64,000 nt of DNA. It comes from Pontibacter sp. Tf4. Lineage in GTDB: Bacteria > Bacteroidota > Bacteroidia > Cytophagales > Hymenobacteraceae. The stretch covers positions 62,001-126,000 of the forward strand of contig NZ_JACKZC010000002.1 of assembly GCF_014212495.1 (NCBI RefSeq). The letters run 5' to 3'. The notes under the pieces are model-generated. The model was not told where the DNA came from. It saw only the letters and a list, made by a program, of their open reading frames with translations, and made no database searches. Within the stretch, counting starts at the first letter, position 1; every line of letters starts with the position of its first letter. Positions 1 to 64,000 of this stretch are shown in pieces. Made by a program: the position numbers and the translations under genes.

Positions 1-213
1 CGGCAACGATTCCGGTTTATAGTCTGCCCACTCATCCGACGCGCAGGCTTTGGCACCTTCGGCATCAGACCAGAAAAGGATCACTTCTGTGTCTTCGTAC
101 TCGTTGGAGCTGGAAGTAGCCCAGATGTCGCCTTGAGATAAGCCCCAGACCTGCTCGGTAGCGGCAACCTGCTGTATAAACTTGCGGTAATTGGCTTCGT
201 TTTGATCTTGCAT
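1..213 (-). CDS. DUF2750 family protein, C-terminus cut off by the window edge
   Basis: A frame opens with ATG at 211-213 on the minus strand and stays open to base 1, giving 71 residues of a protein that continues outside the window. The stretches VWGL, W-A-T-S..NEYEDTEVILFWSD and a following D-E-W-A-D-Y match the pattern I know for DUF2750, a small family of unknown function usually about 100-130 residues long. It lies upstream of the window edge and 21 bases downstream of the yggS stop, on the same strand, so the two may share a transcript. No function is assigned. Confidence 0.75.
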   Translation of the reverse strand, partial: MQDQNEANYRKFIQQVAATEQVWGLSQGDIWATSSSNEYEDTEVILFWSDAEGAKACASDEWADYKPESLP

Positions 214-234
214 GTTTTTGTGTGTTTTGTTTTG

Positions 235-921
235 CTATTTGTTATAGTTGCGCGAGCCGAAAATACCGCTGCCCACGCGTATCATGGTGCTGCCTTCTTC
301 CAGGGCCAGTTGCCAGTCCGAGGTCATCCCCATGGATATTTCCTTAAAATCAGGATTTGCGAAGAAGAACGTTTCCTTTAACTGCTCAAAATAGGAGCGA
401 AGCTGCCGGAATTCCTGACGTAGCTTTTCCTCATCATCCGTATTGGTGGCAATGCCCATGACGCCGGTGATTCGGATGTAATGCATGTTGCGGTACTCTT
501 CGGACTGCAGCAAGGCAACAGCTTCGTCGTAAGTCATGCCGTATTTGGTTTCTTCGTCGGCGATAGATAGTTGCAGCATGCAGTTGATAGGCAGGGTACG
601 GTTGCGCTGCTCCGCCCGCTTGTTGATCTCTACGAGCAGTTTCAGGCTGTCAACGGACTGTATGGTGTCTATAAAATCGGTGATGTATTTTACTTTGTTA
701 GTTTGCAGATGGCCGATCAGGTGCCAGGCAATGTCGTGGGGAAGCAGCGCGTATTTATCTACAAGTTCCTGCACTTTGTTCTCACCAAACAGGCGGTGGC
801 CCGCATCATAGGCTTCCTTTATAGTTTCTACGGGGTGTGTTTTGGTTACCGCTACCAGCCGCGCCGGCGTATCTTTCAGTTGCTCGTCAAAGTAGCGTAT
901 GTTTTCTGCAATTGTGCTCAT
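235..921 (-). CDS. yggS: YggS/PLPBP family PLP-binding protein
   Basis: 228 residues, the usual length of this family. The N-terminal alanine-racemase-like fold is marked by RLVAVTKTHP, where Lys27 should hold pyridoxal phosphate, followed by FGENKVQEL and WHLIGHLQTNK, both family signatures; ISMGMTSDW and RVGSGIFG near the C-terminus complete the phosphate site. Members have no known enzymatic activity and buffer free PLP and amino-acid/keto-acid balance in the cytoplasm. Start chosen at the ATG that gives the normal N-terminus. Gene order with DUF2750 downstream carries no clear functional hint. Confidence 0.93.
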   Translation of the reverse strand: MSTIAENIRYFDEQLKDTPARLVAVTKTHPVETIKEAYDAGHRLFGENKVQELVDKYALLPHDIAWHLIGHLQTNKVKYITDFIDTIQSVDSLKLLVEINKRAEQRNRTLPINCMLQLSIADEETKYGMTYDEAVALLQSEEYRNMHYIRITGVMGIATNTDDEEKLRQEFRQLRSYFEQLKETFFFANPDFKEISMGMTSDWQLALEEGSTMIRVGSGIFGSRNYNK

Positions 922-1132
922 AGTTTTAGGTTAATGTTGAATAACTGACTTTTGATTAACTGAAATCTGATGCTTAACAACTATAGTTACAGGGTGCCGA
1001 AATTAAGGTTTATAGGTACGGTTTATTCTTTCTACAGGCAAAAAATATAGTTAGTATCACCTGAATCTGCAGAAGCCACACTATAATACGTCCGACTTTC
1101 TGACTTATACCTTTCTAACTTCCAAACTATAG

Positions 1133-2185
1133 TTAGTCTTCCAGCACATTGGTTATGAACGTGTTTTTCAGCAGCATCCAACAAACCAGCAGGAGCAGGG
1201 CCCATTTCAGGTACACCTGGTAGTAATCCTTGGCGTCGCGGAAGCGTTTTTCACTTACTTCTGTTTTCTCTAACCGGTTTATACTTTTAAATATCTGCTG
1301 CAGCGCATCCTTACTGTCGGCCCGGAAAAACTGTCCGCTACCTATAGTTGCCACATCACGCAGGCTGCTTTCATCCAGCCTGGTTTCCACAAACTGCGTT
1401 TTGCCGGCATCATCTACCGCATAAGGTACCTGCCCATCTTTACCAATCCCGATGCTGTAAAGTTTTATATTAAAACCTTTGGCTAACTGTGCTGCCATTT
1501 GCGGGTCCAGGCTACCGGCTGTGTTTTCGCCATCACTGATCAATATAACCACTTTGCTTTTAGCTTCCGAATCGCGCATGCGGTTAGTGGCCACGGCCAG
1601 GGCGCTGCCTATAGCTGTACCATCGTTCTCTATCATCTTAAACCCGATAGAATTAATACTTTCGCGCAGCATCTGGTAGTCGGTGGTAAGCGGGGCAAGG
1701 GAATAGGCATCGCCGGCAAAAACTACCAGCCCGATGCGGTCCTGCACACGGCCGTTAATAAAATCCAGGGCTACTTCTTTGGCGGCATCCAAGCGGTTGG
1801 GTTTTATGTCCTGCAACTCCATCGACCCCGACACATCCAGGGCAAGCACAATGTCGATACCTTCGGAGGTTTGCTCTACCTGCTCGTTTATGCGCTGCGG
1901 CCGTGCCAGAGCTATCAGTACCAGCATAATGAACAGGATGAACAATACATCGGGGATAAACCGCAGCAGGCTGATCCATTGCCATTGTAGTTTACCATCG
2001 AACATGGCCACGTTCAGTTTATTGCGGGAGTTTATGGTAAACAGCCACTTAAGTAAAAACAGCAGCGGCACCACCGGCAGTGCATACAGTACCAGCGGAA
2101 ACACCCAGTCGAAGGAGCGCAGCGTGTTAAGGCTGAACCATTCCAGGCTCAGCCAGTCCAGCATGTCGTCTGTTATTCTTAGCAT
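1133..2185 (-). CDS. batA: BatA-type membrane protein with von Willebrand A domain
   Basis: 350 residues. Two N-terminal membrane segments (about 28-50 and 75-95) are followed by a VWA domain with an intact metal-ion site D117-x-S119-x-S121, a later T in the TTDYQ region and a D in ISDGEN, and then a single C-terminal membrane helix. This is the BatA/BatB architecture: a membrane-anchored VWA domain facing the periplasm. The start overlaps the 3' end of the upstream gene by 59 bases; Met8 (38-base overlap) is an alternative. It forms a three-gene minus-strand unit with the DUF58 gene. No BatB, BatC or BatD gene follows: the next gene downstream is yggS after a 211-base gap. Confidence 0.85.
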   Translation of the reverse strand: MLRITDDMLDWLSLEWFSLNTLRSFDWVFPLVLYALPVVPLLFLLKWLFTINSRNKLNVAMFDGKLQWQWISLLRFIPDVLFILFIMLVLIALARPQRINEQVEQTSEGIDIVLALDVSGSMELQDIKPNRLDAAKEVALDFINGRVQDRIGLVVFAGDAYSLAPLTTDYQMLRESINSIGFKMIENDGTAIGSALAVATNRMRDSEAKSKVVILISDGENTAGSLDPQMAAQLAKGFNIKLYSIGIGKDGQVPYAVDDAGKTQFVETRLDESSLRDVATIGSGQFFRADSKDALQQIFKSINRLEKTEVSEKRFRDAKDYYQVYLKWALLLLVCWMLLKNTFITNVLED

Positions 2186-3080
2186 TTTTGGTTATTTCGC
2201 GTCGGGCTTTGTAACGGCTCTTGGCAAAGCGGCGGAGCAGCAGCAAGGCATCTTTGGTTTCGGTATCGGCCTCGTGCTGCACGTTGCCATATATGGCTTT
2301 GTCGCAGAGGCGCAGGGCATCGTTTACTTCTTCGTTGTTGTCGTAATATTCTACTATCTCCTTGGTGGTGAATGAGTTGATGGCGCTTCGTTCCAGTTTG
2401 GTCAGGTAGTTCTTCCACAACGATACGGCCTTCTCCATACTCTGCGAAACACCCGTCTTCACGAAACGGTCGATATGCGAATTGTAACGCGAGGTGAAAT
2501 ACAGGTGGTCCTTGCGCAGGCGGTATAGTTTATACTTGGTTTTAATGGTTTGCCCGAAGATCAGCCAGATAAGCGTGGAGACCAGCGTCACGAATGTGAT
2601 CCAGAGCAGCAGTACCGGCCAGTTAAACCGCTCGGCTACCGGCATCAGCGTGGTCTGGTTTTTAAACGTTAAGGGTTCCCGTACCTTATCCACTAACTGG
2701 TGCAGTACCACCCGGCTGCTGTCACCATTTACGCGTATGGTGTCTTTGCCCTGCAGAATAAAAACCGGCAAACTCAGGGCCTGCACTGCTTTGGTGTCAA
2801 ACGTCCGGAGGGTGTAAACGGCGCTGTCGGTGCTGAGGCCATCAATTGTTCTGGTCGGGTAAAAATCTTTACGTACCAGCTCAAAAGGAGTGAAGTTATA
2901 GTTTGTGCCTGGGAGTATGATCTCCTGCCTGGCCGAATGTTTATGCACCAGTGTATAGGTAACCGGCAACCCGATCTTTACGGTATCGGTGCTGAAGGTG
3001 CCAACAGGCGGTGCCACCTGCTGCCCGCTCACCAAAACCGGCCATATAACTATAGCTAAAAATAAAAGTAACCTAAGCAC
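2127..3080 (-). CDS. Membrane protein of the bat-type cluster
   Basis: 317 residues with an N-terminal signal peptide (about 1-19, ending VSGQQ), a beta-rich periplasmic part, one membrane helix at about 153-175 (WPVLLLWITFVTLVSTLIWLIFG) and a basic, helical cytoplasmic tail. I do not recognise a named domain with certainty; the position between DUF58 and BatA genes, and the signal peptide-beta domain-helix-tail layout, resemble the BatD/DUF4381-like proteins of these clusters. It overlaps the DUF58 gene by 8 bases and BatA by up to 59 bases, so translation is probably coupled. Confidence 0.7.
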   Translation of the reverse strand: MLRLLLFLAIVIWPVLVSGQQVAPPVGTFSTDTVKIGLPVTYTLVHKHSARQEIILPGTNYNFTPFELVRKDFYPTRTIDGLSTDSAVYTLRTFDTKAVQALSLPVFILQGKDTIRVNGDSSRVVLHQLVDKVREPLTFKNQTTLMPVAERFNWPVLLLWITFVTLVSTLIWLIFGQTIKTKYKLYRLRKDHLYFTSRYNSHIDRFVKTGVSQSMEKAVSLWKNYLTKLERSAINSFTTKEIVEYYDNNEEVNDALRLCDKAIYGNVQHEADTETKDALLLLRRFAKSRYKARREITKNAKNNRRHAGLAEPGMVQP

Positions 3081-3954
3081 TCTTTTTGTGGGTTTTATTG
3101 CGGAGCCTGAACAGGTTCACTAACTGTGGTACATAATCTTCGTTGGCCTCTATCGCCAGGTAGTTGGCCTGGTATTTCTGGCAGATGCGGATCACGTTTT
3201 CCTGGTTCTGCTGGTACTGCGCAAAATATTTTTTCTGAAATTCTTCTCCCGATGTATTAAGCCATACCATTTTGCCTGTTTCTTTATCCAGCACCGGCAC
3301 AATGCCCATGCCCGGCATTTTGCGCTCGCGTACATCCAGCAAATGTATAACTATAAGGTCGTGGCGTCGGGCCAGCATCTGCAGCTCTTTCTCATAGTTC
3401 ATGTCTATAAAGTCAGAGATGAGGAGCACAATGCTGCGGCGCTTGATGATATCGAGGGTAAGGCGGATGCCGGCGGCCAGGTTTGTTTTAGCCGATTTAG
3501 GTTGCAGCTCGTGCAGGGCTTTGATAATGGCATAGGCCTGCTCAATTCCCTTGGCCGGTTTCAGGTATTTTTCCTTCTGATCGGAGATGCAGATAATGCC
3601 GATCTGGCTTTGCTGCCTTGCCGCCGAAATGGCCAGCACCCCACAGATCTCCTTGCCCACGTCTATCTTCTGTTGTCTGCCAGTACCTATAGTTTGCGAA
3701 GCGCTCACATCTAGCATCAGGAACACGGATTGTTCTTTTTCTTCGCGGTATGTTTTTACAAAAGTACCATGGCCTTTGGCGCTCACATTCCAGTCTATCG
3801 TGCGCACGTCGTCTCCGTACTGGTAGGCGCGCACGTCGTCAAACTCCAGCCCGGTGCCTTTAAACACCGAGTGGAAATCGCCCTGCATCTGGGTAGTGAT
3901 TGCCTTTCGTATCCGGATCTCGTACTTGCGCAGCTTTTGAACAAGCTCTTTCAT
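3073..3954 (-). CDS. DUF58 domain protein
   Basis: 293 residues, no membrane segment. The family signature is plain: GLEFDDVRAYQYGDDVRTIDWNVSAK (about 36-60), followed by a VWA-like metal site LDVSAS with D82, S84 and S86. DUF58 proteins accompany MoxR AAA+ ATPases and VWA proteins in Bacteroidota bat clusters, where they are thought to bind the ATPase. No moxR gene is next to it: the neighbour upstream is the divergent DUF4296 gene. First gene of the three-gene unit DUF58-membrane protein-BatA. Confidence 0.88.
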   Translation of the reverse strand: MKELVQKLRKYEIRIRKAITTQMQGDFHSVFKGTGLEFDDVRAYQYGDDVRTIDWNVSAKGHGTFVKTYREEKEQSVFLMLDVSASQTIGTGRQQKIDVGKEICGVLAISAARQQSQIGIICISDQKEKYLKPAKGIEQAYAIIKALHELQPKSAKTNLAAGIRLTLDIIKRRSIVLLISDFIDMNYEKELQMLARRHDLIVIHLLDVRERKMPGMGIVPVLDKETGKMVWLNTSGEEFQKKYFAQYQQNQENVIRICQKYQANYLAIEANEDYVPQLVNLFRLRNKTHKKSA

Positions 3955-4013
3955 ACTGCTGTTGTCCTGGTGTGAGATTTTAAAATTAGGACTAATTGCC
4001 GTAATTTACATCC

Positions 4014-4523
4014 GTGAAACGACTTTTCTACATACTTTTTTGCCTGGCGCTGCTGGGCTGCAACTCCCCGGACAAGGTACAGAAGCCTGATGACATGATA
4101 CCGGAAGGAAAAATGGCGCAGATACTGGCAGATGTGCATGTGATGGAGTCCGTCATAGAATCCACGATAAATTACCCGGATTCGGCGGTGATGGTGTACA
4201 ACAAACGCCATAAAGAGATACTGCAGCAGCACAAGGTTTCGTCGGAAGCTTTTCACGATACCTACGATTATTACGCCGCCAACCTGGCAGAAATGGACAG
4301 GCTATACGAAGCCGTTCTCGATACCCTCACGACCCGCGAAGCTAAACTGATAGCCAAGAAAGGTGGTTTACCAGGAAGTGATCAGGAGATGGCTCCGGTG
4401 TTGCTGGATGACAGCATACCGGATACAACCCGCACCAGGGAGGAAAGAGTAAGGTTAATTGACAGGCCACTAAAGGCGCCGGGCAGACCTGCCGATCCGG
4501 AACTGGAACGGGATAACCCTTAA
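4014..4523 (+). CDS. DUF4296 lipoprotein
   Basis: 169 residues. The N-terminus has a lipoprotein signal with lipobox LLGC (Cys16), so the protein should be lipid-anchored in the cell envelope. The DUF4296 signature follows: P-x-x-MIPEGKMAQILADVHVMES and later YNKRHKEILQQHKVSSEAFHDTYDYY. The C-terminal 50 residues are charged and low in complexity. DUF4296 is a small Bacteroidota-specific family of unknown function. Divergent from the DUF58 gene; the 59-base gap must hold both promoters. Confidence 0.88.
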   Translation: MKRLFYILFCLALLGCNSPDKVQKPDDMIPEGKMAQILADVHVMESVIESTINYPDSAVMVYNKRHKEILQQHKVSSEAFHDTYDYYAANLAEMDRLYEAVLDTLTTREAKLIAKKGGLPGSDQEMAPVLLDDSIPDTTRTREERVRLIDRPLKAPGRPADPELERDNP

Positions 4524-4525
4524 GC

Positions 4526-4882
4526 TCAGATTAGCTTGCTGCCATTAGGTACTTTTCCCGCAGGCTGTGCCAGTATAATATCTCGGTTCTCGTCTTCAAA
4601 GCCGGTCACCAGCACTTCCGACATAAACGTACCGATCTGTTTTTTACCCAGGTTCACCACACACAGCACCTGCCGGCCAATCAGGGTTTCTGGGGTATAG
4701 TGTTTGGTTACCTGTGCGCTTGATTTCTTGATGCCCAGCGGTCCGAGGTCTACTGTTAGTTTATAGGCCGGCTTGCGTGCTTCCGGAAATGGGTGCACTT
4801 CCAGTATAGTTCCTACGCGTATATCGGTTTGCTCAAACTGTTGCCAGCTAATTGTTTCCTGTGCCTGTTCTGGTGCGTACAT
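4526..4882 (-). CDS. csaA: CsaA-type tRNA-binding protein
   Basis: 118 residues, normal for CsaA, a homodimer of the OB-fold tRNA-binding domain also found in MetRS and Trbp111. Diagnostic stretches are FEQTDIRVGTILEVHPFPEARKPAYKLTVDLG, KKSSAQVTKHYTPETLIGRQVLCVVNL and the C-terminal LAQPAGKVPNGSKLI. Known members bind tRNA and have been described as secretion chaperones in Bacillus. It converges on the DUF4296 gene with only two bases between the stop codons. Confidence 0.93.
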   Translation of the reverse strand: MYAPEQAQETISWQQFEQTDIRVGTILEVHPFPEARKPAYKLTVDLGPLGIKKSSAQVTKHYTPETLIGRQVLCVVNLGKKQIGTFMSEVLVTGFEDENRDIILAQPAGKVPNGSKLI

Positions 4883-5092
4883 CGGTTCGTGTTATAGTTT
4901 AATCTTTCCTCAAATATAATAGAAGCTGTCTAAATCCTGTTACCCCAGCGTGGTAGAAGGCTATAGTTTGCACTGCGGGCTGATCCTCAAAAAGTAACAT
5001 AAGCCTCAGTCCTTCGTAATCCTATGCAGCCTTTCTGCTGTTCAGAAGGTGCAGTGCAAGCTGCTAATCATCACACGCTCACACCCCATACT

Positions 5093-6631
5093 ATGAAAGA
5101 AGAATCCGGAGCAAGTAAGTCTGTCTGGGTAGATGGCATTGCTATGCCTGTCACACATCCGTTACAGGAAAACGTTACCTGCGATGTATGCATTGTCGGG
5201 GCCGGTATTGCCGGTCTGACCACGGCCTATCACCTGATGAAGGAAGGAAAAACGGTTGTTATACTGGAAGCAAAAAATACGATTTGCGGCGGCGAAACCA
5301 GCCGAACCACCGCACACCTGGCCAGCGCCCTCGACGATGGTTTTCCGGAACTGATCCGCTTGTTTGGAGTAGATGGTACCCGCCTGGCCGTGCAAAGCCA
5401 CATGGCTGCTATCGATAGAATTGAAGCCATCATAAAAGATGAAAAAATAGACTGCGAGTTTAAACGTCTGGACGGCTACATGTTTGCCAACAACCAGGAA
5501 GAAGAAGCACAACTGACCCGTGAACTGGAAGCCGCTCACCAGATTGGCTGGCGCGATGTAATTTTGCGTAAATCCTGCCCCTTAGGCTCGCTTACCGAGC
5601 TGCCTTGCCTGCACTTCCCGAACCAGGGGCGTTTTCATGTGCTTAAATACCTGGCAGGGTTAACCAATGCGATGCTGGACAAGGATGTTCGGATTTACAC
5701 CGCAAGCAAAGCCGTAGAGTTCAGGACCGGACCTGTTACCACGGTAGTAACCCAGGACGGACATAGTGTAACCGCGAATACCCTGGTAGTAACTACCAAT
5801 GTGCCCGTTAACGATGTGGTAACCATGCACACCAAACAGGCGCCTTACCGCACCTATGTAATTGGGGCACGCGTTGCCAAAGGGGAGGTGCCGGATGCTC
5901 TTTACTGGGATATGCAGGACCCTTACCACTACATCAGGCTGGAAGAATCGGGAGGCGAAGGCACAGACGACCTGCTTATAGTTGGCGGCGAAGACCACAA
6001 GACCGGCCAGGACGATTACCCAACGCTGCGCTATCAGAAACTGGAGCATTGGATGCGACAGCACTTCCCGATGGCGGGAGAGGTGGTTTACCGTTGGTCG
6101 GGACAGGTGCTGGAACCTGTGGACAGCCTGGCTTTTATAGGAAGAAATCCCGGGGATGCTGATAACGTGTACATTGCCACCGGCGACTCTGGCCACGGTA
6201 TGACACACGGAACAATTGCCGGTATGCTGCTCACAGACCTGATCATGGGCCGAAAGAATGAATGGGCAACGATCTACGACCCGGCACGCGTAAGCCTGAA
6301 AACTACCGGCGAGTTTTTAAAAGAGAACCTGAATGTGGCAGCCCAGTACAAAGACTACGTAACCGGCGGCGAAGTAAAAGACGCATCGGAGGTGATACCA
6401 GGTACAGGGCGCATTATGGGCCGTGGGCCAAATAAAATTGCCGTTTACTGCGACCAGGACGGCGTGCGCCACGAATGCTCTGCCATTTGCACGCACCTGG
6501 GCTGTGTGGTTAGCTGGAACAGCGCCGAGCACTCCTGGGATTGTCCGTGCCATGGCTCCCGCTTCGACCCGTTTGGCAAAGTAATTAGCGGCCCCGCCAC
6601 CAAAGATCTTGAAAAACCGGGTGGCAGATAG
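5093..6631 (+). CDS. FAD-dependent oxidoreductase with C-terminal Rieske 2Fe-2S domain
   Basis: 512 residues from the ATG at 5093. An in-frame ATG at 5024 would add 23 residues of atypical sequence, so the later start is preferred. The N-terminal DAO-type FAD fold shows GAGIAG (36-41) and [35 protein letters not shown] is the C-terminal FAD contact. The last ~100 residues form a Rieske domain with ligands C466-x-H468 and C484-x-x-H487 (CTHLGC and CPCHGSRFD). Known relatives include Bacillus YhfW. The substrate is unknown. Stands alone, with its own terminator-like hairpin downstream. Confidence 0.92.
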
Positions 6632-6711
6632 TTGCTGGTTATTAGTTGTTGATTATTAATGAGGAGCTTATAGTTATAGTTGATGATCAACTATAGGTTT
6701 TAAAACAGAAG

Positions 6712-6749
6712 GGGCAACTATAGTATCGAAAACTATAGTTGCCCTTTTT
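6712..6749. terminator. Bidirectional terminator built from the dispersed motif
   Basis: Perfect 13-bp stem GGGCAACTATAGT / ACTATAGTTGCCC with a 7-base loop, followed by TTTTT on the plus strand. It lies between the convergent FAD-Rieske and DUF922 genes. Both arms contain the AACTATAG repeat that is scattered over the window. Confidence 0.85.
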
Positions 6750-6780
6750 AACTTTCTGACTTCCAGACTTCCTAACTCTT

Positions 6781-7347
6781 TTAGCTCTTAAATTTTTCCA
6801 GTTGTTTCAGGCGTTTGGCAATGTTTTGTTCCCAGACTTCAGAGACTTTGGCGTCCAGGCCGTGGCGCGACTGTTCATCAAATTTTTCCTGGTCGGCTTT
6901 CCAGTCTGCAAAAGCGGCATTCACAACGGCAGCTAATCTGGGTTTGGCATCGGGGCAGGATGTTCCCAATGCCTGCAGGTTTTTGCGGAGCTGGCGGGCG
7001 TGTACTTCGGTCAGGTCGAAGTGCAGCTGCTCGTGGTGCAACAGTTTTTCTGATCTGGTGTTCTTGGTCCAGGATTCGGTAGCCAGGAAAACGCATTTTA
7101 CGTCGTAGGCAAAGGTATTGGCGTTGCATTTGGCATCTACGGCCAGGTTGGCAGCCGTCAGGGCGTGGTGCGGGTTCAGGGTGTCGGGGCTGGCTTTAAA
7201 ATCGCTCCAGGCCAGGCGCCTGTCAGCAGACCAGGCAATCTGTTCTGTTTTAGCTGCTTTTTTTTCTTCGGATACAGGCTTTGCAAGTACCGGTGCGGGC
7301 GCAATGTAGCCCGTCAGCAACGACAGGAAGAGGGCAATAAAATTCAT
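6781..7347 (-). CDS. Secreted DUF922 protein, probable metallopeptidase
   Basis: 188 residues with a signal peptide (about 1-22, cut near VLA-KP). The DUF922 pattern is visible: LAWSDFKASPD, a conserved Cys pair, and the zinc-type motif HEQLH (H105-E106-x-x-H109) in HHEQLHFDLTEVHARQLR. DUF922 is described as a putative Zn-dependent protease family; activity is not shown for this protein. Single gene facing the FAD-Rieske gene across a strong terminator. Confidence 0.85.
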   Translation of the reverse strand: MNFIALFLSLLTGYIAPAPVLAKPVSEEKKAAKTEQIAWSADRRLAWSDFKASPDTLNPHHALTAANLAVDAKCNANTFAYDVKCVFLATESWTKNTRSEKLLHHEQLHFDLTEVHARQLRKNLQALGTSCPDAKPRLAAVVNAAFADWKADQEKFDEQSRHGLDAKVSEVWEQNIAKRLKQLEKFKS

Positions 7348-7416
7348 CTTGGCTAAAAGATTTATATTCGTCTGCTTAACAGCAGCTTAGCGCAGAAAGT
7401 GCCAGTACATTGTACT

Positions 7417-8760
7417 TTATGTGGTAACTACCTGGGAACTAAGCTTTTTGAAGCGTAAAAATAGCAATAAAGCAGCAACCGACAAACCTGCCAGCAACCC
7501 AAGCCAGACTCCGTTTACTCCAAAACCCAGCTTAAACCCAAGCACATAGCCCACCGGCAGGCCAAATACCCAATACGCTACCAGCGAGATAACTCCCGGG
7601 ATGCGCACATCTTCCAGTCCGCGTAAAGCGCCCAGGCCCACTACCTGCACACCATCCGAGATCTGGAATAGTGCCGCAATGATCAGCAAAGTAGAGGCAA
7701 CCTGAATCACTTCCGGGTCATCAATGTACAGAGCCGGGATGATATCTTTGGCGGCCACCATCAGCAGGCCACTGACAAGCATGAACAGTACGCCCATGGC
7801 AAAGCTGCTGTTGCCAGCCATGCGCATAGCCCTATAGTTGCCCAGGCCCTTCTGGTTACCCACCCGTATAGTTGCTGCCGCCGCTATGCCGCTTGCCATC
7901 ATGTAGGTTACCGAGGCCACGTTTATCGCTATCTGGTGTGCTGCCAGTTGTTTGGCGCCCAGCCACCCGATCATGATCGCCGAAAAGCTGAAAGCGCCCA
8001 TTTCAAAGATCATCTGCCCGGAAATAGGAAGGCCCAGTTTAAAGATGCGGTACATGTGCAGGAACGAGAGGTGGCGCCAGCGCAGGAAATGGCGGAACAC
8101 CTCGAACCGCTTCGCATACAGTACCCAGGCAGCCATCATCAGGGCCATAATAACCCGCGAGATAAAAGTAGCCCAGGCCGCGCCCAGCATTCCTAACTCC
8201 GGAAAGCCCAGCTTACCCCAGATCAGCACATAGTTCAGGAAAATATTGAGCAGGTTGGCGCCTATGGTGATGTACATGGATTGCTTGGTGAACGAAAGCC
8301 CCTCGGCAAATTGCTTAAATGCCTGGAACAACATGAGCGGCACCATCGAAAGGAACAGGATATTTACGTACGGGATCGCCAGTTTTACGACATCTTCCGG
8401 CTGATTGAGCAGGTTAATGTAGGGCGACAGAAAGTAACCGGCTATAAACAGCAATATGCCCAGCAGGAAGTTGGAGATCAGGCCGTTGAGCAGCAGCAGC
8501 GAGATGCGCGTATAGTTACGGCGGCCTTCGGCAGCGGCGATAAGCGGTGTTATACTGAACGAAACGCCCATCCCGAACACCATCACGATCATAAAGATAC
8601 TGTTGCCCAGCGAAGCAGCTGCCAGCGGAATGGTACCGATCTGCCCCACCATCAAACTATCGAACACACTTACCATAATGTGGCCTAACTGGCTGAGCAC
8701 TACCGGGTAAGCGAGTGAAAAGTTTTTGGCGAAATGTTCCTTGTAAGTGGCGGTATCCAT
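7417..8760 (-). CDS. MATE family multidrug efflux transporter
   Basis: 447 residues with about twelve membrane helices in two related halves. The N-terminus VVLSQLGHIMVSVFDSLMVGQIGTIPLAAASLGNSIF and the second-half GLPISGQMIFEMGAFSFSAIMIGWLGAKQLAAHQIAINVAS are typical of the NorM/DinF branch, which exports cationic drugs in exchange for Na+ or H+. Substrate cannot be read from sequence. Apparently monocistronic. Confidence 0.93.
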   Translation of the reverse strand: MDTATYKEHFAKNFSLAYPVVLSQLGHIMVSVFDSLMVGQIGTIPLAAASLGNSIFMIVMVFGMGVSFSITPLIAAAEGRRNYTRISLLLLNGLISNFLLGILLFIAGYFLSPYINLLNQPEDVVKLAIPYVNILFLSMVPLMLFQAFKQFAEGLSFTKQSMYITIGANLLNIFLNYVLIWGKLGFPELGMLGAAWATFISRVIMALMMAAWVLYAKRFEVFRHFLRWRHLSFLHMYRIFKLGLPISGQMIFEMGAFSFSAIMIGWLGAKQLAAHQIAINVASVTYMMASGIAAAATIRVGNQKGLGNYRAMRMAGNSSFAMGVLFMLVSGLLMVAAKDIIPALYIDDPEVIQVASTLLIIAALFQISDGVQVVGLGALRGLEDVRIPGVISLVAYWVFGLPVGYVLGFKLGFGVNGVWLGLLAGLSVAALLLFLRFKKLSSQVVTT

Positions 8761-8822
8761 AGTAATCGGGAAAGGCCTGCAAAATTAGCAGTTTTTTACC
8801 GGATGCCCATGCTATAGTTTAA

Positions 8823-9932
8823 TTACGCCACTATTAGTTGCTGCAGGGCTTTCTGTAAGCGTCCCAGGGCCAGTACCAGTTCTTGCTCTTCTACGGCAAA
8901 CGACATGCGCACATGGCCCTTGCCGCCAAACAGGTCGCCGTTGGCAACTATAAGCTGATAGTCCTGCTGCAGGTAATGTACCAGGTCGGCGGTGGTTGCA
9001 ATGGTTTTGCCTGCCGGTGTTTTGCTGCCAATGTAGTAGCTCAGGTCCGGGAAAAAGTAATAGGCGCCATCGGGCTCCATAAAGCGCACATGCGGAATGG
9101 CTTCGAGGCCGGCCTTCATGAGCTGCCGGTGCCGGGTAAGAACGGGTAGCATGGGGTAGAGGGCGTTTTGTTGCTGTTGCAGCGTGGCCAGGGCGGCATC
9201 CTGTATAAACATGCTCACACCCGAAAAAGTACTGGACTGGAAATCGGTGCACTTTGCAACTATAGTTTCCGGCCCCACCATATACCCGATGCGCCAGCCT
9301 GACATGGCAAAGTTCTTAGAGAAGCCGTTGACAACTATCGTTCTTTCCGGCGGCCCCTGGCAGGCAAGGGCAGAAGTAAAAGGCTTGCCGTAAGTATCAA
9401 GGTCATATATTTCATCGCTTATCAGGTAAAGGTCCGGGTAATCCTGCAGCAGGGCGAGCATAGCTTCTACTTCAGGTTTGGTATAGATACGGCCGGTAGG
9501 GTTGGCAGGGTTGGTTAAAAGTAAGATCCTGCTTTTAGAGGTCAGTGCCTTTCGTACTTGTTGGGCATCCAGGCTATAGTTGTGCTGGGGTGTGGTTTCA
9601 ATTGTTACCAGTTTGCCTTTGGTGTACTTCAGCAGTTCATAAAAGCCGAACCAGGCCGGCGTGGGTATCACCACTTCGTCGCCCTCGCGCAGGAGCACGG
9701 AAAACAAGTTGAAAAGTGCCTGTTTGGTGCCTGGCGTCACTACTACCTGCTCTGGCTTTACTTTTATGCCATCGTGCTGGTAACGGTCTGCTATGGCCTG
9801 GCGTAATTCCGGGCTGCCTGCTGCGGGGCCATAGTAGGTTTTGCCCTGGTGCAGGGCGGAAATGGCAGCGGCAATAGCAACAGCAGGGCTTCTAAAGTAG
9901 CTTGCTCCGGAAGCAAGGTTCAGTTCGGTCAT
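8823..9932 (-). CDS. Class I/II PLP-dependent aminotransferase, linked to ergothioneine genes
   Basis: 369 residues. Fold type I aminotransferase with NPANPTG (141-147), SDEIYD (172-177) and the PLP lysine K206 in NGFSKNFAMSGWRIGY. Closest in pattern to aspartate/aromatic aminotransferases. Its start overlaps the egtD stop by four bases, so it is co-translated with egtD. In the classical pathway the last step (C-S lyase EgtE) is also a PLP enzyme; whether this protein takes that role or one in histidine or thiol metabolism is open. The substrate is not evident. Confidence 0.85.
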   Translation of the reverse strand: MTELNLASGASYFRSPAVAIAAAISALHQGKTYYGPAAGSPELRQAIADRYQHDGIKVKPEQVVVTPGTKQALFNLFSVLLREGDEVVIPTPAWFGFYELLKYTKGKLVTIETTPQHNYSLDAQQVRKALTSKSRILLLTNPANPTGRIYTKPEVEAMLALLQDYPDLYLISDEIYDLDTYGKPFTSALACQGPPERTIVVNGFSKNFAMSGWRIGYMVGPETIVAKCTDFQSSTFSGVSMFIQDAALATLQQQQNALYPMLPVLTRHRQLMKAGLEAIPHVRFMEPDGAYYFFPDLSYYIGSKTPAGKTIATTADLVHYLQQDYQLIVANGDLFGGKGHVRMSFAVEEQELVLALGRLQKALQQLIVA

Positions 9933-10936
9933 TGTTCAGGCTGGTATAAAATATCTGCAAAGTATTTCTTTTTATCCTGAAAAACAGATTTTACACGCAG
10001 CCCATGGCGGGCGCCTAATTGCTCAGCCTGTGCTAAAGTAAACTTGCAGGAATTTTCGGTATGAATGGCTTCCCAGGGCTGTAGATGAAATGTTTGCCCG
10101 GGAGCGGCCTGTAAAGTTATAGTTTGCGCTGCCTGGCTTACAAGATAACTTCGCATAACGCCTTCCTGCGGGTCGTACAAAGCAAAATGCCTGAAATTAT
10201 CAACGGGGATATTGCCGCCCAGTTCCCGGTTAATGCGGTGGAGCAGGTTCAGGTTAAAGGCTGCTGTTACGCCTGCAGCATCGTTATACGCGCTCAGGAT
10301 TGTATCCGGGTCTTTGTGCAGGTCAATGCCCATCAGCAGCATATCCTGTTGCTGCATGTAGCTGCGGAGCTGCTGTATAAAATCTTCCTGTTCCTGTGTG
10401 GTAAAATTGCCGATGTTGGAGCCTAAGAACAGCAACACTTTTCTGCCGGGTTTATTTTTGTTTAGCCAGTCTAAAGCCGTAGAATAATCGCCGACTACGC
10501 CGTGTACTTTTAAACCGGGCATTTCCTGGTGAAGCGTTTCCAGCAGTCCGGTTATGGCATCTCCCGAAATATCTACCGGCACGTATTCAAATTCAGCCTG
10601 CCTGCCAAGCAGCTCGTGTAGCAACGTTTTCGTTTTCAGAGCATCGCCGGCACCCAGGTCTATCAGGCAGAAAGGGCCGTTGGCTGCGAAAGCCGAAGCT
10701 ATAGTTGCGCCATGGGTCTTCAGCAATTCGTGCTCAGCACGGGTCAGGTAATACTCCGGCAAATGCATGATCTGCTGGAAAAGCCTGCTTCCTGCTGCAT
10801 CATAAAAGTAACGGGAGGAGAGGTGCTTTACCGGCTGGCTGAGGCCCTGTATCACATCCTGTAAAAATAAATTCTGCTGTAGGTTTTCAGCATGTTGTAT
10901 GCTGAGGTCAGTTATAGGAAGGGTAGAAGTCGTCAT
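9929..10936 (-). CDS. egtD: L-histidine N-alpha-methyltransferase EgtD
   Basis: 335 residues, the usual EgtD length (~320). SAM-binding motif LIDLGAGDALKTK (about 91-103), and the family stretches LSSRYFYDAAGSRLFQQIMHLPEYYLTRAEHELL and FLGSNIGNFTTQEQEDFIQQLR. The enzyme trimethylates histidine to hercynine with three SAM, the first step of ergothioneine synthesis, in the cytoplasm. It sits seven bases after egtB and overlaps the aminotransferase gene, forming a compact operon. Confidence 0.94.
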   Translation of the reverse strand: MTTSTLPITDLSIQHAENLQQNLFLQDVIQGLSQPVKHLSSRYFYDAAGSRLFQQIMHLPEYYLTRAEHELLKTHGATIASAFAANGPFCLIDLGAGDALKTKTLLHELLGRQAEFEYVPVDISGDAITGLLETLHQEMPGLKVHGVVGDYSTALDWLNKNKPGRKVLLFLGSNIGNFTTQEQEDFIQQLRSYMQQQDMLLMGIDLHKDPDTILSAYNDAAGVTAAFNLNLLHRINRELGGNIPVDNFRHFALYDPQEGVMRSYLVSQAAQTITLQAAPGQTFHLQPWEAIHTENSCKFTLAQAEQLGARHGLRVKSVFQDKKKYFADILYQPEQ

Positions 10937-10942
10937 GTAGTT

Positions 10943-12208
10943 TTATCTGTTTGCCAGTCTGATACCGTTGAACTGCCACCGCTTATCCGGGTGGAAAAAG
11001 TTACGGTACGTGGTTCGGATGTGGTTAGAAGGGGTGGCATAGGAGCCGCCGCGCAGCACCATCTGGTTTATCATAAATTTGCCGTTGTATTCGCCCAGCG
11101 CTCCTTCCGCTTTCGAGAAACCCGGGTACGGATGGTAGGCACTATAGGTCCATTCCCAGGCATCGCCGTATAGTTGCTGCATACCGTCTATAGTTGGGTC
11201 CGCGGGCTGCGGTTCTGAAATGGCTTTGTCTGCAAAATTGCCTTTGGCGGGTGGGTAGGCCTGGGTGGTGGCTTCCCATTCAAACTCGGTCAGTAAGCGT
11301 TTGCCGGCCCAGTTGGCATAGGCATCTGCTTCGTAAAAACTGATGTGGGTGACCGGGTCGTTGGGGTTTACATCCTGCAGGCCGTGCAGGGTAAAGCGCT
11401 TCCAGGTGTTGTCCTGTTTTACCCAGTATAGCGGGGCCTGTAGTTGCTGCGTTTTTACCATTGCAAAGCCCTCATCCAGCCAGTGCCTGAAATCCGTGTA
11501 GCCGCCATCCTCCATAAATGCAAGGTATTCTGCATTGGTCACCAGCCGGTTCATTACCTGCAGGTCCTGTATCAGCACTTCGTGCACGCCCAGTTCGTTA
11601 TCAAAACAAAACTCATTGCCCTGGTAGCCGATCTGGTAAATACCGCCTGGTACCTCTGAATAAGTTGCAGGCACAGCCTTAACTATAGTTTGAGCTGGCG
11701 CAGGTGTATAGGCTGGCAACAGCGGGTTGGTGCTGAGAATGTATTTGATGTCGGTGAGCAGGAGCTCCTGGTGCTGTTGTTCGTGCTGAAGCCCTAATTC
11801 CAGTACATGTAGCATGGCACCAACTATAGCATCGTCCGGGTTTTGAAGCAGCTTTTGCATATGCTCGTTTACATAAGCCCGGTAACTATAGATGTCGCGG
11901 AGCGGAGGCCGTGTAAGGGTGCTGCGTTCGTGGCGCTGCACGCGGTTGCCTACGCTGTTATAATAAGAATTGAACAGGAAACTATAGTTCGGGTGGAACA
12001 GCTTATAGCCGGGTAGGTACGGCTTCAGCACAAATTCCTCGAAAAACCACGTTGTATGTGCCATGTGCCATTTCGGAGGGCTTACATCTACTATAGGTTG
12101 CACCACGGTATCTTCGGGCTCCAGGGGCCTGCAGATGGTTTCGGTCTGGGTGCGTATGGTAGTAAACCGCTGGAGGGTGCTGGTCAGGTCGGTGATGGTT
12201 TGTTTCAT
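10943..12208 (-). CDS. egtB: Ergothioneine biosynthesis enzyme EgtB
   Basis: 421 residues from the ATG at 12206-12208; an upstream in-frame ATG at 12244 adds 12 unlikely residues. The N-terminal DinB-like domain has the iron ligands H51 (HMAHTTWF) and H142/H146 in HEQQHQE, the HX3HXE motif. The C-terminal formylglycine-generating-enzyme-like domain starts near GGIYQIGYQGNEFCFDNE and ends in GGSYATPSNHIRTTYRNFFHPDKRWQFNGIRLA. EgtB is an iron oxygenase that couples a thiol donor to hercynine. The donor (gamma-glutamylcysteine or cysteine) cannot be read here, but no egtA or egtC gene is adjacent. Confidence 0.94.
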   Translation of the reverse strand: MKQTITDLTSTLQRFTTIRTQTETICRPLEPEDTVVQPIVDVSPPKWHMAHTTWFFEEFVLKPYLPGYKLFHPNYSFLFNSYYNSVGNRVQRHERSTLTRPPLRDIYSYRAYVNEHMQKLLQNPDDAIVGAMLHVLELGLQHEQQHQELLLTDIKYILSTNPLLPAYTPAPAQTIVKAVPATYSEVPGGIYQIGYQGNEFCFDNELGVHEVLIQDLQVMNRLVTNAEYLAFMEDGGYTDFRHWLDEGFAMVKTQQLQAPLYWVKQDNTWKRFTLHGLQDVNPNDPVTHISFYEADAYANWAGKRLLTEFEWEATTQAYPPAKGNFADKAISEPQPADPTIDGMQQLYGDAWEWTYSAYHPYPGFSKAEGALGEYNGKFMINQMVLRGGSYATPSNHIRTTYRNFFHPDKRWQFNGIRLANR

Positions 12209-12329
12209 TTGTTGGGTGCCGGGCAGGCTGTTTTGTATACCCACCGGAGTTAGATGTACGTAAAAACCGCAGCAAAGGCACTATTTCTGAATGGAAATAC
12301 GATATTTGTATCAAACAACCTGTCCTGTT

Positions 12330-13400
12330 ATGGCCTTACAATGCTCCGTTATACCGCATACATTGCATTTTAAATTTGATGCCCGTACGTCGCGTGGCGC
12401 CATTTCGGAGCACCAGGTATACTATATAAAACTATGGCAATCAGGCACGCCCGAATTGGTAGGTGTAGGAGAATGTGCTCCTTTGGCCGGTTTAAGCATC
12501 GACCATCGCCCGGATCTGGTGCAAAAGCTGGAACAGGTAAGCCGCCAACTCAACCAACTGCAGCTCTTAACTATAAATTTAAACGAAGTTATCACCCGGC
12601 TCGAACTACAAGAGTGGCCTGCCATCCGGTTTGCCATAGAAACGGCCTGGCTGGACCTGCAGAACGGCGGCAGCAAAGTTATCTTTCAGAATGATTTCAG
12701 TGCCGGTAAAGCTGGCATTCCAATCAACGGGCTGGTGTGGATGGGAGAGAAGGCTTTTATGCAAGAGCAGATAACCCAGAAACTGGCGCAAGGCTATAGT
12801 TGCCTGAAACTGAAGATCGGGAGCCTGGACTTTACAACCGAACTGGAATTGTTGCAGCAGATACGCGAAACTGCTCCGGCTTCAGAGCTAACCATTCGGG
12901 TAGATGCCAATGGTGCCTTCGCTCCGCAGGAGGCTTTCAAAAAGCTGGAGCGCCTCGCTAAATACGACATCCATAGCATAGAGCAACCTATAAAGCAGGG
13001 GCAGTGGCAGCAAATGGCCGAACTTTGCAGCTACACACCCATCCCCATTGCCCTGGACGAGGAACTGATAGGCGTACAGCAACTACAGGAACATCAGCAG
13101 CTGCTGGAAACTATAAAACCGCAATATATCATCTTAAAACCGACTTTAGTAGGCGGGCTGCAGGCCAGCGCAGACTGGATAAACTTAGCCGAAAACTATA
13201 GGATAGGCTGGTGGATGACCTCTGCGCTTGAATCAAATATCGGATTGAATGCCATCAGTCAGTTTACTGCCAACTATAGCCTGGACATGCCGCAGGGACT
13301 GGGCACCGGGCAACTGTACCACAACAACATTGCCTCGCCATTGCAGATAGCACAGGGGCAGCTCTGGTATAAGGAGGGGCAGCGTTGGGGCGAACTATAG
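12330..13400 (+). CDS. menC: o-Succinylbenzoate synthase MenC
   Basis: 356 residues from ATG 12330; an in-frame ATG at 12291 is possible but would add 13 atypical residues. Enolase superfamily barrel: catalytic KxK in LKLKIGS, the metal triad in RVDANGAF, SIEQP and ALDEEL, and the later lysine in YIILKPTLVGG. The combination VGVGECAPL and WWMTSALESNIGLNAISQF is typical of MenC in Bacteroidota, which makes o-succinylbenzoate for menaquinone; a dipeptide epimerase is the alternative. The stop codon TAG lies inside a copy of the dispersed motif (GAACTATAG). Other men genes are not in the window. Confidence 0.88.
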   Translation: MALQCSVIPHTLHFKFDARTSRGAISEHQVYYIKLWQSGTPELVGVGECAPLAGLSIDHRPDLVQKLEQVSRQLNQLQLLTINLNEVITRLELQEWPAIRFAIETAWLDLQNGGSKVIFQNDFSAGKAGIPINGLVWMGEKAFMQEQITQKLAQGYSCLKLKIGSLDFTTELELLQQIRETAPASELTIRVDANGAFAPQEAFKKLERLAKYDIHSIEQPIKQGQWQQMAELCSYTPIPIALDEELIGVQQLQEHQQLLETIKPQYIILKPTLVGGLQASADWINLAENYRIGWWMTSALESNIGLNAISQFTANYSLDMPQGLGTGQLYHNNIASPLQIAQGQLWYKEGQRWGEL

Positions 13401-14096
13401 TTACAGGTACTTTTCCAGCAGGATCTGTTTTACCTGGGCCATGCCGGTGCTGGCTTTATCTTCTATTAAATACAGGTTAGGCCGCTTGCGCATCTGGGGC
13501 AGGTTCGGGTCAACCACAAATACGGGCACATCTTCGGGCACCAGATCCACGAGCCCGGCTGCCGGGTAAACCACCAGCGAGGTGCCTACTACCAGAAAGA
13601 TATCGGCCTGCAGGGTTTCTTCTATGGCTTTCTCCATGAGTGGCACCGGCTCCCCGAACCACACAATGTTGGGTCGTAGCTGCGAGCCGCGCTCACATTT
13701 ATCACCTTTCTTCAGTTCCCAGCCGGTAATGGGGTACACCAGTTTTTCGTCCAGGGTGCTGCGGCTCTCGAACAGTTTGCCATGCAGGTGAATTACATTT
13801 GTAGAGCCCGCCCGCTCGTGCAGGTCATCTACGTTCTGGGTAATGATGCGCACATCAAAGTGCTTTTCCAGTTCGGCCAGAAGGGTATGGCCGGCGTTTG
13901 GTTTTACATCTGCTGCATTCTTACGGCGCTGGTTATAAAAGTCCAGTACCAGTTCCGGGTTTTTGCGCCAGCCCTGCGGCGAAGCCACTTCCATAACATC
14001 GTATCCTTCCCAAAGGCCGTTCGCATCCCGGAAGGTAGCAATGCCACTTTCAGCACTGATGCCGGCCCCAGTCAGGACCACCAGTTTTTTCTCCAT
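13401..14096 (-). CDS. cobB: Sir2-family NAD-dependent protein deacylase
   Basis: 231 residues. Sirtuin motifs in order: GAGISAESGIATFRDANGLWEGYDVMEVASPQGW (about 10-43), TQNVDDLHERAGSTNVIHLHG with the catalytic histidine, LRPNIVWFGEPVP and VVGTSLVVYPAAGL. Class III sirtuins of this kind remove acetyl or succinyl groups from lysines using NAD+. Zinc cysteines appear reduced: only CERG is visible where CxxC pairs would be, as in other short bacterial forms. It converges on menC with no base between the two stops. Confidence 0.93.
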   Translation of the reverse strand: MEKKLVVLTGAGISAESGIATFRDANGLWEGYDVMEVASPQGWRKNPELVLDFYNQRRKNAADVKPNAGHTLLAELEKHFDVRIITQNVDDLHERAGSTNVIHLHGKLFESRSTLDEKLVYPITGWELKKGDKCERGSQLRPNIVWFGEPVPLMEKAIEETLQADIFLVVGTSLVVYPAAGLVDLVPEDVPVFVVDPNLPQMRKRPNLYLIEDKASTGMAQVKQILLEKYL

Positions 14097-14476
14097 CGGT
14101 TAAGGATCAGTTGGTTATAGTTTAATGTGTATAGTCTGCAAACAGGTTATACGGCAGCACCCTGCTACCTGATATAACTATGCAGGGATAAGGTTTTTAA
14201 AATACTTTCCCGGGCAATTATAGCGGCAAAAACGCTTATAAGTATAGTTTCAGGCAAATATAGTTAGTTGTGAATGTTTATAAATATTTCAATATTTAAT
14301 TTGTGTTTTAAAAAACAGCCGATTAAATTGCATTACTTCAATTAAAAGGAATTGTAATCTTTTAAAGATAAATTGAAGCCTGAAATGAGATTGCCACTTA
14401 TGGAATTATACTTGCAAAAGAACGGTTTAAGCTGGCATACTATTTGGTTTTCTACTGTAAACAAAACTTTTAGCCG
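14097..14476. other. AT-rich intergenic region with no gene
   Basis: About 380 bases between the divergent sirtuin gene and a small membrane-protein gene. It is AT-rich from 14270 on and holds several copies of the TATAGTT-type motif. It must contain promoters for both flanking genes, but I find no box pair with convincing spacing. Confidence 0.5.
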
Positions 14477-14722
14477 ATGTTAGATCTTCTTAACTTTGTA
14501 GCGTTATCCGGTGTTTTTAATGTGTTGTTCTTCTGGTACGCTTCTACCAAAATGAAATCCAAAGCCGACCCGGTTAAAACGCTTATTGTATCTTTTGTAT
14601 TTTCGATCCCGCTAAGCTTCCTGCTGATAGGGGTATACACCACCATGCTGATCTATGCCGCTAAAACCGGCGCCAGCGAAGATGCCATGTGGGAATACAT
14701 GGAACAGGAAGAACTGCAGTAA
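14477..14722 (+). CDS. Small two-helix membrane protein of unknown function
   Basis: 81 residues with two predicted membrane helices (about 4-22 and 36-62) separated by a basic loop KMKSKADPVK, and an acidic C-terminus. No family recognised. It is followed after 48 bases by a clear intrinsic terminator, which supports it as a real single-gene unit. Confidence 0.6.
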   Translation: MLDLLNFVALSGVFNVLFFWYASTKMKSKADPVKTLIVSFVFSIPLSFLLIGVYTTMLIYAAKTGASEDAMWEYMEQEELQ

Positions 14723-14770
14723 CCTATTTCGCCTCCGATCTCTTACAGTTAGTTTTAGAAAAATATCACA

Positions 14771-14798
14771 ACGACAGCTCCCAAAGCTGTCGTTTTTT
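14771..14798 (+). terminator. Rho-independent terminator
   Basis: Perfect 9-bp stem ACGACAGCT / AGCTGTCGT, 5-base loop, then TTTTT. Downstream of the 81-residue membrane protein gene. Confidence 0.85.
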
Positions 14799-14807
14799 GT
14801 TTGTTTA

Positions 14808-15745
14808 CCTCACCCCAGCCCTCTCCTAAAAACAGGAGAGGGAGATTGTTTGAATCAGGATTTACAGGATTAGGGGATTTACATGATTATGGAATTTTCA
14901 GGATTAGGGCTTTGGCTATAGTTTTATAGTTGCCCGTTTTTGCTGGCGCGGGTTTGTAACCCGTGCCTAACTATGGTGTTGAGTTTGTAACTCAACTGGC
15001 TCGTTAGAGACAGAAATGTCTGAACTGGGATTAATGGTGATGAGAGGATTTTCAGGATTCGTGCTTTTGCTATAATTCAGGCCATAGTTTCATATGTAAT
15101 GCTTTAACACCCCTGTAGTCCCCTCAAGGGGACAATCTCTGCCGTTACCCTTTCTCAAGCTATAGTTCTATAGGTACAGACCACGAACAGGGCAGGTTTA
15201 CCTGTCCCTACGGAACTACAACCACGAGAAAAACCGATCTGCTCAAGCTAAGAGCAAGTATAGACAACTATAGATATAGCTTAGCTATCGAAAGATCTCA
15301 GTCTTTGGGTTGAGCGCCTTGGCAGGTTCCGGTGCCGATAGGCAGCGCGACGTAGGAGCGCGGGAAGCTGGCACCGCGCGATGCCCGAAGACGGGGCCTC
15401 CCGGCCTCAGAGGGAGCCAGGCTAACTATAGAACTATAGGTAATTAGAGCTCCCAGGATTGGAAGATGCTATAGAACAACGACTCGTTTCAAGTTGCAAC
15501 TATAGTTAACTATAGCACCAGACGCTAGCAGGAGCTGCGCACACTGCTAGGTCATTACAAACTACAGGCTGAGATAGATTTCTCACTAAGTTCGAAATGA
15601 CAAAAGAGAGGAAATGAACTATAGGATACATAAGGTCACTCGGCTGCGCTCGACATGACAATTAGAGAAACTATAGCCAGAGCCAGGGTTACTGGTAAGC
15701 CTGTCCCTGCCGGGCCAGTTTAGTCAGGAGACTAAACACCATTGT
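14808..15745 (+). repeat. Composite intergenic repeat, copy A
   Basis: Gene-free region made of modules that recur at 29.2-29.9, 53.5-54.1 and 57.0-57.6 kb. In order: CAGGATT tracts near 14851-14910; short inverted repeats around 14814-14843 and 15118-15141; AGGTTTACCTGTCCCTACGG near 15202; the core 15284-15422 (TCTTTGGGTTGAGCGCCTT, later CGCGATGCCCGAAGACGGGG); AGCTCCCAGGATT near 15449; GAGATAGATTTCTCAC near 15571; a CTCGACATGAC end near 15648; AGGAGACTAAACACC near 15727. Between 14881 and 15840 I count 13 CTATAG hexamers. No ORF of note. Confidence 0.8.
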
Positions 15746-15845
15746 AAGTCACTAGCAGAATGCTCGCGCAGCATCCGATTGCACAAAAGCTAACTATAGA
15801 ACTATAGCATTCAACGGGAAAGGGGATAACTTACTAAAGAAAATA

Positions 15846-17165
15846 CTACGACAGAATATTTACAGCATCACGGTTGATAAGCGTAGTACCAGCATACCGG
15901 TTTTCCCTCGGTCCATTCTCCAGCTTTAAAACACCTCTGGGACAAACATGCGCGCAAATACCACAACCCACACACGACGAGCGGATGATCGGTTCGCCTT
16001 GTTGAGCGTACCAGCGGACATCGATTCCCATTTCGCAATACGTAGAGCAGTTGCCACATGAAATACACTGACCGCCGTTAGTTGTGATACGGAACCGCGA
16101 GAAATGCTTTTGCAGCAGGCCCAGGTAAGCCGCCATCGGGCAACCGAAACGGCACCACACCCGGTTACCAAGAATAGGGTAAAAGCCCACACCAACTACC
16201 CCGGAAAAAATAGAGCCGATAAAAAATCCATAGGCGCTCGAAAAGCCACCGGATAAATCGCCGAACAGCGTGCCACCCGACCAGGAATTAGCCCAGAGCA
16301 GGAGCGTGGTAATGATCACAAACCCCAGGATAGGATAGATGATGGCAACTTCCCATTGCCAGGCTTTGCGGCTATTGTCGGAGAGATGGCGGTATGGGTC
16401 GCCGGCGGTTTCGGCGAGGCCGCCGCAGCCGCACACCCAGGAGCAATACCAGCGCTTGCCGTAAAAATAAGTAAGTACCGGCGTGGCTATAAAAGATATA
16501 ACAGCACCCCAGAACACCATAAATACGCCCAACGCGGCACCATTGTCTATCAGATACCCCACGGTGCCCGGAAAAAGGTAGTCGTATTTGAGTGGCCAGA
16601 AATAGCTGAAATAAAACTCCGGCTGGTTAAATGCCAAAAGCAGGCCAGGCAACAGAAAAGCAAAGCCCAACTGGAAAAATATCACCGAGCAGGTACGGAT
16701 AAGGTGGTAGCGGTTGTTGCGGTATTTGAGCAGGGCGTAAACTCCCATCAGCAGTACAGCCAGGGTATACAGTGCCCCATACACAAACCAATGGTCCGAT
16801 GGTTTATTGCGCAGCCACTGGCTAAGCGGTTCGAAAGCAAGAATAAGGCCCTGCAGGGTTTCTGGGAACCAGTACAAAAGCACATAAAAGCCCGTCAGAA
16901 CTACGCCCAGCAGCCACGCCGACCAGCCACGCGAGGTAGCATCCTGTTGCCAGAGCTGGTTATTTTGCTGTGCCACGTGTGCCTGCAACCGGTCCGGAAC
17001 TATAACGCATAAGCTGCCAACTATAAGCAAGCCAATGCCGCTCCAACCCCAGAGTACAGGATCGGTATAGGGGTAGGCAACTATGCAAGTAATAAGGCAT
17101 AGGATGCTGACGGCCAGCAGGGTATAGCCGGTGTAGATGAAGTATGAATTTAGCTTGCGGTGCAT
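15846..17165 (-). CDS. NosR/NapH-like membrane polyferredoxin
   Basis: 439 residues. Six or more membrane helices cover residues ~10-320. RWYCSWVCGCGGLAETAGDP and NRVWCRFGCPMAAYLGLLQK are the paired CxxxCP-type motifs of the NosR/NapH/CcoG group. Two [4Fe-4S] ferredoxin motifs follow at the C-terminus: CISCGNCSTYCEMG and CVGCGICAHVCPRG. Such proteins move electrons between the quinone pool and periplasmic or cytoplasmic partners. The FAD oxidoreductase gene upstream ends three bases before this start, so the two probably work as one electron-transfer unit. No nitrous oxide or nitrate reductase genes are near. Confidence 0.85.
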   Translation of the reverse strand: MHRKLNSYFIYTGYTLLAVSILCLITCIVAYPYTDPVLWGWSGIGLLIVGSLCVIVPDRLQAHVAQQNNQLWQQDATSRGWSAWLLGVVLTGFYVLLYWFPETLQGLILAFEPLSQWLRNKPSDHWFVYGALYTLAVLLMGVYALLKYRNNRYHLIRTCSVIFFQLGFAFLLPGLLLAFNQPEFYFSYFWPLKYDYLFPGTVGYLIDNGAALGVFMVFWGAVISFIATPVLTYFYGKRWYCSWVCGCGGLAETAGDPYRHLSDNSRKAWQWEVAIIYPILGFVIITTLLLWANSWSGGTLFGDLSGGFSSAYGFFIGSIFSGVVGVGFYPILGNRVWCRFGCPMAAYLGLLQKHFSRFRITTNGGQCISCGNCSTYCEMGIDVRWYAQQGEPIIRSSCVGCGICAHVCPRGVLKLENGPRENRYAGTTLINRDAVNILS

Positions 17166-17168
17166 AGG

Positions 17169-18545
17169 TCAGCAGTTGTCGGGTGTGGTTGAGAAAAGGG
17201 AGAAACGATGGCGCAGCTGCCACCAGGCATGTTGTTTGGCCGGTGCCTGCTGCTCCGGGAACTGCTGGTAATACTGCCGCAGGAGTTCGGGTTCGTAGCG
17301 CTGGAAAAACTCTGCATCGAAGTTGGCCGCCGTAAGTTCCTGCATCACATGGTGTATAGTATAGTTTGATCTCAGCCAATGGTGGCAAAGGTCGTGGCGG
17401 TAACGTACACCCAGCAGGTTAATGCCTACCAATTGGCTGTTCCTGAGATTGTAAAACAGGCGGATGGCTTTGGTTTTGCCTGGGTGCTCCCAATACAGGG
17501 AACTATAGTGTTGCTCGTCCCAGTCGCGGGGAACGAAGCCGTAGGTCTGGTACTCGATGTTGAAGAACTTGGCAGAGTTAAACCAGGGGCCACGCTTGTA
17601 AGGAGTGCCACCGCCGCAGAGGATGGCAGCCAGTGCTTCGCCGTGTTGCCGGCCGGTGTACCAAAGTTGCTCCAGCGCTGGCTCTCCGGGAGCGGGTTCC
17701 CGGAACTGGGCGCAGTCGCCGATGGCATAAATGTCCTTACAACTTGTCTGGAATAAATAGTTTACCAAAATGCCTTTATCTGTCTCAATAGCAGTGTTTT
17801 TTGAAAGGGATATGTTTGGCTTTACGCCTGTCGCGATACCTGCAAACTGGCAGGGTAATTCTGCGCCGGTCTTGGTTTTTACAGCACTTACCCGGCCATC
17901 TGTATCTCCCAGAATCTCTGCTAATTCGTCCTGCAGAAGGAGGTTTATACCGCACTGCTGAATGTGCTGGGTTACCAGTTGGGCTTCCTGCTGTGGTAAA
18001 TTGCTGCGCCAGTAAAGCGGCTCCCGCACCAGCATGGTCACTTCTATGCCTTTGCTTTGGAGCATCTCTGCCATCTCAACCCCGATCAATCCGCCGCCAA
18101 CTATAGTTGCCTGCTTTATGCCTATAGTTTGCTGCTGCATCAGTTCCAGGTCCTGCCAGGTTACCAGCGCCTGCACGCCTTTCAATTGCTGGCCGGGCCA
18201 GTTGTAGTAAACCGCCGAGGAGCCGATTGCCAGCACCAGTATATCATAGCTTATTGACTGCCCTTTCTGCAGTTGCAGTTCCTTTTTATCAGTGTCTATT
18301 TTCTCAACATGGTCGTGCAGCAGCGTTATGTTTTGCTCTTTCCAGTACCAGTCGGCGTATGGAATGATATCCTGCTGTCGCAGGTGGCCCATGTACACGT
18401 ACATCAGGGCAGGGCGCGAAAAATGGGTAGCAGACTCGGCAGAGATAACGGTAATGCGGCACTTGGCGCGTGCACGCAGGCGCTGAGCCAGGGTGATGCC
18501 GGCTATCCCGTTCCCGATAACTACTACATGCTGATCTGCCTTCAT
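17169..18545 (-). CDS. NAD(P)/FAD-dependent oxidoreductase of the NirB/rubredoxin-reductase type
   Basis: 458 residues. Two Rossmann motifs: FAD-binding GNGIAG (11-16) and NAD(P)-binding GGGLIGVEMAE in the middle; ATGVKPN and DIYAIGDCAQF are standard. The C-terminal ~120 residues (from about FFNIEYQTYGFVP) are an unrecognised extension, rich in aromatic and basic residues, that could dock on the membrane partner. Cytoplasmic. It directly precedes the polyferredoxin gene; I infer NAD(P)H to quinone/ferredoxin electron transfer, with unknown physiological substrate. Confidence 0.85.
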   Translation of the reverse strand: MKADQHVVVIGNGIAGITLAQRLRARAKCRITVISAESATHFSRPALMYVYMGHLRQQDIIPYADWYWKEQNITLLHDHVEKIDTDKKELQLQKGQSISYDILVLAIGSSAVYYNWPGQQLKGVQALVTWQDLELMQQQTIGIKQATIVGGGLIGVEMAEMLQSKGIEVTMLVREPLYWRSNLPQQEAQLVTQHIQQCGINLLLQDELAEILGDTDGRVSAVKTKTGAELPCQFAGIATGVKPNISLSKNTAIETDKGILVNYLFQTSCKDIYAIGDCAQFREPAPGEPALEQLWYTGRQHGEALAAILCGGGTPYKRGPWFNSAKFFNIEYQTYGFVPRDWDEQHYSSLYWEHPGKTKAIRLFYNLRNSQLVGINLLGVRYRHDLCHHWLRSNYTIHHVMQELTAANFDAEFFQRYEPELLRQYYQQFPEQQAPAKQHAWWQLRHRFSLFSTTPDNC

Positions 18546-18678
18546 GGGGTTAGGTGCTGTTTACTCAAATATAAGCTAAAATGCGCAAAGCAGTGTTAAA
18601 CGCTAAGGTTTACGCAAGCAGCGCAGGGTTTGTATAGCTTATAGTTTATTGGTTGTATAGTTTAAACAGAGAAATAAA

Positions 18679-18706
18679 AAAGACCGGCGCATGGGTCCGG
18701 TCTTTT
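18679..18706 (-). terminator. Rho-independent terminator
   Basis: GACCGG / CCGGTC stem flanked by an A tract on the left, giving a U tract on minus-strand RNA. It lies just after the end of the 74-residue gene read leftwards. Confidence 0.75.
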
Positions 18707-18728
18707 GTTTATAGTTTATTTTTTATGT

Positions 18729-18953
18729 TTAGTGGCTGCCGGCGCTGCTGCCAATATCGGTGCCGCCGTCCTGCACATCGGCACTGCCGCGGCTACCGCT
18801 TTTCTGCGATGGTGCACCACTGGCTTTGCCTTTCATAATTCGATCATTGTTCACGTTCTCCTGCTGGCCGATAGGGTGGATGTTTGGTACTTTATTCCCC
18901 TTGTTCAGGTCTTCGTTCTGAAGTTTGTCGTTTTTTCTATCGTTTGTGTTCAT
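18729..18953 (-). CDS. Small disordered hydrophilic protein
   Basis: 74 residues with almost no hydrophobic core: rich in Asn, Asp, Lys, Gly and Ser, ending in a GSRGSADVQDGGTDIGSSAGSH tail. No domain recognised. It is 12 bases downstream of the Tyr/Arg-rich 217-residue gene on the same strand and ends at a terminator, so both are likely one operon. Composition resembles stress-related disordered proteins, but function is unknown. Confidence 0.6.
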   Translation of the reverse strand: MNTNDRKNDKLQNEDLNKGNKVPNIHPIGQQENVNNDRIMKGKASGAPSQKSGSRGSADVQDGGTDIGSSAGSH

Positions 18954-18965
18954 AACTGGTTTGTT

Positions 18966-19619
18966 TTAACGTTGATAAAACCGCTCATAATCGTCCCGGT
19001 AATCTCTGTCCGGGTCGTGGCGGGTAATTTGGTTGCCAGGCTCGGGGTGGCGGCTGGTATAGTTACCATGGTAGCTTCGGCGGTGGCCGGTCAGCGGATC
19101 ATAGTAACGTAACTCATTAAAATCAGCATTGTAATTGCCATCGTAGCCTGCGCTCAGCGAGCCAGCCATGTTGCCATAGTTCTGGTTATCGCTATAGTTG
19201 TTATAAGGGTCGCGGCCATAGTTATCCTCAAAGTTTCCGCTGATGTGGGTAGAGCGGTAAAGGCTCACCGGTTGCTGGGTTTCCTCGTCCATCCAGTAGC
19301 CGCGTGGGTGAGGCCGTTGGTTGCGGTTCTGCATGCGGTTACGGTCCCAGTCGTTTTCGCGGTAGTTGTTACGGTTGTCGTTATAGTTTGCGTACTGACC
19401 GGTGTCGCGGTTTTCCTGCCTCCTGTCGTAGTTTCCGGCATTATCATAGCGCTCTCCGCGGCGGTCAAATCCGTTGTAGGTGGTTTCGTTATGTTGCGGG
19501 CTGGTGTTATCAAAACGGTAGGCCCCTCTGTATACATCCTCGTCAACCGGGCGCTGGTCGCCGCGGAAATGGTTGCGGTAATCGGTGTAACCCTTATTAT
19601 ACCAATCGTTTCCTTCCAT
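18966..19619 (-). CDS. Tyr/Arg/Asn-rich disordered protein 1
   Basis: 217 residues, dominated by Asn, Tyr, Arg, Asp and Gly, with no predicted hydrophobic segment and no cysteine. The N-terminus MEGNDWYNKGYTDYRNHFRGD is followed by repeats of the NYD/YDN/NYR type; the middle contains PRGYWMDEETQQPVSLY. No database family comes to mind. It is transcribed divergently from the next Tyr/Arg-rich gene at 19765, with which it shares composition but little ordered sequence. A plus-strand frame overlaps most of it antisense; I take the minus frame because its composition matches its neighbours. Confidence 0.65.
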   Translation of the reverse strand: MEGNDWYNKGYTDYRNHFRGDQRPVDEDVYRGAYRFDNTSPQHNETTYNGFDRRGERYDNAGNYDRRQENRDTGQYANYNDNRNNYRENDWDRNRMQNRNQRPHPRGYWMDEETQQPVSLYRSTHISGNFEDNYGRDPYNNYSDNQNYGNMAGSLSAGYDGNYNADFNELRYYDPLTGHRRSYHGNYTSRHPEPGNQITRHDPDRDYRDDYERFYQR

Positions 19620-19764
19620 AGCTTTATCAATTTGATTGTTAATACCTTTTATAACGGCTTAAACCGGCTATGGTTAAGGTAATTGCAAAATCGGGATGTG
19701 GTCGCAAACTAATCCAATCCGGTAAAGCTGCCGTACAACAAAACGAACAATTTAACCTACAGCT

Positions 19765-20463
19765 ATGAGAAACAGACAAGAAAACGACTTCCGAAACAAC
19801 CAGACAGATACCAACGCGCGCTGGCTGCACCGCCACCATCACGGCGAAAACTCAGACCGCGGCAACTATACCGTAGATTCTCATTTTAACAGCGGGCGCG
19901 GCGAATACGATGTAGATTACATGGACAGTGCATCGTTCAATTCGAACGACGACCAGGGGTACCATTACCCGCAGGGGCGCTTCCAGGCAGGTGGTGCGCA
20001 GTACATGGGCGAGGACTTTGCCGGCCGTGGCCAGAGTACCGATGATAATATATATGGCATGACCTACACGCCGCAGAACCGGTACAACTCCGGCCGCCAC
20101 TACGATGCCCGCGCCGACTACAGCAACCGCGACTACAGCGACTACCGCGAACAGCACACCCCACGCAGCCGCTATGGACTGGCTGATGAGCGCTTCGGAC
20201 ATGAAGTAAGCCGTGGCAACCGTGACGACTATAGCGGCCATTCATCAATGGGAGATATAGAATCCTACAGACGCTATGAACAGTTTGACCCGCGCTATGA
20301 CAACGATTACAGTGGTGGCTTTGCCGGCCGCAACTATACTGATGGCGCAGATCACTTTGGCGAAGGCCGTTACTATAGCAACTTAGACCGCTGGCGTGGC
20401 GAACAGAACCAGCAGCAGAATTACGGCCGTGGCCGGGGACGCCGTAGCGACCGTGACAGATAA
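19765..20463 (+). CDS. Tyr/Arg/Asn-rich disordered protein 2
   Basis: 232 residues, low complexity, rich in Tyr, Arg, Asp, Gly and Asn. It opens MRNRQENDFRNNQTDTNARWLHRHHHGEN and ends in a basic tail (NYGRGRGRRSDRDR) that resembles RGG-type RNA-binding tails. No hydrophobic core, signal peptide or cysteine. Start supported by a short context (GCTATGAGA) shared with the next gene. Two more genes of this composition flank it, suggesting a local family that grew by duplication and drift. Function unknown; behaviour as an RNA- or DNA-associated condensate former is only inference. Confidence 0.65.
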   Translation: MRNRQENDFRNNQTDTNARWLHRHHHGENSDRGNYTVDSHFNSGRGEYDVDYMDSASFNSNDDQGYHYPQGRFQAGGAQYMGEDFAGRGQSTDDNIYGMTYTPQNRYNSGRHYDARADYSNRDYSDYREQHTPRSRYGLADERFGHEVSRGNRDDYSGHSSMGDIESYRRYEQFDPRYDNDYSGGFAGRNYTDGADHFGEGRYYSNLDRWRGEQNQQQNYGRGRGRRSDRDR

Positions 20464-20528
20464 TCCAAACAACTATAAGGCGCAGGTGCAGCAAATGTGC
20501 CTGTGCCGCTTATTTTAAGATGATAGCT

Positions 20529-21089
20529 ATGAGACAGAGAGAAGAAATGAACTATAGAGATAATGACCGCCACTATAGCCGTGGCAACAACTATAACCAA
20601 TACAACGAGCCCTACAGAAGAAGCGAACACGAGCCCGGAGACCGGTACAGAGCGCCGCAGGACCGTGACGACTGGCAACAGGGCAGGCACCGCCAGGAAG
20701 GAAACTACCATGCCACGCAGGACGATTACTATAACGCCATGTATGACATTGCCAACTACTCCGGGCAGCCGCGCCACCAGGACTATGGCCTGTACCATGG
20801 CACCGACGATGAACTGGAAAGCATTAAGCCGATGCCATTGCAGGAAGGCCCATATTACGGACGCCAGCGCTACAACTATAGTTTAGGCTACAACCCGAAC
20901 TATGACAACCCTGAGGAAGGCGACATGTACCGTAACTTTGACAGCCGCGGCAACCACGGCTACCGACACGATGCCTCGTATGGCAGCGTAGACGAGTTCC
21001 GTGATTTTGGCGACGACCACTATGGTAGCTCCGATTATACCAACCGCGGCGACTACGATGACAGGCCGGACAGATTTAACAGGTATTAA
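20529..21089 (+). CDS. Tyr/Arg-rich disordered protein 3
   Basis: 186 residues from ATG 20529 (three more from 20520). The later start is preferred because GCTATGAGA also begins the gene at 19765. From the 20520 start, 26 of 189 residues are Tyr and 23 are Arg; Asp, Asn and Gly make up most of the rest. Aromatic and arginine residues are spaced regularly (NYNQYNEPYRR, RYNYSLGYNPNYDN). No Cys, no membrane segment. It follows the previous gene by 65 bases on the same strand and is followed by a terminator, so both should share a transcript. Confidence 0.65.
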   Translation: MRQREEMNYRDNDRHYSRGNNYNQYNEPYRRSEHEPGDRYRAPQDRDDWQQGRHRQEGNYHATQDDYYNAMYDIANYSGQPRHQDYGLYHGTDDELESIKPMPLQEGPYYGRQRYNYSLGYNPNYDNPEEGDMYRNFDSRGNHGYRHDASYGSVDEFRDFGDDHYGSSDYTNRGDYDDRPDRFNRY

Positions 21090-21151
21090 GTTACCAAACT
21101 GCAACCTTGCCGTATAAAGGAAGGTACATTAGTATAGAATTTCCATCTGAG

Positions 21152-21183
21152 AAAAGGCCGCGGCAACTGTCGCGGCTTTTTTA
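21152..21183 (+). terminator. Rho-independent terminator
   Basis: Stem GCCGCG / CGCGGC with an 8-base loop, followed by seven T. Ends the plus-strand Tyr/Arg-rich gene pair. Confidence 0.85.
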
Positions 21184-21194
21184 TTTTCCAGCTA

Positions 21195-21225
21195 TTGTGT
21201 GGACTGGCAACTATATTTATATTTG
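21195..21225 (+). promoter_or_regulatory. Bacteroidota-type promoter for the SRPBCC gene
   Basis: TTG at 21195-21197 and TATATTTG at 21218-21225, 20 bases apart. This is an exact match to the TAnnTTTG -7 element with normal spacing, 27 bases before the ATG at 21252. Confidence 0.7.
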
Positions 21226-21251
21226 ACTATACACCCTAACACCTTACCTAC

Positions 21252-21827
21252 ATGAAATTGTTAAAAAAGATCGGACTGACCTTGCTCGGTCTGGTAATAC
21301 TGCTGGCAGTTGGCTCGCTGTTCATTTCCTCTAAACTAAGAGTAGAGCGCTCTATTGAAGTGGCTGCCCCGGCCGGAACTGCCTTTGAGCAGGTAAACAC
21401 GCTGCGCAACTGGGAACGATGGTCGCCGTGGCATGGCATAGACCCGCACATGCTGCTAACTTACAGCGGCCCGGACGGCGGTGCGGGCGCCAGCTACAAT
21501 TGGTTCAGCAAACACCCCGATGTGGGCGACGGCGAATTCAAGATCGTTAAAACAGAACCTTATAAGCTGATTGATGCCGAGATGAAGTTTGGCCCGAGCA
21601 ACACGGCCACTACTACCTATACGTTTGATGAAACTGCAGGCGGCACGCGTATTACCTGGGCCATGGAGTCGGAGCTGGGCATGAACCCGGTTAACAAGTA
21701 CTTTGGGCTGCTGTTTCTGGATAAGTACGTAGGCGCTGATTTTGAGCGTGGCCTGAACAACATCAAACAGATCGTGGAAGCGCAACCGGCAGCACAGCAA
21801 AATGATCACGCCGGCCACGGCCATTAA
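21252..21827 (+). CDS. Membrane-anchored SRPBCC (START-like) domain protein
   Basis: 191 residues. One N-terminal membrane helix (about 8-26, LTLLGLVILLAVGSLFISS) and then a polyketide-cyclase/START-like fold beginning LRVERSIEVAAPAGTAFEQVNTLRNWERWSPW, a common signature of the SRPBCC superfamily. The last residues are His-rich (QQNDHAGHGH). These domains bind hydrophobic ligands in a deep pocket; the ligand is unknown. It has its own promoter. Confidence 0.85.
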   Translation: MKLLKKIGLTLLGLVILLAVGSLFISSKLRVERSIEVAAPAGTAFEQVNTLRNWERWSPWHGIDPHMLLTYSGPDGGAGASYNWFSKHPDVGDGEFKIVKTEPYKLIDAEMKFGPSNTATTTYTFDETAGGTRITWAMESELGMNPVNKYFGLLFLDKYVGADFERGLNNIKQIVEAQPAAQQNDHAGHGH

Positions 21828-21835
21828 CTATAGTT

Positions 21836-22040
21836 TGCCCTTGGTACCGTGAAAATGTATTCAAGCCCTCGCTCGCGACCCTTGAGTGTGAATTACAAGC
21901 GGACTCTGGCCGTGTGATCCATAGTTTATCAGGACCTGATTATTCTGAAGTATAACTATAGTTTAGTTGACATGGCGGGGCGACACATTTAGCGCACACT
22001 CGCGGAACCTGACTGAGGGCAAGGAGCCCTGTCGTTCGCA
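21836..22040. other. Intergenic segment with hairpins, no gene
   Basis: About 200 bases with no credible ORF and a GC-rich, non-random look. GAGTGTG near 21884 can pair with CACACTC near 21995, and AGGGC (22016-22020) pairs with GCCCT (22026-22030). It may be a single copy of another dispersed intergenic element, but no second copy is in the window. Confidence 0.35.
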
Positions 22041-22045
22041 AACAA

Positions 22046-22072
22046 AAAAGCCAGGCGATGAACCTGGCTTTT
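22046..22072. terminator. Bidirectional terminator after dapA
   Basis: Perfect 10-bp stem AAAAGCCAGG / CCTGGCTTTT with a 7-base loop. It lies between the convergent SRPBCC and dapA genes. Confidence 0.85.
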
Positions 22073-22093
22073 CTTTTATAGTTTAACTATAGG

Positions 22094-22963
22094 TTAGATC
22101 AGTTTGTACAGTCTGTCGCGTAGGCCTGCTGTGGCTTCAACCAGCGGCAAACGTACGGCAGCCTCACACACCCCGAAACGCTCGAGCAGGGCTTTTACGC
22201 CAACCGGGTTGCCTTCTTCGTACATCAGCGGGTTAATGTCAACAAAATCGTAAAGCAGTTGTGTGGCTTTTGCGGCTTCACCGTTCAGGCTGTGGCGTAT
22301 CATGTTGCTGAATTTCTCCGGGAAAGCATTGGCCAGTACCGAAATAACACCAACGGCTCCTATCGAGATCATAGGTATTGTCAGCAGGTCGTCGCCGGAG
22401 ATCAGCAGGAAGTCGGCTGGTTTGTGTTTGGCGATGGCCATGCACTGCTCCAGGTTGCCCGATGCTTCTTTAATAGCGAGAATGTTAGGATGAGCAGCCA
22501 GCTTTAAAGTAGTTTCGGCGGTAACGTTGCTGCCTGTGCGGCCGGGCACGTTATACAGAATAACCGGCACCGGCGAGGCATCGGCAATAGCCACGTAATG
22601 CTGGTAAATACCCTGCTGCGACGGCTTGTTATAGTATGGGCTCACCGACAGGATAGCATCAATACCATTCAGGTCTGTTGTGGCAAAGCTGTTAAGCAAT
22701 TCCTGCGTATTGTTGCCACCAAGGCCATATACAAGCGGTACGCGCCCGTTTACGTGTTGTTTTATAGTTTGCAGCAGCTGTTTCTTTTCTTCGGCGGTAG
22801 TGGTCACCGACTCGGCAGTGGTACCATTAATTACCAGGTAATCTACGCCGCCATCCAGCACAAAGTCCAGCAGCTTGGCAAGGCCGTTATAGTCTACAGC
22901 CAGGTCTTTTGTAAAAGGCGTTACCAACGCTACGCCCGTTCCTTTTAATCTTTCCTGAATCAT
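22094..22963 (-). CDS. dapA: 4-Hydroxy-tetrahydrodipicolinate synthase
   Basis: 289 residues, normal for DapA. Schiff-base lysine K165 in ILAIKEASGN, catalytic tyrosine Y137 in YNVPGRTG and the pyruvate-binding GTTAES (47-52) are all present. The enzyme condenses pyruvate with aspartate semialdehyde, the first committed step to lysine and diaminopimelate. Monocistronic, with a strong terminator. Confidence 0.96.
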   Translation of the reverse strand: MIQERLKGTGVALVTPFTKDLAVDYNGLAKLLDFVLDGGVDYLVINGTTAESVTTTAEEKKQLLQTIKQHVNGRVPLVYGLGGNNTQELLNSFATTDLNGIDAILSVSPYYNKPSQQGIYQHYVAIADASPVPVILYNVPGRTGSNVTAETTLKLAAHPNILAIKEASGNLEQCMAIAKHKPADFLLISGDDLLTIPMISIGAVGVISVLANAFPEKFSNMIRHSLNGEAAKATQLLYDFVDINPLMYEEGNPVGVKALLERFGVCEAAVRLPLVEATAGLRDRLYKLI

Positions 22964-23066
22964 CTATTTAAAGTAAGAACTACGAAGTTCTGATTATGTA
23001 TTGGTTTGTGCAACGTTTGGACTAAAAAGCGTATTAATTCTTTCAGTTTGTGTCAGAGAGTTCTTG

Positions 23067-23573
23067 TTATATCATATGTAAATAACAAAAAGCTATTATG
23101 AAAACGAAAGCAAATAAATATTCAATATAATGTGCTTTTCTTTCTCCAAAACTATCCATCCTCCTTCCTTTTCCGGGCACAACCAGAGGCTTTCCTATGA
23201 ATAGAATAGCTATAATTTGTAATACCTGAAATAATAATAAAATAAGTACCGTATTTCTTAAGCCAACAAATAATTGAGAGCTTATAAGTTCGAAATATTG
23301 TGACTCAATTATAATAAAGTATAATAGTAAATGTAGGAGGGAGATACCCATCCATATTAAATACACCTTAAAATTTCTTAATGATCTATAGTTGAAGTAA
23401 TATAAAAAGAATTGGGTAGAAGCAGTATAAATAAAGATAGTAGCGGCCTTCTCTTTAAGATTATTTACTAAAAGAAATATTATTGCTATTACTAACGAAA
23501 AAATAAAATAAATTATCAAAGAGGCTTTATCCCAGGTTTTTAGTTTCTGAATAGTAAGAATCTTATCCCACAT
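23067..23573 (-). CDS. AT-rich multi-pass membrane protein of unknown function
   Basis: 168 residues with about four or five membrane helices (starting near LIIYFIFSLVIAIIFLLV) and a short basic loop PGKGRRMDSFGERK. No family recognised. Its base composition differs sharply from its neighbours: around 23221-23280 only about a quarter of bases are G or C. First of three AT-rich genes in a row, which suggests acquired or weakly selected DNA. Confidence 0.6.
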   Translation of the reverse strand: MWDKILTIQKLKTWDKASLIIYFIFSLVIAIIFLLVNNLKEKAATIFIYTASTQFFLYYFNYRSLRNFKVYLIWMGISLLHLLLYFIIIESQYFELISSQLFVGLRNTVLILLLFQVLQIIAILFIGKPLVVPGKGRRMDSFGERKAHYIEYLFAFVFIIAFCYLHMI

Positions 23574-23652
23574 GGAATTTAATTAAATTGTATCTCACGA
23601 GTTGGTGTATGCTACGTACAAGGGCAATAATATTTGATTGATTAAATTGGTA

Positions 23653-24261
23653 TTAGTTATTTAAAGCACCAACTAAAACTTCAATCACATTTATAGCTTT
23701 CTGCCTGTCAGAATTTTCTCCTGCACATTCCTCATAAAATGTTGGAGCATAAAATTCAGCTATTTTGATTCCGTTTTTACTTATGAAATAGAAGGTGTTT
23801 TCATCCCCATCCTCAATCATGCAATTATTTGCCGATTCCCCTTTATTGCTTTTGATATTCCATAGTTGCTGCGCGTTTAATTGCTGCCAATAGTTTTGCA
23901 GTTCTGCCTGCTTTAAATTTTGCGCCAATAAATAGCGGTTTGCATTTGGAACAGTTTTCTGGAATTTAGTTTCTTCTTCTAAGTACAGGTTCTTAAGATC
24001 GCCCGGTATTGGTCTGCCTTGTAGCCTTTTATAAGGGCTTGTATAGGTAAAAAGATATACATTCTGCTTCTGCTTGGCTATAATAATATAGTTTGGCGCA
24101 TTGTACCAACTTGACCAGTTATGATAGATTAATGTGCTGTCATAGTTTGCCTGGAAGAATTTGTGCAAAGGCGTAATCTTATCCTGTTGCTGAGCTTGTA
24201 ATTGTTTCGGGAAATAGATAAACAGCGTTATCAGGGAAACTACAGCTATAGTTCTATACAT
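23653..24261 (-). CDS. AT-rich secreted protein of unknown function
   Basis: 202 residues with a signal peptide (about 1-23, TLFIYFPKQLQA-QQ). The mature part is mixed alpha/beta, rich in Tyr, Asn and Gln, with two cysteines near the C-terminus (CMIEDGDENTFYF, EECAGENSD). No family recognised. Lies between two AT-rich membrane-protein genes, same strand, gaps of 79 and 100 bases. Confidence 0.6.
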   Translation of the reverse strand: MYRTIAVVSLITLFIYFPKQLQAQQQDKITPLHKFFQANYDSTLIYHNWSSWYNAPNYIIIAKQKQNVYLFTYTSPYKRLQGRPIPGDLKNLYLEEETKFQKTVPNANRYLLAQNLKQAELQNYWQQLNAQQLWNIKSNKGESANNCMIEDGDENTFYFISKNGIKIAEFYAPTFYEECAGENSDRQKAINVIEVLVGALNN

Positions 24262-24361
24262 TACAAAATATTTTGAAGCGCTCCGAAAATGTACTCATTA
24301 ATCATTACCCGTTAAGCCATTGTTGACATTTATACCAACAGCTATATTTTGCCTTAAACTT

Positions 24362-24757
24362 TCAATTACTGCCAATCCAAATGGCATACCCGATGCATGA
24401 TATGAATGAAGCTATAATATAGATTATTGCAAAAAGGTAAAGTGTGTTTTTTCTTGTAATACCCAATGAGTTTATCTTACTGTACACTATATCATAACCT
24501 ATGAACCTAAAGTACCTAAAGTAGAATAGACCAATCAGGAGTAACATCATGCCTGATACGGTGTAATATCGCATATCATACAGCTCGTTGTTTTTAAAAG
24601 TTAAGCTGTTCTCCTGAATAAGGAATAATACAAAAAGCGAATTGCACATAAAAACAAGCGCCATTAAAATCAGACCACTTGCTTTAAACATGTTAGGTTC
24701 TTTCTTCCTGTAAAAATTGCAACATGCAAAATAGAGCGTATCGAGAAATAGAATCAT
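24362..24757 (-). CDS. AT-rich four-helix membrane protein of unknown function
   Basis: 131 residues with about four membrane helices (near 24-46, 65-82, 105-125 and the N-terminus). A start at Met22 (MFKASGLILMALVF) is an alternative and would drop a Cys-containing N-terminus. No family recognised. Last of the AT-rich trio on the minus strand. Confidence 0.55.
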   Translation of the reverse strand: MILFLDTLYFACCNFYRKKEPNMFKASGLILMALVFMCNSLFVLFLIQENSLTFKNNELYDMRYYTVSGMMLLLIGLFYFRYFRFIGYDIVYSKINSLGITRKNTLYLFAIIYIIASFISCIGYAIWIGSN

Positions 24758-24871
24758 TTTTAAGAGAGTTTTTTAGCTATGTTTGGTGTTTTCACCAATA
24801 ACTATATTAGCCGACTCAGCACATGCTAGTTAAAATACGCAGCGAGGGCGTCTATCCATTTTCATTACTCA

Positions 24872-25606
24872 TTACATTATATTATTCTCTTCCACCCACT
24901 TCAGGAACTGGTCTTTGTACACTTCACCGATCGGGATTTCTTTCTGGCCGATGCGGATGCGGCTTTTCTCGATGCTGTCGATCTTTTGCAGGGCAACTAT
25001 AAAGGAGCGGTGCACACGCAGGAACTTCGACTCCGGCAGTTTCTCCATCATCTTGTTCATCGATAGCAGCGTGATGATCTTCTGGTCTTTGGTCTGGATG
25101 ATCACGTAATCCTTCAGGCCTTCTATCCAGAGAATGTCCTTGAAATCAACGCGTATAGTTTTATAGTCGGCCTTCACGAACATGAACTCCTGCTCGGGTG
25201 CGGCTGCATGGTTAACTATAGTTTGCTCTGCCTGTTTCGGGTGACGTTGCTGCAGGCGCTCCTGCGCTTTGGTAACGGCCTTCAGGAAACGGTCGAAGGG
25301 GATAGGTTTGAGCAGGTAGTCTACAGCATCGTGGTTAAACCCTTCCATGGCATACTCGGGGTAGGCGGTGGTAAAAATTACCAGGGGCTGGTTTTTAAGG
25401 ATGTTTAGGAACTGGATACCGGTCAGCTCGGGCATCTCAATGTCCAGAAACATGAGGTCTACCTGTTCTTCCTGCAGCACTTGCATGGCCTCGGTGGCGC
25501 TGGAGCAGGTTTTTACCAGTTGTAAATAAGGCAGCTTGCTGATGTAGCTTTCCAGGATGTCTAACGCGAGCGGTTCGTCGTCAACGGCGATGCAGCGGAT
25601 GTTCAT
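24872..25606 (-). CDS. LytTR-family response regulator
   Basis: 244 residues. Receiver domain with acidic pair D9/D10, phospho-acceptor D55 in LMFLDIEMPELTG and the K in YLLKPIPFDRFLKA. The LytTR DNA-binding domain occupies about 140-240 (VKADYKTIRVDFKDILWIEGLKDYVIIQT and FLRVHRSFIVAL). The four-base overlap with the histidine kinase gene shows a coupled two-component pair. Targets unknown. Confidence 0.94.
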   Translation of the reverse strand: MNIRCIAVDDEPLALDILESYISKLPYLQLVKTCSSATEAMQVLQEEQVDLMFLDIEMPELTGIQFLNILKNQPLVIFTTAYPEYAMEGFNHDAVDYLLKPIPFDRFLKAVTKAQERLQQRHPKQAEQTIVNHAAAPEQEFMFVKADYKTIRVDFKDILWIEGLKDYVIIQTKDQKIITLLSMNKMMEKLPESKFLRVHRSFIVALQKIDSIEKSRIRIGQKEIPIGEVYKDQFLKWVEENNIM

Positions 25607-26658
25607 AGTTTAGGTGTGTTTTGGTGGAAGTATAGTTTCATGGTGGCATAAAAAACGCCATCCTTTTCTTCGAAGGTTAATTTGTGCTGGTTGGGGTACA
25701 GCAGTTTTAAACGCTGTTTCAGGTTTTCGAGACCGATGCCGCCAAACTCGCGCTTTTTGTGGGTGCTGCTATTGTTTACTGTACTGAACAGCAGGAATTT
25801 ATCGCTCACCGCCAGGTTTATCAGAATACCGATCTCGTTCTTGCTCACCAGGCCGTGCTTAAAGGCATTCTCTACCAGCGTCATCATCAGCATCGGGGCA
25901 ATCTGTTTGCCTTCTATATCGCCCTCAATGTTAAATTTAATGCTGGTCTGTTCGCGCAGGCGCAGTTTCTGCAGGTCTATAAAGTTGTTGATGTGCTCTA
26001 CTTCCTTATCCAGGCACACCAGCGTGTCGTTGCTTTCGTACAGCATGTAGCGCATCAGCAGCGAGAGCTTCATAATGGCATCCGGCGTTTCGGGGTGCTG
26101 TTTGTAGGCCAGGGAGTAAATGTTGTTTAGTGTGTTAAACAAAAAGTGTGGGTTCACCTGCGATTTCAGGAAGGCCAGCTCGGCCACCAGTTTCTGGTTC
26201 TCCAGCTCCTTGTTGCGGCGCTCGTTGCGGATATAGTTGCCTGTTACTTTCAGGCCCGAACTTATAAAGATCAGCATCAGCCCGCCAAGGCCATACTGCA
26301 GCATCCGCTCCGATGTATACACCGCTTCCATTTTGGGGTTAAACTCCCGGAAAACATAGTAGTCCATCGGCGATTTAACCAGGCCATAAAGCAACAGCAG
26401 CACCAGCACATTTACAATGTATAGCATTAACCGGTTGCGGGCCAGGTACTTCGGGATAAGGTAGTACCAGTTTATGTAAAAAATAAGCAGCCAGAATGCC
26501 AGGCCTACCAGCACATCCAGCACCCGGTGCGGCGTAAGTGCTTTGGTGCCGTTTATGTAATACAACACCCATGTACTAAAAGCCAGCCACGCCAGCACAT
26601 GCAACGCTATCTGGTAGCGCTTTTTTATAGTGGCAGCCGGAAACACAAGCGACGACAT
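25603..26658 (-). CDS. LytS/YehU-type sensor histidine kinase
   Basis: 351 residues. Four membrane helices in the first ~135 residues, a short coiled coil, then the His_kinase domain with H171 in NPHFLFNTLNNIYSLAY and an N-box/G-box region LMMTLVENAFKHGL and GGIGLENLKQRL. No extracellular sensor domain is visible, so the stimulus may be membrane-related. Precedes its LytTR response regulator with a four-base overlap. Confidence 0.93.
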   Translation of the reverse strand: MSSLVFPAATIKKRYQIALHVLAWLAFSTWVLYYINGTKALTPHRVLDVLVGLAFWLLIFYINWYYLIPKYLARNRLMLYIVNVLVLLLLYGLVKSPMDYYVFREFNPKMEAVYTSERMLQYGLGGLMLIFISSGLKVTGNYIRNERRNKELENQKLVAELAFLKSQVNPHFLFNTLNNIYSLAYKQHPETPDAIMKLSLLMRYMLYESNDTLVCLDKEVEHINNFIDLQKLRLREQTSIKFNIEGDIEGKQIAPMLMMTLVENAFKHGLVSKNEIGILINLAVSDKFLLFSTVNNSSTHKKREFGGIGLENLKQRLKLLYPNQHKLTFEEKDGVFYATMKLYFHQNTPKL

Positions 26659-26859
26659 GGTGTAAGTGCTGATATTTTACAGGTTATAGTTGTGTAACTT
26701 AAAGATAATCAAAATAAATACAGTATAAGCCCAAATCGGCCAGCGCCCATAAAAAGACTACCAAGCCAGCGAATAAAAAGATAAGCCGCTTTCCGGGCCA
26801 GCGCCGAACTATAGCGACCTAAAAGCAGGGTTTGTCTATAGTTTGGGGCGGTTGGTATA
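26659..26859. other. Gap upstream of the kinase gene, no firm gene
   Basis: About 200 bases. The minus strand has a 28-residue hydrophobic reading frame near 26700-26790 (LIFLFAGLVVFLWALADLG) with no usable start codon ahead of it. It could be a remnant; I do not call it a gene. Confidence 0.4.
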
Positions 26860-26973
26860 ATGTATTTTGGAATTATAAAGTTGTTGATTTATTTGTACTA
26901 CATGCCGCTTACGGAATTACTGCAGTTAAATTTCTGGAAAGCGCATGCCCAGAATGTTTGTTGTTTGTTTTAG
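26860..26973 (+). CDS. Possible 37-residue peptide ending at a terminator
   Basis: ATG at 26860 opens a 37-codon frame with a hydrophobic N-terminal half (MYFGIIKLLIYLYYMPL) and stop codons TAG TGA four bases before the 26977 hairpin. No other plus-strand gene exists that this hairpin's plus-strand U tract would serve. This is weak support for a small transcribed gene; the sequence matches nothing I know. Confidence 0.3.
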   Translation: MYFGIIKLLIYLYYMPLTELLQLNFWKAHAQNVCCLF

Positions 26974-26976
26974 TGA

Positions 26977-27012
26977 GGAGCGCCGTCTGTTTTGCAGGCG
27001 GCGCTCCTTTAT
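26977..27012. terminator. Strong bidirectional terminator
   Basis: 13-bp stem GGAGCGCCGTCTG / CAGGCGGCGCTCC (one G-U) with a 5-base loop and a T-rich right flank. It lies directly after the ligA stop and also suits plus-strand transcription. Confidence 0.85.
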
Positions 27013-27013
27013 T

Positions 27014-29026
<2,013 letters not shown>

Positions 29027-29158
29027 TCAGGTTTATACTTCCCGTAAAAATATCTAAAACCGCAGTAGCGCGCAAAGGGATTTGTGATTGGTTTGAATGA
29101 TAGGTTCGTGTTTTAGGGTTGGCTATAGTTGCAGTTGTAATTAGACGATATATAACGC

Positions 29159-29938
29159 TTTTGTCATTTTGAGTATCGTTTCAAGTCATAGTTGTCATCC
29201 CGAGCATAGTTGAGGGTCTTATGTATCTTATAGTTTCCATTATTGTCATTTCGAACAGAGTGAGAAATCTATCTCAGACTATAGTTGCTTCTTTGTCATC
29301 CTGAACGAATACTGTCATGTCGAGCGAAGCCGAGACATCTTATATGACCTATAGTTCGATAAGCTATCCTGCTATAGTTTCCTTTGCCTACTGCTGGAAC
29401 CAAGCCATAGTTCTATAGCTGCTTCTAATCCTGGGAGCTCTAATAGCCTACTGTTTTATAGTTAGCTTGGCTCCCTCCCGGGCCGGGAAGCCCCGTCTTC
29501 GGGCATCGCGCTGCTGCCTTCTTGCTATCCTCGTGCCTCGGATTGCCTGACGGCACCGCAACAAGTCAAAGGCGCTCAACCCAAAGACTGTAATCACATT
29601 CGATAGCTTCTGTCTTAGCTATAGTCTCAGTGCTTGTGCTTGGTTGTAGCAGATCGGCTACTTTCTCGTGGTTGTAATTCCGTAGGGCCAGGTAAACCTG
29701 TCCTGTTCACAGGCTGTAACTATAGAACTATAGTTTGTGAAATGGAAGAGGCAAAGTTCCTCTCCTTGGATAAGGAGGGGCAGGGGTGGTTGGACCAACC
29801 GTAACTATAAAACTATAACTGCTCAACTATAGCAAGGGCAGAAATTCCCCTCTTGAGAGGGGTAGGGGTGTGTTTTCTAACGCCTGAACTATAGCCAAAA
29901 CTCCAATTCTACAAACCTATTAATCCTGATTCTTACAC
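29159..29938 (-). repeat. Composite intergenic repeat, copy B (inverted)
   Basis: Same modules as copy A in reverse orientation. In plus coordinates: GTCATTTCGAACAGAG plus GAGAAATCTATCTCAGAC near 29245-29280; CATGTCGAGCGAAGCCGAGACA near 29316-29337; CCTGGGAGCTC near 29432; the core 29469-29609 with GAAGCCCCGTCTTCGGGCAT and GGCGCTCAACCCAAAGACTG; GGTAAACCTGTCC near 29690; CCTCCTTGGATAAGGAGG near 29760-29780; and a CCTGATT end near 29933. No ORF. Located between ligA and the DUF4920 gene. Confidence 0.8.
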
Positions 29939-29945
29939 CTTATAA

Positions 29946-29979
29946 AAAGAAAAAGCTGGTAACGTTCAATTTCCAGCCT
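29946..29979 (-). terminator. Terminator of the DUF4920 gene
   Basis: Stem GCTGG / CCAGC, 13-base loop. On minus-strand RNA it is followed by UUUUUCUUUUU. Confidence 0.65.
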
Positions 29980-30038
29980 TCTGTAACATGTAATCATATG
30001 AGAACTATAGTTGTAACTATAGCAACAATGCTTTCTCC

Positions 30039-30542
30039 CTATTTGATTTTTACGCCGTCAGCTACGAAGCGCAGTTCTACTTTAGGCTCGGTGATGGCGG
30101 CAATTTCTGCTGCTGATCTGCCGGCGTCTTCGGCGTAGTGGCGCTGGTCGTCTACAGATATTTCTTCGCGTTTAGCTGTTCCGGTAAATACCACGCTTTT
30201 GCCTTTCAGATCTTCCACCGGTAAAAAGAATCCATAGTCCCGGAAAGTTACTTTCATAGAGCTGTTATCTGCCAGTTTCACATCCATCCAGCAGCCCTTG
30301 GACTGGCAGCTTTCTATTATCTCCCCGGTCACGGTGGCCTGCACCGAATCCGTTTTGGCTACCGCATCCTGCAGTTCGGTTACGGATAGGATGTTCTCTT
30401 CTTTAAAATCAGAGCCGTAAAGGCTGGCCTCTGTAGTGGAGGTGGCCTCCTGTTGTACTGTGGCAGATTCTTCTTTTGTCTGGCTGCAACCTGTAAGCAG
30501 TATACCGCAAAGCAACAGGGCCGGAATAAAGCGTTTGATCAT
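30039..30542 (-). CDS. DUF4920 lipoprotein
   Basis: 167 residues. Lipoprotein signal with lipobox LLTGC (Cys19). After a Ser/Thr/Glu-rich linker comes the DUF4920 core: GEIIESCQSKGCWMDVKLADNSSMKVTFRDYGFFLPVEDLKGKSVVFTGTAKREEISVDDQRHYAEDAG, with the conserved C-x4-C-W-M. The family is common in Bacteroidota and has no known function; the Cys pair suggests metal binding. Own terminator downstream. Confidence 0.88.
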   Translation of the reverse strand: MIKRFIPALLLCGILLTGCSQTKEESATVQQEATSTTEASLYGSDFKEENILSVTELQDAVAKTDSVQATVTGEIIESCQSKGCWMDVKLADNSSMKVTFRDYGFFLPVEDLKGKSVVFTGTAKREEISVDDQRHYAEDAGRSAAEIAAITEPKVELRFVADGVKIK

Positions 30543-30635
30543 GGTTTGTTCGTGTTGGTGTGATGTAAATATAGCAAATTCTATGAGGAATGCTATAGTT
30601 ACAAAACCGGCATTAAAGTGGCGCTTATAGTTGGC

Positions 30636-31211
30636 TCAGGGTTGGTCTAACCAACGGGCATTGTTTATGTTGATGAGCAGGCGACCTGTTAACACCGGCA
30701 GGTAGCGGGCCGGTATGCTTGCCTCAAAGTTATCCAGCATCAGGTCGAAACTGGTACCGAAGCTGATGGTATTCTTGTCGGGAGCAAAATGTACCGGTAT
30801 TTTTTTCTCGTTGGTATTGCCCTGCAACGTAATGGTGGTCCGCTGATTTTGCTGCGAAGAGCCAGTGCGGTCGCTGTTCATAAGTTCATTGGGCACGTCT
30901 ATCAGGAAAGCCAGTTCCGGAAACCGGGCTCCGTACAGCACGTCATAGGCCATGTTCGCAGGGATGGTGTCGCTGGTAGGGTAAAGGGAGTTGATGAGCA
31001 CGCTACACTCCAGCTGCTCGCGGGTTCGGTTATAGCGCACCAGCAGTTCGTCGGATTTAAACTCGTAGCGTCCGCGCGGGCTCTCCAGTACAATGGTTAT
31101 CGTGTTTTTTCCGGTAAATGGGCGTGGTGTCTGGGCGCTGGCATTCAATTGACAAAGTAGCAGCAGAAAAACGCAGAGACCGACTATTCTGAATAAAAAT
31201 GTGACATGCAT
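30636..31211 (-). CDS. Secreted protein, possibly YceI-like
   Basis: 191 residues with a signal peptide (about 1-26, LLLCQLNASA-QT). The mature part is beta-rich; phrases such as RGRYEFKSDELLVRYNRTREQLECSVLINSL and SFGTSFDLMLDNFEASIPARY resemble the YceI lipid-binding barrel but are too weak for a firm call. Encoded downstream of, and divergent from, the oxidase subunit III gene. Confidence 0.6.
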   Translation of the reverse strand: MHVTFLFRIVGLCVFLLLLCQLNASAQTPRPFTGKNTITIVLESPRGRYEFKSDELLVRYNRTREQLECSVLINSLYPTSDTIPANMAYDVLYGARFPELAFLIDVPNELMNSDRTGSSQQNQRTTITLQGNTNEKKIPVHFAPDKNTISFGTSFDLMLDNFEASIPARYLPVLTGRLLININNARWLDQP

Positions 31212-31407
31212 AAGCTTTCGTTTACTTACCCTTATAACGCAAGCCGGCTACGGATGGTAACACCTATTGCCTTTAATTATCAGGCACCTGCAAAAAGTAT
31301 CTTTATCTGTGGTAGGCAAAACAAACCTGCATACGTATAGGTATATACAGAAAGTGAAACTGCTGGCAGATAAAGCCGGAAAAACAGGCCTCTGACGCAT
31401 ACATCAG

Positions 31408-32034
31408 ATGAATTCAGATAAGAAAAATAAGGTAGGACAAAAGCAGTTGTCTGCTTTCCGACAGATCGAGCGTATGCACCCGATCCGGATGCTGCTTTAC
31501 TTGAGCATGGTGGGCATTGGCGTACTGTTTCTAATCCTGCTGATCGCGTTTGTGCGTACCGGTGGCTTTGGCAGCGGGCTGGTGCAGTTCCCGAAATTCT
31601 TCAGTGTCAGTACGGTGATGCTGCTCATCAGTAGCTATACCATCAGCCGGGTGCCGGGCATCTATAAAAAAGACAAGCTGAAGAAAATGGTCCGTTACCT
31701 TGGCTTTACCCTTGTGCTTGGACTGCTGTTTGTGGGGGCACAACTCTTAGGCTGGCGCGAGATGGAAGCGGCTGGCATAACCTTTAGCGGAAGGGCATCG
31801 GGCACTTATCTTTACCTGATCTCGGCGCTGCATATCCTGCACCTGGTGGGCGGGCTTATTTTCCTGGCATTTCTGTTCTTTAAAACAGCACACATGGCCA
31901 CCGACAGCGTGCGCAGCCTCATCTACATCCGCGACCCATACCGCCAACTACAGCTAACTATGATCTGCAGCTACTGGCACTTCCTCGATTTTGTATGGCT
32001 GGCGCTGTACCTGGTATTCCTGTTCATGTTCTAA
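31408..32034 (+). CDS. Heme-copper oxidase subunit III-like membrane protein
   Basis: 208 residues with five or six membrane helices. The C-terminal half GTYLYLISALHILHLVGGLIFLAFLFFKTAH and CSYWHFLDFVWLALYLVFLFMF is characteristic of cytochrome c/quinol oxidase subunit III, including the H and W-H-F-x-D-x-x-W motif. No subunit I or II gene is nearby, so this is an orphan copy. It could stabilise an oxidase encoded elsewhere. Confidence 0.88.
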   Translation: MNSDKKNKVGQKQLSAFRQIERMHPIRMLLYLSMVGIGVLFLILLIAFVRTGGFGSGLVQFPKFFSVSTVMLLISSYTISRVPGIYKKDKLKKMVRYLGFTLVLGLLFVGAQLLGWREMEAAGITFSGRASGTYLYLISALHILHLVGGLIFLAFLFFKTAHMATDSVRSLIYIRDPYRQLQLTMICSYWHFLDFVWLALYLVFLFMF

Positions 32035-32038
32035 GTCA

Positions 32039-34579
32039 TCAGCGTACCAGCGTTAAGCTTCCTTTGTATTGGGTGTTGCCAAAATCTATCACATAAAAGT
32101 AAACACCGGCATTGGCTCCTGCCCCGTCCCATTTAAAGGTATTCTGGTTACTGAAATACACTTCCTGACCCCAGCGGTTAAATATTTTTATGCTTGCAAA
32201 GCGGGCTGAACAGAAGTCGGAAGGTAGGTCGGGTATCTGGAAATAATCATTCAGTCCATCGTTGTTCGGGGTAAAGATGTTGGCCGGTATAAAGTCCTGC
32301 AGCAGCGGTACGCGTACCTTAAACTCCATAGTTAAAACCGGTGCCGGAGCCGGGTTGCATGCCTCTTCTGTCAGTATAAAGTTAACACGCAGCACGTTTC
32401 GGTCGGCCATGGGGCAGGTAGCTGTCAGTTTAAAGGTGCCGGTTGCCTTGCCGTTGCCGGGAGTGGCGGTAAATTCCATGCCGTAATCCTGCAAATCAAA
32501 GCCGTCTCCGGCTGCCTGCAGCAGCAGCGGGTTCAGGTCTACATCATCGCCGGTAAAGTTTACTTCAAAAGGTTCGTTCAGTTCCAGTTCGTATAAGGTA
32601 GCGGCTTTATCTGCCGTAAGCGTTGGGGCATTGTTTGGTGCTGAGATCCTGAATTCTATTGTCAGGGTCTGGTCAGGCGATGGGTTGCAGGTACTCTCTT
32701 TAAGCGTGAAAGTGACTTTGCGGACCGTCTCGTTCTGGTTGGAACAAAAGGGTGTCCAGCGCAGCTTGCCGGTGGCCGAGCCATTCCCGTTGGTACTGGT
32801 GAACTGCATGCCGGTTGCTGTCAAGTCAAAATCGGTGCCGGCTGCCGTAAGCGCAAGTGCGTGCCCGTCAATATCCTTGCCCAGCACATCCATTTCAAAT
32901 TCCTGGCCTGCCTGCAGCATAATTATTCTGTCAGCCGGGGTTGCAGCTATAGTTGGAACATGGTTCACGTTCGCCGGCCTGACCTCTATTGCTTCGGTGC
33001 GTGTTATGTTTGTGCCGCAAAAGACGGAGGTAACTGTAAATTCTATAGTATACGACTCGGCAGATAGTGCTTTGCAATCGATGGGCCAGCTAAAGGCGGA
33101 CTGCACAGTGCCGGTACCGGAACCTCCTGTAAAACTAATGTTCTGCGATGCCAGATCGAACCCGACACCCCGCGCGCTTACCGATACCACCTGACCGTCC
33201 GCATCGGCACCGAGTACATCAAAGTTCAGTACGTCGCCAAGGGCCACGTTAAATTTGCGGAGCGGTGTGCTGAGCGCTATAGTTGGCAGCGCATCGGGTA
33301 TAGGCTCGGCTATAAAACTCAGCCGGACGGTGTCCTGCCGGGGCAGGCTGCAGCCATCATCCTGTACTACCAGGTCCAGTTTATAGATGGAGCCGTTTGT
33401 GGTAAAGCATTCATCAAAACAAATGGTGGCTTTCAAGGTATCGGAAGCAGTAGTGCTGCGGTTAATGATGCCTTGCTGCTGGCCCGAGAAAGTAAAAGCG
33501 TTGGCTGGAAAATTAACCGGGATTACCTTTAATGCCACAAATTCATTTCGGTCGGGGTCGGTAAAGAAAACATCAAGGCAACGGCTGCCGGTCGGGTTTA
33601 TCCGGAGCACTTCATTTTCCTGGTAGGTAGCTTTTTTACCTTTTTCGCGTACCAGCACACCCGGCGAGGCATTGGTAGGGCAGTCCAGTACCATTACCTG
33701 AAAATCGCGGCGCACTTCGCCAATCTTTTTCCCCATCCGGAATTCCTGCACACGCACGCCAAACACAAAAAGGCCCTTCTTTTCAGGGCGCATGGTCAGG
33801 CGGCCGGTTACCGCATCTATCTGCATGGGTGGGTTGCCGCGTATCTGGTTCTGAGTGTTATAGCCGGGCTGCCAGCGCACAAGCGGGTAGGGGGCCGGGC
33901 GCGGCTGCACCTGTTCGTAGCCTAGTACGCCATAGGCAGGCATGGCCGGAGTTGTGAATCCGTTCAGGGGAGTTACCATGTCATAAACCAGCGAATCACC
34001 GTCGGCATCTGTTCCACTGAAATCAAAGTAAAAGAGCTCGTTTACACAGGCATAATCGCTGAGTGGAGGAAATAATCTGGGAGATGAATTACGGAATTCC
34101 GCATTGTTCTGGCGCACCGCCGGGAACTCCATGTAAAAGGTCTGGGCAGCGGCATCCGGCGACTGAATATTGTTGATCGTATAGTTGCGGCAACAACGCT
34201 CCCAGGTAACATAGTAGCCGTCGGGGTTATTGAATATTTCTGGCTCCAGTGTGATGGGTACATTGTATACAATTTTGCTGGTGCGCAGCTGGCTGACGGT
34301 ACATTCTATGTTGGTATAAGGCACCGGCACCCGCGACTGGGCCGACATAGCCCGGCTCATGATCCAGCGGTTAGTGCCCTTCTCAAAAATGTTTACGGTG
34401 ATGCTCTGGTCAAAAGCTCCCGGGTTCCCGTTCACATCGTCGAAGTACAGGTTCAGGTATAGCTGGTAATTGTTGGCCCGCACATACCGCAGCTCAAACT
34501 CGCCGCCTACAATGTGTGTGGCCTGCGCTATAGTTGCGCTGAGCATTACCAGAATAAGTATTAGTAAACGGTGTTTCAT
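32039..34579 (-). CDS. Large secreted T9SS cargo protein with gliding-motility-type C-terminal sorting domain
   Basis: 846 residues from the ATG at 34577-34579; Met at 34603 would put a Cys-rich leader before the signal peptide. Signal peptide (LLILILVMLSATIAQA), a ~350-residue N-terminal region of unknown fold (THIVGGEFELRY...), three related Ig/cadherin-like repeats (each ending near a TPGNG/TNGNG motif), and a C-terminal CHU_C domain (ANIFTPNNDGLNDYFQIPDLP...IKIFNRWGQEVYFS...AGVYFYVIDFGNTQYKGSLTLVR). This marks a type B type IX secretion substrate, probably a surface adhesin. Its end is four bases from the converging oxidase-subunit gene. Confidence 0.9.
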   Translation of the reverse strand: MKHRLLILILVMLSATIAQATHIVGGEFELRYVRANNYQLYLNLYFDDVNGNPGAFDQSITVNIFEKGTNRWIMSRAMSAQSRVPVPYTNIECTVSQLRTSKIVYNVPITLEPEIFNNPDGYYVTWERCCRNYTINNIQSPDAAAQTFYMEFPAVRQNNAEFRNSSPRLFPPLSDYACVNELFYFDFSGTDADGDSLVYDMVTPLNGFTTPAMPAYGVLGYEQVQPRPAPYPLVRWQPGYNTQNQIRGNPPMQIDAVTGRLTMRPEKKGLFVFGVRVQEFRMGKKIGEVRRDFQVMVLDCPTNASPGVLVREKGKKATYQENEVLRINPTGSRCLDVFFTDPDRNEFVALKVIPVNFPANAFTFSGQQQGIINRSTTASDTLKATICFDECFTTNGSIYKLDLVVQDDGCSLPRQDTVRLSFIAEPIPDALPTIALSTPLRKFNVALGDVLNFDVLGADADGQVVSVSARGVGFDLASQNISFTGGSGTGTVQSAFSWPIDCKALSAESYTIEFTVTSVFCGTNITRTEAIEVRPANVNHVPTIAATPADRIIMLQAGQEFEMDVLGKDIDGHALALTAAGTDFDLTATGMQFTSTNGNGSATGKLRWTPFCSNQNETVRKVTFTLKESTCNPSPDQTLTIEFRISAPNNAPTLTADKAATLYELELNEPFEVNFTGDDVDLNPLLLQAAGDGFDLQDYGMEFTATPGNGKATGTFKLTATCPMADRNVLRVNFILTEEACNPAPAPVLTMEFKVRVPLLQDFIPANIFTPNNDGLNDYFQIPDLPSDFCSARFASIKIFNRWGQEVYFSNQNTFKWDGAGANAGVYFYVIDFGNTQYKGSLTLVR

Positions 34580-34702
34580 GCACAGGCAATTGAAGTGGCG
34601 CAACTATAAGTATCCGGATATGCTATCGCAGAAAGCGAGTAAAGTACTAAAAACTATGTGTATTCTGCAATAGTTGTGATGGATATTCTAAGTACGAAAA
34701 TC

Positions 34703-35290
34703 CTATAGTTCAGTTGGTTGCAGCAGGCGGGAAATCAGTTCGGAGAATGGAAGCGGCGTGCTGAAGTGCGCGACAGTAATGCTGTTGCAGATGATGCGGA
34801 TAAACGAAGGCTGCCCGTTTACGCGGGTATAGTTAATGGTAATGTTGCCGTATAGCTGGTTGCAAACGTTGCTGCCAGGCAAGCTTTGCGGCAAGGGAAT
34901 CAGATAGTAGGTCTCGATGCGCTGTTTTTTGTCATGCTCTGATATCGTGCGCACATCCGAGCTGCGCAGCCGGTAGCCCAATTCTTCTACTTTCGTTTTC
35001 AGGTAATCCACTAAAAAAGAAAAAGAGGCGGGGCCCACCTCCGGGCTATAGAAAAGCACTATACCTTCACGGCCCGGTTCCTGTATAAGCTGTACTTTTT
35101 TTGTACTGGTAAGGCCTGCTTTCTGGTAATGATACGCTTTGCTGAAACTGCTGAGCAAACCATTGGGCAGGCCCTGCTGTACCCAGGCGGCATAGCGTGC
35201 CTGGTAGCGCGCCGAACGCCTGAGCCGGCTGCAGGAATCTTTCCTGTAAAACAGCCCCAACAATCGTTTCAGAATTCCGTTTAACGTCAT
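34703..35290 (-). CDS. Unknown basic protein
   Basis: 195 residues. Strongly basic N-terminus (KRLLGLFYRKDSCSRLRRSARYQARY), then an alpha/beta part with YLIPLPQSLPGSNVCNQLYGNITINY. No signal peptide or membrane helix. Not recognised. Divergent from the Gre-like gene at 35461. Confidence 0.6.
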   Translation of the reverse strand: MTLNGILKRLLGLFYRKDSCSRLRRSARYQARYAAWVQQGLPNGLLSSFSKAYHYQKAGLTSTKKVQLIQEPGREGIVLFYSPEVGPASFSFLVDYLKTKVEELGYRLRSSDVRTISEHDKKQRIETYYLIPLPQSLPGSNVCNQLYGNITINYTRVNGQPSFIRIICNSITVAHFSTPLPFSELISRLLQPTEL

Positions 35291-35460
35291 TTAGTAATCT
35301 AAAACACTTAAACACGTTATCTCCTGAATAGTTTTGTATCTTACCTATTAACCGGAGATGGTCGCTTACATCTTACCGCACTTACTACCCTGGTTTGCAG
35401 GCAGGCAAAGGCTTAAACCTGACAGGCAGATGAGGGACTTAAACTTAGACTTTAAAGAAA

Positions 35461-35922
35461 ATGGTTGCACAGGAATTAGAACTAAAAAAACGGCTGCTGC
35501 AGGAATGCACCAAAATGCTGAACACCCAGATCAAAGCTGCAAAAGATGCCATGGACGATGCACAGGAGAGTGCCAACGAGCACCAGGGCGCAATAGAGGA
35601 CAAATTTGAGTCGTTCAGAGAAGCCTGCCAGATACAACGTGATATGTTTGCCCGCCAGCTGGATGAACTGATTACGACTATGGGCGTACTGAAACGCATT
35701 AACGCCACCCGCGAGAACAAGGAAGTAGCATTTGGGGCCGTGGTACATACCAGCCTGCAAAATTATTTTATAGGTGTAAGCCTGGGGCAGATCGAAGTGG
35801 ATGGCGAAACCTATTTTGCTATCTCGGGCATGTCGCCGGTGTTTAAAGCAATGGCCGGTAAAACTGCCGGCGACAGCTTCGAATTCAGGGGGCAGGAATA
35901 TAAAATTGAACAGGTTTTTTAA
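35461..35922 (+). CDS. GreA/GreB-like protein
   Basis: 153 residues: an N-terminal helical region (about 5-80, coiled coil) and a C-terminal domain FGAVVHTSLQNYFIGVSLGQIEVDGETYFAISGMSPVFKAMAGKTAGDSFEFRGQEYKIEQVF that looks like the FKBP-like GreA C-domain (YFI, G-x-x-YFAIS, SP, GK-x-GD). Such short Gre-like proteins are frequent in Bacteroidota and may bind RNA polymerase. The two acidic residues at the GreA coiled-coil tip cannot be identified with confidence, so cleavage activity is uncertain. Confidence 0.75.
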   Translation: MVAQELELKKRLLQECTKMLNTQIKAAKDAMDDAQESANEHQGAIEDKFESFREACQIQRDMFARQLDELITTMGVLKRINATRENKEVAFGAVVHTSLQNYFIGVSLGQIEVDGETYFAISGMSPVFKAMAGKTAGDSFEFRGQEYKIEQVF

Positions 35923-35975
35923 AGCACTGCACAACCTTTTGCCGCTTTCTGAAGTTAAAAGTGTGGTAAAGGGTT

Positions 35976-36017
35976 AAAAAAAAACGGCTGGCATCTGATG
36001 CCAGCCGTTTTTTTTTG
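35976..36017. terminator. Strong bidirectional terminator
   Basis: 14-bp stem AAAACGGCTGGCAT / ATGCCAGCCGTTTT with a 3-base loop and long A and T flanks. It separates the converging Gre-like and DUF2147 genes. Confidence 0.9.
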
Positions 36018-36026
36018 CGTAGTGTG

Positions 36027-36458
36027 TTACTTAACGCGGGTCCAGTTCTGGGTTCTGCCGATCAGCGATATACCGATGTAGCCCTTCACTTCCATTTTGT
36101 CCTTGCCGGTCATCTTCATGTAGCAGGAATAGGTTTTGCCGCTTTCCGGATCGTAAATAGTGCCATCATCCCACTTGTTGTCGCCTTCGTACTCAAACCC
36201 CTTCATAAAATCCAGGCCAAGCAGCGGGCGGGTACGGAGTTTTTTGTCCGGGTTATTTTCATCCAGCTTTGGTTTTCCGTTTCTTAGCGGCTCTTTCAGG
36301 GTAATAATCTTACCGCAAAGCTTATCGCCACACTTGTAAATTTCGAAGCGGGCTTTACCTTCTTCGTTTGTCCAGACGCCAATCGGCGACAGGGATTGTG
36401 CCCATGCGTAGGTGCTTAGCAGCATGAGTACGGCCAGAGCGAGCAGGTTCTTTTTCAT
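36027..36458 (-). CDS. Secreted DUF2147 protein
   Basis: 143 residues with signal peptide (LLSTYAWA-QS). DUF2147 pattern: IGVWTNEEGKARFEIYKCGDKLCGKIITLKEPLRNGKPKLDENNPDKKLRTRPLLGLDFMKGFEY...WDDGTIYDPESGKTYSCYMKM and the C-terminal GYIGISLIGRTQNWTRV. A lipocalin-like periplasmic domain of unknown function, with one Cys pair. Single gene. Confidence 0.9.
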   Translation of the reverse strand: MKKNLLALAVLMLLSTYAWAQSLSPIGVWTNEEGKARFEIYKCGDKLCGKIITLKEPLRNGKPKLDENNPDKKLRTRPLLGLDFMKGFEYEGDNKWDDGTIYDPESGKTYSCYMKMTGKDKMEVKGYIGISLIGRTQNWTRVK

Positions 36459-36733
36459 GATCGGTTAGTTGTTTGTTAGATACTGATACTAAAAATAATA
36501 AAAAACTTTTGATTTAAAACACATAGCTGCAATGCAACTTATAGTTGGCTTTACTCAAATGCTGTGCCTGTTATGCTGCTACCGGCACCTACTATAAAAG
36601 AATACCAAACTATAGTTTGTTGTGTATCAGTGTATTGTAGGTGGTAAGTGCGGTTTATAGTTGTTTTAGGCGGTTTTGCTGCCTTTCCGGACAGATAAAA
36701 CAGTTTGGCAGAATTAAAAAAATAATAAAAACC

Positions 36734-36764
36734 TTGTGAACTTAATGCCGTTATTTTACCTTTA
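36734..36764 (+). promoter_or_regulatory. Bacteroidota-type promoter for the structured RNA
   Basis: TTG at 36734-36736 and TACCTTTA at 36757-36764, 20 bases apart; close to TTG-N19/20-TAnnTTTG. Start of transcription expected near 36770-36773. Confidence 0.65.
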
Positions 36765-36870
36765 ATAAGAAGTAAATGTAGCGAGTGCTACGGCTCTGGT
36801 CTGACCACCTTATTCAACATCTGGTCGAAGGTTCAGGGTTTATGTCGGACTATAGAGAAAGGAGGTACAA

Positions 36871-36942
36871 ATGTCTAATCCCAAACAAGTTTTAACGAGC
36901 CTAAGTAATTGCATTCACCTAAACAGTGAGTCGGCTTCGTAA
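36871..36942 (+). CDS. Possible 23-residue ORF inside the structured RNA
   Basis: ATG 36871 to TAA 36942 encodes a 23-residue Ser/Asn-rich peptide starting MSNPKQVLTSL. It has a perfect GGAGG five bases upstream, exceptional for this phylum. However, codons 6-10 form one arm of the 14-bp helix. It may be a leader peptide, an rRNA-binding decoy or chance. Confidence 0.3.
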   Translation: MSNPKQVLTSLSNCIHLNSESAS

Positions 36943-37041
36943 ACGGGATTTTTGCTGTTTGCACAGCTTAATATTACTCAAGGTCTTCGGATGGTAACCT
37001 GAACAACAGGAAGCCGCTTGTTAAGACTTTTTAGGATTCTG

Positions 37042-37088
37042 AAACACCTGGTGTAACTTGACGGGCTACATCAGGTGTTTTGCTTTTC
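37042..37088 (+). terminator. Rho-independent terminator of the structured RNA
   Basis: 14-bp stem AAACACCTGGTGTA / TACATCAGGTGTTT (one G-U), 11-base loop, then TTTTGCTTTT on the plus strand only. This sets the direction of the transcript. Confidence 0.8.
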
Positions 37089-37100
37089 AGCCGGCTATAG

Positions 37101-37472
37101 TTACAGATCATCTTTGTAAATCGTGTTGTTGCGCGTCCTGCGCTCCCGCAGAAAGTTGCCTATAAAAACCGCTACCGCTACTATACAACTCAGCCCCATC
37201 AGCAGTAACAGCAAATAGCGCGTATCCCAGCGCTCGCCGCCGGCATTTAACCTGAAAATTACAACTATAGCTGCCAGCAGCGTTAGCGCCGTAACCGTAT
37301 GGGTAACAAACTGGTTGTGTTTGCGCAAATGGTAAGTACAGGCCAGCAGCATAAGGCCAAGCCCGGGAGCTACCAGGGCTACCGGAGGCTGTTGCGGGTG
37401 TATAAAGTAAACCGTAAGCCCGGCAACTATAAGTATTAGCGCATTTACAGAATTGATGACGTAGGAGTGCAT
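37101..37472 (-). CDS. Small multi-pass membrane protein of unknown function
   Basis: 123 residues with four predicted membrane helices (about 8-24, 30-47, 57-72, 84-103) and a basic C-terminus RERRTRNNTIYKDDL. No family recognised; typical of uncharacterised Bacteroidota inner-membrane proteins. Confidence 0.6.
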   Translation of the reverse strand: MHSYVINSVNALILIVAGLTVYFIHPQQPPVALVAPGLGLMLLACTYHLRKHNQFVTHTVTALTLLAAIVVIFRLNAGGERWDTRYLLLLLMGLSCIVAVAVFIGNFLRERRTRNNTIYKDDL

Positions 37473-37541
37473 AGCCGCAGTTTTGCTGGTATAATGCTAT
37501 GTACGCGAAAAATCCTTAATGTTTTATGGTTGGCCTACAGG

Positions 37542-38141
37542 CTATAGTACCCGGCGCACTTCCAGAAAGCGGATATCATATCTTGTACCCTGCACTTTGC
37601 TGATCTTTACGCCGCCATTAGAGGAAGCATGTACAAACGAAATGGTATCGCCGGGCTCAGAGATAACAATGCCCACATGCCCGGGCGTGCGGTCTGTCTC
37701 ATCCGTACCGGTAAAAATAACAAGGTCGCCCGGAGCGGCTTCGTCTTTGGCAACAGCTATGCCTTCACTTGCCTGTAACGATGAGGAATGGGGAATATCC
37801 ATGGCAAATCTATCGAACACGTGCGTTACAAACCCGGAGCAGTCGAACCCGGCAGGTGTAATTCCGGCATATTGGTAGGGGGAACCTATCAGGCTGTTGG
37901 CATACTGCAGAATTTCCGCAGCTTCTGCTGTGCTATAGTTGCCTGGTTGTCCTTTGGCTGGTATCGCTACCCATTTGTCATCAGCGTGCTGTACCTTTTC
38001 GGACTTTTCTGCTACTGCTATAACATTGGTTGTCGGGTGTGCCACATTTGGTGTGTAAAGTTTATAACCTGTAGCCAGTAACACAACTAACACTAATACC
38101 GGGGAAATGAATAAAATCAGGTTTCTTTTCATAGTTAACAT
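37542..38141 (-). CDS. NlpC/P60 family cell-wall peptidase
   Basis: 199 residues (196 if Met at 38132 is used). An N-terminal membrane helix (LILFISPVLVLVVLLATGY) and a ~110-residue NlpC/P60 domain: GSPYQYAGITPAGFDCSGFVTHVFDRF with the catalytic Cys, GDLVIFTG, and PGHVGIVISEPGDTISFVHAS with the catalytic His and a second His. Such enzymes cut peptides of peptidoglycan, often gamma-D-Glu-diaminopimelate bonds. Anchored on the periplasmic side. Monocistronic. Confidence 0.92.
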   Translation of the reverse strand: MLTMKRNLILFISPVLVLVVLLATGYKLYTPNVAHPTTNVIAVAEKSEKVQHADDKWVAIPAKGQPGNYSTAEAAEILQYANSLIGSPYQYAGITPAGFDCSGFVTHVFDRFAMDIPHSSSLQASEGIAVAKDEAAPGDLVIFTGTDETDRTPGHVGIVISEPGDTISFVHASSNGGVKISKVQGTRYDIRFLEVRRVL

Positions 38142-38363
38142 AGTTTGCGTATCCTGTTGGTTGCCAATATCATGCCATTCACTTTAGCGTAGCACTTCGT
38201 TAGCTACCTTGTTGCCTTTACCTTCCTAAAACCAGCCTTCACCCTATCAATTCGGGTATTTACCACCTTTCAGGCCTTATAGTGAACAAATGTGGCTACA
38301 TTATTACTTAAATAGGAATAAATATTTATAAATTTGAAATATACTTTTAGTAGTAACATCAAA

Positions 38364-38783
38364 ATGAAGCTTTATCGTTCATCGTCTGTTGAGGTAACCC
38401 TGCCTGAGAGCGGTGAGTGGGTTCGTATGGAGTGCTTGTCTGAACCTGAATTTGAAGCTTTTAAGACTGGCCTGTTACAGGCCCTTGCCTATGTAAAAAA
38501 ACATCCGGTAAACACATGGCTGCTGGACTTCAGAGCTCTGGATGCGTTGGGTGAAAGAGAGGAGACCTGGCTGCAGGTGCAGTTCTTTCCGCAACTGATG
38601 ATGCTGGGGCACGAGCATTACATTGCAGTTATCGTATCAGAAGAATGTTACCACCGCATGCTGGAAGAAGTAGGAGACTATGGCCTGAAAAGCTATAATT
38701 CCTTCATCATTATTAATACCTTCTGTCAACTGCCGGAGGCCGAAGACTGGCTGCGTAACCAGCGCCTGAGCAAGGCAGGATAG
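38364..38783 (+). CDS. STAS-like small protein 1
   Basis: 139 residues from ATG 38364. A frame extension to a TTG at 38334 overlaps a perfect -7 box (TAAATTTG, 38329-38336), so that earlier start is excluded. The pattern is shared with the genes at 41049 and 43228: a hydrophobic TWLLDFRALDA strand, REETWLQ helix, HYIAVIVSEECYHRML and a final EAEDWLRNQ helix. This looks like a SpoIIAA/STAS-type fold, but no anti-sigma-antagonist Ser/Thr phosphosite is obvious. Soluble; function unknown. Confidence 0.65.
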   Translation: MKLYRSSSVEVTLPESGEWVRMECLSEPEFEAFKTGLLQALAYVKKHPVNTWLLDFRALDALGEREETWLQVQFFPQLMMLGHEHYIAVIVSEECYHRMLEEVGDYGLKSYNSFIIINTFCQLPEAEDWLRNQRLSKAG

Positions 38784-38859
38784 GAGGCCAGGGATTTAGA
38801 TTTTGAAAAAAAGCATAATTGTTGTAACATGCTTGTTAAACAAAATCTAAACCTAACAC

Positions 38860-40668
38860 ATGCTTTCAAAACACCATCTACAAAAAACCTTACTATTCTT
38901 TCTATTTTTTGTGCTGGCAGGTATAGCGCCGGCAATGGCGGCAGAACTTAAGTATAAACTTGAGATGCCGGAACCTCACACCCATTATTTTGAAGTGAGC
39001 GCTACCTTAGAGGGTGCCCGTAAAAAGTACATCGATTTTACCATGCCTGTGTGGGCACCGGGCTCATACTTGGTGCGGGAGTTTGCCAAAAATGTGGAAG
39101 GCTTTAACGCTACTGACGGTGCTGGTAAAGCACTGCGCTCTGAGAAGATCGATAAAAACACCTGGCGGGTGTATAGCAACAGGGCTTCAGAAGTAACAGT
39201 AAACTATAAGGTATACGCCTACGAACTGAGTGTGCGTACCAGCTATCTGGATGCAACACACGGCTATGTAAACGGTACCAGTATGTTTATGTACCCGGAG
39301 GGCTATGAAAAACAAGCCGGTACCCTGACAGTGGTGCCACATAAGAGCTTTGGCAAGGTAGCAACAGGCCTTAAGCAGGTGAGCAAGTTTACCTACACTT
39401 TCCCGAACTACGACGTACTGGCTGATTCGCCGCTGGAAATTGGTAACCACGAAGTATATACGTTTGAAGTAAATGGCGTGCCGCACGAAGTAGCTATGTA
39501 CGGCGACGGCAACTATGAGCCGGAACGCCTGATGAAAGACATGAAGCGTGTAGTAGAAGAGAGCGTAGCCATTATGGGCGAACTACCGATAGACCGTTAT
39601 GTATTCATAGTTCATAACCTGCAGCGCGGCGGGGGCGGCCTGGAGCACCTTAACTCAACCACCCTACAGACGAGCCGTTTTAACTATGGCACCGAAAGTG
39701 GTTATACTGGTTTCCTGAGCCTGGTAGCCCATGAGTATTTCCATTTATGGAATGTAAAGCGCCTGCGTCCTGCCCCACTTGGTCCATTTAATTACAACGA
39801 AGAGAACTATACCCGACTGCTTTGGGTATCGGAGGGTATTACCAGCTATTACGATGACCTGATCGTGCGCAGGGCTGGCCTGATGCCGGAGCAACGCTAC
39901 CTGGATGTGGTGGCCGGAAGCATCAGCAACGTGGAGAACACACCGGGCAACAAAGTACAGTCTGTGAGCGAATCCAGCTTCGATGCCTGGATAAAATACT
40001 ACCGCCAGAACGAGAACTCCAACAACGCGGAAGTATCTTACTACACCAAAGGCGGTGTACTTGGCCAGTTGCTGAACATGGAGATCATGAAAAGCACGAA
40101 CGGTGCCAAGAGCCTGGACGATGTGATGCGCAGCATGTACAACCGCTACTATAAGCAGCTGGACAGGGGCTTTACGGAGAAAGAGTTTCAGGCAGCCATT
40201 GAGCAGGCCGCAGGCCACAGCATGGATGCTTTTTTCAGAGACTATGTACATGGCACCAGCACCCCGGACTATAACAAGTACTTTAATGCTGCCGGGCTCC
40301 GCCTGGTTAACCTGAACGAACAGAACGTGAGCGGAAGCTGGGGGGCAACCACATCCTTTAACGACGGACGCCTGACCATAACAGGGGTAACCCGTGGCAG
40401 CAGCGCCTACGAAGCCGGCCTGAACGTAAAAGATGAAGTTATAGCTATAAACGGCTACCGTGTGGGCAACGACATCGATCGCTATGTAGGCGGTGTGCAG
40501 CCCGGTGATGAACTTGAGGTGCTGATCTCCCGTGATGGTATTTTACAGATAGTACCTGTAAAAGTGCTGAAGGATACACGCGTTCGGTATAAATTCGAAA
40601 AAATAGAAAAGCCTACAAGTGCTCAGCTTGAAATCTACAATAAGTGGTTAGGTATTAAAGGAGCTTAA
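38860..40668 (+). CDS. M61 family peptidase with PDZ domain
   Basis: 602 residues with signal peptide (LLFFLFFVLAGIAPAMA). N-terminal beta domain, the central gluzincin domain with zinc motif H291-E292-x-x-H295 in VAHEYFHLWNVKRLRP and a downstream E in WVSEGITSYYDD, and a C-terminal PDZ domain at about 485-580 (DGRLTITGVTRGSSAYEAGLNVKDEVIAINGYRV). M61 members are glycyl aminopeptidases of the periplasm; the PDZ binds substrate tails. Starts 76 bases after the STAS-like gene and ends with a terminator. Confidence 0.93.
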   Translation: MLSKHHLQKTLLFFLFFVLAGIAPAMAAELKYKLEMPEPHTHYFEVSATLEGARKKYIDFTMPVWAPGSYLVREFAKNVEGFNATDGAGKALRSEKIDKNTWRVYSNRASEVTVNYKVYAYELSVRTSYLDATHGYVNGTSMFMYPEGYEKQAGTLTVVPHKSFGKVATGLKQVSKFTYTFPNYDVLADSPLEIGNHEVYTFEVNGVPHEVAMYGDGNYEPERLMKDMKRVVEESVAIMGELPIDRYVFIVHNLQRGGGGLEHLNSTTLQTSRFNYGTESGYTGFLSLVAHEYFHLWNVKRLRPAPLGPFNYNEENYTRLLWVSEGITSYYDDLIVRRAGLMPEQRYLDVVAGSISNVENTPGNKVQSVSESSFDAWIKYYRQNENSNNAEVSYYTKGGVLGQLLNMEIMKSTNGAKSLDDVMRSMYNRYYKQLDRGFTEKEFQAAIEQAAGHSMDAFFRDYVHGTSTPDYNKYFNAAGLRLVNLNEQNVSGSWGATTSFNDGRLTITGVTRGSSAYEAGLNVKDEVIAINGYRVGNDIDRYVGGVQPGDELEVLISRDGILQIVPVKVLKDTRVRYKFEKIEKPTSAQLEIYNKWLGIKGA

Positions 40669-40692
40669 ACACCCGATTATACTATAATGCTG

Positions 40693-40737
40693 AAAGGAGA
40701 AGCATAGACTTTACTGGCCGTGCTTCTCCTTTTTTAT
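40693..40737 (+). terminator. Rho-independent terminator after the M61 peptidase
   Basis: 12-bp stem AAAGGAGAAGCA / TGCTTCTCCTTT around a 16-base loop, followed by TTTTT. Confidence 0.8.
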
Positions 40738-40986
40738 TTTCACTATTTCTGAACGTAAAGTAAACCGACAACTCAATTAGTGTTCTACTTGAACTGGTAA
40801 GGAATGCGGCATAACATGCAGAGAAGGTATGCTGTAGCAATTAATTAAACGCTAAATACCATCCTACCTTATCCATTTATGCTTTTGTGAAATTTAATCG
40901 GGATTTTATTAAAATCTAATTTTGAATTTATTGCCGATTCAGAATATATAGCACGTTCTATTCTTTATCAAATACAATTTATATTT

Positions 40987-41016
40987 TTGTTATTGGTTTT
41001 AAATTGTATATATTTC
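40987..41016 (+). promoter_or_regulatory. Bacteroidota-type promoter for STAS-like protein 2
   Basis: TTG at 40987-40989 and TATATTTC at 41009-41016, 19 bases apart. The expected start site near 41022 fixes the ATG at 41049 as the start codon of the gene. Confidence 0.6.
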
Positions 41017-41048
41017 GTGCAAATTCTGAAAATTACGCGCACATAGGC

Positions 41049-41498
41049 ATGGTAGTTCATTCTACAGCTTGTTCTGAAATTGTATACAACTCCGAATTGG
41101 AGATATTACAGGTGATCTGGAAAAACAGACCAACAGATGCTGTTTTTGTTGAGACTTACCTGCAGGGCCTGGCTTTTGTGCAGGAACAGGTAAAGGTAAA
41201 ACTATACTGTACCGACCTAACACTTTCCGGCCCGCTGGAGCGTGAGCAGGAGGCGTGGCTGAACAACCATTACTACAGCAAGGTACACGATACCATTCAG
41301 GAAGATTTTTTTGTAGCCGTAGTTTTCTCCGAAGATCATTTTAAAGCGATAGTTACCAACTATACCGCTACCGAACCTGCCGAGCACAGCTTTATCCACT
41401 TCAACTATTTTACCGATAGGGCAGAGGCTATTCTGTGGCTGGAGAGTGAAAAAAAAGGCCGGGATGCTATTATGTTCCCGACCATTTCTCAGCTTTAG
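41049..41498 (+). CDS. STAS-like small protein 2
   Basis: 149 residues from ATG 41049; an open TTG at 41004 lies before the likely transcription start. Same layout as the genes at 38364 and 43228: VKVKLYCTDLTLSG strand, EREQEAWLNN helix, FFVAVVFSEDHFKAI strand-helix and EAILWLES at the end. Ends 20 bases before the converging gdhA stop. Function unknown. Confidence 0.65.
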   Translation: MVVHSTACSEIVYNSELEILQVIWKNRPTDAVFVETYLQGLAFVQEQVKVKLYCTDLTLSGPLEREQEAWLNNHYYSKVHDTIQEDFFVAVVFSEDHFKAIVTNYTATEPAEHSFIHFNYFTDRAEAILWLESEKKGRDAIMFPTISQL

Positions 41499-41518
41499 GC
41501 TTTTGTTCCCGCTATAGT

Positions 41519-42943
41519 TTACGGGAAAATTCCGAGGGCTTCGTAACTTACCCCTATCTTTTCAATAGCTGTCAGGAAAGCAGCTGTCCGCATATCACTG
41601 ATTCCTTTCTGGTGCATGATTTCCCGTATCTCGTGGTAGGCATTTATCATGGTATCCTCGAGGCCCGACCGAACAAGGCTTACTTCATCCGCTCCCTGCG
41701 TAAGCATGGCCTTCTCCTGTGCCGACAGGCTTTTGCCGGATGATGATTCGATGGCGTTGACCAGCCTTCTGTAGCTCGCTTCCTCTGCACGCTTGCCCAT
41801 CCGCCCGAAACGCACATTCGACAGGTTTTTCAGCCATTCAAAGTAAGATACCGTTACACCTCCTGCATTCAGGTACAGATCCGGAATAACCACAATACCA
41901 TTTGCCAGTAAAATCTCTTCTGCTCCTTTGGTTACCGGTCCGTTGGCACCTTCCGCTACGATCTTGGCTTTTATCCTGCCAGCATTCTCCTGGTTAATCT
42001 GATTTTCAAGAGCCGCCGGTATCAGGATATCGCATTCTGTTTCCAGCAGTTCGGCGGAGTTTTCTATGTTGCGGCAATTCTTATAGTTCAGAATAGAGCC
42101 TGTTTCGCTGCGGTGCTTAAATGCGTCCTCCACATCAATGCCATCCGCATTGTAAATGCCACCTTCGCGTTCAGCTATACCTATAATTACCGCGCCGTCC
42201 TGCTGGCAGAAATAAGCCGCATTGTACCCCACATTCCCAAGACCCTGGACGATGATCCGTTTGCCTTGCATGGTATTACCGCTCAGATTCTTGCCTTTCA
42301 ACAGTTCACTATCGGCAAGGGCCTCTCTGATTCCAAAATAAACGCCAAGCCCTGTTGCCTCGGCTCGGCCGCGAATGCCACCCTGGCCCACAGGCTTACC
42401 CGTTACGCAGCCCAGCGCATTGGTTTCACCGTACTTCAGTGCCTGGTAGGTATCTGCTATCCAGGCCATCTCACGGCTGCCGGTGCCATAGTCCGGAGCC
42501 GGTACATCCATGCCAGGACCGATCAGATTCTTTTTAATGAGCTCGGCTGCATAGCGGCGGGTTACTTTCTCGAGGGTCTTTACAGAACTGGTGCGTGGGT
42601 TAATTTTAACGCCTCCTTTTGCGCCACCAAAGGGCACATCCACTACAGCGCATTTAAAGGTCATCAGGGTAGCCAAAGCTTTTACTTCATCTTCGTCAAC
42701 CTGCATACTAAATCGTATACCGCCTTTAGAGGGTAGTTTATGGTGGCTGTGCTGTACACGAATACCCTCTATCACTTCTATCTTTCCGTCTATTTCAACC
42801 GGGAAAGACACTTTATATACACTGTTACATACCTTAATCTGAGCAAGTATACCTGAAGAAAGTCCGGAGTAGCGGGCTGCATTGTCGAAATACTGGTGTA
42901 CACTCTGCAGGAATCTGCTTCCTTCGTTGTGATTATCGGCCAT
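41519..42943 (-). CDS. gdhA: Glu/Leu/Phe/Val dehydrogenase
   Basis: 474 residues. Glutamate-dehydrogenase core: KGGIRFSMQVDEDEVKALATLMTFKCAVVDVPFGGAKGGVKINP with the substrate lysines, DVPAPDYGTGSREMAWIADTY, the GLGNVGYNAA Rossmann motif and AEGANGPVTKGAEEIL. Interconverts glutamate and 2-oxoglutarate with NAD(P)H in the cytoplasm. Coenzyme preference is not called. Flanked on both sides by STAS-like genes. Confidence 0.93.
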   Translation of the reverse strand: MADNHNEGSRFLQSVHQYFDNAARYSGLSSGILAQIKVCNSVYKVSFPVEIDGKIEVIEGIRVQHSHHKLPSKGGIRFSMQVDEDEVKALATLMTFKCAVVDVPFGGAKGGVKINPRTSSVKTLEKVTRRYAAELIKKNLIGPGMDVPAPDYGTGSREMAWIADTYQALKYGETNALGCVTGKPVGQGGIRGRAEATGLGVYFGIREALADSELLKGKNLSGNTMQGKRIIVQGLGNVGYNAAYFCQQDGAVIIGIAEREGGIYNADGIDVEDAFKHRSETGSILNYKNCRNIENSAELLETECDILIPAALENQINQENAGRIKAKIVAEGANGPVTKGAEEILLANGIVVIPDLYLNAGGVTVSYFEWLKNLSNVRFGRMGKRAEEASYRRLVNAIESSSGKSLSAQEKAMLTQGADEVSLVRSGLEDTMINAYHEIREIMHQKGISDMRTAAFLTAIEKIGVSYEALGIFP

Positions 42944-43132
42944 AGCGTTACAATTTAGCTTGTTTAAATAATTGCATTTTAGAACGGGCTAACCAGTTTT
43001 TTGTTCTGCTATTGCGGCTACAGCCCAATCTCACTGTCTTTCAGTACAATAAGTAGCCTGTATGTGGCGTTACATAAATGTTGTTTAAACAAGTTTTACA
43101 ATCAATTTGTATTGATTAGATTTAATTTAATC

Positions 43133-43163
43133 TTGTTTGTTAACTATTATGGCCGCATCTTTG
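43133..43163 (+). promoter_or_regulatory. Probable promoter for STAS-like protein 3
   Basis: TTG at 43133-43135 and CATCTTTG at 43156-43163, 20 bases apart; one mismatch in the -7 box. A 64-base leader then precedes the ATG at 43228. Confidence 0.5.
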
Positions 43164-43227
43164 CAGTAGTAGATTAGCGAACCGCACCAGTATCTCTTTT
43201 TAAGTCAGTTTAACGATTAGCCAGGGC

Positions 43228-43704
43228 ATGACAAATACTTTTATAGCACATGGGCTGCAGCAATATGCGGTTACACCGGAGCACGTACAGTTGTCGCAAA
43301 ATTTAGCTGTGCACTACGACACAGTAGCAGAAGTACTCAATATAAGATGGGAGGGGACAGTAGATACCAGTGAGCTGCGCAACGGTTACACTTACATTCT
43401 ACGGTTGGTACAGTTCTTTAAGCCCACCCGCTGGGTGCTCGATCTGCAGCACCGGGACACTATAAAAAAGGAGGACCAGAAGTGGGTATTCAAACACATT
43501 TTCCCGAGAGCGCTCCGCTTGCTTAACCAGGATGTTTTTGTGGCTGTTATCCTTCCGGTTCATTTTTACGAAAGTCTGATACATGATCTGGACGGCGATG
43601 ATATGATCTACGGAGATAAAGTGCTGATTTTAGAACATTTTTTATATTACGAAGAATGCCTGCGCTGGCTTAATGAGATGCACTCCGGCAGCGAAACAGC
43701 ATAA
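43228..43704 (+). CDS. STAS-like small protein 3
   Basis: 158 residues. Shares with the other two copies the TRWVLDLQHRD strand, EDQKWVFKHIFP helix, VFVAVILPVHFYESLI segment and a terminal EECLRWLNEM. About 45 N-terminal residues include a strand pair VQLSQNLAVHYDTVAEVLNIRWEG. Divergent from gdhA and followed by a terminator. Confidence 0.65.
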   Translation: MTNTFIAHGLQQYAVTPEHVQLSQNLAVHYDTVAEVLNIRWEGTVDTSELRNGYTYILRLVQFFKPTRWVLDLQHRDTIKKEDQKWVFKHIFPRALRLLNQDVFVAVILPVHFYESLIHDLDGDDMIYGDKVLILEHFLYYEECLRWLNEMHSGSETA

Positions 43705-43725
43705 ACACAACAAACTATAGCTTAT

Positions 43726-43768
43726 AAAAAAGGAGTCCCGGCTAAACTATAGCCGGGACTCCTTTTTT
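43726..43768. terminator. Strong bidirectional terminator
   Basis: 18-bp perfect stem AAAAAAGGAGTCCCGGCT / AGCCGGGACTCCTTTTTT. The loop and its junction form AAACTATAG, again the dispersed motif. Lies between convergent STAS-like 3 and FKBP genes. Confidence 0.9.
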
Positions 43769-43791
43769 GCCTTATAGCTAAGCCGTCTATT

Positions 43792-44391
43792 TTAGTGAAC
43801 TGATATCAGTTCCACATCAAAGATCAGCGCTGCATTTGGCCCGATCACGTCGCCTGCGCCCTGAGAGCCATACGCCAGGTCAGAAGGAATGTATAATCTC
43901 CACTTGGCACCTTCTTTCATCAGTTGCAGTGCTTCTGTCCAGCCAGCAATAACGCCGTTTACCGGGAACGTAGCAGGCTGACCGCGCTCGTAAGAGGAGT
44001 CAAAAGTAGTACCATCGATCAGCGTGCCATGGTAGTGCGTTGTTACTTTATCAGAAGCAGATGGTGATTTACCAGATCCTTCTTTCAGCACTTCATATTG
44101 CAGGCCACTTGGTAATGTTTTTACACCTTCTTTGTTTTTATTTTCAGCTAAAAACGCTTCGCCGGCCTGCTTGTTCTCTGAGGCAGCAGCGCCTTGTTTT
44201 GCGCCCATTTCCTGCTGAAGCTGCATCATGGCTTCCTGTACTTCTGCCTGCGATAACGTTGAAGGCTTACCTTCAATGGCTTCTTTCATGCCTTTTATAA
44301 AAGCATCCGGGTTTACATCTATGCCTTGTTTTTTAAGGTTACCCGCCATGTCGCGGCCAATAATGTAGCTGATCTTTTCTTGTAATGTCAT
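43792..44391 (-). CDS. FKBP-type peptidyl-prolyl cis-trans isomerase
   Basis: 199 residues without a signal peptide. N-terminal dimerisation domain of the FKBP_N type (MTLQEKISYIIGRDMAGNLKKQGIDVNPDAFIKGMKEA) and a C-terminal FKBP domain: GSGKSPSASDKVTTHYHGTLIDGTTFDSSYERGQPATFPVNGVIAGWTEALQLMKEGAKWRLYIPSDLAYG. Same layout as FklB/Mip. Cytoplasmic folding catalyst. Single gene. Confidence 0.93.
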   Translation of the reverse strand: MTLQEKISYIIGRDMAGNLKKQGIDVNPDAFIKGMKEAIEGKPSTLSQAEVQEAMMQLQQEMGAKQGAAASENKQAGEAFLAENKNKEGVKTLPSGLQYEVLKEGSGKSPSASDKVTTHYHGTLIDGTTFDSSYERGQPATFPVNGVIAGWTEALQLMKEGAKWRLYIPSDLAYGSQGAGDVIGPNAALIFDVELISVH

Positions 44392-44513
44392 GTTTTGTTT
44401 CTGTGTGTAAGAAAGTATAAAAGTAGAAGGATTGGAGTTTTAAACCTAATCTGAATATAAACGACAAAAGCGAACCGGGTGGTCCGCTTCCGCTTGTTTA
44501 AATTGTAATCTGT

Positions 44514-44645
44514 TTATAAATACAAGTGAACGTCCTCATCTGATAGATCTATCTGTAAGTCGTGTGGAGTCAGCCAGCCTTTCATCAGAAAGCCGAACGT
44601 TGTGCCTATCAGCAACAACGATGATATAGTTGATATGCGCTTCAT
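44514..44645 (-). CDS. 43-residue membrane-anchored peptide
   Basis: ATG at 44643-44645, stop at 44514. The sequence has a basic start (MKR), one hydrophobic segment (ISTISSLLLIGTTFGFLMKGW) and an acidic C-terminal tail (DLQIDLSDEDVHLYL). This pattern fits a type II membrane microprotein. No family known and no other evidence for expression. Confidence 0.4.
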   Translation of the reverse strand: MKRISTISSLLLIGTTFGFLMKGWLTPHDLQIDLSDEDVHLYL

Positions 44646-44766
44646 GGATCTGGAAATGTAAAGGGTTAGTTACCCGTAGTAACGTGTACCGGCAGGTAAG
44701 GTTGTCTGTGAAATATAACTAAATTGTTAATTCTGTTTTAACTATAGTCTGGCTTTGATGATAACA

Positions 44767-44797
44767 AAAAAGGAGCCAGTTTTCACCGGCTCCTTTT
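44767..44797. terminator. Terminator after icmF
   Basis: Stem AAAAGGAGCC / GGCTCCTTTT with a 10-base loop. Active in the leftward direction for icmF. Confidence 0.8.
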
Positions 44798-44825
44798 AAT
44801 ATTCAGCTATAGCTCAAACTATAGG

Positions 44826-47800
44826 TTACATGTTTCTGCGGTACTGTCCGCCAACTTCAAACAATGCATTGGTGATCTGGCCCAGCGAGCAGAATTTCAC
44901 CGTCTCCATCATCTCTTCGAAAATGTTGCCGTTGTTGATTGCTACCTGCTGAATGCGCTTCAGCATTTCCGCAGACTTATCCGCATTACGCTGGTGCAGC
45001 GACTGCAGCATGGATATCTGGTATTGCTTTTCTTCTTCGGTAGCACGGATAACTTCCTGCGGAATAACAGTAGGAGAGCCCTGCGACGACAGGAAGGTGT
45101 TCACACCAATGATCGGATATTCGCCCGTATGTTTCAGCGTTTCGTAGTACAGGCTTTCCTCCTGAATCTTACCGCGCTGGTACATCGTCTCCATCGCACC
45201 CAATACACCGCCACGCTCCGTTATTCTATCAAACTCTGCCAGTACAGCTTCTTCCACCAGGTCTGTCAGTTCTTCGATGATGAACGAGCCCTGCAGTGGG
45301 TTCTCATTCTTCGCCAGACCCAGCTCACGGTTTATAATCAACTGGATCGCCATCGCACGACGTACGGAAGCTTCGGTTGGCGTTGTAATGGCCTCGTCGT
45401 AAGCGTTGGTGTGAAGCGAGTTACAGTTATCGTAAATCGCGTAGAGAGCCTGCAGCGTCGTACGGATGTCGTTGAAGTCGATCTCCTGTGCGTGCAGCGA
45501 ACGGCCAGACGTTTGGATATGGTACTTCAGCATCTGCGAACGGGCATCGGCGTTATACTTGTGCTTCATCGCTTTTGCCCAGATACGACGGGCCACACGG
45601 CCGATTACCGCATACTCCGGATCGATACCATTAGAGAAGAAGAAGCTCAGGTTTGGAGCAAACTTGTTGATGTCCATGCCGCGGCTCACGTAATACTCTA
45701 CGAAAGTAAAGCCGTTGGCCAGTGTGAAGGCCAGCTGCGAGATTGGGTTGGCACCTGCTTCTGCAATGTGGTAACCGGAGATAGAAACCGAGTAGAAGTT
45801 GCGCACGTTCTTGTTGATGAAGTACTGCTGCACGTCGCCCATCAAACGGAGCGAGAACTCGGTAGAGAAGATACAGGTATTTTGTGCCTGGTCTTCTTTC
45901 AGGATATCCGCCTGTACGGTACCGCGCACTGCTGCCAGCGTACGTGTTTTAATCGGCTCATATACTTCAGCAGGCAATACCTGGTCACCGGTAACGCCCA
46001 GTAGCATTAAACCTAAGCCATCGTTACCTTTTGGTAACTCACCCTGGTATCTCGGACGTTCAACACCTTTCTCTTTATAGATCGCTTCAATCTTTGCGTT
46101 TATCTCCTCTTCCAGGCCATGCTCTTTGATGTATAGTTCGCACTGCTGATCGATGGCGGCATTCATGAAGAAACCTGTAAGTATAGCCGCAGGACCATTG
46201 ATGGTCATCGAAACCGAGGTCATTGGGTCGGCCAGATTGAAGCCGGAGTATAGTTTCTTGGCATCGTCCAGGCAGCAAATGCTTACACCAGAGTTACCAA
46301 TTTTACCATAAATATCCGGACGGAAATCAGGGTCTTCACCGTAAAGTGTTACCGAGTCGAAGGCTGTAGACAAACGCTTGGCGGGCATGCCTAAACTTAC
46401 ATAGTGGAAGCGACGGTTCGTACGTTCCGGTCCGCCTTCGCCGGCAAACATACGGGTTGGGTCTTCGCCTTCGCGCTTGAACGGGAACACACCCGCCGTG
46501 TAAGGGAACTCGCCAGGTACGTTCTCTTGTAAGTTCCACTTAAGCAAGTCACCCCATGCTTCGTAGCGAGGAGTAGCAACTTTCGGAATCTGTAAATGGG
46601 AAAGCGACTCTGTGTGCGTCTTGATCTTCAGTTCTTTGTCGCGTACCTTGAACACGTAGAACTCATTCTTATAAGCCTGTACTTTGTCTTTCCAGTTCTC
46701 GAGTATCTTCTTGTTCTGGCCGTCCAGGTTCAGTTCTACTTCGGCGTAAGCTTCTTCCAGTTGTTTTACTAAACGGTCTTTATCGGCAATCTCTATAGTC
46801 TGAACTGCTTCAATCGACTTCTTGATGCCGTATAGTTTCTGCGCTACTTCTGCCTGGTCCTTGCTCCACTTGTCGTAGTTGCGGATAGTCTCCGAAATCT
46901 CAGAAAGGTAACGCGTACGGGCAGGAGGGATGATGTATACTTTCTCTGACATCTCCTGCGACGTATGCAAGTTAGATGCGAACTCAACACCAGTTTTCTC
47001 TGTAATCTTCGCCATTACTGCACGGTACAGGCGGTTCATACCCGGGTCGTTGAACTGAGAAGCTATAGTTCCGAATACCGGAATGTCGTCATCGTTCACT
47101 TCCCATAGTTGGTGGTTGCGCTTGTACTGCTTTTTTACATCACGCAGGGCATCCAGGGCACCACGCTTGTCGAATTTGTTCAGAGCAATTACATCGGCAA
47201 AGTCCAGCATGTCGATCTTTTCGAGCTGTGTGGCGGCACCGTACTCCGGCGTCATCACATACAAACTCATATCCGAGTGCTCGATGATCTCGGTATCTGA
47301 CTGACCAATACCGGAAGTCTCCAGGATGATCAGGTCAAAGTCAGCAGCTTTTACGATATCTACAGCGTCCTGCACATACTTGCTCAGGGCCAGGTTGCTT
47401 TGGCGGGTAGCCAGCGAGCGCATATAAACTCTTTCGTTGGAGATCGAGTTCATACGAATTCTATCACCAAGTAGGGCACCACCAGTCTTACGTTTTGACG
47501 GGTCTACGGAGATGATGGCAATTTTCTTTTCCGGGAAATCCAGCAGGAAACGGCGCACCAGCTCATCAACTAAAGATGATTTACCAGCACCACCTGTACC
47601 GGTTATACCCAGCACCGGCGTCTTCACTTCCTTGGCCTGCTCTTTTACTTCGTTCAGTATGGATCGGGCTTCTTCCGGGAAGTTCTCGGCAGCTGATATT
47701 AATCGGGCAATGGCTTTCGGATCCTTATCACGCAGGTGCTTCGCTTCGCCATTCAGGTTATTGCCCGTCGGAAAGTCGCATTTTTCAAGCATATCGTTGA

Positions 47801-48212
47801 TCATACCCTGCAGGCCCATTGCGCGTCCGTCGTCCGGAGAGTAGATACGGGCAATGCCGTATTCGTGCAGTTCTTCTATCTCGGTTGGGAGGATAACGCC
47901 GCCACCGCCGCCGAAGATGCGGATATGACCACAACCACGCTCTTTCAGCAGGTCGTACATATACTTGAAGTACTCGATGTGGCCGCCCTGATACGAGGTA
48001 ATGGCAATAGCCTGTGCATCTTCCTGAATGGCGCAATCCACAATCTCCTGCACCGAACGGTTATGGCCTAAGTGTATCACTTCTGCGCCCGATGCCTGTA
48101 TGATACGACGCATGATGTTAATGGCAGCGTCGTGGCCGTCGAACAGAGAAGCTGCTGTCACGATACGGATATGGTTGACAGGCTTATATGGTTCTACTTT
48201 AGTAATGGACAT
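44826..48212 (-). CDS. icmF: Fused isobutyryl-CoA mutase IcmF
   Basis: 1128 residues holding all parts of an acyl-CoA mutase in one chain. B12-binding domain (about 10-145) with axial His27 in FDGHDAA; MeaB-like GTPase chaperone (about 195-420) with Walker A GTGGAGKS (205-212); and the mutase barrel (about 560-1080) with [35 protein letters not shown]. Converts isobutyryl-CoA and butyryl-CoA, or close homologues, using coenzyme B12; the GTPase part protects and reloads the cofactor. Substrate residues were not compared, so methylmalonyl-CoA specificity is not formally excluded. Confidence 0.94.
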
Positions 48213-48406
48213 ACTTTAGTAACAAGATTTATCAAAATATGATGCGAAGATAGGATTAAGATTTATAAGATTAAAGGATGGGCAGGATTTGGCTAATTTT
48301 CTATAGTTGTATACGCAACTATAGAAACCCTGACAATACAAAACAGAACAACAACTATAGTTTAGGCTGCTGAATAGAAAGGTATAGTTGCAGAAAGTTT
48401 TACGGT

Positions 48407-49123
48407 TTATTGATAGCCCAGGCCTGCTTCTTTGCCCACTGATACCAGATCGGCTACGTTGACGGTGCCCAGTTTTTGCTGTATGTTTTTGCGATGAGTG
48501 CTTACCGTGTTAGGGCTGATGTATAGTTTGTCGGCAATGGCTTTGGTGCTGAGGCCACGGCACACCAGGTCCAGCACTTCCAGTTCACGTTTGCGCAACG
48601 ATCGGATCAGGAGTTTGTTCTTTTGCTTCAGGTTTTCGCGCAGGGCCTGCACCAGTTGCCTGTCCGTGTTCATCCGGGGGCTCATGTCCACGTCCACGCA
48701 CAGCAGTTCTTTTACCTGGTCCGATTCGTCCACCCGAAAAGCTTTGGCCCAGCCTATAAACCATTTATAGTCTTTCTCATCCTTGTGCCGTGCCCGGAAA
48801 ACGCCGCCAAACTCAGCTCCGTCAAAATTCTGGTAGTGTGTGATGCTGTTGTCCGGTATGTTCTGGTCGTCGGGATGCACGATCTTATACATATACTCCA
48901 TGCCGCCCATTTCCTGTATTTCCTCCAGGGTATAGCCCAGGGATTCCTCATTGGTTTTGTTGCACCAGATAAGGCCTTCCTGCAGGTCGGAGATGTAGAT
49001 ATTGGCCGGAACCTGGTGCACTACTTTCTCCAGAAACGCACATTTTTCCTGCAATTCCTGTAGTTGTTGTTCCAGTTCGGCAATTCTGTTAAGCGGTTGG
49101 GGGTGAGTTTGCTTTTCAGCCAT
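48407..49123 (-). CDS. PAS domain LuxR-type transcription regulator
   Basis: 238 residues: a short coiled coil (about 8-40), a PAS domain (about 38-150, LEKVVHQVPANIYISDLQEGLIWCNKTNEESLGYTLEEIQEMGG) and a C-terminal LuxR helix-turn-helix (about 172-230, LRKRELEVLDLVCRGLSTKAIADKLYISPNTVSTHRKNIQQKL). No receiver domain, so the signal probably enters through the PAS pocket. Neighbours are icmF and a DUF1003 gene; a link to IcmF regulation is possible but not shown. Confidence 0.9.
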   Translation of the reverse strand: MAEKQTHPQPLNRIAELEQQLQELQEKCAFLEKVVHQVPANIYISDLQEGLIWCNKTNEESLGYTLEEIQEMGGMEYMYKIVHPDDQNIPDNSITHYQNFDGAEFGGVFRARHKDEKDYKWFIGWAKAFRVDESDQVKELLCVDVDMSPRMNTDRQLVQALRENLKQKNKLLIRSLRKRELEVLDLVCRGLSTKAIADKLYISPNTVSTHRKNIQQKLGTVNVADLVSVGKEAGLGYQ

Positions 49124-49282
49124 GTAGAGTTTAGGTATAAGAGTGCGCAGATTTACCTATAAAATTAAGCATAACATACCAGACTATAAAGCAATGCGCG
49201 CCCACATTTCATTATAATTTATAAGTTAAGATTTATAGTTTGCAGCATTGCCGGTCTGCGCTGCTAATGGCAGGTGCTGTGG

Positions 49283-49855
49283 CTATAGTTTCCGTTTATT
49301 GCCGTTTTCCTCTTTCAGCCGCTGCTGGTGTTTTTCCATCGTATCCATCACTTTTTCGGGGGCTACATCTTTTTCCAGTTCATCAATTTCCGGGTTCGCC
49401 GATTCCTGTATATCCATTTTATGGGCAATGGCCCTGACGAGTTTTACCAGGTGCGTTACCTCGTGTTCGGTCAGCAGGCTGATCTGCAGGTCCAGCTCGG
49501 CGCGTTTATCGGCCTGCGCCGACATGCGGTTCTGGCTAATGAGCACAAAAGTAGAAAGGAAAATGGCCTCTACGGATGCTACCATGGCCAGCACAACAAG
49601 CGAAGGGTCGAAAGGCTCCAGCCCTAACAGACCGGTATTCCATAGTATCCAGACACCGAAAAAAACGATGTGGATGTACACGAATTTCATGCTGCCTACA
49701 AAGCCGGTAATGGTATCAGCCAGCCTGTTCTCTCTCGATCTTTCCTTGTCTTCCTGTCTTTTGCGTTCCAGCAGGGCCAGTATGTTACGCTCTACAACCC
49801 GGGCCATTTCGCCCGAAGCGTCCGGGGCAGTTTCTGTTTTATTATTTTCTTGCAT
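49283..49855 (-). CDS. DUF1003 membrane protein
   Basis: 190 residues. Basic N-terminal region, two membrane helices (about 58-80 and 88-112) with FVGSMKFVYIHIVFFGVWILWNTGLLGLEPFDPSLVVLAMVASVEAIFLSTFVLISQNRMSAQADKRAELDLQISLLTEHE, the DUF1003 signature, and a charged helical tail. Family function unknown; cytoplasmic membrane. Confidence 0.92.
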   Translation of the reverse strand: MQENNKTETAPDASGEMARVVERNILALLERKRQEDKERSRENRLADTITGFVGSMKFVYIHIVFFGVWILWNTGLLGLEPFDPSLVVLAMVASVEAIFLSTFVLISQNRMSAQADKRAELDLQISLLTEHEVTHLVKLVRAIAHKMDIQESANPEIDELEKDVAPEKVMDTMEKHQQRLKEENGNKRKL

Positions 49856-50052
49856 AAAGGTCGGTAATGCTGCTTTGTATACGTGGCGAGGTTGCAGAAA
49901 CTATAGTTTATAGCGCTTTGGATGAGTTTACCCCGCAAGTACAGGGCCGTTTTGCCGGTGATTTCAGCTTCCGGAACCTGTGGCTGACCATGCTATAGTT
50001 GCACCAACATGTTTTTAGCGCATAAATCTTAGCCAAATCTTACGCTGGGTGG

Positions 50053-50082
50053 CTGCAACAAACACAATTCTTCTTAACTTTG
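50053..50082 (+). promoter_or_regulatory. Probable lepA promoter
   Basis: CTG at 50053-50055 (TTG in the consensus) and TAACTTTG at 50075-50082, 19 bases apart. The -7 box is exact, and the ATG follows 19 bases later. Confidence 0.55.
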
Positions 50083-50100
50083 TTTTTCGTATAGATACTT

Positions 50101-51885
50101 ATGAAGAACATTCGCAATTTCTGCATCATTGCCCACATCGACCATGGTAAAAGTACGCTGGCCGATCGCCTGCTGGAGTTTACCTCCACGGTAGCGGAGC
50201 GTGAGATGCAAAACCAGCTGCTCGATAACATGGACCTGGAGCGTGAGCGCGGCATTACTATTAAGAGCCACGCCATCCAGATGAACTATAACTATAAAGG
50301 AGAGGACTATGTGCTCAACCTGATCGATACACCAGGCCACGTAGACTTTTCCTATGAAGTATCCCGTTCCATTGCTGCCTGCGAGGGCGCACTGCTGATC
50401 GTGGACTCTTCGCAGGGCATTGAAGCCCAGACCATCTCCAACCTGTACCTGGCTATCGGCTCTGACCTGGAGATTATCCCGGTACTGAACAAGATAGACC
50501 TGCCACATGCCATGCCGGAAGAGGTATCGGATCAGATCATCGACCTGATCGGTTGCGACCGCGAAGACATTATTCACGCCTCCGGTAAAGCTGGTATTGG
50601 TATCGAAGAAATTCTGAATGCTATTTGTGAGCGTATTCCGGCACCAAAAGGCGACCCGGCGGCTCCGTTACAGGCCCTTATCTTCGACTCTGTTTTTAAC
50701 TCTTACCGTGGTATCGAAGTTTATTTCCGTATCTACAATGGCACGCTGAAGAAAGGGGAGAAGGTAAAGTTCATTAACACGGGCAAAACCTACGAAGCCG
50801 ACGAGATTGGCGTGCTGAAACTGAACCAGGAAGCGCGCCAGGAGATGTCGGCCGGTAATGTGGGATACCTGATCTCGGGTATCAAAAACGCCAAAGAAGT
50901 AAAAGTAGGCGATACTATAACTCACGTGGACCGTCCGGCGCAGGGCATCCAGGGTTTTGAAGATGTGAAGCCGATGGTATTTGCCGGTATTTACCCGGTA
51001 GAGACAAGCGAGTACGAAGAACTGCGTGCTTCCATGGAAAAGCTGCAACTGAATGATGCTTCGCTGGTGTGGGAGCCTGAGACTTCTGCTGCACTTGGTT
51101 TTGGTTTCCGTTGCGGTTTCCTGGGCATGCTGCACATGGAGATCGTACAGGAGCGTCTGGAACGCGAATTCGACATGACGGTGATCACTACTGTTCCGTC
51201 GGTGCAGTTCCATGCCTATACTACCAAAAACGAAATGGTGAAGGTGAACGCGCCATCCGAGATGCCGGAGCCAAACTATATCGACCACATCGAGGAGCCA
51301 TTCATTAAAGCGCAGATCATTTCCAAAGCCGAGTACGTGGGACCGATCATTACGCTGTGTATGGAGAAACGCGGCATCCTGAAAAACCAGACCTACCTTA
51401 CATCCGACAGGGTAGAACTTTCGTTTGAAATGCCGCTGGCCGAGATCGTATTCGACTTCTTTGATAAACTGAAAACTATTTCGCGCGGGTACGCCTCGTT
51501 GGACTATGAGTTGATCGGTTTCCGCCAGTCTAACATGGTGAAGCTGGATGTGATGCTGAACGGCGAGAAAGTAGATGCGCTTTCGGCTATAGTTCACCGC
51601 GACAAAGCCTACGAGTGGGGCAAGCGCCTGTGCGAAAAGCTACGCGAACTGCTGCCACGCCAGATGTTCGAGATCGCCATCCAGGCAGCTATCGGGCAGA
51701 AGATCATCGCCCGCGAAACGGTAAAAGCCATGCGCAAGAACGTACTGGCCAAGTGCTACGGCGGTGACATCTCGCGTAAACGTAAGCTCTTAGAGAAACA
51801 GAAAAAAGGAAAGAAACGCATGCGCCAGGTTGGTAACGTGGAAATTCCGCAAGAAGCCTTCTTAGCCGTGCTTAAACTCGACTAA
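50101..51885 (+). CDS. lepA: Elongation factor 4 (LepA)
   Basis: 594 residues, full length. GTPase motifs [30 protein letters not shown] and NKIDLPHA in the first 140 residues; then the EF-G-like domains and the LepA-specific C-terminal domain ending [45 protein letters not shown] sequence (here [12 protein letters not shown]). It back-translocates or remodels stalled ribosomes under stress. Own promoter and terminator; coding frame starts near the kept [20 protein letters not shown]. Confidence 0.97.
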
Positions 51886-51889
51886 CCAG

Positions 51890-51927
51890 ACAAGCCCCGA
51901 CGTGCCCCTGCGCGCCGGGGCTTGTGG
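51890..51927 (+). terminator. Terminator after lepA
   Basis: Stem ACAAGCCCCG / CGGGGCTTGT over a GC-rich loop; followed by GGTTTAAT, so the U tract is weak. Confidence 0.6.
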
Positions 51928-51944
51928 TTTAATAAACTATAGTT

Positions 51945-52457
51945 TTGTACGCAGACATTACCATAAAAGCCCGGTGTCCGGATCCAGCAAATGCAGAAGC
52001 TACGCTGCTGGAGCACGGTGCCCATTTTGCCGGACTGGATATACAGACGGATACTTACTATGAAACAGACTATGGTAAGCTAAAGCACCGGCAGGGAAAC
52101 ATTGAGAATGTACTGATCCACTATAACCGGAAGGCAGCCGGAAATGCCAGCGAAACAGAAGTGCTCCTGTATCTGAAAAACCCGGGCGCTGAAACTATAG
52201 CTCAGATCTGCGGCGAACAACGTGTGCTGATGCAGGTAAGAAAAACCCGGCGGATCTTTTTTGTTGAGAACGTGAAGTTTCATATCGATTTTATAGAGTC
52301 CCTGGGTTGGTTTTTAGAGATAGAAGCAATTGATCTGGAAGGTTCGCTTGGTAAAGATCTGCTCCGGCATCAGTGCAATCATTACAGGGATTTGCTGCAG
52401 ATAGAGGAGGAGAACCTTGTCCATGTTTCCTACACAGACCTGTTACAGTATTCTTAA
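51945..52457 (+). CDS. CYTH domain protein, TTG start
   Basis: 170 residues. CYTH/triphosphate-tunnel fold: N-terminal ITIKARC in place of the usual ExExK signature, then HRQGNIENVLIHYNRK, VLMQVRKTRRIFF, VKFHIDFIESLGWFLEIEAI. This family contains class IV adenylate cyclases and triphosphatases. No ATG lies before the conserved part, so TTG at 51945 is the probable start. The E-x-E signature is altered (TIK), so activity is unsure. Confidence 0.8.
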   Translation: MYADITIKARCPDPANAEATLLEHGAHFAGLDIQTDTYYETDYGKLKHRQGNIENVLIHYNRKAAGNASETEVLLYLKNPGAETIAQICGEQRVLMQVRKTRRIFFVENVKFHIDFIESLGWFLEIEAIDLEGSLGKDLLRHQCNHYRDLLQIEEENLVHVSYTDLLQYS

Positions 52458-52490
52458 TTTGTAATTCAACATTCATAATTCACATAAACT

Positions 52491-53372
52491 ATGATCCTGC
52501 TCGACGGTAAGAGAACATCGGAAGCGATACAAGAAGAAATTGCTGCGGAAGTAGCTGAGATAAAAGCACACGGCGGCAAGGTGCCACACCTGGCGGCCAT
52601 ACTGGTAGGTAATGATGGCGGTTCTGTAACCTACGTTACCAACAAAGTGCTGGCCTGCGAGCGCGTAGGCTTTGGCTCTTCCCTGATCCGCTACGAAGAC
52701 GATGTGACCGAAGAAGAACTGCTGGCTAAAATACAGGAACTGAACGAAAGCGATGTAGTAGACGGATTTATAGTGCAGCTGCCACTGCCACGCCACATAA
52801 ACGCCCAGAAAGTGCTCGAAGCCATTGACCCTCGGAAAGACGTGGACGGTTTCCACCCGATAAATGTGGGCCGTATGGTCGTAAACCTGCCATCCTATCT
52901 TCCTGCCACGCCTTATGGTATTTTGCAGCTGCTGGAGCGCTATAACATTGAGACCAACGGCCGGCATTGTGTTGTAATCGGTCGAAGCAATATTGTGGGC
53001 ACGCCGATGAGCATCCTGATGGCGAAAGGTGGCTACCCCGGCAATGCAACTGTTACCCTGTGTCACCGCAATACCGTAGACCTTGGCTATCATACCCGCC
53101 AGGCAGACATTATTATTATAGCCGTTGGCCAGCCCGGTCTGCTGACAGCCGACATGGTAAAAGAAGGTGCCGTTGTAATTGATGTGGGTACAACCCGCGT
53201 TCCGGATGCATCCCGTAAATCAGGTTACCGTTTGCGTGGCGACGTGGATTTTGAAAATGTGGCTCCGAAGTGCAGCTATATTACACCAGTACCAGGTGGG
53301 GTTGGCCCGTTAACGATTGCCATGTTGCTGAAAAATACCCTGCGCGCCGCCAAACAGGAAGTGTACGTTTAA
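52491..53372 (+). CDS. folD: Bifunctional methylene-THF dehydrogenase/cyclohydrolase
   Basis: 293 residues. Catalytic Y48-x3-K52 in [16 protein letters not shown], the QLPLPRHIN segment, the [15 protein letters not shown] stretch, the nucleotide loop [14 protein letters not shown] and the C-terminal [19 protein letters not shown]. Interconverts methylene- and formyl-THF with NADP+ for purine and fMet synthesis. Starts 33 bases after the CYTH gene; probably the same transcript. Confidence 0.96.
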
Positions 53373-53394
53373 ACTATAGCTTTACAGGTAATTC

Positions 53395-53429
53395 AAGCCC
53401 TGTTGTGCGAAACACAACAGGGCTTTTTA
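53395..53429 (+). terminator. Terminator after folD
   Basis: Perfect 13-bp stem AAGCCCTGTTGTG / CACAACAGGGCTT, 5-base loop, then TTTTAC. Confidence 0.85.
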
Positions 53430-53467
53430 CTTAAACCAAGTTTTTAATAGCAGCAGAGTAAGTTTTG

Positions 53468-54124
53468 TCTGAATCAGGATTTACAGGATTAAAGGATTTT
53501 CAGGATTGGAGATATTGTTATAGTTGGAATGGCTGTAGTTTCATAGTCGCGGTTGGTCGTCCAACCACCCCTGCCCCTCCTTATCTAAGGAGGGGAACTC
53601 TGATACTGCTATAGGTTCAACTATAGTTCTATAGTTACAGCAGTAGAAAGGACAGGTTTACCTGTCCCTGCGGATTTACAACCACGAGAAAAACCGGTCT
53701 GCTACAACCAAGAGATATTAAGCAAACTATAGCCAAAACAGCAGCTATCGAATTGATATCAGTCTTTGGGTTGAGCGCCTTGTAGATTTCCGGTGCCGCA
53801 AGGCATTGCGACGGTAGGAGCAAAGGAAATGTACACCGCGCGATGCCCGAAGACGGGGCCTCCCGGCCCGGGAGGGAGACAAGCAAACTATAAAACTATA
53901 GGCTATTAAAGCTCCCAGGATTAGAGGAAACTATTGAACAACGGCTTGGTTCCAGCAGTAGGCAAAGCCAACTATAGGAGGATAGCTTTTGAGCATCAAC
54001 TATAGTTTGAGATAGATTTCTCACGTTGTTCGAAATGACAATAGTGGGTTATTTGACATATACGATCCCTCACAGCTACGCTGGCTCTTTTCGACTCACG
54101 TCTCAGGAATGCTCGGGATGACTA
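53468..54124 (+). repeat. Composite intergenic repeat, copy D
   Basis: Same orientation and module order as copy A. CAGGATT tracts 53471-53507; CCAACCACCCCTGCCCCTCC then TTATCTAAGGAGGGG 53562-53595; AGGTTTACCTGTCCCTGCGG near 53654; core 53745-53882, with CCCGAAGACGGGG and a perfect 8-bp palindromic hairpin CCTCCCGG-C-CCGGGAGG at 53859-53875; AGCTCCCAGGATT near 53911; GAGATAGATTTCTCAC near 54009. Ends with CTCGGGATGAC near 54113. Lies between folD and queE. Confidence 0.8.
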
Positions 54125-54205
54125 TAGTGTAAGAATTACAGGCCTCACATACCTCAAACCACAAACAAACAACAGCAATTACCACAAGCAACGGAACAGA
54201 AGGGA

Positions 54206-54238
54206 CTGTAAACCATGTTGCAATTTTAGCTACCTTTG
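54206..54238 (+). promoter_or_regulatory. Possible queE promoter
   Basis: TACCTTTG at 54231-54238 is an exact -7 element. The upstream CTG at 54206-54208 is 22 bases away, a loose -33 match. Leader of about 50 bases before the queE ATG. Confidence 0.4.
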
Positions 54239-54297
54239 CAAGTTCTGCGGTAGTTGCAGATAGCAATTTAAAAGAAAGAGCATCGGCTATAGTTGCG

Positions 54298-54972
54298 ATG
54301 CTAAAGTTAGAGAGTACATTGGAATCAACAAAGACATACAAAACCGCTTCTATACACCAGGTGCCGAAAGATGGCAGCCAGTTACCGCTGATGGAAGCAT
54401 TTTATACCATACAGGGCGAAGGAGGCAATACAGGAACAGCAGCTTACTTTATACGCCTGGGCGGCTGCGACGTAGGTTGCCACTGGTGCGATGTGAAAGA
54501 AAGCTGGGACGCTGAATTACACCCGCTTACACCCGTAGAAACGATCGTTGAAACCGCTGCTCCTTTTCCGGGCAAGACGGTGGTGGTAACGGGCGGAGAG
54601 CCCTTGCTGTATAACCTGAACCCGCTCACCAGCCAGCTGCAGGAACAGGGCATGCGCACCATGATCGAGACCTCGGGCGCTTACCCCTTGAGCGGCTACT
54701 GGGACTGGATCTGTTTGTCGCCTAAAAAGTTTAAAGCTCCACACGATTCGGTGTACCCGCATGCGGATGAGCTGAAAGTTATTATCTTTAACAAGAGCGA
54801 TTTTACGTGGGCGGAAGAGCACGCGGCTAAAGTTGGGCCAAAAACCAAACTTTATCTGCAGCCGGAGTGGAGCAAAGCCAACCAATTAATGCCGCTCATA
54901 GTAGAATACGTGAAATCAAATCCGCAGTGGCGTGTGTCGTTGCAGACGCACAAATACATGGACATTCCTTAA
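54298..54972 (+). CDS. queE: 7-Carboxy-7-deazaguanine synthase QueE
   Basis: 224 residues. Radical SAM enzyme with C57-x3-C61-x2-C64 (GGCDVGCHWCDVKESWD), after the MEAFYTIQGEGGNTGTAAYFIRLGG substrate/cluster loop and before TGGEPLLYNL. It makes CDG, the ring-contraction step of queuosine/preQ0 synthesis. Start ATG 54298 keeps the usual ~30-residue lead of Bacteroidota QueE; Met32 is the only alternative. The next gene follows after six bases, so both share a transcript. Confidence 0.94.
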   Translation: MLKLESTLESTKTYKTASIHQVPKDGSQLPLMEAFYTIQGEGGNTGTAAYFIRLGGCDVGCHWCDVKESWDAELHPLTPVETIVETAAPFPGKTVVVTGGEPLLYNLNPLTSQLQEQGMRTMIETSGAYPLSGYWDWICLSPKKFKAPHDSVYPHADELKVIIFNKSDFTWAEEHAAKVGPKTKLYLQPEWSKANQLMPLIVEYVKSNPQWRVSLQTHKYMDIP

Positions 54973-54978
54973 CAAGCT

Positions 54979-56904
54979 ATGCTTAAAAACCTGCTCGCTC
55001 TTTTTCTGAGTTTTATAGTTTCTGTAACGGTAGTTGCCCAGCAGCAAAACTTATCCACCAGCTCTAAAAAAGCTGAAAACCTGTACCTCAAAGCCGACCA
55101 ATACGCCCGTACCAGAGATTTCGGGAAGGCACTGGAGTTACTGGCGCAGGCCGTAGAAAAAGATCCGAATTTTGCAGAAGCATACTTGAAGGCCTCTAAC
55201 CTGAACAAGATGATGGGCAACAAAGGGGCTGCTTTCGAACAACTGCAGCAGGGACTGAAGCTGATGCCCTACAACCCGGCCTTTGCCAACTATTACTTCG
55301 ACCTGGCAGAACTGTATTTCGATAGGGGCGATTACCAGGAGGCCAAAACAAATTACGATGCTTTCCTGAAAGCGAAGCCCCGCAACGCAAAGCAGGTAGC
55401 CTATGTGCAGGACCAGTTAGCGACCGCCGATTATGCCGTGAAAGCGATGCAGAATCCGGTGGAGTTTACCTCGGTGCAGCTGCCCGCAAGCATCAACAAA
55501 AATCCGTTGCAGTATTTCCCATCCACCACTGCCGACCAGAAGTACCTGATCTTTACAGCCCGCAAAGGCCATCGCCCTGACGATGATGAGAATATTCTGA
55601 TCAGTGAAAACAAAGCAGATGAATGGCAGGCGCCGGTCTCTATCTCTGAAACTATAAATACCCCAGCCAACGAGGGCGCCGCTACTATTTCCGGAGACGG
55701 TAAAACATTAGTGTTTACCTCCTGCAGCCGCCCCGACAGCTTCGGAGACTGCGACCTGTACATATCTTACCGCACCGGCAACGAATGGAGCAAACCCCAG
55801 AACATGGGCAACACCGTTAACTCAAAAGCCTGGGAGTCGCAGCCGAGCCTTTCTGCCGATGGGCGTACGTTGTATTTCAGTTCGGTGCGCGGTGGAGGCG
55901 TTGGCCGTGAGGATATCTGGGTTACAACCCGTAACGAGGATGGTACTTGGCTGGCCCCGCGCAACTTAGGCGAGCCAGTAAACTCCAAAGGCCGCGACCT
56001 GGCGCCGTTTATACACGTGAGTGGCGCTACACTTTATTTTGTGAGTGATGGGCACCAGGGCTTGGGTGGGCTGGATGTTTTTAAAACGGATCTGGCTGGT
56101 AAGCAGCAATGGCAGCAACCCGAAAACCTGGGCTACCCATTAAATACACACGCCGACGAGAGCTCCCTTTATATTACGCCGGATAACAAGCTTGGCTTTT
56201 ATGCCCGCAGCATGGTAACCGATGCCGGTGCCTCAACCGTGCAGCTTTTTGCGCTGGATGTGCCGCCTGTCTGGAAGGCTAAAGGTAAAAGCACCTATGC
56301 GCAGGGCCGCGTATATCACGCCGATACAAAACAGCCGCTGGGCGCCACCGTGCAACTATACGATGTTGTGGCCGACTCGCTGGTGCAGCAGGTACAGTCG
56401 GATAAAGTGAGTGGCGAGTATACTGTTGTGCTGACCGAGGGAAAACAATATGCCCTATTTGTAAACGCGCCACAGTTTTTAATGAACAGCCTCAGCTTCG
56501 ACTATACTTCCCGTCAGAACCTGTCGCCGGTGGCACTGGATGTTTACCTGAAACCCATTAAAACCGGTGCAGCTGTCGTGCTAAATAATCTGTTTTTCCC
56601 GAGTGCCAAGTACAACCTGGAGAAAAAGTCTGAGACGGAGCTGAATAAACTCATCAGCTTTATGCGCCAGAACAAGGATGTTAAAATAGAGATTACCGGC
56701 CATACCGACGACGTAGGTTCTGATGCTGCCAACCAGGTCCTGTCTGAAAAGCGGGCGAAAGCAGTAACAGATTATCTAGTTGCGCATGGTATTGCGTCTA
56801 ATCGTATCCGTTACAAAGGCTTCGGGGAGACAAAGCCAGTCAAGCCCAACACTTCTGAAGAGAACCGCCAGTTTAATAGAAGGATTGAGATGCAGATTTT
56901 GTAA
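54979..56904 (+). CDS. PorE-like OmpA protein with TPR and beta-propeller repeats
   Basis: 641 residues. Signal peptide (LLALFLSFIVSVTVVA-QQ), TPR helices (~30-150), a WD40-like PD40 propeller (~160-420, with repeated ISGDGKTLVFTSCSRP and LSADGRTLYFSSVRGGG), a carboxypeptidase-regulatory-like domain (~430-510) and a C-terminal OmpA peptidoglycan-binding domain (ITGHTDDVGSDAANQVLSEKRAKAVTDYLVAHGI). This domain order is that of PorE, a type IX secretion component tied to peptidoglycan. No lipobox is visible, so it may be periplasmic or outer-membrane associated. Fits with the T9SS cargo gene at 32-34.6 kb. Confidence 0.85.
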   Translation: MLKNLLALFLSFIVSVTVVAQQQNLSTSSKKAENLYLKADQYARTRDFGKALELLAQAVEKDPNFAEAYLKASNLNKMMGNKGAAFEQLQQGLKLMPYNPAFANYYFDLAELYFDRGDYQEAKTNYDAFLKAKPRNAKQVAYVQDQLATADYAVKAMQNPVEFTSVQLPASINKNPLQYFPSTTADQKYLIFTARKGHRPDDDENILISENKADEWQAPVSISETINTPANEGAATISGDGKTLVFTSCSRPDSFGDCDLYISYRTGNEWSKPQNMGNTVNSKAWESQPSLSADGRTLYFSSVRGGGVGREDIWVTTRNEDGTWLAPRNLGEPVNSKGRDLAPFIHVSGATLYFVSDGHQGLGGLDVFKTDLAGKQQWQQPENLGYPLNTHADESSLYITPDNKLGFYARSMVTDAGASTVQLFALDVPPVWKAKGKSTYAQGRVYHADTKQPLGATVQLYDVVADSLVQQVQSDKVSGEYTVVLTEGKQYALFVNAPQFLMNSLSFDYTSRQNLSPVALDVYLKPIKTGAAVVLNNLFFPSAKYNLEKKSETELNKLISFMRQNKDVKIEITGHTDDVGSDAANQVLSEKRAKAVTDYLVAHGIASNRIRYKGFGETKPVKPNTSEENRQFNRRIEMQIL

Positions 56905-56984
56905 AGTCTGAGGCTTCTGCTGTGTTCCAAATTGTTTTATAGTTAGCTATAGTTTCTGTTCTACGTTTTGCTGCTGGCGTGGGT

Positions 56985-57625
56985 ATCCTGTTCGTAACTT
57001 AGTGCAGTGTTTAGTCTCCTGATTAAGCTATCCCGACAAGGATAGGTTTACCAAGAACGCTGGCTATAGTTTGTTAAGCTATAGTTATTTCTTTGTCATG
57101 TCGAGCGCAGTCGAGACATCTTATGGATCCAATAATCCATATTTGTCATTTCGAGTGTAGCGAGAAATCTATCTCAGACTATAGTTCAATAAGCTATAGT
57201 TCTATAGTTGCCTTTGCCTACTGCTGGGAACAAGCCGTTGTACTATAGTTTCCTCTAATCCTGGGAGCTCTAATCACCCATCGTTTTATAGTTTGTTTGG
57301 CTCCCTCCTGGGCCCGGATGCCCCGTCTTCGGGCATCGCGCGGTGTACATTCCCTTTGCTCGTACCTCGCAATGCCTTTCGGCACCGGAAATCTACAAGG
57401 CGCTCAACCCAAAGACTGAGATCAATTCGATAGCTAGGCTATTGCTATAGTTTCTGTACTTGCTCTTGGGTAGAGCAGATCGGTTTTACTCGTGACTATA
57501 GTTCCGAAGGGACAGGTAAACCTGTCCTGTTCACAGGCTGTAACTATAGAACTATAGTTTAGGGATGGCAAATTCAGAGTTCCCCTCCTTAGATAAGGAG
57601 GGGCAGGGGTGGTTGGACCAACCGC
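56985..57625 (-). repeat. Composite intergenic repeat, copy E (inverted)
   Basis: Reverse-orientation copy. GTGTTTAGTCTCCTGATT near 57008 (also in copy A); CATGTCGAGCGCAGTCGAGACA 57099-57120; GTCATTTCGAGTGTAGCGAG 57144-57163; CCTGGGAGCTC near 57260; core 57299-57434 (GATGCCCCGTCTTCGGGCAT, GGCGCTCAACCCAAAGACTG); GGTAAACCTGTCC near 57516; CCCTCCTTAGATAAGGAGGG near 57580. The core is closer to copy D than to A or B by eye. Confidence 0.8.
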
Positions 57626-57680
57626 AACTATAGAACAATAGCTGAAACTATAGCTTATGCCAAATCCCGCTTAAAACAAA

Positions 57681-57707
57681 AAAGGCTGATCTTTTCAGAC
57701 CAGCCTC
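57681..57707 (-). terminator. Terminator of citrate synthase gene
   Basis: AGGCTGATC / GACCAGCCT stem with one mismatch; followed by U tract on minus-strand RNA. Confidence 0.75.
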
Positions 57708-57727
57708 CCTATTTGTATCAGATACGG

Positions 57728-59014
57728 TTATCTCTTGTTCATTGGCACGTAGTTGCGCTCTGTTTCGCCGGTGTAAACCTGGCGCGGACGGCCGATCGGC
57801 TCTTTCTGCTCACGCATTTCTTTCCACTGTGCGATCCAGCCTGGCAGACGACCAAGGGCAAACATCACAGTGAACATATCTGTCGGGATGCCAAGGGCGC
57901 GGTAGATGATACCTGAGTAGAAGTCTACGTTAGGGTATAGTTTACGCTCCACGAAATACTGATCAGTAAGGGCTGCTTCTTCCAGCTCTTTGGCAATGTC
58001 CAGGATCGGGTCTTTCACGCCAAGGGCAGTCAGTACTTCATCAGCTGCTTTTTTGATGATCTTCGCGCGTGGGTCAAAGTTTTTGTACACACGGTGACCG
58101 AAGCCCATCAGACGGAACGGATCGTTCTTGTCTTTTGCTTTCTCGATGAATTTCTTAGAGTCGCCGCCATCTGCTTTAATTTCTTCCAGCATCTCGATCA
58201 CAGCCTGGTTAGCGCCACCATGCAGCGGGCCCCACAGTGCAGAAATACCTGCAGATACAGAAGAGTAAAGGCTTGCGTTAGCTGAACCTACCAGACGCAC
58301 AGTTGATGTAGAGCAGTTTTGCTCGTGGTCAGCGTGCAGGATCAGCAGTTTGTTCAGGGCATCTACAACTACCGGGTTGATCTCATAATCTTCGGTAGGG
58401 TAGGCAAACATCATGTGCAGGAAGTTGGAGCAGTAGTCCAGCTTGTTCTTAGGGTAGTTAACCGGATGCCCGATAGAATTCTTGTATGACCAGGCTGCTA
58501 TTGTTGGCATTTTAGCCATCAGGCGGATGATCGACAGGTTAAGTTCTTCGGTGCTCTGGTTCGGGTTAAGCGACTCCGGATAGAAAGCGGTAAGCGAGCT
58601 AACCAGGGCAGACAGAATACCCATTGGGTGAGCTGCAGACGGGAAACCATCCAGTATCTTGCGCATATCCTCGTTTACAAGGGTATGCATTTTAATAGAG
58701 TTGCTGAAATCATCCAGTTCCTGGGCGGTTGGCAGTTTGCCGTAGATCAGCAGATACGCTACTTCTATAAAGTTTGAGTTCTCTGCCAGCTGTTCGATCG
58801 GGTAGCCTCTGTAACGCAGAATACCTTCTTCACCATCCAGAAACGTGATAGCACTTTCGGTAGCGCCCGTATTTTTATAACCTGAGTCCAGCGTAATGTA
58901 GCCGCTCTCGGCACGCAGGTTGTTTATATCAATTGCTTTTTCGTCTTCGGTACCTACTACAATAGGCATTTTATAGGATTTACCCTCTAAAATAATTTCA
59001 GCGAAATCTGACAT
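57728..59014 (-). CDS. gltA: Citrate synthase
   Basis: 428 residues, type I/II bacterial length. Conserved segments [42 protein letters not shown]-type (here [16 protein letters not shown]...), [50 protein letters not shown] with the catalytic His residues and [19 protein letters not shown] with Arg ligands. Condenses acetyl-CoA and oxaloacetate; cytoplasmic entry to the TCA cycle. Monocistronic with its own terminator. Confidence 0.96.
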   Translation of the reverse strand: [428 protein letters not shown]

Positions 59015-59237
59015 TGTTTCGATTAGTTTATGTCCGTTGTTGTGTCTCTTTTAATAAGGCGAAATTATGCAAAAATGTATTAAAATGAAATCAGACCAGT
59101 TCTTAATATCTGTATTTTATAATATAATAACACCTTATCAACTATAGCCTATGGTATAAACGGCAAAGCGCCAAAAAGTTTTTAATCCTGAGCAATTATA
59201 ATTCTGAGGTAAACCCGTTTTGCTGCGCCCCAGGTGC

Positions 59238-59567
59238 TTACCACACGGGCGGTACATCTTCATCATCGTCGTCGGTGGTACTGCTGAAACCGTCGCGTGG
59301 ATTATAAGGTGTGCCGCGGCCCTCCAGGTGGTTCTGCATGTCGTGGTGCAGCTTTATAGCATCCAGCCGGATAAACTCGTGCCATAGTTCCTGGTCATCT
59401 TCCGATAACTGGCTGATCAGGTCGTTCAGTTGCAGGCTTTTGCCCTGTTGCACCATGTCGCGGATGTACGGGTCCGAATCCACAAGCACCTGTATCCGCA
59501 CCCGGAAATAACTGTTCAGTTCGCGGTAGCGCTCCTCGTTCCACTCGTTCAGGTTTTCTTGCTCCAT
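59238..59567 (-). CDS. Small acidic protein of unknown function
   Basis: 109 residues. Helical, rich in Asp and Glu, with an acidic run TTDDDDEDVPPVW at the C-terminus. No domain recognised. Followed, leftward, by 223 bases without a gene before citrate synthase. Confidence 0.55.
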   Translation of the reverse strand: MEQENLNEWNEERYRELNSYFRVRIQVLVDSDPYIRDMVQQGKSLQLNDLISQLSEDDQELWHEFIRLDAIKLHHDMQNHLEGRGTPYNPRDGFSSTTDDDDEDVPPVW

Positions 59568-59632
59568 AGTTGGTATACTCCGGTTGTGGTAGTTCTGTTG
59601 GGTGGTGGCTGTAAAGCCGGTTAAACTATAGC

Positions 59633-60100
59633 TCAGGCGTTAAAATGATACAGGAATGTGATGATGCCGGTATACGCTGGTTTTTTGCTGCCGTTTATTT
59701 CAAGGGTTACTTCGATACGTGTTTTGGCAATGCCGCGCAGGTCTTTTACCGAGAGCATTTTAGCACGCAGGCGCACTTCGCTGTTTACGGTTACTGCCTG
59801 GTTAAACCGCAGGTTTTCGATCTCATAGTTTACCTGCATTTTCAGGTTGCCGATCTCCACGATCTGGTGCCACAGGTAGGGGAGTAGCGACACGGTCAGG
59901 TAACCATGGGCTATAGTTGCGCCAAAGGGTGTTTCTGTTCTGGCCCGCTCTGCATCCAGGTGTATCCACTGGTGGTCCAGGGTGGCGTCGGCAAATTTGG
60001 TTATCTGCTCCTGTGTAATGGTGTGCCACTCCGATACGCCCATTTCCTGGCCTTCGTACTGCGTTAGTTCCGCCAGGCTGTTGATGAATAATTTGCTCAT
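59633..60100 (-). CDS. MaoC-like (R)-specific enoyl-CoA hydratase
   Basis: 155 residues from the ATG at 60098-60100. The frame extends upstream to 60253, but the first 51 codons are not MaoC-like and the usual N-terminus is MSKLFINSLAELTQYEGQEMGVSEWHTITQEQITKFADATLDHQWIHLD. Hotdog fold with the hydratase signature D-H-Q-W-I-H and later PFGATIAHGYLTVSLLP. Hydrates enoyl-CoA; the partner pathway is not apparent. Confidence 0.88.
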   Translation of the reverse strand: MSKLFINSLAELTQYEGQEMGVSEWHTITQEQITKFADATLDHQWIHLDAERARTETPFGATIAHGYLTVSLLPYLWHQIVEIGNLKMQVNYEIENLRFNQAVTVNSEVRLRAKMLSVKDLRGIAKTRIEVTLEINGSKKPAYTGIITFLYHFNA

Positions 60101-60237
60101 ATAGGTTGTTTGTTGTGTCGGTTTAAGCAGGCTGCCGGTATTGCCTGCCGCGTAATTTCCTGTAAATATAGGGCTAAATCTATAGTTGGCTGTAGCCGTG
60201 TGCTCAGAAATTACCGCTGTGGCCAGCAGCCTTATAA

Positions 60238-60274
60238 AAACAAAAGCAGCCAACTATAACGTAAGCTGCTTTTG
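60238..60274 (-). terminator. Terminator downstream of the Lys-rich peptide gene
   Basis: Stem CAAAAGCAGC / GCTGCTTTTG, with a T-rich tail on the minus strand. Confidence 0.7.
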
Positions 60275-60317
60275 CCTGATGTGTTGTATGCTGTACAAGT
60301 TGGTTAAGCGGCGTGGC

Positions 60318-60425
60318 TTAATCGTAGCTGTTCTTTTTCTTTTCCAGTTTGGCTGCTTTCTTTTCCTTATCGGTTTTAGCAGGCTTTTTCTTCGCTTCTT
60401 TTTTTGCGTCCTGTGACTTTGCCAT
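60318..60425 (-). CDS. 35-residue lysine-rich peptide
   Basis: ATG at 60423-60425, stop at 60318. Almost half the residues are Lys (AKSQDAKKEAKKKPAKTDKE...), with no hydrophobic residues except scattered Ala. Similar short Lys/Ala-rich proteins exist across Bacteroidota; function unknown. A terminator follows, supporting a real gene. Confidence 0.55.
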   Translation of the reverse strand: MAKSQDAKKEAKKKPAKTDKEKKAAKLEKKKNSYD

Positions 60426-60537
60426 GGGAGTTTTGATTTATAGTTTAGCTAAAGATACGAAATTTATAGTTATAAGTCGTTTCAATTTACCTGCAAACGG
60501 AAACTGGTAAAACTGCCACACATGTGCTGCAGCCAAC

Positions 60538-60864
60538 TTATTCAAAATAGACTTCCAGTTCGTCATTTGCCAGACCAATGGCTATGCCGTGGCGTAAAAT
60601 CTTATAGTTCGGGTGGTCGGGGTTGCGCAGGTCCTTTTCTATTTCGGGTAGGGTGAGCCCGTCGGCATCGCCTTCAAAAAAGCGTATCCATAGTCCTTTG
60701 CCGGAAGTAAAATCAAGTTCTTCGTCATCGGTATCGTTATCCGACATCAGCTGCATTTCTATTTCACGCAGCTTTATCAGTAACTCCTCGCCGGAAATAA
60801 TGCCATCCAGGTAGGCGTTGAAAGTTTGCTTTACAGTTGGGGTATAGCGGTCTTGTTTTGTCAT
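60538..60864 (-). CDS. Small acidic protein of unknown function
   Basis: 108 residues, mostly helical, with an acidic centre (SDNDTDDEELDF) and a C-terminal NDELEVYFE. No hydrophobic segment, signal or recognised family. Confidence 0.55.
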   Translation of the reverse strand: MTKQDRYTPTVKQTFNAYLDGIISGEELLIKLREIEMQLMSDNDTDDEELDFTSGKGLWIRFFEGDADGLTLPEIEKDLRNPDHPNYKILRHGIAIGLANDELEVYFE

Positions 60865-60984
60865 GGGGTGGAGGTAATGATTACACTTTATTATAACCAG
60901 CTTTTTTTGCTAAACATTTTGGAAACCAGTTAGTTAATAAGAGTGTAATTTGTGGTTTTTTATTGATCTAAATTTTAATTGTGT

Positions 60985-61062
60985 ATGACTCCAAACATTG
61001 CACTTGCTTTACTACTTATCGGTTCGGTAGCATATCTTGTTATAGAACTGGCAATTGATTAA
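60985..61062 (+). CDS. Possible 25-residue single-helix peptide
   Basis: ATG 60985 to TAA 61062. Nearly all residues lie in one hydrophobic helix (IALALLLIGSVAYLVIELAI). Its stop overlaps the stop of the HNH gene on the other strand by four bases. Weak evidence: no homologue known, and a loose upstream TTTG/TAAATTTT pair with short spacing. Confidence 0.3.
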   Translation: MTPNIALALLLIGSVAYLVIELAID

Positions 61063-62018
61063 CGGTATCTACCTTTAAAAACATTTTCTCTGTGCCAGGC
61101 TAAATTGGCAGAGGCTGGGTAGTGTTTTGCTCCGAATGGTAAATTTAAGGGCTTGCCCTTTAAGTGGTGGAGCGCATAGTTATTTGCGGTATCTTCTGCT
61201 AAAGTATCAGAAACCAAAACTTTCAAATTAACATCAACTGTAATCAGGCCTCTGTCGAAGGCACGATGCAAATTAGGGCAGAGTGCTAGACCATTGGTAA
61301 TTTTATCATCTTTACTCAAACTGAAAGGTACGATATGACAGGCATCAATCATTGAAAAACCATGACTTGAAACTAACCTCATTCCTGACATACTGCATGT
61401 ATGATTATAAACCTGAGGCACTAGCTTTTTAAATAATCCGCCGCGTATAAACTGCTCTTCTTCATCTGTTTCCGCTGAATTTATCTTGTATTCAACGGTT
61501 GATTCATTCAGCAGATAACTTTGAAGATTCCGGATGTAGCCTCCTTGTTTTACTTTTAAGTAATCAGTTTTGGTTTCTGAAAAGTAGTGGTCGAGTAAAG
61601 CCGTTTTCAAAATGTTTCGACACTCTTGATCTATAAGTAACAAATACAGATCATCAGTGAAATAAGCATAATCAACAATTTCATCAAGTGTGCTTATACT
61701 TTTGATATGTAAGTTTAACTTAGTTCCGCTCTTAGTATTTACAGCCCAAAAACCTTCTCCTGATAAATGATAAAAAGGAAGTGAGAATTCAGATTTGTGA
61801 GCCGTCCTTACAAGAAGAGAGAAAGTTTCTTTAAACAAGCCAACCAATTCAGGAGTTATGTAAATTCTGTTTTCCTTTACTTCACTGTTCTCAAACAGAT
61901 CAATTAAGGTAAGTAGCAAAATTGGTTTGTGTGGAGCTTTACCATACTTCGTTACTCCCTGTCGTAGTCTGGTAAACTTTTTCAGGTATAGTTTGAGTGT
62001 GGTAGAAATGTTAGCCAT
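61059..62018 (-). CDS. HNH endonuclease, probable restriction-type protein
   Basis: 319 residues. N-terminal ~190 residues are a helical unknown domain (KKFTRLRQGVTKYGKAPHKPILLLTLIDLFE, typical of HNH restriction-like proteins); the C-terminal HNH domain has DACHIVPFSLSKDDKITNGLALCPNLHRAFDRGLI, with the H-x-N-x-L-x-H pattern. AT-richer than the genes next to it. Single gene without a methyltransferase partner. Likely a DNA-cutting defence protein; targets unknown. Confidence 0.85.
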   Translation of the reverse strand: MANISTTLKLYLKKFTRLRQGVTKYGKAPHKPILLLTLIDLFENSEVKENRIYITPELVGLFKETFSLLVRTAHKSEFSLPFYHLSGEGFWAVNTKSGTKLNLHIKSISTLDEIVDYAYFTDDLYLLLIDQECRNILKTALLDHYFSETKTDYLKVKQGGYIRNLQSYLLNESTVEYKINSAETDEEEQFIRGGLFKKLVPQVYNHTCSMSGMRLVSSHGFSMIDACHIVPFSLSKDDKITNGLALCPNLHRAFDRGLITVDVNLKVLVSDTLAEDTANNYALHHLKGKPLNLPFGAKHYPASANLAWHRENVFKGRYR

Positions 62019-62081
62019 TGTTTTTATGATTTTAAAGTAAGATAGTAAATCTCACACAGTACAATCATAGTCTGCTTAAAA

Positions 62082-63206
62082 TTACTCTCTCCACCAACGC
62101 TTAACCGGCGCTTTCTTTCCTAAAACTATAGATTGCCCGATCATCGGTGTGGTCATTGGTACATTTAGCTTTGTTGCTTCGGCGGTTACGCGTTCTATCG
62201 GGTCGGTCCAGGAGTGCATGGCTAAGGCGAAGGCTCCCCAGTGAATAGGCATGAGCAGCTTGCCTTTTAGGTCGAGGTGGGCTTGTACGGTTTGCTCGGG
62301 CATCATGTGTATGTTGGGCCATAGTTCGTTGTACTGGCCGCATTCCATCAGGGTAATATCAAAGGGGCCATATTTTTCGCCGATCGCTTTAAAGCCATCA
62401 AAATAGCCGGAGTCGCCGCTGAAGAAGATGCGCTTCTCTTTTCCCAGAATTGCCCACGAAGTCCAGAGAGTTTGCATGCGGTCGGAGAGGCCGCGGCCTG
62501 AAAAGTGGCGCGATGGCGTTGCTGCTAAGATCAGGCCTTTATAGTTTACTTCCTGCCACCAGTCCATCTCGGTTATTTTTTCGGCAGGCACGCCCCAGCG
62601 CTGCAGATGCGCTCCTACGCCCAGGGCTACAAAAAAGTGGCCGGTCTTTTCGTTCAGTATTATAATCGAACCATAGTCCAGGTGGTCGTAATGGTCATGC
62701 GAGATCAGAACAGCATCCAGCGGTGGCAGCTCCTCGGCAGTAATTGGCAAAGCCGAGAAACGCTCGGGGCCAATAAAACTAAATGGCGAAGCAATATCGC
62801 CCATCATGGGGTCCAGCAACAGGCGTTTACCATCTATCTCTACTATAAAAGCCGAATGCCCCAGCCAGGTAACTATAGTTGCCGTGTCCTGTGTGTTGTT
62901 GAAGCGCTTCGGGTTAATGGCCCTGACAGGTATAGGTTTTTGAGGTAACTGGTTATCCGATTCGCCGAAGAGCCGGGTCCGGAGCAGCTTCATGTAACCC
63001 ATAAAACCGATGTCCATGTTCGTTTCTACCGGGTTCTGGAACTGCCCATCTTTATAGTTGGGCGATTGCTGCATGGCCTGTAAACGCGCGCCTTCTGCCT
63101 CGGCACCAAATTGCGGCGACAGCTTTAAAATAGAACAGCCTGCCACTGTAGCCAACAGCACAAAAAATGCAAGCCCGGAAACTATAACTTTAACCGTTTT
63201 CTTCAT
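62082..63206 (-). CDS. Lipoprotein metallo-beta-lactamase-fold hydrolase
   Basis: 374 residues. Lipobox VAGC (Cys24). MBL-fold metal site: HSAFIVEIDGKRLLLDPMMGDI, LISHDHYDHLD (HxHxDH), FFSGDSGYFDGF and PIHWGAFALAMHSW. This arrangement is closest to the NAPE-PLD/UlaG-like branch, including the alkyl/phosphodiesterase-type. Substrate unknown. Envelope-anchored. Confidence 0.9.
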   Translation of the reverse strand: MKKTVKVIVSGLAFFVLLATVAGCSILKLSPQFGAEAEGARLQAMQQSPNYKDGQFQNPVETNMDIGFMGYMKLLRTRLFGESDNQLPQKPIPVRAINPKRFNNTQDTATIVTWLGHSAFIVEIDGKRLLLDPMMGDIASPFSFIGPERFSALPITAEELPPLDAVLISHDHYDHLDYGSIIILNEKTGHFFVALGVGAHLQRWGVPAEKITEMDWWQEVNYKGLILAATPSRHFSGRGLSDRMQTLWTSWAILGKEKRIFFSGDSGYFDGFKAIGEKYGPFDITLMECGQYNELWPNIHMMPEQTVQAHLDLKGKLLMPIHWGAFALAMHSWTDPIERVTAEATKLNVPMTTPMIGQSIVLGKKAPVKRWWRE

Positions 63207-63314
63207 CCGTTCAGATCACAGGAATTACCTGTCTTTTTAAAATAACCTTGCCATGCCGCTAATGCGGTAGCCGTAAGGAATAGGCTGGCTATAGTTTGTT
63301 AAGAAGTTAGTGGC

Positions 63315-64000
63315 CTACTTACCGATGCAGAATTTTGTAAAGATATTGTCCAGCAGGTCGTCGGTGGTGATCTCGCCTGTTATCTCGCCTAAACTATAAA
63401 GGGCTCTGCGGATGTCGGCTGCTACTAGGTCGCCGCTCATGCCGAGGGCCAGGCCGTTGAGCACATCATCCAAAGCAGTGTAGGTTTTATTCAGGCTGTC
63501 GACGTGGCGAAGGTTGGTAACTATAGTTTGCTGCTGGGTATTCAGCTTGCCCAGGTTCACTTTCTCTACCAGGGCCTCCTTCAGCACGTCCATGTTTGCT
63601 CCTTCGGCAGCCGAGATCTTCACCAGCCCTTCCAGGCTGTCGAAAGCGGAAAGCACAGCCGGCGAAGCTTCGTCTATTTTATTGGCCACAGGCAGTATCG
63701 GGAGTTTTTTCGGATTGAGCTTCTCCAATTCGTCCTGCACTTCCCCGGGGGTAGTGGTGGTAATATCAAACAGGTATACGATCAGCGACGACTGGCTGAG
63801 CTTCTGCATGGTACGCTCCACGCCAATAGCTTCTACTTTGTCGGTGGTTTCGCGCAGGCCGGCCGTATCAATAAAGCGGAACGTTATGCCGTGCAGGTTG
63901 ATCTCATCCTCAATAAAGTCGCGCGTAGTGCCCGGCACATCCGATACAATGGCTTTTTCCTCGTTCAGTAATTGGTTGAGCAGGGTTGATTTGCCGGCAT
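63315..64000 (-). CDS. mnmE: tRNA-modifying GTPase MnmE, C-terminal part
   Basis: The frame is open to base 64000, past the ATG at 63938, so this is the last ~228 codons of a longer gene. G1 AGKSTLLNQLLNEEKAIVSD, G2/G3 VPGTTRDFIEDEINLHGITFRFIDTAGLRET, G4 PVANKID and the invariant C-terminal FCIGK (Cys in CIGK) are present. MnmE works with GidA/MnmG on the wobble uridine of tRNAs. N-terminal THF-binding and helical domains lie outside the window. Confidence 0.95.
   Translation of the reverse strand, partial: AGKSTLLNQLLNEEKAIVSDVPGTTRDFIEDEINLHGITFRFIDTAGLRETTDKVEAIGVERTMQKLSQSSLIVYLFDITTTTPGEVQDELEKLNPKKLPILPVANKIDEASPAVLSAFDSLEGLVKISAAEGANMDVLKEALVEKVNLGKLNTQQQTIVTNLRHVDSLNKTYTALDDVLNGLALGMSGDLVAADIRRALYSLGEITGEITTDDLLDNIFTKFCIGK

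Follow-up and report, generated by a model that had tools for sequence, protein, structure and literature searches.

A conserved structured RNA of Bacteroidia that joins an extended Shine-Dalgarno sequence to a short reading frame, a candidate reader of the 16S rRNA 3' tail

The tmRNA is a stable, folded molecule that encloses a short reading frame, SgrS and RNAIII are dual-function small RNAs that act in trans and also hold a short ORF, and in leader-peptide attenuators a short ORF overlaps a helix that translation would open. In Bacteroidia the 16S tail (nt 1532-1544 as used in PMC9976891) is held by bS21, bS18 and bS6, which leaves the anti-Shine-Dalgarno (anti-SD) sequence hidden. According to the same paper, ribosomes of F. 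johnsoniae without bS21 favour rpsU via an extended Shine-Dalgarno (SD) sequence, and the criteria for an extended-SD rpsU are predicted to apply to about 20% of Cytophagales, mainly Cyclobacteriaceae (PMC9976891). Bacteroidia keep the anti-SD yet rarely use it, and the use that this paper presents as well supported is rpsU autoregulation (PMC9976891). The OLE RNA is a structured RNA linked to bS21 and to SD/anti-SD pairing (PMC12054373).

The RNA considered here lies in a 64,000-nucleotide stretch of contig C12 in the genome of Pontibacter sp. Tf4 (G000), called the window below. It shares with tmRNA the combination of a structured RNA and a short reading frame but differs in having its own start codon behind an SD; ARAGORN finds 0 tRNA-like or tmRNA genes in the window, and the host tmRNA is located at G000 C3 104499-104869 (110.8 bits). 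SgrS and RNAIII are similar as trans-acting RNAs with a short ORF, whereas the most conserved element of the present RNA complements 16S rRNA. Like an attenuator it places an ORF over an openable helix, but no gene follows in the window for it to lead into. The likeness to the F. johnsoniae rpsU mRNA is a very long SD in a species with a sequestered anti-SD, a signal predicted in PMC9976891 to work best for bS21-less ribosomes; the present ORF, however, is not a bS21 gene and has 18-23 codons, and the present RNA is a structured stand-alone unit. An identity with rpsU mRNA was rejected on the ORF sequence and on the position of the host rpsU, which is found at another locus and lacks a strong SD. 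OLE RNA is the nearest idea, yet it is a different RNA: it carries an anti-SD mimic that binds bS21 (PMC12054373), whereas the present RNA carries the SD side together with an ORF and is half the size of OLE. A direct assignment to OLE found no Rfam match, OLE being assumed to be among the 4227 models.

That none of the known structured RNAs would fit had been noted in the first-pass annotation, and this held for the window and for its relatives. Rfam 15 gave 0 families at the gathering score both in the window and in ten relatives, and at E up to 5 the window yielded one chance-level match (snoR30, 36659-36740, E 3.1). When twelve additional loci were searched with E up to 0.5, nothing passed the gathering score except a separate cobalamin riboswitch (L237:1191-1417, 94.8 bits), which sits just downstream of the RNA in a genome of family f23. 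Sub-threshold overlaps at L233 were at chance level (BSnc120, 27.1 bits of 114; GcvB, 24.9 bits of 42). As it matches no Rfam 15 family, the class appears to be undescribed, and no report of the RNA was found in the open-licence papers of PubMed Central. The underlying principle, an extended SD used by free-tail ribosomes, is one that the RNA probably uses and that is already known from rpsU.

A genome search found a single copy in the host, on the plus strand of the window. The RNA gene would span 36770..37087 (about 310 nt), its ends being placed by a promoter and a terminator, both of which were found in the order and on the strand first proposed for them. The promoter-like pair is formed by TTG at 36734-36736 and, 20 nt further on, TACCTTTA at 36757-36764 on the plus strand, which we take to be the Bacteroidota-type TTG / TAnnTTTG promoter; the consensus TTGTGAACTT...TTTTAnCTTTA is kept in the alignment of the genus. 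The plus-strand terminator (37041..37087) has a stem at 37041-37055/37067-37081 and a T-rich end, and this stem covaries, with 98.9% of cells paired and double changes in 10 of its 15 pairs in 37 genus sequences. The terminator loop (37056-37066) is nearly constant, reading TGACGGG in 35/37 genus sequences, which is unusual for a terminator.

Two minus-strand genes flank the RNA, a DUF2147 gene upstream (36027-36458) and a convergent gene downstream (37101-37472) whose DUF6320 match lies under the cut-off; an NlpC/P60 gene comes next. At own-family loci these neighbours are largely constant (DUF2147 upstream and NlpC/P60 downstream, judged by position and length), while the 17 outside-family loci among the 28 compared have no downstream gene in common except among close relatives. 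Because the neighbours are not constant outside the family, the RNA most likely acts in trans, and since it leads into no gene, its output is likewise proposed to act in trans. The earlier suggestion of a leader peptide finds no support in the attenuator sense, and a cis-acting leader in general was rejected: what comes after the RNA in the window is a terminator and then a convergent gene, and the downstream genes vary outside the family across the 28 loci.

The pairing with the ribosome can be stated against the host's own 16S gene, whose 3' end reads ...GGATCACCTCCTTTCT, then AGAGG. At 36856-36866 the window carries AGAAAGGAGGT, an 11-nt exact complement of ACCTCCTTTCT. This extended SD, AGAAAGGAGGU, on the plus strand and 4 nt before the ATG at 36871, is thus the precise complement of the host 16S tail ACCUCCUUUCU that had been predicted from a general 16S end. 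Most of the genus carries AGAAAGGAGGTG, with 12-nt complementarity to the tail, and across 42 loci the element is near-invariant, the exceptions being AGAGAGG (L031), AGAAGGG (L037) and GGGGG (L038), each of them G-U compatible. The calculated pairing with the 12-nt tail is -17.8 kcal/mol, below the -13 kcal/mol criterion of extended-SD rpsU. It is also the best calculated pairing among the 13 sites in the host genome where AAAGGAGG precedes an ATG, the next reaching -16.5 kcal/mol; AAAGGAGG before ATG is not enriched in the host genome (13 sites vs 14 in the reversed control). The idea that the SD stands clearly open in predicted ensembles is weak, with an openness just above average in four sets covering 146 RNAs (0.42, 0.40, 0.58 and 0.42 vs 0.34, 0.37, 0.37 and 0.38).

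In the host, complementarity stops at the last base of the tail, and the next RNA base, a G, stands opposite an A in the 16S precursor. This boundary would suit a guide or chaperone that pairs with the tail during biogenesis and assists 16S 3'-end maturation or 30S assembly. Such a role needs no ORF, no start codon at SD spacing and no codon selection, and it appears quite improbable.

Support for the fold comes from comparison of homologues. Tested on its own, the minimum-energy fold (-95.1 kcal/mol, z -3.1) shows a moderate excess, as 1/100 shuffles was equally good. The structure was written down from the window sequence and tested on A1, an alignment of 37 genus sequences (A1 and A2 are plain MAFFT alignments; one genus-level data set leaves out the duplicate loci L040-L042, another leaves out L040-L042 together with L038 and L039). 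In A1 the whole structure has 92.5% of cells paired and 25/69 pairs changed on both sides, and its covariation score is 0.229 vs 0.154 for shuffled and 0.056-0.083 for slid controls. The best-supported helices in A1 are P1, P5, P6, P7 and the terminator stem; P8 is weak (76.6% of cells paired, 0 double changes), and P3 is split by the alignment and lacks double changes.

All elements lie on the plus strand. P1 is a hairpin (36778-36782/36787-36791, loop GAGU) with 100% of cells paired and double changes in 2/5 pairs (n=37). P2 (36794..36838), in alignments judged by eye and uncounted, has an outer stem at 36794-36798/36834-36838 around a variable inner hairpin. Inside P2 of relatives from several genera (e.g. 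L174, L078, L083) there recurs a small hairpin, one strand of which resembles CAUAAG or CCUAAG; this hairpin is absent from the P2 of the window and could be a tertiary-contact or protein-binding motif. Between P2 and the SD, the linker element UAUGU (36841..36845) holds an AUGU that is invariant in the 37 A1 sequences and is present in most, not all, family-level relatives. Further downstream, P5 (36904-36909/36973-36978; 95.3% of cells paired, 2/6 pairs with double changes), the hairpin P6 within the ORF (36913-36918/36926-36931; 97.7%, 1/6 pairs) and the hairpin P7 (36939-36946/36955-36962; 100%, 2/8 pairs) are followed by P9, made up of 36993-36995/37013-37015 and 36998-37001/37007-37010 (78.4% and 81.6% of cells paired, double changes in 2/3 and 2/4 pairs).

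The core of the fold is the long-range helix P4 with its neighbour P3, which together tie ORF codons 3-10 to the segment preceding the terminator. P4 (36887-36900/37016-37029, 14 bp) is exactly the helix reported in the first reading of the sequence; it pairs ORF codons ~6-10 with a segment a few bases 5' of GGAUU and the terminator, and 13/14 of its pairs show double changes (n=44). Homologues with compensatory changes had been set beforehand as a test of the proposal, and they were found in this helix. The adjoining second helix is present too, with 5 bp and not the 6 first given: P3 joins 36877-36881 to 37034-37038 (AAUCC/GGAUU), with 99.5% of cells paired and 0 double changes (n=44), and GGAUU follows the 3' segment of P4 in 39/39 loci. 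Taken alone in 44 diverse sequences, P3 and P4 have 93.1% of cells paired and a covariation of 0.291 vs 0.169 shuffled and <=0.132 slid; a smaller set (n=25) gives 0.198 vs 0.131 shuffled and <=0.092 slid, both alignments being fitted to a model that carries the same structure (R1 for the 44 sequences), and so leaning towards it. The pseudoknot formed by a crossing 7-bp helix, first given without coordinates, found no support: a covariation scan of A1 and a Hymenobacter-like alignment gave no well-supported crossing helix, and in one crossing candidate, at A1 columns 75-79/165-169, double changes affect a single pair, at a summed frequency of 0.08.

A second state of the fold can be suggested tentatively. 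GGUCUU (36982..36987, plus strand) may be an alternative partner of the 3' strand of P4, and in a test on 144 of the 147 distinct RNAs this pairing beats shuffled controls (p<=0.05) in 34/49 Hymenobacter-like RNAs, and in 11/45, 4/15 and 6/35 of the other sets, so that it is significant only in the Hymenobacter-like RNAs. No convincing covariation was seen for it within the genus.

The moderate z of -3.1 might be expected of an intergenic stretch without function whose folding and likeness to an SD are accidental. We nevertheless consider the fold not to be chance because of the covariation across homologues, although the shuffle test is only moderate; with the RNA in 79/79 sampled genomes of the family, compensatory changes and likely relatives in other orders, an artefact is hardly credible.

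The ORF MSNPKQVLTSLSNCIHLNSESAS (36871..36942, plus strand, 23 codons) qualifies the original description of this region as some 310 nt without a gene, which is not quite accurate because this reading frame is conserved. It is in frame in the 42/42 loci in which the SD was compared and in all 147 distinct RNAs, which derive from 189 loci chosen for having a suitable SD and an ORF 15-28 codons long; within that choice the length is 18-23 codons in 147/147. L268 and L270 stand outside the 147, as they do not conform to the ORF pattern. Codon tests were made on the commonest ORF length (34/45 Pontibacter-like, 49/49 Hymenobacter-like and 16/16 Rufibacter-like RNAs), in sets formed according to the peptide text, with one Marivirga MAG among the Pontibacter-like RNAs; Rufibacter is the label used for g25, and Hymenobacter-like is our own working label for g23 and g26. 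Among 28 distinct Hymenobacter-like ORFs the nonsynonymous/synonymous ratio is 0.33 in frame, the other frames giving 1.64 and 1.26, and the Ser codons TCG, TCC and AGT are exchanged for one another; the in-frame value for 6 distinct Rufibacter-like ORFs is 0.06. These ratios point to a peptide under purifying selection in two clades, Hymenobacter-like and Rufibacter-like. For 25 Pontibacter-like ORFs the ratio is 0.75 in frame vs 0.84 and 0.93, and the peptide there is therefore hardly constrained beyond the RNA. Across families it is barely recognisable, the common part being a start like MSSP or MSNP, and f23 deviates even there.

Codon-level selection in two clades and an ORF that always has 18-23 codons would be expected if the RNA were a small mRNA for a functional peptide of 18-23 aa, with a structured untranslated frame and no other role. 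The peptide diverges strongly between families, however, while the helix and the SD persist, and its selection is weak in the Pontibacter-like set, which makes this account rather improbable. Another possibility is that the RNA holds 30S subunits as a decoy: the 11-12 bp duplex would park free-tail subunits, the fold by the start codon would block entry and the ORF would rarely be translated. The SD is indeed very strong and near-invariant and P3 begins 3 nt beyond the AUG, but purifying selection on the peptide in the Hymenobacter-like and Rufibacter-like clades and the constant ORF length point to real translation. Parking of subunits by such a decoy is unlikely on balance.

Sequence comparison thus defines a well-supported RNA class by structure, SD, ORF and stand-alone unit, and its distribution is broad. 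A search at the DNA level through 59 genomes detected the RNA in 37/37 of the genus (host included) and the core only in 2/22 others. Covariance model R1 matched 87/390 genomes of the order, with one match each, namely 79/79 sampled genomes of the family (19 of the genus, host included, and 60 from five other genera), 6 of f5, 1 of f17 and 1 of f20; six candidates were scored per genome, and absence from a family is therefore unproven. An exact pattern was positive in 67/356 genomes against 0 matches of the reversed control, with 59/67 own-family genomes, 6/8 of f5, 1 of f17, 1 of f20 and 0 in the remaining families, and all 8 own-family genomes that it missed are R1-positive. In named genomes a pattern gives 52 loci, in Pontibacter, Rufibacter, Adhaeribacter, Nafulsella, Chryseolinea, Ohtaekwangia, Rhodocytophaga, Xanthocytophaga and others; 52/52 match R1 at the site (E<=5.6e-7) and 52/52 have an ORF of 18-23 codons.

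Outside the order, model R2 pointed to three likely relatives (G440, G764, G707) in 395 genomes of the class; this model is insensitive, matching 6/395 and missing G066, an R1 positive. Matches of an SD pattern read by eye added G494 and G727 as likely relatives. The broad SD pattern (54/395 genomes) matches about as often as its reversed version in a rough count and is not evidence by itself; of the 39 loci read, two places twice, those that are RNA-like are L250-L252, L268 and L270. The least certain relative is G440, with the SD AGAAAGGAGGG. A linker like GTTTCACTTAAAGAAAGGAGGT and an ORF of 19 codons are common to the four f23 members, and a P1-like hairpin is seen in the two f23 members whose long upstream sequence was examined.

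The comparison with rpsU is informative for the role of the RNA. In 70 genomes of the order, hand-picked for family spread and therefore non-random, a strong rpsU SD (below -13 kcal/mol, calculated with the host's 16S tail for all) was found upstream of rpsU in 0/25 RNA-bearing vs 17/45 RNA-lacking genomes (one-sided Fisher 1.4e-4, kinship ignored). The 17 come from f19 (11/13), f22 (4/4) and f11 (2/8), with 0/20 in the others. None of five additional genomes of the order with the RNA has a strong SD before rpsU (0/5), which brings the count to 0/30. In f23, RNA and strong rpsU SD occur together in 3/4 RNA-bearing genomes, and G440 is without a strong rpsU SD. A general replacement of the rpsU SD by the RNA was therefore rejected; simple substitution does not account for the pattern. 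We read the RNA and rpsU rather as two users of one free-tail signal. Each of the f23 genomes G707, G727 and G764 (L321, L327-L332) carries two or three genes of the bS21 type; a strong SD precedes the first of these in G727 and G764 and is missing from the extra copies, and specialised ribosomes are a possibility there.

The reading that we favour, with a probability of roughly one half, is a trans-acting structured RNA whose short ORF would serve to read the state of the 16S 3' tail. Replete ribosomes, with the tail held by bS21, bS18 and bS6, would make poor use of the RNA. Free-tail 30S subunits, either bS21-poor or immature, would pair with it over 11-12 bp and start on the ORF, and translation of the ORF would melt P3 and P4. 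The output could then lie in the RNA once opened, in the 30S bound to it or in the short peptide, in each case acting in trans. A sensor or sponge of free 16S tails, as suggested at the outset, fits the near-invariant SD, the published sequestration of the anti-SD and the distribution of rpsU types in the order. More tentatively, and short of even odds, this could be an undescribed Bacteroidia RNA class that reports or buffers the pool of free-tail 30S and is unlocked when bS21-poor ribosomes translate its minimal ORF, a trans-acting sensor of ribosome composition that would form a second, non-rpsU arm of free-anti-SD control. The RNA would then give the tail a further conserved partner in lineages without a strong rpsU SD, and why the anti-SD is kept becomes a testable question through it. 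Its profile as a class is that of a structured, stand-alone RNA with a short ORF and rRNA complementarity, present in several families.

One further feature of the window concerns the strongly over-represented palindrome CTATAG, which occurs 132 times in the 64 kb vs 13.9 expected from dinucleotide shuffles (maximum of 100 shuffles, 23). These sites are distributed over the whole window, both inside and between genes, for example at 15160-15807 and 57064-57653.
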